Translations under genes and position numbers: made by a program
DNA from: a virus
Direction: 5' to 3' (one strand)
DNA: 20,391 nucleotides
Virus record (IMG/VR): IMGVR_UViG_3300022846_000008
Coordinates: 1 to 20,391 of that record
The notes under the pieces: model-generated
What the model was told of the DNA's origin: nothing
Databases searched by the model: none
What the model saw: only the letters and a program-made list of their open reading frames with translations
Part shown: positions 1-20,391 of the stretch, piece by piece
How positions within the stretch are numbered: the stretch's first letter is position 1
Layout: each line of letters begins with the position of its first letter

Positions 1-424
1 CATCAAAACCTATCGGATCGCTACCTGCATATCCATGTGATTCTCTATGTGCTTGCGGTGCATGATTTGCGGTTATGTCTGCACCGGATTCACCAGCCCA
101 TTTCTTAGTTGCAGATGCCGGTAAATCATCAGCATCAACCTGTCCAGCTCCAGCGCCCCAATCTATATGTGTATTTTTAACTTTATCAGCACCAATGGTT
201 AATGCGCCAGCTCCAGTTACGTCCCCAGTATGAGTGGCGTTTGTTTCTTTAGCTGTATTAAGAGTTACTGCTGCCCTTTCAGTTGCAAGGAACTTTCTGT
301 AAATTGTACCTTCGGGAAGTTCATCAAAACCTATCGGATCGCTACCTGCATATCCATGTGATTCTCTATGTGCTTGCGGTGCATGATTTGCGGTTATGTC
401 TGCACCGGATTCACCAGCCCATTT
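1..424 (-). repeat. In-frame direct repeat, 321-bp period, in tail fibre gene
   Basis: Bases 1-103 and 322-424 are identical over at least 103 bp, offset by 321 bp (107 codons). The first copy is cut by the window edge, so the identity may run on to the left. Both copies encode KWAGESGADITANHAPQAHR followed by ESHGYAGSDPIGFD. The spacing is a multiple of three, so the repeat duplicates a protein module without breaking the frame. Confidence 0.9.
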
Positions 425-1498
425 TCTGCTTGCAGATTCAGCAATATTATCTGCGGTCTTATTCGTTACCTCCGCTCCTGACAAATCAACCGAGTCTTTG
501 ATTGCTAAATTACCAGCGTCACTTATTGTTGCCATTACCTGTATTCCGGTATGGTTTGCACGTGCTCTGTCTGTATCGTGATAATGAGCAGCACTTACAT
601 TCCCATCTGTGAGATCGGTTTTTTGCACAGAGCTTAAATGAATATCGCCATCTTGACTATGTGTATGTGCCACCTTTGCTTGAGCAGCAGAGACTTCATT
701 CAATCCACCGCTATCGAGAACTGTATCTGTGTTTTGAGCGTGCCTTGCTGCTGTATTTGTGGCAACATCTGCATGGTCTGAGCCATCACCATCTTTATGT
801 GTGACGGCTGCCTCAATTTCCGCTCCGACAGAAGTAATGTCACTATGTCCACTCACCACCCCCGCAGCTTTGTCATAGGCGGTTTTCACGGAGTTTGGAG
901 TTGCCGCTTTGACTATTGACTCAGATATAACCGAATCTTCAAGCTGAACTGCTCCTTTGACCGCTGTCGTGGCATCTTTTATTGTGATCTCAGGAGTTGT
1001 ACCCTCTGAGGACTCAATCGCACCTGCTCCGGCGACTGAGGATACTTTCAGATCCGCATATGTCTTATTTGCTGCATGATTAGCAAGTGTTGGATTGCCC
1101 GACAATGTTAATGCCCCTGTCATCACACTACCAGCAAGCGGCAAATATTCTGCAAATACGTCGACAATATCCGTATTGAAAATGACGTTATCCGCCACTT
1201 CTGTTTGCTCATCCCAAGTATGTGCTCCCGCAATATCGTCTTCTGTGGTTTCTATCTTATAATTTGCCGTTGGGATACCACTTTGGGGAATATCAACAAG
1301 ATTAGGTTCATTAAGAGCTACGGGTTTTGTTGTGCCAGCTACAAATATCGCCATTCCACAATGAATTGCCTCAAGTATGGCAATATAGACATTGTTTACT
1401 ACTGCATTGGGGTTCAAATTTGTTAAATCTCTATCAAGCACCGTTAATCTAACAGCAATTATATCACTTATGCTTTCTATCGGAATACTTATATTCAT
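1..1498 (-). CDS. Tail fibre protein, 3' end beyond the window
   Basis: The frame is open from an ATG at 1498, with AAGGAG upstream in the gap after the 195-aa gene, to the left edge: 499 visible residues and no stop. The first ~120 residues (MNISIPIESI...) are probably the tail-attachment part. Then come typical fibre sequences: LPLAGSVMTGALTLSG (about 119-134), the AANKTYAD and AVKGAVQL style of modular fibre repeats, a His-rich stretch with HTHSQDGDIHLSS (about 278-290), SAAHYHDTDRARANHTG (about 302-318), and two copies of a KWAGESGADITANHAPQAHR module (from 359 and from 466) ending in GSDPI. HxxH...GSDPI and ANHTG motifs are common in long phage tail fibres and are thought to help trimer folding. 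It is the last visible gene of the tail module, where receptor-binding fibres usually lie. The role is inferred from repeat style and position; the receptor-binding tip is outside the window. Confidence 0.85.
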   Translation of the reverse strand, partial: MNISIPIESISDIIAVRLTVLDRDLTNLNPNAVVNNVYIAILEAIHCGMAIFVAGTTKPVALNEPNLVDIPQSGIPTANYKIETTEDDIAGAHTWDEQTEVADNVIFNTDIVDVFAEYLPLAGSVMTGALTLSGNPTLANHAANKTYADLKVSSVAGAGAIESSEGTTPEITIKDATTAVKGAVQLEDSVISESIVKAATPNSVKTAYDKAAGVVSGHSDITSVGAEIEAAVTHKDGDGSDHADVATNTAARHAQNTDTVLDSGGLNEVSAAQAKVAHTHSQDGDIHLSSVQKTDLTDGNVSAAHYHDTDRARANHTGIQVMATISDAGNLAIKDSVDLSGAEVTNKTADNIAESASRKWAGESGADITANHAPQAHRESHGYAGSDPIGFDELPEGTIYRKFLATERAAVTLNTAKETNATHTGDVTGAGALTIGADKVKNTHIDWGAGAGQVDADDLPASATKKWAGESGADITANHAPQAHRESHGYAGSDPIGFD

Positions 1499-1507
1499 GT
1501 TTTCTCC

Positions 1508-2095
1508 TTAAGAATAAGATGGAGTCTTAAATCCATCTGTTGAATTAGCTATCGTATTATACCAACTTCCTATTTTCCCCCCACTTAATCCTACTATGCC
1601 CCAATCTCCTTTTCTATCTCTATAAACTACCGTATCATATTGTTCGGCAGGAATCATTATTTTGGTCTCCATCTCTAAATGTAATATTTCTCCGTTGCGT
1701 TTTTTATCAAGAAGATTGGATAAACCTCTGTCCTTCAAAAGAACAATAAATTCCATTTTACTATGCCAGGGTAACTGCATCAAACTGGGGCTGTAAACTG
1801 GATAAATTTTAAAATGCTTATCTGAATTTGTATTTATGTTATAGTAATGCCAGAAATTTATTATATTGTCTTGATTTTCTAAATTACTATCAATTAAATC
1901 CAGATTAAACTCAAAATGATAACCAATTATCTCCTTCACCACCTCAACGTCCAAATTGACAAAATAATCAAAAACTGGAATTTCCTTATACCATTGATTC
2001 TTATCTTGAGAAACCTTGAAAAGCAATATAGCATCGTCAAACTCAATTCTAACATTTCCATAACCAAATGGAATTTTTGTGTAATCTGTAAGCAT
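1508..2095 (-). CDS. Unrecognised tail-region protein, 195 aa
   Basis: I do not recognise this family. The ATG at 2095 has TTAGGA just upstream, overlapping the end of the preceding gene. The protein is rich in aromatic and acidic residues, with no signal peptide, membrane segment or clear motif. The N-terminal ~145 residues look like an alternating beta-strand domain (IRIEFDD-type strands, FEFNLDLI, MEFIVLL). The C-terminal ~50 residues (EQYDTVVYRDRKGDWGIVGLSGGKIG) look like a separate small beta unit rich in Gly and Trp. It sits between a small structural protein and the tail fibre in the same operon, so a baseplate or fibre-attachment role is likely but is inferred from position only. Confidence 0.75.
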   Translation of the reverse strand: MLTDYTKIPFGYGNVRIEFDDAILLFKVSQDKNQWYKEIPVFDYFVNLDVEVVKEIIGYHFEFNLDLIDSNLENQDNIINFWHYYNINTNSDKHFKIYPVYSPSLMQLPWHSKMEFIVLLKDRGLSNLLDKKRNGEILHLEMETKIMIPAEQYDTVVYRDRKGDWGIVGLSGGKIGSWYNTIANSTDGFKTPSYS

Positions 2096-2102
2096 TATTT
2101 TC

Positions 2103-2624
2103 CTAACCTACTGTTATTTCCCATTCCACAGTCAACGTCTCACCATTCGCTAAAGTTTTGCTTGTCCACGATGTTGGAGTAGCATATGGTACTTGAAAAT
2201 CACCAGCTCCCCAATTAAACCCAAGTTTTGCATCTGTGAAAGTTATAGCTCCACCAGCCACATAAGTTCCTGTAAATTTTGTTGATGTACCGGATGTTGT
2301 TCCAGATGTTGTTATCATACTTGACCAGTCGCCAGCAGTCTCTTTCAAAATTATACCATCTTTTCCTGTGGTAGGAGGTTTTGCTTGGGCTGTGAAAAGA
2401 TTGTTTAATGCACGATCTACGGAATTTGAAAAATTACCATTTATAACTGACTTCAAGTCTTCTCCAATAGTATTTGTAATCCAATTCTCTTTTTCAATTG
2501 TTCCATCTTTTTTCTTGATTGAATATCGGTATCTGCCCCGAATCCCAATAGAATTTCCTGAAGATTTTTTTGTTAGCAACCTCAGGAGTTGTTGCTTTAA
2601 TGAACTCTTGTTTTTTTTATTCAT
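2103..2624 (-). CDS. Small tail-tip structural protein, 173 aa, function unknown
   Basis: The start is ATG at 2624, with AGGA upstream right after the stop of the 936-aa gene. The N-terminus is basic (MNKKNKSSLKQQLLRLLTKK). Next is a strand-rich segment with KKKDGTIEKENWITNTI, then a Gly/Thr/Ser-rich part (TTSGTTSGTSTKFTGTY), and a C-terminus ending LANGETLTVEWEITVG. C-termini of the form GxTLTVxWxITVG occur in small hypothetical proteins beside tail-fibre genes of siphoviruses, which fits the context here. No enzymatic motif is visible. It is best described as a minor virion or tail-tip protein, by inference. The poly-A tract after the start contains A AAA AAC, a possible slip site, but nothing supports its use. 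Confidence 0.75.
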   Translation of the reverse strand: MNKKNKSSLKQQLLRLLTKKSSGNSIGIRGRYRYSIKKKDGTIEKENWITNTIGEDLKSVINGNFSNSVDRALNNLFTAQAKPPTTGKDGIILKETAGDWSSMITTSGTTSGTSTKFTGTYVAGGAITFTDAKLGFNWGAGDFQVPYATPTSWTSKTLANGETLTVEWEITVG

Positions 2625-2632
2625 TTTTTTTC

Positions 2633-5443
2633 CTACAGTATTGAACTGTTTATTGTATCTGATAATAATATATTATCAGAGAAATTATGAATATAAAATG
2701 TTGTCATCTCGTCGGATAGACTAAATGAATCCTGTAAATTGCGAAGGTAAATAGTTATGATATCATCAGACAAACCCAATGAATCTTGTAAATTGCGAAG
2801 ATAACTATTCGGCGCTATAATATCAGTTATGATATCATCAGACAAACCCAATGAATCTTGTAAATTGCGAAGATAACTATTCGGCGCTATAATATCAGTT
2901 ATGATATCATCAGACAAACCCAATGAATCTTGTAAATTGCGAATACGGGATATTACCGTTGCTATATCATCGGATAGACTGAATGAATCATATAAAAGAA
3001 TCTGACTTGCTTCCCAAATCTCTGTTGCTATATCATCGGATAGACTGAATGAATCTCCTAAACGAATATGACTTACTTCCAAAATCTCGGCTACCATCTC
3101 ATCAGACAAACCTAACGAATCATGTAAAAGAACATGGTCTATTTCCAAAATCTCGGTCCACACTTCATCAGATAGATTGAATGAATCTCGCAATCTATAC
3201 ATATGAATTATCCCTTGTGTAATCTCAGTTGTAATCTCATCGGATAGATTTAATAAGTCCTGTAAACAAAAAGAATGTTTTCTTACAATATCATCGGATA
3301 GACCTAATGAATCTTGTAATCCACGTGTGTAATTTCCTATTGCTGTCATTTTATCTGATAAAACTAATTTATCTTCTATTTTTTGTATCTCTGACCAGAT
3401 TCTTTTACCCAATTGAAATAAAGTAGAATAAGTCCGTTTTTTTATTTTGTTTTTGGATATTACTTTATCTTCCCATTCAATATTTTTTACCATCCATTGA
3501 AAACTATTACGGATAATTTTTTCCCCAAGATTATAATTTTGAGATCCCCACATTTCCAGATTTTTCTCCCCTTTTCCTTTGCCATATTTCCCATTATAAT
3601 AATTTATCAAATCCAACATTCTTTCTTTTCTTGCCGTGAAGATTTGTGAAGATAAATCATCAAACTTTATTTTCCTGATTATGGTACCCTCTTTTCCTAC
3701 ATTTTTTTCAGATAACCTTTTCCCGCCACCAAGATGAGGTTTTCTGTCATTAAATTTGACGGTTATTCCATTCTCATAATCAAGATACCAAACATTATCC
3801 TCTAATATGCATAATTCTTTTATAATATCCGAGACAACCTGATTTATGAAAACTTGATTCAGATGTCTTAAGAACCTATACATATCGTAAATAAGTAAGT
3901 CATAATAGTGATAATATACTTGTTCATAATGCTGCGTAGTTGAATCTAATATCCAAAAGTTCCCAGAATTTGGATCTTTAAATTCAATAGTTGAGATCGG
4001 TTCAACGTCATAACCTATTATTTCGTTGAAATCAATAATTGGATTGTCTAAAATATATGTATGGTTATCAATGTCCCCATTCCCTGAATATGAACCGTCA
4101 CTCATAACATATAAATTTTTCAAATTGTATCGGTCTATGATAAAGTAAGTACCATTATTAACAGAATTTTTATGTTGCAATTCTTCTACTTTATCAAATT
4201 CAAACCAAATCATCTTCACGTTGAATTGGCTTCCTGATGTTCTGAGCCAAATTCTATAAACACGTAATGTTTGAGGATTTTCCTGCTCATTTTGATGTAT
4301 GAAAGCAAGGTCTTCCGGGAAACATTCTAAAGATCCAAGATTAAGAACTTCCCATATATACACTTCCTTCAATTCACCATTTTTAATTTCATAGACGCCC
4401 GCATGGTCATCATCTTCTTTTACGAGTATAAAAACCCTATTTCTATATTCAACAGCCCAATTCTCACCTGTTATAACATAGTCAATGATTTGCTTTCCTT
4501 CAAGCTCAGGAAATTGACCTGAATAAGTCTCTACATTGTCAAAAATCATATCTTCAAAGTTGATTTGAGAATTATCAATCGGTATTTTATATTTTGCAAT
4601 GAGTTTTTTTGTATCAGTTTCAATAGAAAGAATAAATTCATTGATTGGTTTGTCTCCGCCTGTGGAAAATTTATATTTTGCTTCCTCATCTTCAATCTGA
4701 AGGATTTCACCTAAATACCATCCATTGTCTTTGAATAGTGTTGATAATTCGTAGCCAGTGACTGTAATGTAATCTTTTGCCGGAAGTTTATTTCTCACAC
4801 TTCCGTCATTATTAACAAAATATCTCATTGATTTATCGCCACTATCGAGATAAAAGGTCATATCTAATCTGAATATCTTTTCGCTTTGACTTAGAAAATT
4901 TATCGGTGAAAAATATCCCGACTGTGTATAGTTCTTTATTACAAATGAAATAGTATCTGATTTGAATGTAAACAAGTCATCTTCAATATCACGTCTCAAA
5001 TTATCGATCTCTTTGATATATTTTGTATCTAATGGCAGTGAGTCTATTTGAGTAATTGATACATGAAGAATATTTCCTGCAAATCCAGCTTTTCCTTCTA
5101 CCCTGAAAGCAACAGCGTCTGATGTAAGAACAACCGTCTCATAGTATATCCCATTTGCCCTTCTCGGTTCTCCATAGTTATGACCAACCTCATAATCTAT
5201 TATTACCCATACGATGCCATCGGATTCATAATTTTGAACTTCATAAGCAACCAAATATGTTCCTGCTGGGATTGATACTCCCTGTACTAATGATGTCGAA
5301 TAACTTGATTGCCGCCCACTACAAGTTGCAATGTTCCGAGCTATTGACCAACCATCGCCAAGACTCCAAAAATCAGCACCATCGGCAAAGTTGCCGTTGT
5401 TGATGTAATCCTGCTTCCAAAATACTGTGATATCTGGCTTCAT
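2633..5443 (-). CDS. Baseplate hub / tail-associated protein with carbohydrate-binding-like N-terminus and DSxxLSD repeat tail
   Basis: 936 aa; the start overlaps the stop of the tape measure gene (ATGA). Three regions are visible. (1) Residues ~12-135 begin NGNFADGADFWSLGDGWSI and continue as a beta sandwich, the pattern of jelly-roll carbohydrate-binding domains in phage tail tips. (2) Residues ~140-680 include DDLFTFKSDTISFVIKN, typical of baseplate distal-tail/hub proteins, and VSDIIKELCILEDNVWYLDY, which resembles the Tal/gp27-like hub pattern where a strand pair follows a helix. (3) Residues ~689-936 are about 12 repeats around DSxxLSD. The gene directly follows the tape measure, where Dit and Tal normally lie, and it may combine both roles with host binding. 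No lysozyme or peptidase motif was seen. The hub call is an inference; the repeat array is seen directly. Confidence 0.75.
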   Translation of the reverse strand: MKPDITVFWKQDYINNGNFADGADFWSLGDGWSIARNIATCSGRQSSYSTSLVQGVSIPAGTYLVAYEVQNYESDGIVWVIIDYEVGHNYGEPRRANGIYYETVVLTSDAVAFRVEGKAGFAGNILHVSITQIDSLPLDTKYIKEIDNLRRDIEDDLFTFKSDTISFVIKNYTQSGYFSPINFLSQSEKIFRLDMTFYLDSGDKSMRYFVNNDGSVRNKLPAKDYITVTGYELSTLFKDNGWYLGEILQIEDEEAKYKFSTGGDKPINEFILSIETDTKKLIAKYKIPIDNSQINFEDMIFDNVETYSGQFPELEGKQIIDYVITGENWAVEYRNRVFILVKEDDDHAGVYEIKNGELKEVYIWEVLNLGSLECFPEDLAFIHQNEQENPQTLRVYRIWLRTSGSQFNVKMIWFEFDKVEELQHKNSVNNGTYFIIDRYNLKNLYVMSDGSYSGNGDIDNHTYILDNPIIDFNEIIGYDVEPISTIEFKDPNSGNFWILDSTTQHYEQVYYHYYDLLIYDMYRFLRHLNQVFINQVVSDIIKELCILEDNVWYLDYENGITVKFNDRKPHLGGGKRLSEKNVGKEGTIIRKIKFDDLSSQIFTARKERMLDLINYYNGKYGKGKGEKNLEMWGSQNYNLGEKIIRNSFQWMVKNIEWEDKVISKNKIKKRTYSTLFQLGKRIWSEIQKIEDKLVLSDKMTAIGNYTRGLQDSLGLSDDIVRKHSFCLQDLLNLSDEITTEITQGIIHMYRLRDSFNLSDEVWTEILEIDHVLLHDSLGLSDEMVAEILEVSHIRLGDSFSLSDDIATEIWEASQILLYDSFSLSDDIATVISRIRNLQDSLGLSDDIITDIIAPNSYLRNLQDSLGLSDDIITDIIAPNSYLRNLQDSLGLSDDIITIYLRNLQDSFSLSDEMTTFYIHNFSDNILLSDTINSSIL
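2636..3380 (-). repeat. Array of about 12 DSxxLSD protein repeats (coding)
   Basis: The C-terminal quarter of the 936-aa protein is made of units of about 16-24 residues. Their cores read DKLVLSDKM, DSLGLSDDI, DLLNLSDEI, DSFNLSDEV, DSLGLSDEM, DSFSLSDDI (twice), DSLGLSDDI (three times), DSFSLSDEM and DNILLSDTI. Each core is followed by a variable linker. The conserved part is L-x-D-[SL]-[LF]-x-LSD-[DE]-[IMV]. The downstream (left) units are nearly identical at the DNA level; the upstream (right) ones have diverged. Confidence 0.9.
2753..2943 (-). repeat. Perfect 72-bp tandem repeat, about 2.65 copies
   Basis: The 72-bp unit starting at 2761 recurs without a mismatch at 2833 and, in part, at 2905, ending at 2943 where the third copy diverges. 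It encodes LQDSLGLSDDIITDIIAPNS plus YLRN, 24 residues, inside the DSxxLSD array. Perfect identity suggests a recent duplication or continuing homogenisation. Confidence 0.92.
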
Positions 5444-8400
5444 AAGTTGGTTTTCTTCATTACTTTTAATCCTTCATTGACAACAAATGCAAGGTCTCTT
5501 TGAGAGAATTTTCCCATCACTTTATTATCTATTAGAATTGTGGTTTCTTTGCTTGCTACGAGCTTTCGTAGCTGTGATAATTCGCTTTGTATTCCCGAAC
5601 TATCAAAGGAACTGTAGCTATTTGATACGTTTGAAATATGTGGAACTGGAGGAATATCTTTAATAAGGTTATTGATATTCGTTATGTTATTTTCATTTTG
5701 AGTAACAGCGGGAACGCCCTTTTCGGAAACTGGAGACGCATCTCTAATAAGATTCTCAATGTTCGTTATATTCTTAACTTCATTCTTAGGAATCACATTA
5801 ACAAGCTCACCAGATTGAAGAAACATCGGATAGGTGTCATTATCATACCCGGGTGGAACTATGAAGTTTGAAATACCCTTATTAGCACCAATGACGCCGG
5901 GTCCAAATAGACTACCAATAAATTTAAAAATTCCCTTAAAACCCCCCATGATTTCAAGCGCCATTTTTTGAGCTTCTATTCTTATCAATTCTCTTATAAC
6001 AGAATTGGCAAATTGATGCCAAGCGTTCGTGAGAGCATCTGTTAAACTCTTATTCTCAAAAATCATATCTGTTACAAATCCATCAAAGAAATTTGTCATA
6101 TTATCATACATAATCCTTGAAAGTTCTGTTTGTTCAATTATCTGCTCTTTTTTCCATTCAGCAAATTCTTTCTCAGCTTGTTTTTTCTGTTCAACCGCTA
6201 TTCTGTAATTGTCTGAATCCCTTGTATATTCCTTTTCAACAAATTTGAGATAACCATCCCATGCAGTTGTGAGTTCCTCACTCACATTCAGTCCGAGACT
6301 TTTCATTGTTTCGAGTTTTGAAAAAAGATTCTGAAAGTCATCCTCATTATATAAGAAAAGCGGTTTGATTAATTGAATTGGTTTTAAGGCAAGATCTTCA
6401 ATGTTTCCCTTTTCAATTGCCTCCCTAATACTCTCATCAACTTGAGCAATCTTCATTTTGACTGCTATTTCGATTTCCTCATCATCTATGTTTTTAAGTA
6501 CGGTCTGCAACTGCTCATAAGAAGCCGTGTCGAGATCGAGTCCAACTTGCTGTATTAATTTTGTTTTACCAATCTCATATGCTTCTTTCTGTGCTTCATT
6601 CAATTGTTCAAGCCATTTAACATAAGTTATACTTTCCCTGCTTGCCGTTATTGTAATACCTTCAATTGTAACCGGACCCTGAGCATTTAATTGTTGATAA
6701 ACTTGCTGTATTTCTTTTATCTTTTCTAAAGTCAAGTCAATCCCAATCTGTCTTAACTGAAATTGAATCTTTTTAGGTTTTTGTGTTAAAGTAATAAATC
6801 CCGACAATGAGGTTACAAGATAATCAATTGCATTCCTGTACTCATTTATATTTCCTGCACTTTCTATGCTTGTTTTGTTTAAATTATCATAAGATGCTTT
6901 ATATTCGTTTTGTATCGGGATACCTTTTCTTCTTAATAAATCACTATAATATGCCACTTGCTTATTATATGCGACTAAGGTTATCTCTCCACTTTTATAT
7001 CTCTTTTTAAGATCAACCAATTGTTTTTTTGTTTTTTCTTGAAGATTATAGAAATCACCATAGGTTTTTATGGCTTCTTCATTCCTTTTTCTTGCGTTTT
7101 CAAGTGCATTTCTGGCATCTTCCAGCTTATTAACATAGTCGTCATAATCTTTTATTTGCCCTTTTATCCACTTCTTTTCAGCTATTCTTGCCTGCTGTCT
7201 TTGTAAATCAATAAGACTTCTCATCTTTGTAATGTTTACATCAAGAGCACCCCCGTATTCGTCCCAAGCAGTAACTGCTCCAGGAACTATTATAGCAAGT
7301 GCTTTTATTGTTTCATTCAGATCCTCTTGTTCTTGAGTCGTCCTGTTTACCTTAGAACTCAGCGAAATATACTTTTTTTCAAGAGAGGCGTACTGTTTTT
7401 CTATTACATTAAATCTCTCAATCTCCCTCTTTAGATTCGGGAATAGCTTGTTTATCTCTTTTGTGGCGTCATGTACAATCTTAACAATAAAATCACCGAT
7501 TGGTTTCATCTTCTTTGCAATATTATTCTTGAGGATTGCCATTTGGTTTGTTGTATCTTCGACCATAATTATAAAGCCATCCGTCATATTGCCTGTAGAA
7601 TTAACGATTTTGTCCGAAGTTTCTATGAAGTTTATGCCTTCATTTGTCATGGCTGCCAGCAAACCTATTAGACCTCGAACATTCGGAAATAGTTCCATCA
7701 GTTTTTCTTTTTGCCCCTTAGTTGCAGTAGCCATCTGATTTAACATATACGCAAGTCCTTTTGTTTTCAAGGTGGCTACATTAAACTCAATTCCCATCTT
7801 TTTAGCTGCTTCTGCTGATTCTGCACCCTCTTTTGAAGCCCTAAGTAATGCAGTAACAAATCCACGAATACCAGTCGAAACAATGTGTGGCTGGATTTTC
7901 TTAACCGCTTCTGCATAAAAAGACGCTAAATCATTGAAGCTCATCCCTGCTTCGGCTGCAAGTCCCGTAACCATTGAGAGAGAGGAAGCGAGTTCTTGCA
8001 TTTTAACCTTACCAAGTTTAACTACAGTGAATAATTTATCTGCGATTTCAGTTGCAGTTCCCGCTGCTTTTCCATAAGCATTCATTACATAAGTCAACAC
8101 ATCGGCTGCATTGAAAGTGTCGGTTATGGTTGCCGTTGCAAGTTTTGCCGACACACTTAATACGTCAAGTGCTTCTGCTCCATCATATCCAGCAGATACA
8201 ATCTGATAATATGCTTTTACAAGTTTACTCGCAGCGTCCGGAACTTGAGTTGATAATTCTAATATTGCTTCTGAAATACCCTCAAAATTCTTTTGCGTAG
8301 CATAGGAAATTGTTTGAACCTCTTTCATGGCATGTTCAAACTCAAGAGACATATCATATGCCCCTTTAATGATTTTCTTGAACACGAGAGCTGCAGCGAA

Positions 8401-8541
8401 CCCTATTGCTGCAAAAATATCCATTCGTGATATACTACCCATGAGACCACGAAGGATACCTTTTGTCGCATTAGCACCGGCAGCAACACCTTTAGTATTT
8501 ATTCCGGCTTTCCAGTACAGCGAATTTCCCGTGTTAAGCAT
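5440..8541 (-). CDS. Tail tape measure protein (TP901 core type)
   Basis: 1033 aa. The N-terminal ~300 residues carry the TP901-type tape measure core: FEHAMKEVQTISYATQKNFE, ELSTQVPDAASKLVKAYYQI, YDGAEALDVLSVSAKLATAT, FTVVKLGKVKMQELASSLSM and AGMSFNDLASFYAEAVKKI. A hydrophobic segment (IFAAIGFAAALVF) lies near residue 45. The middle is long and helical with many Lys, Glu and Gln (coiled-coil-like, about 370-560). A second hydrophobic Gly-rich segment (GIFKFIGSLFGPGVIGANKG) lies near the C-terminus. In such phages the protein sets tail length and leaves with the DNA; about 1.5 Å per residue predicts a tail of roughly 155 nm. Its ATG lies inside the last codons of the chaperone frameshift product (ATGCTTAA), so translation is probably coupled. 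No peptidase motif was recognised. Confidence 0.93.
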   Translation of the reverse strand: MLNTGNSLYWKAGINTKGVAAGANATKGILRGLMGSISRMDIFAAIGFAAALVFKKIIKGAYDMSLEFEHAMKEVQTISYATQKNFEGISEAILELSTQVPDAASKLVKAYYQIVSAGYDGAEALDVLSVSAKLATATITDTFNAADVLTYVMNAYGKAAGTATEIADKLFTVVKLGKVKMQELASSLSMVTGLAAEAGMSFNDLASFYAEAVKKIQPHIVSTGIRGFVTALLRASKEGAESAEAAKKMGIEFNVATLKTKGLAYMLNQMATATKGQKEKLMELFPNVRGLIGLLAAMTNEGINFIETSDKIVNSTGNMTDGFIIMVEDTTNQMAILKNNIAKKMKPIGDFIVKIVHDATKEINKLFPNLKREIERFNVIEKQYASLEKKYISLSSKVNRTTQEQEDLNETIKALAIIVPGAVTAWDEYGGALDVNITKMRSLIDLQRQQARIAEKKWIKGQIKDYDDYVNKLEDARNALENARKRNEEAIKTYGDFYNLQEKTKKQLVDLKKRYKSGEITLVAYNKQVAYYSDLLRRKGIPIQNEYKASYDNLNKTSIESAGNINEYRNAIDYLVTSLSGFITLTQKPKKIQFQLRQIGIDLTLEKIKEIQQVYQQLNAQGPVTIEGITITASRESITYVKWLEQLNEAQKEAYEIGKTKLIQQVGLDLDTASYEQLQTVLKNIDDEEIEIAVKMKIAQVDESIREAIEKGNIEDLALKPIQLIKPLFLYNEDDFQNLFSKLETMKSLGLNVSEELTTAWDGYLKFVEKEYTRDSDNYRIAVEQKKQAEKEFAEWKKEQIIEQTELSRIMYDNMTNFFDGFVTDMIFENKSLTDALTNAWHQFANSVIRELIRIEAQKMALEIMGGFKGIFKFIGSLFGPGVIGANKGISNFIVPPGYDNDTYPMFLQSGELVNVIPKNEVKNITNIENLIRDASPVSEKGVPAVTQNENNITNINNLIKDIPPVPHISNVSNSYSSFDSSGIQSELSQLRKLVASKETTILIDNKVMGKFSQRDLAFVVNEGLKVMKKTNL
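5654..5775 (-). repeat. Short internal duplication near the tape measure C-terminus
   Basis: The residues read NITNIENLIRDASPV and, about 30 residues later, NITNINNLIKDIPPV. The two stretches align without gaps. Asn-Ile-Thr-Asn runs of this kind are frequent near tape measure C-termini. The divergence shows that this is an old duplication or convergence. Confidence 0.6.
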
Positions 8542-9183
8542 TTAAGACGCCTATGATGTTATTGTTTTTTGACATATCAGCTTCCTTGATCTTGTCTTTA
8601 GTCGGTTGTGGTATGCTTGCCATGTACATGATAAGATTTGCATAACTTATCTCATGTAGAATTTCATCAATACTGAAATCGAAGGTTCTTTTTATGTTGC
8701 CGATTAGTTGCCAGGGGTTTATTTCTTCTTGTTTAGAGCCATCCCCTTCAGAGAGATGGTGCTTGCGAAAAAATAGTCATTCCCCATCAACCGCCTTATA
8801 AGTAATACTAATTGAAGGCATTCTTTTGAAGTCAGATTTTGATCCAAAAACTTCATCAGTTTTTTTGACGGAGATTTTCCCGTGTTTTCTATTCCATACG
8901 CTACTATCTTTACCAATCGGTTTTTATTTTGAATGATATTATCATCCACCAAGAGAGCTAAATCTTTATCCTTTCCAGGTTCTTGCGTGAACTGAGAATC
9001 CATCTCATTAATAGTTTCAGATATTTTCATTAGAGCAGCAAGAACAATCGGATATATCTTGTATTTCTTCACAGATGAAATTATACGTAACCGCTGTAAA
9101 ATGTTTAGCTTCGCAACGGTTACGCTAAAATCAACACCCTCTTGCAAAATTGCTTCGGTTTCAGTTCGATTTAATTCTTTCAT
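8534..9183 (-). CDS. Tail assembly chaperone, -1 frameshift product (gpGT-like)
   Basis: A -1 frameshift at T TTT TTC (8773-8767) joins the first ~139 residues of the short form to 77 residues read in the -1 frame, ending at TAA 8536-8534: about 216 aa in total. The extension has no usable start of its own near its beginning. It reads HHLSEGDGSKQEEINPWQLI, then IDEILHEISYANLIMYMAS. The pattern PWxLI ... [FW]xxxxILxEISxANLxxxxAS is the usual form of the second chaperone domain (lambda T-like), which contacts tail tube subunits. The extension fills the otherwise unexplained 180-nt gap before the tape measure and ends 8 nt inside its start. Both reading frames and the slip site are seen; use of the frameshift is inferred. 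Confidence 0.82.
8719..9183 (-). CDS. Tail assembly chaperone, short form (gpG-like)
   Basis: 154 aa, mostly helical, with no recognised sequence family. The ATG at 9183 overlaps the tail tube stop (TAATG). Position between the tube protein and the tape measure, small size and a second overlapping reading frame are the classic marks of the tail assembly chaperone pair (lambda G and GT). The C-terminal stretch of the 0 frame after the slip site (ASTISLKGMALNKKK) is a short basic tail and gives the short product. The chaperone is thought to coat the tape measure and recruit tube subunits, and is absent from the mature virion. The call rests on synteny and the frameshift signal rather than on similarity. 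Confidence 0.8.
   Translation of the reverse strand: MKELNRTETEAILQEGVDFSVTVAKLNILQRLRIISSVKKYKIYPIVLAALMKISETINEMDSQFTQEPGKDKDLALLVDDNIIQNKNRLVKIVAYGIENTGKSPSKKLMKFLDQNLTSKECLQLVLLIRRLMGNDYFFASTISLKGMALNKKK
8739..8773 (-). promoter_or_regulatory. Programmed -1 ribosomal frameshift signal: slippery heptamer and hairpin
   Basis: The 0-frame codons TTT TTC preceded by T (TAT codon) form T TTT TTC at 8773-8767, a perfect X XXY YYZ site. After a 7-nt spacer (8766-8760) a hairpin can form: CCATCTC (8759-8753), loop TCTGAAG (8752-8746), GGGATGG (8745-8739). It has seven pairs, one of them U-G. The -1 frame is open from a TGA just upstream of the site to the stop at 8536-8534. Spacer length and stem position match known bacterial and phage signals. 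Confidence 0.8.
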
Positions 9184-9950
9184 TACGCTACAGCGTATGT
9201 GATTATTTTGGAAACAACATTTGAATTGTCATTTTCAGCTTTGGTTGCAACTGCACGTACAAGAACATCCTCTGTAATAGTTACCTCTGCCGAGTATGCT
9301 GTTCTATAATCACCAGTAGGATCAAGACCCGTAATGCTGTATTTGATTGCAGAACCACCAGTAGCACACGTAATGGTGAATTTATCTACAGCAGATTGAG
9401 TGATAATAGGATCAATAACCTTACCTGAGATATTCTCAGGATTGATATATACTGGAGCAAGTGCAACATCACCTGCGTCACGTGGAGTAATAACATCAAC
9501 TTCAAAGTCGATAGTGCCAGGGTCTTTTTTGTTGAATTTTCCGTTAAATGCAGCAGAAATTGATGCACGTGGAATATAATAAACCCTTCGTGTGCCATTA
9601 TAGACCTTTGATTTGATCTTTACACTTCTCTCAATGTCATGTACATCAGTTGGTGCATCCCATCCACTACTTGCATTCTCTGCTCCACCAAAAGCAAGGA
9701 TGAGATTAGCATTGGACATATCCCGTGTGGAAAAGGCTAGAGTTTTTGCACCACCTCTGTTTTTCAGTATCATGTCCGGTTCATCTGATTCTTCATCTAT
9801 GATTTCAGTTTTCGTAGGTAATGGAAAACTGAGCAATGCGCTTTCTTCAACGAAGTGTCCAAGTGGTGTAAGTGATCCACCCATCGTACCATCAGCGCCA
9901 CACGCTCCGATTTCTATCGATTCAAGTCCGAGTAATCTTATTTGACTCAT
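9183..9950 (-). CDS. Major tail tube protein with C-terminal Ig/chitobiase-like domain
   Basis: 255 aa. The ATG at 9950 has AAAAGGAG 6 nt upstream, lying inside the end of the 67-aa gene. Residues 1 to ~175 form the tail tube domain: it starts MSQIRLLGLESIEIGACGAD and contains strand-rich segments with RRVYYIPRASISAAFNGKFN and GTIDFEVDVITPRD, typical of tube proteins of siphoviruses. Residues ~177-255 form a separate domain: PIITQSAVDKFTITCATGGS, then AIKYSITGLDPTGDYRTAYS and a strand ending VLVRAVATKAE. This matches the chitobiase/beta-hexosaminidase C-terminal (Ig-like) pattern, in which I-x-Y-T-x-D-G-x-DPT precedes the last strands. Such surface domains decorate tail tubes of many phages and may bind carbohydrate weakly. 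It lies just upstream of the chaperone and tape measure, as expected. Confidence 0.87.
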   Translation of the reverse strand: MSQIRLLGLESIEIGACGADGTMGGSLTPLGHFVEESALLSFPLPTKTEIIDEESDEPDMILKNRGGAKTLAFSTRDMSNANLILAFGGAENASSGWDAPTDVHDIERSVKIKSKVYNGTRRVYYIPRASISAAFNGKFNKKDPGTIDFEVDVITPRDAGDVALAPVYINPENISGKVIDPIITQSAVDKFTITCATGGSAIKYSITGLDPTGDYRTAYSAEVTITEDVLVRAVATKAENDNSNVVSKIITYAVA

Positions 9951-10125
9951 TTTGAACTCCTTTTAATTCGTTCATTTTTTCTTCAATTTCAGTTTTCGTT
10001 TTTGCTTCAAAATATGCCTGTACACCACCAATTGCGATGACCTTAGGAGACTTACCCTGAAACATCACTGAATTATCGTTAACATTCCAAATTAACATCC
10101 ATGATTTCTTTGGTTTAATTTGCAT
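9922..10125 (-). CDS. Small protein of unknown function, 67 aa
   Basis: The ATG at 10125 has GAGGTG 7 nt upstream, shared with the TGA of the tail terminator gene. The 3' end overlaps the tail tube gene by 29 nt and contains that gene's ribosome binding site. The sequence starts MQIKPKKSWMLIWNVNDNSV, continues through KSPKVIAIGGVQAYFEAKTK and ends in a charged helix with EIEEKMNELKG. It may be a small alpha/beta fold. A comparable tiny gene is found between tail terminator and tube genes of some phages, but I cannot name a family. Good start signal and tight packing support it being real. Confidence 0.65.
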   Translation of the reverse strand: MQIKPKKSWMLIWNVNDNSVMFQGKSPKVIAIGGVQAYFEAKTKTEIEEKMNELKGVQNESNKITRT

Positions 10126-10129
10126 GATT

Positions 10130-10525
10130 TCACCTCTCGATATAACAGTTTAGTTTTATGTTTGAAAAGCTCATGTTTTTCTGAACCTCATCTTGAATCA
10201 AAGTCTGATAAATCAATTTTGTTTGAAAATATGCAGATGTGGTTTGTGCGTATTCATCGAATATCTTAAGAACGGCAGACGTTACTCCTTGAAGTGTTGT
10301 AATATCAACCTCGCCGGTCTCAAAATTCTCACAGTAAATATTAATAAAAACAAACCCTTCGTGAACATCGGCATTGAAGTTCAAATTATTTAGAATTACA
10401 ATATCCTGAAGCTCTGAATTCATCGGCTTTTTATTTCGGTAAATCGATCCTGTTATTAAATCGGTTATATCGGAAACATCAAGCAATCCGAAGATTATTC
10501 CATTTACATCGAAAGTTGTTTTCAT
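10130..10525 (-). CDS. Tail terminator-like protein (tail completion)
   Basis: 131 aa; its ATG overlaps the TGA of the gp10-like gene (ATGA). The layout is an N-terminal helix (DVNGIIFGLLDVSDITDLIT), GSIYRNKKPMNSELQDIVIL, a beta strand pair with GFVFINIYCENF, a helix with TTLQGVTSAVLKIFDEYA, and final strands. This is the pattern of tail terminator proteins (lambda gpU / SPP1 gp17 / DUF3168-like): strand IxIYxxN, long helix, then two strands. In those phages a hexamer caps the tail tube and joins it to the head. Position between the gp10-like and tube genes agrees. The family call is by pattern and synteny, so it is moderate. Confidence 0.72.
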   Translation of the reverse strand: MKTTFDVNGIIFGLLDVSDITDLITGSIYRNKKPMNSELQDIVILNNLNFNADVHEGFVFINIYCENFETGEVDITTLQGVTSAVLKIFDEYAQTTSAYFQTKLIYQTLIQDEVQKNMSFSNIKLNCYIER

Positions 10526-10959
10526 TGTAATCCCGTTTTTATTCTGAGTTCAGCGAGTAGCATTTTTGCGTTTGGAATTCCACCTGAGAGAACGTCATAT
10601 CCTTTCGCTTCGACAGCAGCACCATAGCCCATTCCTGCACATACAATCAACACCAGCCCCGTTCTGTTCTCCTGAAGAACTTTATAAAGTAGCTCTTTGG
10701 CAGCAGATCGACCTTCAGAAGTGCCCTTTAAATCCACATTCAAGGGTTTCCCGTCAAGACCAACAAGGTATCCGACAGATGATCGTAAATTACCTGTATC
10801 ATCGTGATAAGACCCTTCTTCTGGACGCTTATTCCGTTCCTCAGTAACAAATGTCTCTCCGACATAGTTGAGAACCTCAATCATTTTATATAATTTCTGA
10901 TTGATGAACCTATCTATTCTATCGGCGAAACTATTTGGAGCGAACATTGGGGTCAACAT
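10522..10959 (-). CDS. HK97 gp10-like neck / tail completion protein
   Basis: 145 aa. An amphipathic N-terminal helix (FADRIDRFINQKLYKMIEVL) is followed by DDTGNLRSSVGYLV (about 53-66), the hallmark of HK97-gp10-like proteins, where a conserved D-x-TGxLRxS loop precedes a strand. Then come VLIVCAGMGYGAAVEAKGYD and a final helix (NAKMLLAELRIK). The A-x-YAxxVExGT pattern of the family appears here as GYGAAVEAKGY. These proteins sit at the head-tail interface and are needed to complete tails. The start overlaps the stopper stop by 7 nt. A second in-frame ATG at 10947 is possible, but the first has a better-spaced GGA. Confidence 0.87.
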   Translation of the reverse strand: MLTPMFAPNSFADRIDRFINQKLYKMIEVLNYVGETFVTEERNKRPEEGSYHDDTGNLRSSVGYLVGLDGKPLNVDLKGTSEGRSAAKELLYKVLQENRTGLVLIVCAGMGYGAAVEAKGYDVLSGGIPNAKMLLAELRIKTGLQ

Positions 10960-11249
10960 AATATTTCCGTATGCAGTTGGTATTTAAACAAAGACAATAT
11001 CTTGAATTCCTCATCAAAGAAGCGAATTACAGCCGTGTCGGGTATTTCTTCATCGAATAAGCCACAGAATACCTTATAATGATAAACTATGTTATCACCG
11101 CCCATTTTGGCACTATACAAAGGACTTATTGGCTCTATCCTGCATTCTATTGTGAGATTGACTTCACGACCCGGAGTGTAAACACCTCCGACACGTTCAC
11201 CTTCTAATTTATAAGAGATTACGGCAGAATGTGGTCGATTGGTTACCAT
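10953..11249 (-). CDS. Head-tail stopper protein (SPP1 gp16-like)
   Basis: 98 aa and almost all beta strand: VISYKLEGERVGGVYTPGRE, VNLTIECRIEP, VYHYKVFCG, then EIPDTAVIRFFDEEFKILSL and a final strand QLHTEIL. The pattern of a hydrophobic core strand, a Pro-Asp/Gly turn and IxFxxxxYxIxxxxxYQxHxEI is that of the phage stopper (gp16 / gpFII-like) small beta barrel, which closes the portal channel after packaging. Its ATG overlaps the adaptor stop by 7 nt, with GGAAG just upstream. The order adaptor, stopper, gp10-like, terminator is the standard neck order. Confidence 0.8.
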   Translation of the reverse strand: MVTNRPHSAVISYKLEGERVGGVYTPGREVNLTIECRIEPISPLYSAKMGGDNIVYHYKVFCGLFDEEIPDTAVIRFFDEEFKILSLFKYQLHTEILC

Positions 11250-11527
11250 ACAGCTTCCATAAATCCGGGTTCAGAAAGCCCGTGTTTTTTTAGCAATTTA
11301 CGCCTTAATGTGAGAAGTGAGGATTGAGAATATTTAGTTGTCTGCAAACCTTCTTTGAATTCAGGATGAGAAAGCAGATAGAGACATATATCGGCACAAC
11401 ACAAATCTATACTTTCTTCAGAAGTATATATGTCCGAACCGGTAATGTCCCTATCCGACATAACTTTTTCAAATAGATTATCGTTCGTGTACTCAATCAG
11501 ACTTTGCAGTGCTTCAAGATTGGTCAT
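11243..11527 (-). CDS. Head-tail adaptor-like protein
   Basis: 94 aa and all helical: MTNLEALQSLIEYTNDNLFE, SEESIDLCCADICLYLLSHP, then SQSSLLTLRRKLLKKHGLSE. It has the size and helix content of the adaptor (SPP1 gp15 / HK97 gp6-like) that forms a ring under the portal. The C-terminal L-x-LRRxLLxKHGL helix resembles small connector proteins placed right after the capsid gene in related phages. The gene starts 2 nt after the capsid stop without a clear Shine-Dalgarno sequence, so it probably depends on coupling to capsid translation. The function is inferred from position and size. Confidence 0.7.
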   Translation of the reverse strand: MTNLEALQSLIEYTNDNLFEKVMSDRDITGSDIYTSEESIDLCCADICLYLLSHPEFKEGLQTTKYSQSSLLTLRRKLLKKHGLSEPGFMEAVW

Positions 11528-11529
11528 GT

Positions 11530-12618
11530 TTAGAATGAAGTATGGGATTCAGTGTTCATAATCCAGCTTTGATCAATGTTTACCCAGATCGGGAATGCAT
11601 AGATTTCGCCTTTTGTGAACTCTGTGACAGGATCGACATCTGAGTATTTAGAAATAAGAATGGGTCCCTTCTTTGCTTGGATAACCTGCTTCGGAGGATT
11701 GGTCTCTTCTGCACCTTTGCAGTGAAGCATATTTCCGCAAGGCATTTCAGGAAGGAATGTTACATATTTGGTTGTCCAAGGATTGACGCTCGACTGAACA
11801 TGTTCTTCGGTTTCAAGTGTAAGATACGTATCAAATAATATAATCTGAGGACGGTCTTCACCAGAAAGGAAATTATTGACCATCTCAAGAGTGGGTGCAC
11901 GAGCAACTTTCGATCCGTTATAAAGCGCATAAGGAATAAGATTTTGAACTTCATCACAACCTCTAAATTGCTGCCATTTGGTTCTGTTCATAATAATATA
12001 TCTGATTTTAGAACCGGCAGCACCAGCTTCAGTGCAAATGGTTTCAATATCTGCAATAGGTGTCATGGTTGTTGGTGTGGTTGCACTCCAATGCCTGTTA
12101 GCTGAAGCAGCAACTTCTTTGTTCGCAGTGGGAAGTCTGAAATCAATAGCATTCTCTGTTATGATTCCTGCATTGTTTGCTTTTGAAAGTGTTACCTTTC
12201 CTTGAGAAAGAATCTGTCCTGTGAGCCATTCCATTTTTGTATTACAGCCAACAACACAGGCGTCAGGATCGTCAAATACCATATTAAGCAACACTTTTTG
12301 ATCTGCGTCTGCACGGGCATGGAGTGAATTATATTCCATAATGTCCGTTGTTTCCATTTTACGTTTCATCATAATCGGCTGAAGCATACCAGTCAATTTG
12401 TTGACAACTCTGCGTGTTTTTAGTGGTGCAGAAGCATTATAACTTACAACGTCAGCAGCTACCGCATTTCCTTTTGAACCTATAAGTGCTTCATATTTTA
12501 AGCTCATTGTTGCTTTTAGGGGAAAGAAAAGAGGCCAGTACAATTTTTTATAAGTTCTTTCCCCGAGATATGCTTGCATTATTTTTGAGTTTATTCCGTT
12601 AAGTAATGTATGTTCCAT
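11530..12618 (-). CDS. Major capsid protein, GpE family
   Basis: 362 aa from the ATG at 12618. I chose this start because AAAGGAG lies 5 nt upstream of it; an in-frame ATG 18 nt earlier (12636) lies upstream of that site and has no good ribosome binding site. N-terminal SKIMQAYLGERTYKKLYWPL, LQPIMMKRKMETTDIMEYNS and ADADQKVLLNMVFDD, the A-domain-like region with IETICTEAGAAGSKIRYIIM, and a late IILFDTYLTLET and YVTFLPEMPCGNMLHC are typical of major capsid protein E (lambda gpE-like HK97 fold). C-terminal VTEFTKGEIYAFPIWVNIDQ is also family-like. No separate maturation protease is seen next to it; assembly probably uses the scaffold encoded two genes upstream. Confidence 0.93.
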   Translation of the reverse strand: MEHTLLNGINSKIMQAYLGERTYKKLYWPLFFPLKATMSLKYEALIGSKGNAVAADVVSYNASAPLKTRRVVNKLTGMLQPIMMKRKMETTDIMEYNSLHARADADQKVLLNMVFDDPDACVVGCNTKMEWLTGQILSQGKVTLSKANNAGIITENAIDFRLPTANKEVAASANRHWSATTPTTMTPIADIETICTEAGAAGSKIRYIIMNRTKWQQFRGCDEVQNLIPYALYNGSKVARAPTLEMVNNFLSGEDRPQIILFDTYLTLETEEHVQSSVNPWTTKYVTFLPEMPCGNMLHCKGAEETNPPKQVIQAKKGPILISKYSDVDPVTEFTKGEIYAFPIWVNIDQSWIMNTESHTSF

Positions 12619-12623
12619 GATTG

Positions 12624-12630
12624 CTCCTTT
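12624..12630 (-). promoter_or_regulatory. Ribosome binding site that sets the capsid start
   Basis: AAAGGAG, 5 nt before the ATG at 12618, and partly fused to the TAA of the preceding gene (TAAAGGAG). It favours the 362-residue capsid over a form six residues longer. Confidence 0.8.
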
Positions 12631-13579
12631 ATGCAAATCTAATGCCAGGAAGCAGGGTTTTCATTTCATCAGTAACGGAAAACGGAAGTATGGATTCAAC
12701 TACAGTTCCTTTTGTAATTGCTCCAACACTTACGTTGGCTTCGGTGTCTGTTACGTCTATATTGTCACGAATAAGTGCAATAGCATCATAGAGGGGAGCG
12801 AGATTTGCTGGTTTTTCAACTCCATCTTCCATTCGATGGCTCGGATCGGTCAAAGTAGCTCCGGTCTGTCCACCATCCCACCCTGTACCAACAACAGTCC
12901 AATCGGTGAAATCAACTCCACCATCCTGAGCCAAAGCGCGAATAGCTGTTTGAATTGTTGCAGCGTTATTACTTGCAGCGGTTGTACCAGCTAACCGAAG
13001 CAGAAGAATTTTGGTTGAAGGGGTATAGGTAACTGCTAAAGCATCACTTCCGTTCTGATTAATGGTGCAGATAATATCATTGGCATTTCCACGAGGTGCG
13101 GAGATTGCCAGATAATCTGCTGCTGTGTCCTCAAGTGTTGCCAAACTTGCAACTGCAGCGTTGGAAGTTTCAGAGACTCCCTGATAGAGAACAGTATCAA
13201 TAGGAACAGGTTCAACAGCGTCAAGCGTAGCAGTAATAGTGATAGTATCATAAAGAGTTTCAGGTGTAGTAATAATTGTAATAGCAGTTGAGACTTGACC
13301 ATTTGTGATAAAGTCACCAACAACAAATTCGTGGTTTTTCAGTACCCTGAGTTCTACAGCCCCTGCGACAGCAGCAGCTTGCATGGCTGCTGTTTTAATG
13401 AGGTGATATTTTCCGGCAGTCGATCCATCCTCACCAATGACAGCACCTGCTTTGACTTCTTCTGTGAGTGCTTTCAGGTCAGCTACAGTGAATGAGATCC
13501 CGCCCGGAATATCTTCAATGATATTTTGAAAGACCGGATTATAAACTGTTCCGGTTTCTTTTGTAATTTGTAAGGACAT
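12629..13579 (-). CDS. Head decoration / head fibre-like protein with an inserted domain
   Basis: 316 aa; AAAGGAG lies 10 nt before the ATG, inside the last codons of the scaffold gene. The N-terminal part (1 to ~150) is Ala/Val/Thr-rich beta with ELRVLKNHEFVVGDFITNG, as in decoration or fibre proteins. Residues ~155-245 are a separate module: APRGNANDIICTINQNGSDA, KILLLRLAGTTAASNNAATI and GTGWDGGQTGATLTD. This NDIxxTxxxxG...AATIQTAIRAL pattern recurs as an insert in many phage head and tail proteins. The C-terminus (VSVGAITKGTVVESILPFSV plus TDEMKTLLPGIRF) resembles capsid-bound small head proteins encoded next to capsid genes. It probably binds the outer capsid surface. Family assignment is by pattern. 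Confidence 0.68.
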   Translation of the reverse strand: MSLQITKETGTVYNPVFQNIIEDIPGGISFTVADLKALTEEVKAGAVIGEDGSTAGKYHLIKTAAMQAAAVAGAVELRVLKNHEFVVGDFITNGQVSTAITIITTPETLYDTITITATLDAVEPVPIDTVLYQGVSETSNAAVASLATLEDTAADYLAISAPRGNANDIICTINQNGSDALAVTYTPSTKILLLRLAGTTAASNNAATIQTAIRALAQDGGVDFTDWTVVGTGWDGGQTGATLTDPSHRMEDGVEKPANLAPLYDAIALIRDNIDVTDTEANVSVGAITKGTVVESILPFSVTDEMKTLLPGIRFA

Positions 13580-13584
13580 AGTAA

Positions 13585-14301
13585 TTACTCCTTTGTTAAT
13601 CCTGGTATGTCTTTTCCTTCAAAAGTTTCATCACTTGCACCCTTGTTTTTGGATTTCGCAAACTCTACAGCTTTATCCTCTGCAATTGTGCCAGTATTTG
13701 CCCCTATTTGTGGAAGTGTGCCATTCTTTATGGCTTTGTCAATTTCGGTCTGTTTGTAAGCAGTAAACTCTGTTTTGAGAGATTCTACTTCACTCTTTAC
13801 TTTTTCTATATCTTCTGTTTTTATGAATTTGGACAAACTTTCCGGTAGTTCAGCATTTTTCAGTTCAGCTATGATTGTGCCCTGAATGCCTTTTATTTTT
13901 TCCCCGTCAAGCAACGCCTTAACGGATTCTGTTAATGACGTTATTTGTCCTTTCAGTTCGCTAATGGTTTTTTGATCTTCAGTAAGATTTGGATCAGGAG
14001 GAGGAGGTGGTGTTTCTTTCTTTTTCTTATCAGCATCTGCTTTGAGCTTATCATCGTGAGTTTTGATTGCCGCAGTGACTCGTCTGTCCGTCTCTGATTG
14101 TAAGTACTTCTCAAAATTTGCTCCGAATCCAGCTTCATTTAATGCCTTTGTGAAATCTTCGTTGCTCATATCGAGGCTTGTTTTCAACGCCTTGACAGCT
14201 TCATCAATCTTTGCTTCATCATCAACTATGATAAATTTAAATAACTCCTCACTTAACCCCGCTACCTTTAATGCGGTTTTAATCTTAGTCGTTAAGTCCA
14301 T
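13585..14301 (-). CDS. Capsid scaffold protein
   Basis: 238 aa, highly charged and helical; TAAGGAG lies 6 nt before the ATG. It has an N-terminal helical domain (1-80), a Lys-rich segment with PPPPPDP at ~98-104, a coiled-coil-like segment (LTEDQKTISELKGQITSLTE), a second helical domain, and a low-complexity C-terminus with KSKNKGASDETFEGKDIPG. This is the composition of phage capsid scaffolds, and the gene lies just upstream of decoration and capsid genes as usual. Two parts look alike: LSEELFKFIIVDDEAKIDEA (about 16-35) and LPESLSKFIKTEDIEKVKSE (about 152-171), each followed by a helix with LKT. No protease motif is seen. Confidence 0.83.
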   Translation of the reverse strand: MDLTTKIKTALKVAGLSEELFKFIIVDDEAKIDEAVKALKTSLDMSNEDFTKALNEAGFGANFEKYLQSETDRRVTAAIKTHDDKLKADADKKKKETPPPPPDPNLTEDQKTISELKGQITSLTESVKALLDGEKIKGIQGTIIAELKNAELPESLSKFIKTEDIEKVKSEVESLKTEFTAYKQTEIDKAIKNGTLPQIGANTGTIAEDKAVEFAKSKNKGASDETFEGKDIPGLTKE

Positions 14302-14310
14302 TTTTTCTCC

Positions 14311-14487
14311 TTATGGCGTTATGGTTTCTTGGATTTTTAGTGACATTGTATGTCCCTGTTTGTTTGTTTTAAGTTTCGCCGATATCATAAATTCATGGTT
14401 GCTGGGGATAGATGTGAAGCAATTTGATTGCTTGCCATGCCCTTCCTGGGAGACCTTTTGTTTTGATCGTGTTGTAAATGACACCAT
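14311..14487 (-). CDS. Small ORF, 58 aa, possible gene in the only large gap
   Basis: ATG at 14487, TAA at 14313-14311. GAAAGGA lies 3 nt upstream of the ATG, a slightly short spacing. The stop codon is part of the TAAGGAG site of the scaffold gene, the same stop-plus-Shine-Dalgarno fusion seen at terminase/portal (TAGGAG) and decoration/capsid (TAAAGGAG). The product begins MVSFTTRSKQKVSQEGHGKQ and continues SNHEFMISAKLKTNKQGHTM; it is polar and basic with no motif I recognise. It fills most of the 240-nt gap between the 109-aa gene and the scaffold gene. The fit suggests a real gene, but it is short and has no homology support. Confidence 0.45.
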   Translation of the reverse strand: MVSFTTRSKQKVSQEGHGKQSNCFTSIPSNHEFMISAKLKTNKQGHTMSLKIQETITP

Positions 14488-14505
14488 TGATCCTTTCTTG
14501 TCTCT

Positions 14506-14534
14506 ATCTAAGAAATTAAATCAACATTTGTCAA
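14506..14534 (-). promoter_or_regulatory. Candidate sigma-70 type promoter before the scaffold-capsid genes
   Basis: A perfect TTGACA (-35, 14534-14529) and TTAGAT (-10-like, 14511-14506; three of six consensus bases) are separated by 17 nt, in AT-rich sequence right after the 109-aa gene. A transcript would start near 14500 and carry the small ORF, scaffold, decoration and capsid. The -10 match is weak, so this is only a candidate. Confidence 0.35.
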
Positions 14535-14542
14535 AAAAATTA

Positions 14543-14872
14543 TCATTTACATAAATATTTCTTTACCAGCTCCCTCTTGTTCAAATCAATATTTGTTGAT
14601 GGATGCTGGTTTGCAAATTCATATTCAATTTCAACATATTGTCCATTTTGCCACGTTCTAACTATTTCATGTTTACCAACATTTCTCATAAGAACAAGAC
14701 AAGTTTCAACCTTGAATATCGCACAATTACACCCCACTTTTTTAAGTCCCCCTGCATTGATAATATCATAAGCGAAGGTTTCAAGGTCACGCATTGACCT
14801 GTCTGAGTTCACCATAAGCTTTGTAACCTGTAACTCACACTTGTTATCTCTTAGGAATTGTTTATTTGTCAT
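14543..14872 (-). CDS. Unrecognised protein, 109 aa
   Basis: It overlaps the end of the zinc-ribbon gene by 11 nt. I do not recognise a family. It starts MTNKQFLRDNKCELQVTKLM; the middle contains MRDLETFAYDIINAGGLKKV, then GCNCAIFKVETCLVLMRNV and strands with VEIEYEFANQ. Five cysteines (C12, C48, C50, C57, C108) do not form an obvious zinc site, although CNC is notable next to a zinc-ribbon gene. It could be a small alpha/beta protein. Position between the minor head protein and the scaffold suggests a head-assembly or accessory role, by inference only. Confidence 0.7.
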   Translation of the reverse strand: MTNKQFLRDNKCELQVTKLMVNSDRSMRDLETFAYDIINAGGLKKVGCNCAIFKVETCLVLMRNVGKHEIVRTWQNGQYVEIEYEFANQHPSTNIDLNKRELVKKYLCK

Positions 14873-15119
14873 AAGTCCACCCGTCTATATAATTACCGAC
14901 AATTGAATGAGTACAACCACATTTGCTACACGTATAATTACATGTTCGTATATTCCTGTCCGGATTAATGTTTTCACCATCTTCATTATACATTGGCGCA
15001 AAATACATGGCTGTTATCGTACCAGCCATCTCAGTTCGTATTGTTGGCACACAACAATATGGACATACTGGGATATCCCCAGTAAAAATAACCTTTTTAT
15101 TCCTTGTTTCTTTTGTCAT
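14862..15119 (-). CDS. Small zinc-ribbon protein, 85 aa
   Basis: Its ATG overlaps the TAA of the minor head gene (TAATG). Two Cys pairs, CPYC (C19, C22) and CSKC (C64, C67), frame a short beta region and suggest a single zinc-ribbon fold; C23 and C69 lie beside them. The rest has strands with TRNKKVIFTGDIPV and a loop EDGENINPDRNIRTC. Small zinc ribbons like this are common in phage head modules as accessory genes without a known role, and a structural or nucleic-acid-binding role is possible. No other domain fits in 85 residues. Confidence 0.75.
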   Translation of the reverse strand: MTKETRNKKVIFTGDIPVCPYCCVPTIRTEMAGTITAMYFAPMYNEDGENINPDRNIRTCNYTCSKCGCTHSIVGNYIDGWTYDK

Positions 15120-17278
15120 TATTTCACCTTTAATATTGATTTCTTTACCTTGAAATCCTCTGTTAAATTATCTCTTACAAAATAAGGCTTCGTTTTATAT
15201 TTTGCTATTTTACCCTTGTTTTTCTCGATCCAGTTCTCCGCTGTCTTTGGAATAGTTCTCACATATCTCTGAGGTCTTATCTTACCCCCGTTTATGTGGT
15301 CGATAAACTCTCTCTTGTTTAATAATATTGAGGTTGAGTAACAAAAACAGCCCACATGCCATCCACCAAAGACAAATCCCTTCGGATAACGACCCTGCAA
15401 ATCATCGCAGTTATGCACAACAAATCCTTTTATAACAAAACTATTATCTTCTTCTACTGCCAAATTATATTTTGTTATCGGTGCTTTATTTTCGGCTGTC
15501 CAATCTTTTATTTTTGTAATTTTTACATTCATAAATTCATAATTACCAGAATGATTATTTATAACTCTATCTATCTCATTACTGCATAAATTTAAATGTT
15601 TTCTTATCTCATTATCAGTAAATCTTAATACGGTAAAACCTTTATTCTCTATTTCTTTTTGCCTTTTTAAATCTTTTTCTTTATCTTGATGCCAATACCA
15701 TCCGTCACATTCCAATGCTATTTTATAATCGGTTAAAACAAAGTCTATGAAATATAACCTTTTATCTCCATTTTTACGATAAACATCCCTTTCAAATGGG
15801 TAAGTATGAATATATTTTATTCCCTTTTGCTTTAACAACCATTCCATTTTCTTTTCTATGAATGTAGAATTTTTATTCTGAGCTAATTTTTTCATCGCTT
15901 TAATATTATTTTTAGCTTGCTGAAATGGATGTGTTCCATTCTTAACTTTTTCTCTCATTGTTATCATTAAATTTTTTATTGCTTTCTGCCTATTTTCAGG
16001 ATTAATTAAATTATCTACATTTTTACCGCTATCTACCCAATCTTTAAAATAAGGGATTCCACCCTTGCATCTTTTTTTTGCCTTTTTTGATATATTTTCT
16101 CTATGATTAGGATCGCTCCACTGTTTTTTAGTTATCGCTTTGCTTGCACAAGATTTAGAACAATATTCTCTATAATATGGAATTAATTTCCCACACCATT
16201 TACATCTTGAAGCTAATATCTTAACTTTATCTCCAACTTTTATATCTTTTGCTGGAATCCATTTATTATTTATTAAAAAAGGATGATTCTCTGTTGAGCT
16301 TATTTTGTTAGATTTTGCCCTGCTATCATATTCACATTTATATTCAATAGTCCTCATTTTTACTTTATGAGTTGTAGTTTTATATTTTTTAGTTACTCTT
16401 CTGAATTTTCCCTTATGAGTTAAAACTAAATCATTTTCTTTTATTTTATAAATAGGAATCCAGCCCTTTGAAGTTAAAATTCTATACTGACCTGATATAA
16501 AACACATGTCCATTATTTCGTGAGAAGCAGACAGATGAACCTCTATCCCTGTAACGAATGGCATTTGTTGTCTACGTGTGAAATCCGATAATCTATAAGC
16601 TAAGTTTGTTTCATTTGCAGACAGACGGAGGGCGTTCTTATATGAGCTTCTATAAACACCACTTCCCGGAGGGTATGCTTTGGCTGCTTTGCTCAAAACA
16701 AGTTTTCCTTCAACCCTAACTCTTCTGAATAGTTTGTGTGGTTCGTTAAGATAATTCCTTATATCTATGGATATTCCGGCTGCACTTTTGCCTGCGGATA
16801 TACCCGAACCAAGGTAAAGCTCGATCTGACTTTTTGTTGCTTCGGTTAAATTCCAAATTCTTTTACTGAGATTTAACCCCGCCTCTGTTCGTTTCAGGAA
16901 TTCATTGAGTGCTTCAAGATTGAGATTGTTATACGAGGTTATTATCTTTTGGGATATTTTGATTCCTTGCGTGTACATTGCAACAAGTTCACTGTTCTTT
17001 TGGTTCGCTAAATTCCAGCCGTATTTAACGTCCCTCTGGATGGCAGTATCGATCTCTTTGTATAATCTCTCAAGTGTCTTGGTTATTTGACGCTCAACGC
17101 CCTTATTTGACCGAAATAACATACCTTCTTTCATTATGTCGGGATAGTTAATGTGCTGATTTGCTATTCTTTTAGATAGTTCCTTTATTGCACTTTCAAG
17201 AATTGCCTTAATTTCTGCTTCTCTTTTGACAATATCTCTGAAAATACTGTCTGCATATAGCTTTTCTATGTCTATCAT
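15119..17278 (-). CDS. MuF-type minor head protein (phage head morphogenesis) with in-frame intein
   Basis: 719 aa as encoded. Residues 1-258 and 624-719 are host protein (354 aa after splicing, a usual length for the family), and residues 259-623 are an intein. The N-extein is helical, and includes GISIDIRNYLNEPHKLFRRV and SSYKNALRLSANETNLAYRL, as in the MuF / SPP1 gp7 family. The joined motif reads SASHEIMDM + CDDLQGRYPKG ... GWHVGCFCYS, matching the family pattern SxxHxxxDxCxxLxGxxYP ... HPxCxC, with HVGCFC in place of the usual HPNCRC. These proteins bind the portal or inner head, and some carry toxin domains; none is seen here. The start overlaps the 123-aa gene (ATGA). It lies after the portal, as expected. 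Confidence 0.9.
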   Translation of the reverse strand: MIDIEKLYADSIFRDIVKREAEIKAILESAIKELSKRIANQHINYPDIMKEGMLFRSNKGVERQITKTLERLYKEIDTAIQRDVKYGWNLANQKNSELVAMYTQGIKISQKIITSYNNLNLEALNEFLKRTEAGLNLSKRIWNLTEATKSQIELYLGSGISAGKSAAGISIDIRNYLNEPHKLFRRVRVEGKLVLSKAAKAYPPGSGVYRSSYKNALRLSANETNLAYRLSDFTRRQQMPFVTGIEVHLSASHEIMDMCFISGQYRILTSKGWIPIYKIKENDLVLTHKGKFRRVTKKYKTTTHKVKMRTIEYKCEYDSRAKSNKISSTENHPFLINNKWIPAKDIKVGDKVKILASRCKWCGKLIPYYREYCSKSCASKAITKKQWSDPNHRENISKKAKKRCKGGIPYFKDWVDSGKNVDNLINPENRQKAIKNLMITMREKVKNGTHPFQQAKNNIKAMKKLAQNKNSTFIEKKMEWLLKQKGIKYIHTYPFERDVYRKNGDKRLYFIDFVLTDYKIALECDGWYWHQDKEKDLKRQKEIENKGFTVLRFTDNEIRKHLNLCSNEIDRVINNHSGNYEFMNVKITKIKDWTAENKAPITKYNLAVEEDNSFVIKGFVVHNCDDLQGRYPKGFVFGGWHVGCFCYSTSILLNKREFIDHINGGKIRPQRYVRTIPKTAENWIEKNKGKIAKYKTKPYFVRDNLTEDFKVKKSILKVK
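15410..16504 (-). other. Intein with Vsr/DUF559-like nuclease and zinc-finger segment
   Basis: 365 residues (259-623 of the host ORF). The N-terminal block begins CFISGQYRILTSKGW, with IPIYKIKENDLVLT after it; block B contains STENHPF and DIKVGDKVKI; the C-terminal blocks read YNLAVEEDNSFVIKGFVVHN and end His-Asn before Cys+1 (C624). These are the residues needed for splicing. In place of a LAGLIDADG nuclease there is a Cys4 motif (CKWC-x10-CSKSC, residues 359-377), a Lys-rich SDPNHRENISKK segment resembling NUMOD-type DNA-binding repeats, and a DUF559/Vsr-like domain (about 472-572) with D512 in FIDFVL and E523/D525 in ALECDGWYWH, the PD-(D/E)xK site of this fold. It is more AT-rich than the flanking extein in the lines I counted by hand. 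It looks intact, so a spliced, homing-competent intein is likely. Confidence 0.9.
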
Positions 17279-17646
17279 TTGACAGGAGTATCTTTATATT
17301 GATTTGATTTAAACCTTAGACAACTAACTGGATTGACCCCCCAAGTACCTTCCGTTGACAATTTATATAGCCCGGTTTCACAGATAACCCTTATGATAAT
17401 TACGCCTCTTTGACCATTCTTTCTTACAATACGAGCAGTGATGTCATATATGCACTCACCGATTCTCTTTTCACCAGTAATCTCATAATCGGTCACCCTT
17501 GTATTCTGAAACGTTTTTCTCATATCTTTTTTAACGTTTCTGTTATGAGTTTTGATCCATGTTATTGTTAGTGACTTCATCAACTTAGCCCATGATCTGT
17601 TTTTCCATAATTCGAGAAATCGTTCAACTGCTTGTTTATGGTTCAT
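17275..17646 (-). CDS. Unrecognised protein, 123 aa, between portal and minor head protein
   Basis: It overlaps the portal gene by 11 nt and the minor head gene by 4 nt (ATGA). The N-terminus is helical and basic (MNHKQAVERFLELWKNRSWA, then KLMKSLTITWIKTH). The second half is beta with YEITGEKRIGECIYDITARI, QRGVIIIRVICETG and LYKLSTEGTWGVNP. Helices followed by a curved sheet suggest an NTF2-like fold, but I cannot confirm it. There are no catalytic motifs. Its fixed place beside portal and minor head genes suggests a small head protein; this is inference. Confidence 0.7.
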   Translation of the reverse strand: MNHKQAVERFLELWKNRSWAKLMKSLTITWIKTHNRNVKKDMRKTFQNTRVTDYEITGEKRIGECIYDITARIVRKNGQRGVIIIRVICETGLYKLSTEGTWGVNPVSCLRFKSNQYKDTPVK

Positions 17647-19027
17647 ACGATTCGCCTAATTTCTTAACTTCTTGCTTTTCGGCTTCGAGATTTTTGATTT
17701 CCTCTTCGGCATTTTCAATCATCGGGTTGGCTTTTACTGCGGATTCTTGACTCATAAACGCCTCACCTCCCAGTGCTTGTGAAATAGATTTAATAGTATT
17801 AACAGCATCCTTTGGAATAATGTTGCCAAATTCAATGCTTATGTCGAGTTCATCTAGTATGTCCTTTTTCACAACATAATTTTTCCCGGATACGACATCG
17901 ACAATATTCCCGATTATTGCCTTTATAAGGTTTATCTCTCGTAGGATACCTTCACCGAATATCTCCTCATCGTTTTTACAGGCAATAATAGAATCTAACA
18001 GCATAAAATAAACAGTCTCAGCAGCCACCTTTCCAAGTCCTTTTATATTATCAAAACCAAGATTTGCAGTTGAGGTAAGTGTGAAAATGTTATTTCTGAG
18101 AGATTCCATTTGTAATTTTATGGATTCAGGCGACTCGTCCCATGTAAGATATTCAGCGCCTCCGTGTTGTGTTTTCCCGTCAATAAGTACTTCGTCAAAC
18201 TGTAATAACTTCCCTACCTCTCCTTTTTCAGGCATAGCTTTGGGTGCCCCGAACAAAAGTAATAACGGATTGCCAAAATAGTCGTTGGTATCATCATGCT
18301 TTGATTCTCGTGATTCGAGTGTCGTAATTGACGACTGAACTGGAAACCATATTGGTTTCTTTGATGGTGCGGGATAGTAAATAACGGGTATTTTACCAAT
18401 CAGATTCGGTATTTCATCAGACACATATCCCTGCCCTTTATCACTATAATAATAAAATCTATCCTTCGTATATAAGTCAACATGCTCAACAGTTTTATCG
18501 TCAACTGTGGTGGTTTTATATTTTCTTGCAAATCCATCCATATCACCATAATCATTAAAGTGTGGGTAAAGAAGATCTCCATTTTCATAAGATAACAGCA
18601 AGACCTTCACCTCTTTATCAGGTGTTATATACCATAGCTCTGCTACATGTGATTCAATATAAACCTTTTCTGCAAGTTTGCGCCTGAAAAAATCCATTTT
18701 ATTCTTTTTTAGAATATCGAGAATCATGTCAAATGCTATTTGATTTTCGGGTGTTTTATTGTTTAACTTGAATATTACAGGTTTTCCAAATAAAAACGCT
18801 TTCCTAAAGTCCGTTATTTTCTTTTGATATGTCAAAACTATTTTGGCTACAGGTACTTTTATGGCATTTTTACCCAACCCCTTTATTTTATCCGGACGAT
18901 TAAGAATTGCATGCTTGCCGTCATATTGATCTTGCCATGTTGCAATATCACGATCAACCGTATCCTTACATATCTTTTCAATTATTTTAGCATTGTCTTT
19001 TAATGCTAAAATTTCTTCAATATTCAT
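17636..19027 (-). CDS. Portal protein (SPP1 gp6-like)
   Basis: 463 aa; AGGAG lies 6 nt before the ATG and overlaps the terminase stop (TAGGAG). VPVAKIVLTYQKKITDFRKA and FLFGKPVIF (about 58-87) are the SPP1-gp6-like N-terminal pattern. A helical segment with MDFFRRKLAEKVYIESHVAE, a central strand-rich wing, HDDTNDYFGNPLLLLFGAP, LTSTANLGFDNIKGLGKVA and SGKNYVVKKDILDELDIS follow, and the protein ends in a charged coiled-coil-like tail. A ring of twelve copies forms the DNA channel at one capsid vertex and binds the terminase, adaptor and minor head protein. Length and order right after the terminase fit the family. Confidence 0.92.
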   Translation of the reverse strand: MNIEEILALKDNAKIIEKICKDTVDRDIATWQDQYDGKHAILNRPDKIKGLGKNAIKVPVAKIVLTYQKKITDFRKAFLFGKPVIFKLNNKTPENQIAFDMILDILKKNKMDFFRRKLAEKVYIESHVAELWYITPDKEVKVLLLSYENGDLLYPHFNDYGDMDGFARKYKTTTVDDKTVEHVDLYTKDRFYYYSDKGQGYVSDEIPNLIGKIPVIYYPAPSKKPIWFPVQSSITTLESRESKHDDTNDYFGNPLLLLFGAPKAMPEKGEVGKLLQFDEVLIDGKTQHGGAEYLTWDESPESIKLQMESLRNNIFTLTSTANLGFDNIKGLGKVAAETVYFMLLDSIIACKNDEEIFGEGILREINLIKAIIGNIVDVVSGKNYVVKKDILDELDISIEFGNIIPKDAVNTIKSISQALGGEAFMSQESAVKANPMIENAEEEIKNLEAEKQEVKKLGESYEP

Positions 19028-19035
19028 GGTTTCTC

Positions 19036-20391
19036 CTAAAATATACCGAGTTCTTCGGCTGTTATTTCCTTTTTATCCCGTATCCTGATCGGTGTAAATA
19101 TCATCTTAACCGCATCAAACTTATCGGGACTTCGATTAATTATTTTCTTCATTTCTTTTTTATCCGGCAATACTATTATTGTAGCATTGCTTCTATATTC
19201 ATATTTTAAATTTAAAATTTCCTCGTCAAGTTCCTTGTCTGGTTGTAATGCAAGATTAATCCCTATTTCAGGATTTAGAGCTTCCCTAAGTCGCCAAGCA
19301 GTAAAGGAATTCATGTCAACGAAACTAAAATTACCATAATAATCCTTAATGCCCTTGACTGCCTTTGTGTAATTACCCTTGAATCCATAAACGTTTTTCA
19401 TGCCCTGTTCGGCAAGTCTTGACTGTGTGCCGGCACCTTCTCCAACCACGTCTATAATACCTATGTTATTTTCATTCAACATTCCCTTTAATATTCCAGC
19501 AGCTTGCATGTGAATTTTCTTAGTCTTTGGCAGGTTAAGAGATTTAAATGAAATATGTTTCTCGCTACCCCACGCCATGACATTTTTATCTCTTCCCATA
19601 CCTGCAACATCCAAAGTAATTCTTTTGGGATCTTCTACCTTTCTTTGTTTATTCCATCTTCTATGTGATGCTTCGAGCCATTCAAGTGGTATGAGACAGT
19701 CTGAACTTTCAATTGGATATTCACCAAGAATCCTTATTCTGAATTGGTCTTTTGGTCTGTAATATTGCCCCTCAAACTTGAAATCAAACAGGTCTGGTTT
19801 AAATTCCTCTTTTGTTATGCTTTGCACCCACCCCTCAGTATTTATAGCCCTTTTCACCGCATGATAATCAACCTGCCCGGAAATAAGCATTTTCTTTGAC
19901 CGCACATTTGGCGAACTCAATGCAGATAAACTAAAATGAATATACTCTTCTGAATAGGTTGATCTATAACTCTCTCCAGTTCTTTTGAAAGGATTAAACG
20001 CAAGCCCAAGTCTCGGATCTTCACTCCCCATGAGACAACCCTTTGCTGCGTTAAAAATCTCTTGAACTATCCCTGTTGCCTCTGTCATTAATATCATCGT
20101 ATGTAGAGAGTGGAAGCCATTCCATGCGTCCAGTGCTTTGTCGCCTGCTTTGAATGAAATCAGAAATTTATCTCCTCGCTCCTCTCCATTCTTATCGTAA
20201 AATTTAATTCCATCAGCCATTAATCTGCCATCGAGAGGTATCTTGAACGTTGAAAGCACCTTTCGTAACTCTGCCATCATGATCTTATATGCCTGGCGCC
20301 CAGTTGGAGCCGTCAATATAACCTTCACGTCTTTTGGAACTAAGTATATTCTACAAATACCGGCACATGCAAAAACAAAATCCTTCCCCCG
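19036..20391 (-). CDS. Terminase large subunit, 5' end beyond the window
   Basis: 451 visible residues; the frame is open to the right edge, so the GTG at 20328 is not the real start. The first visible residues (RGKDFVF) are the end of the Walker A loop (GxxxxGKD/T). The Walker B region reads MILMTEATGI, with Thr where Asp is usual and Glu in place. A coupling motif LGLAFNPFKRTGES follows. The nuclease domain shows LDVAGMGRDKNVMAWG (Asp261 and Asp268 by visible numbering), GIIDVVGEGAGTQSRL (Asp314) and SPDKFDAVKM (Asp426), the acidic residues of the RNase H-like fold. It cuts and drives DNA into the procapsid through the portal, whose gene follows directly. The small subunit should lie just upstream, outside the window. 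Confidence 0.93.
   Translation of the reverse strand, partial: RGKDFVFACAGICRIYLVPKDVKVILTAPTGRQAYKIMMAELRKVLSTFKIPLDGRLMADGIKFYDKNGEERGDKFLISFKAGDKALDAWNGFHSLHTMILMTEATGIVQEIFNAAKGCLMGSEDPRLGLAFNPFKRTGESYRSTYSEEYIHFSLSALSSPNVRSKKMLISGQVDYHAVKRAINTEGWVQSITKEEFKPDLFDFKFEGQYYRPKDQFRIRILGEYPIESSDCLIPLEWLEASHRRWNKQRKVEDPKRITLDVAGMGRDKNVMAWGSEKHISFKSLNLPKTKKIHMQAAGILKGMLNENNIGIIDVVGEGAGTQSRLAEQGMKNVYGFKGNYTKAVKGIKDYYGNFSFVDMNSFTAWRLREALNPEIGINLALQPDKELDEEILNLKYEYRSNATIIVLPDKKEMKKIINRSPDKFDAVKMIFTPIRIRDKKEITAEELGIF

Follow-up and report, generated by a model that had tools for sequence, protein, structure and literature searches.

Is the short open reading frame (ORF) that lies between the tail tube and tape-measure genes of this virus the whole of a tail assembly chaperone gene, or does the gene continue in a second reading frame? 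The ORF belongs to a 20,391-base virus record (the window, meaning the whole stretch of DNA analysed), whose minus strand carries a block of head and tail genes: portal, MuF-like head protein, capsid, small connector genes, a probable tail tube, the chaperone ORF and the tape measure. The tape-measure protein (5440-8541, minus strand; 1033 aa) matches PHROG 991 (E 8e-35) and PF10145 (E 7e-27). The probable major tail tube protein (9183-9950, minus), which has a C-terminal Ig-like domain, matches PHROG 6767 (E 5e-18), PF13290 (E 9e-7) and, weakly, NCBIfam tail_tube_6XGR (E 0.002). The chaperone ORF (9183-8719, minus; 154 aa) sits between these two genes, which is the position of lambda G/GT, and shares one base with the gene that precedes it (TAATG). 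Between its end and the tape measure, no minus-strand ORF of at least 50 aa fills positions 8718-8542, and the original prediction of an empty gap was right.

The neighbouring genes bear features of their own. The MuF-like head protein harbours an apparent in-frame intein (15410-16504, minus, within ORF 15119-17278; residues 259-623), which starts with Cys and ends with His-Asn before a Cys (PF14890, 42.9 bits, E 6e-11), holds a DUF559/Vsr-like endonuclease domain (PF04480, E 1e-12) and is also present in three related contigs (L018-L020). The C-terminal part of ORF 2633-5443 contains tandem repeats (2753-3187, minus) that encode LQDSLGLSDDI-like units, with one repeat of 72 nt (2.7 copies, 100% identical) and one of 66 nt (3.5 copies, 76% matches). 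The tail tube protein is 27-28% different in contigs L003 and L016, and in L003 the chaperone gene beside the divergent tail tube gene is identical to that of the window in DNA. Since the capsid protein of both contigs is 99-100% identical to that of the window, these sequences suggest that the tail tube gene was exchanged or diversified on its own.

Codons 137-139 of the chaperone ORF read TAT TTT TTC (8775-8767, minus), and the heptamer T TTT TTC (8773-8767) is thereby in phase for a -1 shift, its X being a third codon base. Whereas the 0 frame stops at 8721-8719, the -1 frame has no stop from the codon just upstream of the heptamer to a TAA at 8536-8534. Read from 8773, it gives two Phe followed by the 77 residues of the extension (8534-8767, minus, stop included). 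The product of a shift would be 216 aa long, with 139 residues followed by 77 new ones. The fusion ends inside the start of the tape-measure gene: the two overlap by 8 nt (8534-8541, minus), with the tape-measure ATG (8541-8539) placed within the end of the -1 frame and 178 nt past the 0-frame stop. The heptamer, the length of the extension and this overlap had all been predicted from the bare sequence, and each is as described.

In a single sequence, these features weigh little. Canonical in-phase heptamers occur at 33 of 5998 codons in the window genes; at this rate, one would fall by chance within the ~19 codons that permit a working shift with a probability of about 10%, and the heptamer by itself is weak evidence. 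An open -1 frame of 76 codons arose in 116 of 20,000 dinucleotide shuffles (0.6%), and heptamer and open frame of one sequence, taken alone, are only suggestive.

A hairpin follows the heptamer after 7 nt (8759-8739, minus) and is a possible stimulator of slippage. Its spacer agrees with the original prediction; the stem, which had been given as 7 bp, has 8 bp, two of them G-U, and closes a 5-nt loop with a dG of about -10 kcal/mol. Against shuffles, the local 35-nt segment reaches a z of -2.0, and 3% of the shuffles are as good; over 60-67 nt, there is no excess stability (z 0.06 to 0.17). Conservation of the stem in relatives had been proposed as a check, and here the expectation failed: in a conserved-stem test the hairpin was absent from L007-L010 and L032. 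Some relatives have structures of their own (L032, L034, L021) and others have none. The hairpin exists but is weak and unconserved. A stimulatory RNA structure is not always present in -1 frameshifted tail assembly chaperones of the lambda G/GT kind.

Comparison with other genomes is far more informative. Wider relatives were gathered via tape measure, tail tube and extension searches; the three nearest viral contigs (L002-L004) are identical to the window over the chaperone gene and therefore say nothing about its evolution. In sixteen non-redundant loci, window included, both the first ORF and the second domain are homologous, and the second domain lies in the -1 frame. A blind test searched 395 genomes of one class with nothing but the 0-frame profile and yielded seven new plausible loci. 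Six of these have a -1 ORF that matches the extension profile (E 5e-14 to 3e-28), and five of the six also have a canonical in-phase heptamer (T TTT TTT/TTC, C CCT TTT or G GGT TTT). The weak N-terminal match L046 from the same search has no -1 domain, and L045, likewise from a profile search, was judged a false positive. Within the DNA examined, six tape-measure relatives (L025, L026, L029, L033, L036 and L011) show no member of the chaperone families.

The -1 second domain is thus found in 22 non-redundant loci, in phages and prophages mostly of Bacteroidota, and in 20 of the 22 the corresponding position is occupied by a canonical in-phase heptamer, a conservation that had been named beforehand as a check. 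The heptamer itself varies: T TTT TTC in the window and L032, T TTT TTT in L014, L027, L030 and L031, A AAT TTT in L021/L022 and L034, and C CCT TTT in L007-L010, L023, L024/L035 and L037. Each lies at the same place, the conserved Phe that ends the N-terminal domain. This slip-site Phe (column F138) and the initiator Met are the only invariant residues of the 0-frame alignment, which makes F138 a simple annotation marker. The two exceptions have the -1 domain but no canonical site: L028 lacks the heptamer (site about 4640-4670), and L042 (1950-1970) carries TTG GGG GAT TTT, where the slip may be non-canonical. Loss of the heptamer with a broken -1 frame in close homologues, which would have spoken against the prediction, is not what the relatives show: they retain the -1 arrangement, and nearly always the heptamer. 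Judged from sequence comparison, the arrangement can be placed far beyond chance.

Among these relatives, L007-L010 share 39-40% of first-ORF residues and 32-37% of extension residues with the window, and in a DNA alignment with them and L032 the T6 core of the heptamer is invariant. Selection was measured in L007, L008 and L009, the divergent relatives closest to the window, rather than in the window lineage. Past the 0-frame stop, their extension has a pN/pS of 0.05-0.13 when read in the -1 frame; values for the control frame are 0.69 and 0.92, or synonymous changes are wholly absent. This purifying selection shows that in L007-L009 the extension is translated in the -1 frame. At about 4000-4980 of these relatives, a probable HNH-type homing endonuclease gene lies just upstream of the tape measure in L010, and in L007-L009 a glycosyltransferase-like gene stands there and parts the tape measure from the chaperone gene. 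The relatives being Riemerella and Bacteroides phages and prophages mostly of Bacteroidota, the host of the window phage, which is uncultured, is likely a member of the Bacteroidota as well.

Three other origins of the two-frame arrangement have to be weighed against ribosomal slippage. The second domain could be an independent gene that begins at its own start codon and is translationally coupled to the first ORF, and the records of Riemerella phage RAP44/CRP34 and Bacteroides phage p00 do annotate it as a separate ORF, whose ATG or GTG immediately precedes the conserved motif. In the window, by contrast, the earliest ATG, GTG or TTG of the extension frame comes 144 nt past the slip site and already falls within the motif, and in L014, L031, L027 and L032 none occurs until 126-165 nt. 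In these five loci no usual start precedes the motif, and re-initiation at such a codon therefore cannot make the whole domain. Moreover, in all 16 tabulated loci the -1 frame can be followed upstream across the heptamer without meeting a stop. A second domain with its own start in relatives had been named as the finding that would speak against a fusion; what the relatives display instead is the -1 arrangement. Independent initiation of the window second domain is unlikely on this sequence evidence, and we regard a coupled separate gene as a very improbable account of the locus.

The fusion could also stem from transcriptional rather than ribosomal slippage, given that the window and several relatives have runs of T6 or longer. 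Relatives with A AAT TTT, C CCT TTT (L023) or G GGT TTT, however, offer only about four T, which we judge too short for efficient slippage, and yet still have an in-phase X XXY YYZ site; for this reason, slippage of the polymerase is more improbable still. As to a chance open frame, a pseudogene or a sequencing error, the rate of about 10% calculated above for a heptamer within the 19 permitted codons is in its favour. Against it, the gene is identical in three other contigs, the arrangement turns up again in phage records as well as in the genomes of cultured bacteria, and the -1 frame of relatives is under purifying selection, so that we consider an accident of this kind practically negligible.

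Matches to known families and folds give limited help with the identity of the protein. In profile searches, the first ORF weakly matches PHROG 12247 and 14983, and the extension matches PHROG 25685 (E 4.6e-5) and 11996 (E 1.3e-4). The chaperone has no match in Pfam or NCBIfam, a direct tblastn search of phage records with the 0-frame ORF was negative, and sequence and fold searches of solved structures likewise returned none. The predicted structure of the N-terminal part (mean pLDDT 73) was compared with viral models, and while the best fold matches are unnamed, several that do carry a name are tail assembly chaperones, with that of Serratia phage JS26 in first place (prob 0.90, E 0.06) and weaker matches behind it, among them Staphylococcus phage 6ec and a Rheinheimera phage. 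The fold search with the extension gave weak matches only; with this restriction, Myoviridae sp. ctPoO4 ranks high for both halves. The original prediction of a lambda T-like domain consequently stands as regards gene position and two-part design, but homology to lambda T itself is a weaker point; the proposed profile search of the -1 frame retrieved the two unnamed PHROG families and no named chaperone GT family. Architecture and position count more in the assignment as a chaperone than homology to a named family.

On sequence grounds, we propose that the gene very probably encodes a tail assembly chaperone in two forms, the longer of which would arise by a -1 slip at T TTT TTC. We infer that slippage occurs, how often, and what the two products do. 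Most ribosomes would stay in the 0 frame and make the 154-aa G-like protein, and a minority would slip back one base at the heptamer, the two Phe tRNAs re-pairing on TTT TTT, and would then read 77 more codons to complete the 216-aa GT-like fusion. If lambda is a guide, the N-terminal part common to both forms may bind the tape-measure protein and the extension may recruit tail tube subunits; the balance between the short and the long form would then matter for tail assembly. Because the -1 frame runs into the tape-measure start, and the 0 frame stops 178 nt short of it, translation of the tape measure in the window lineage might in addition depend partly on frameshifted ribosomes, which would tie its supply to that of the long chaperone. 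We consider this unlikely; tape-measure starts overlap like that of the window in L032 and L034 and do not in many relatives.

The original observation and its main interpretation are right, and the mechanism is ordinary, the -1 slip being well known from lambda and most long-tailed phages. A set ratio of both products, which are absent from the virion, is typical of the lambda G/GT kind, and the lambda gpG/gpGT system is reportedly treated, together with the -1 frameshifted tail assembly chaperones of other long-tailed phages, by Xu, Hendrix and Duda (2004). As in lambda, the window gene lies between tail tube and tape measure, has a short first ORF with a predicted -1 shift at a slippery heptamer close to its end, and has a C-terminal extension that ends beside the tape-measure start. 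It differs in its slip codons, which are Phe-Phe (T TTT TTC) in place of the lambda site G GGA AAG, and it has no detectable sequence homology to the named chaperone families. According to a review of these frameshifted chaperones (PMC5009743), the tape measure of lambda and most long-tailed phages is bound by G and GT alike, and it is through the T part that tail tube protein is recruited.

Closer to the window, Riemerella phages RAP44/CRP34 and Bacteroides phage p00 have a corresponding ORF pair upstream of the tape measure, with a -1 overlap and an in-phase heptamer (A AAT TTT and C CCT TTT, respectively). In both cases, however, the pair is annotated as two hypothetical proteins, and in RAP44/CRP34 an antirepressor and other genes intervene before the tape measure. 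Likewise, PHROG 12247, 14983 and 15994, matched by the first ORF of the window or its relatives, and 25685 and 11996, matched by the extension, are listed as separate families of 'unknown function'. Our results suggest that these families are the two halves of one frameshifted chaperone, which offers them a function. A long-known form of recoding would thereby reach a further set of phages and prophages, mostly of Bacteroidota, whose records, as far as examined, do not mark it.
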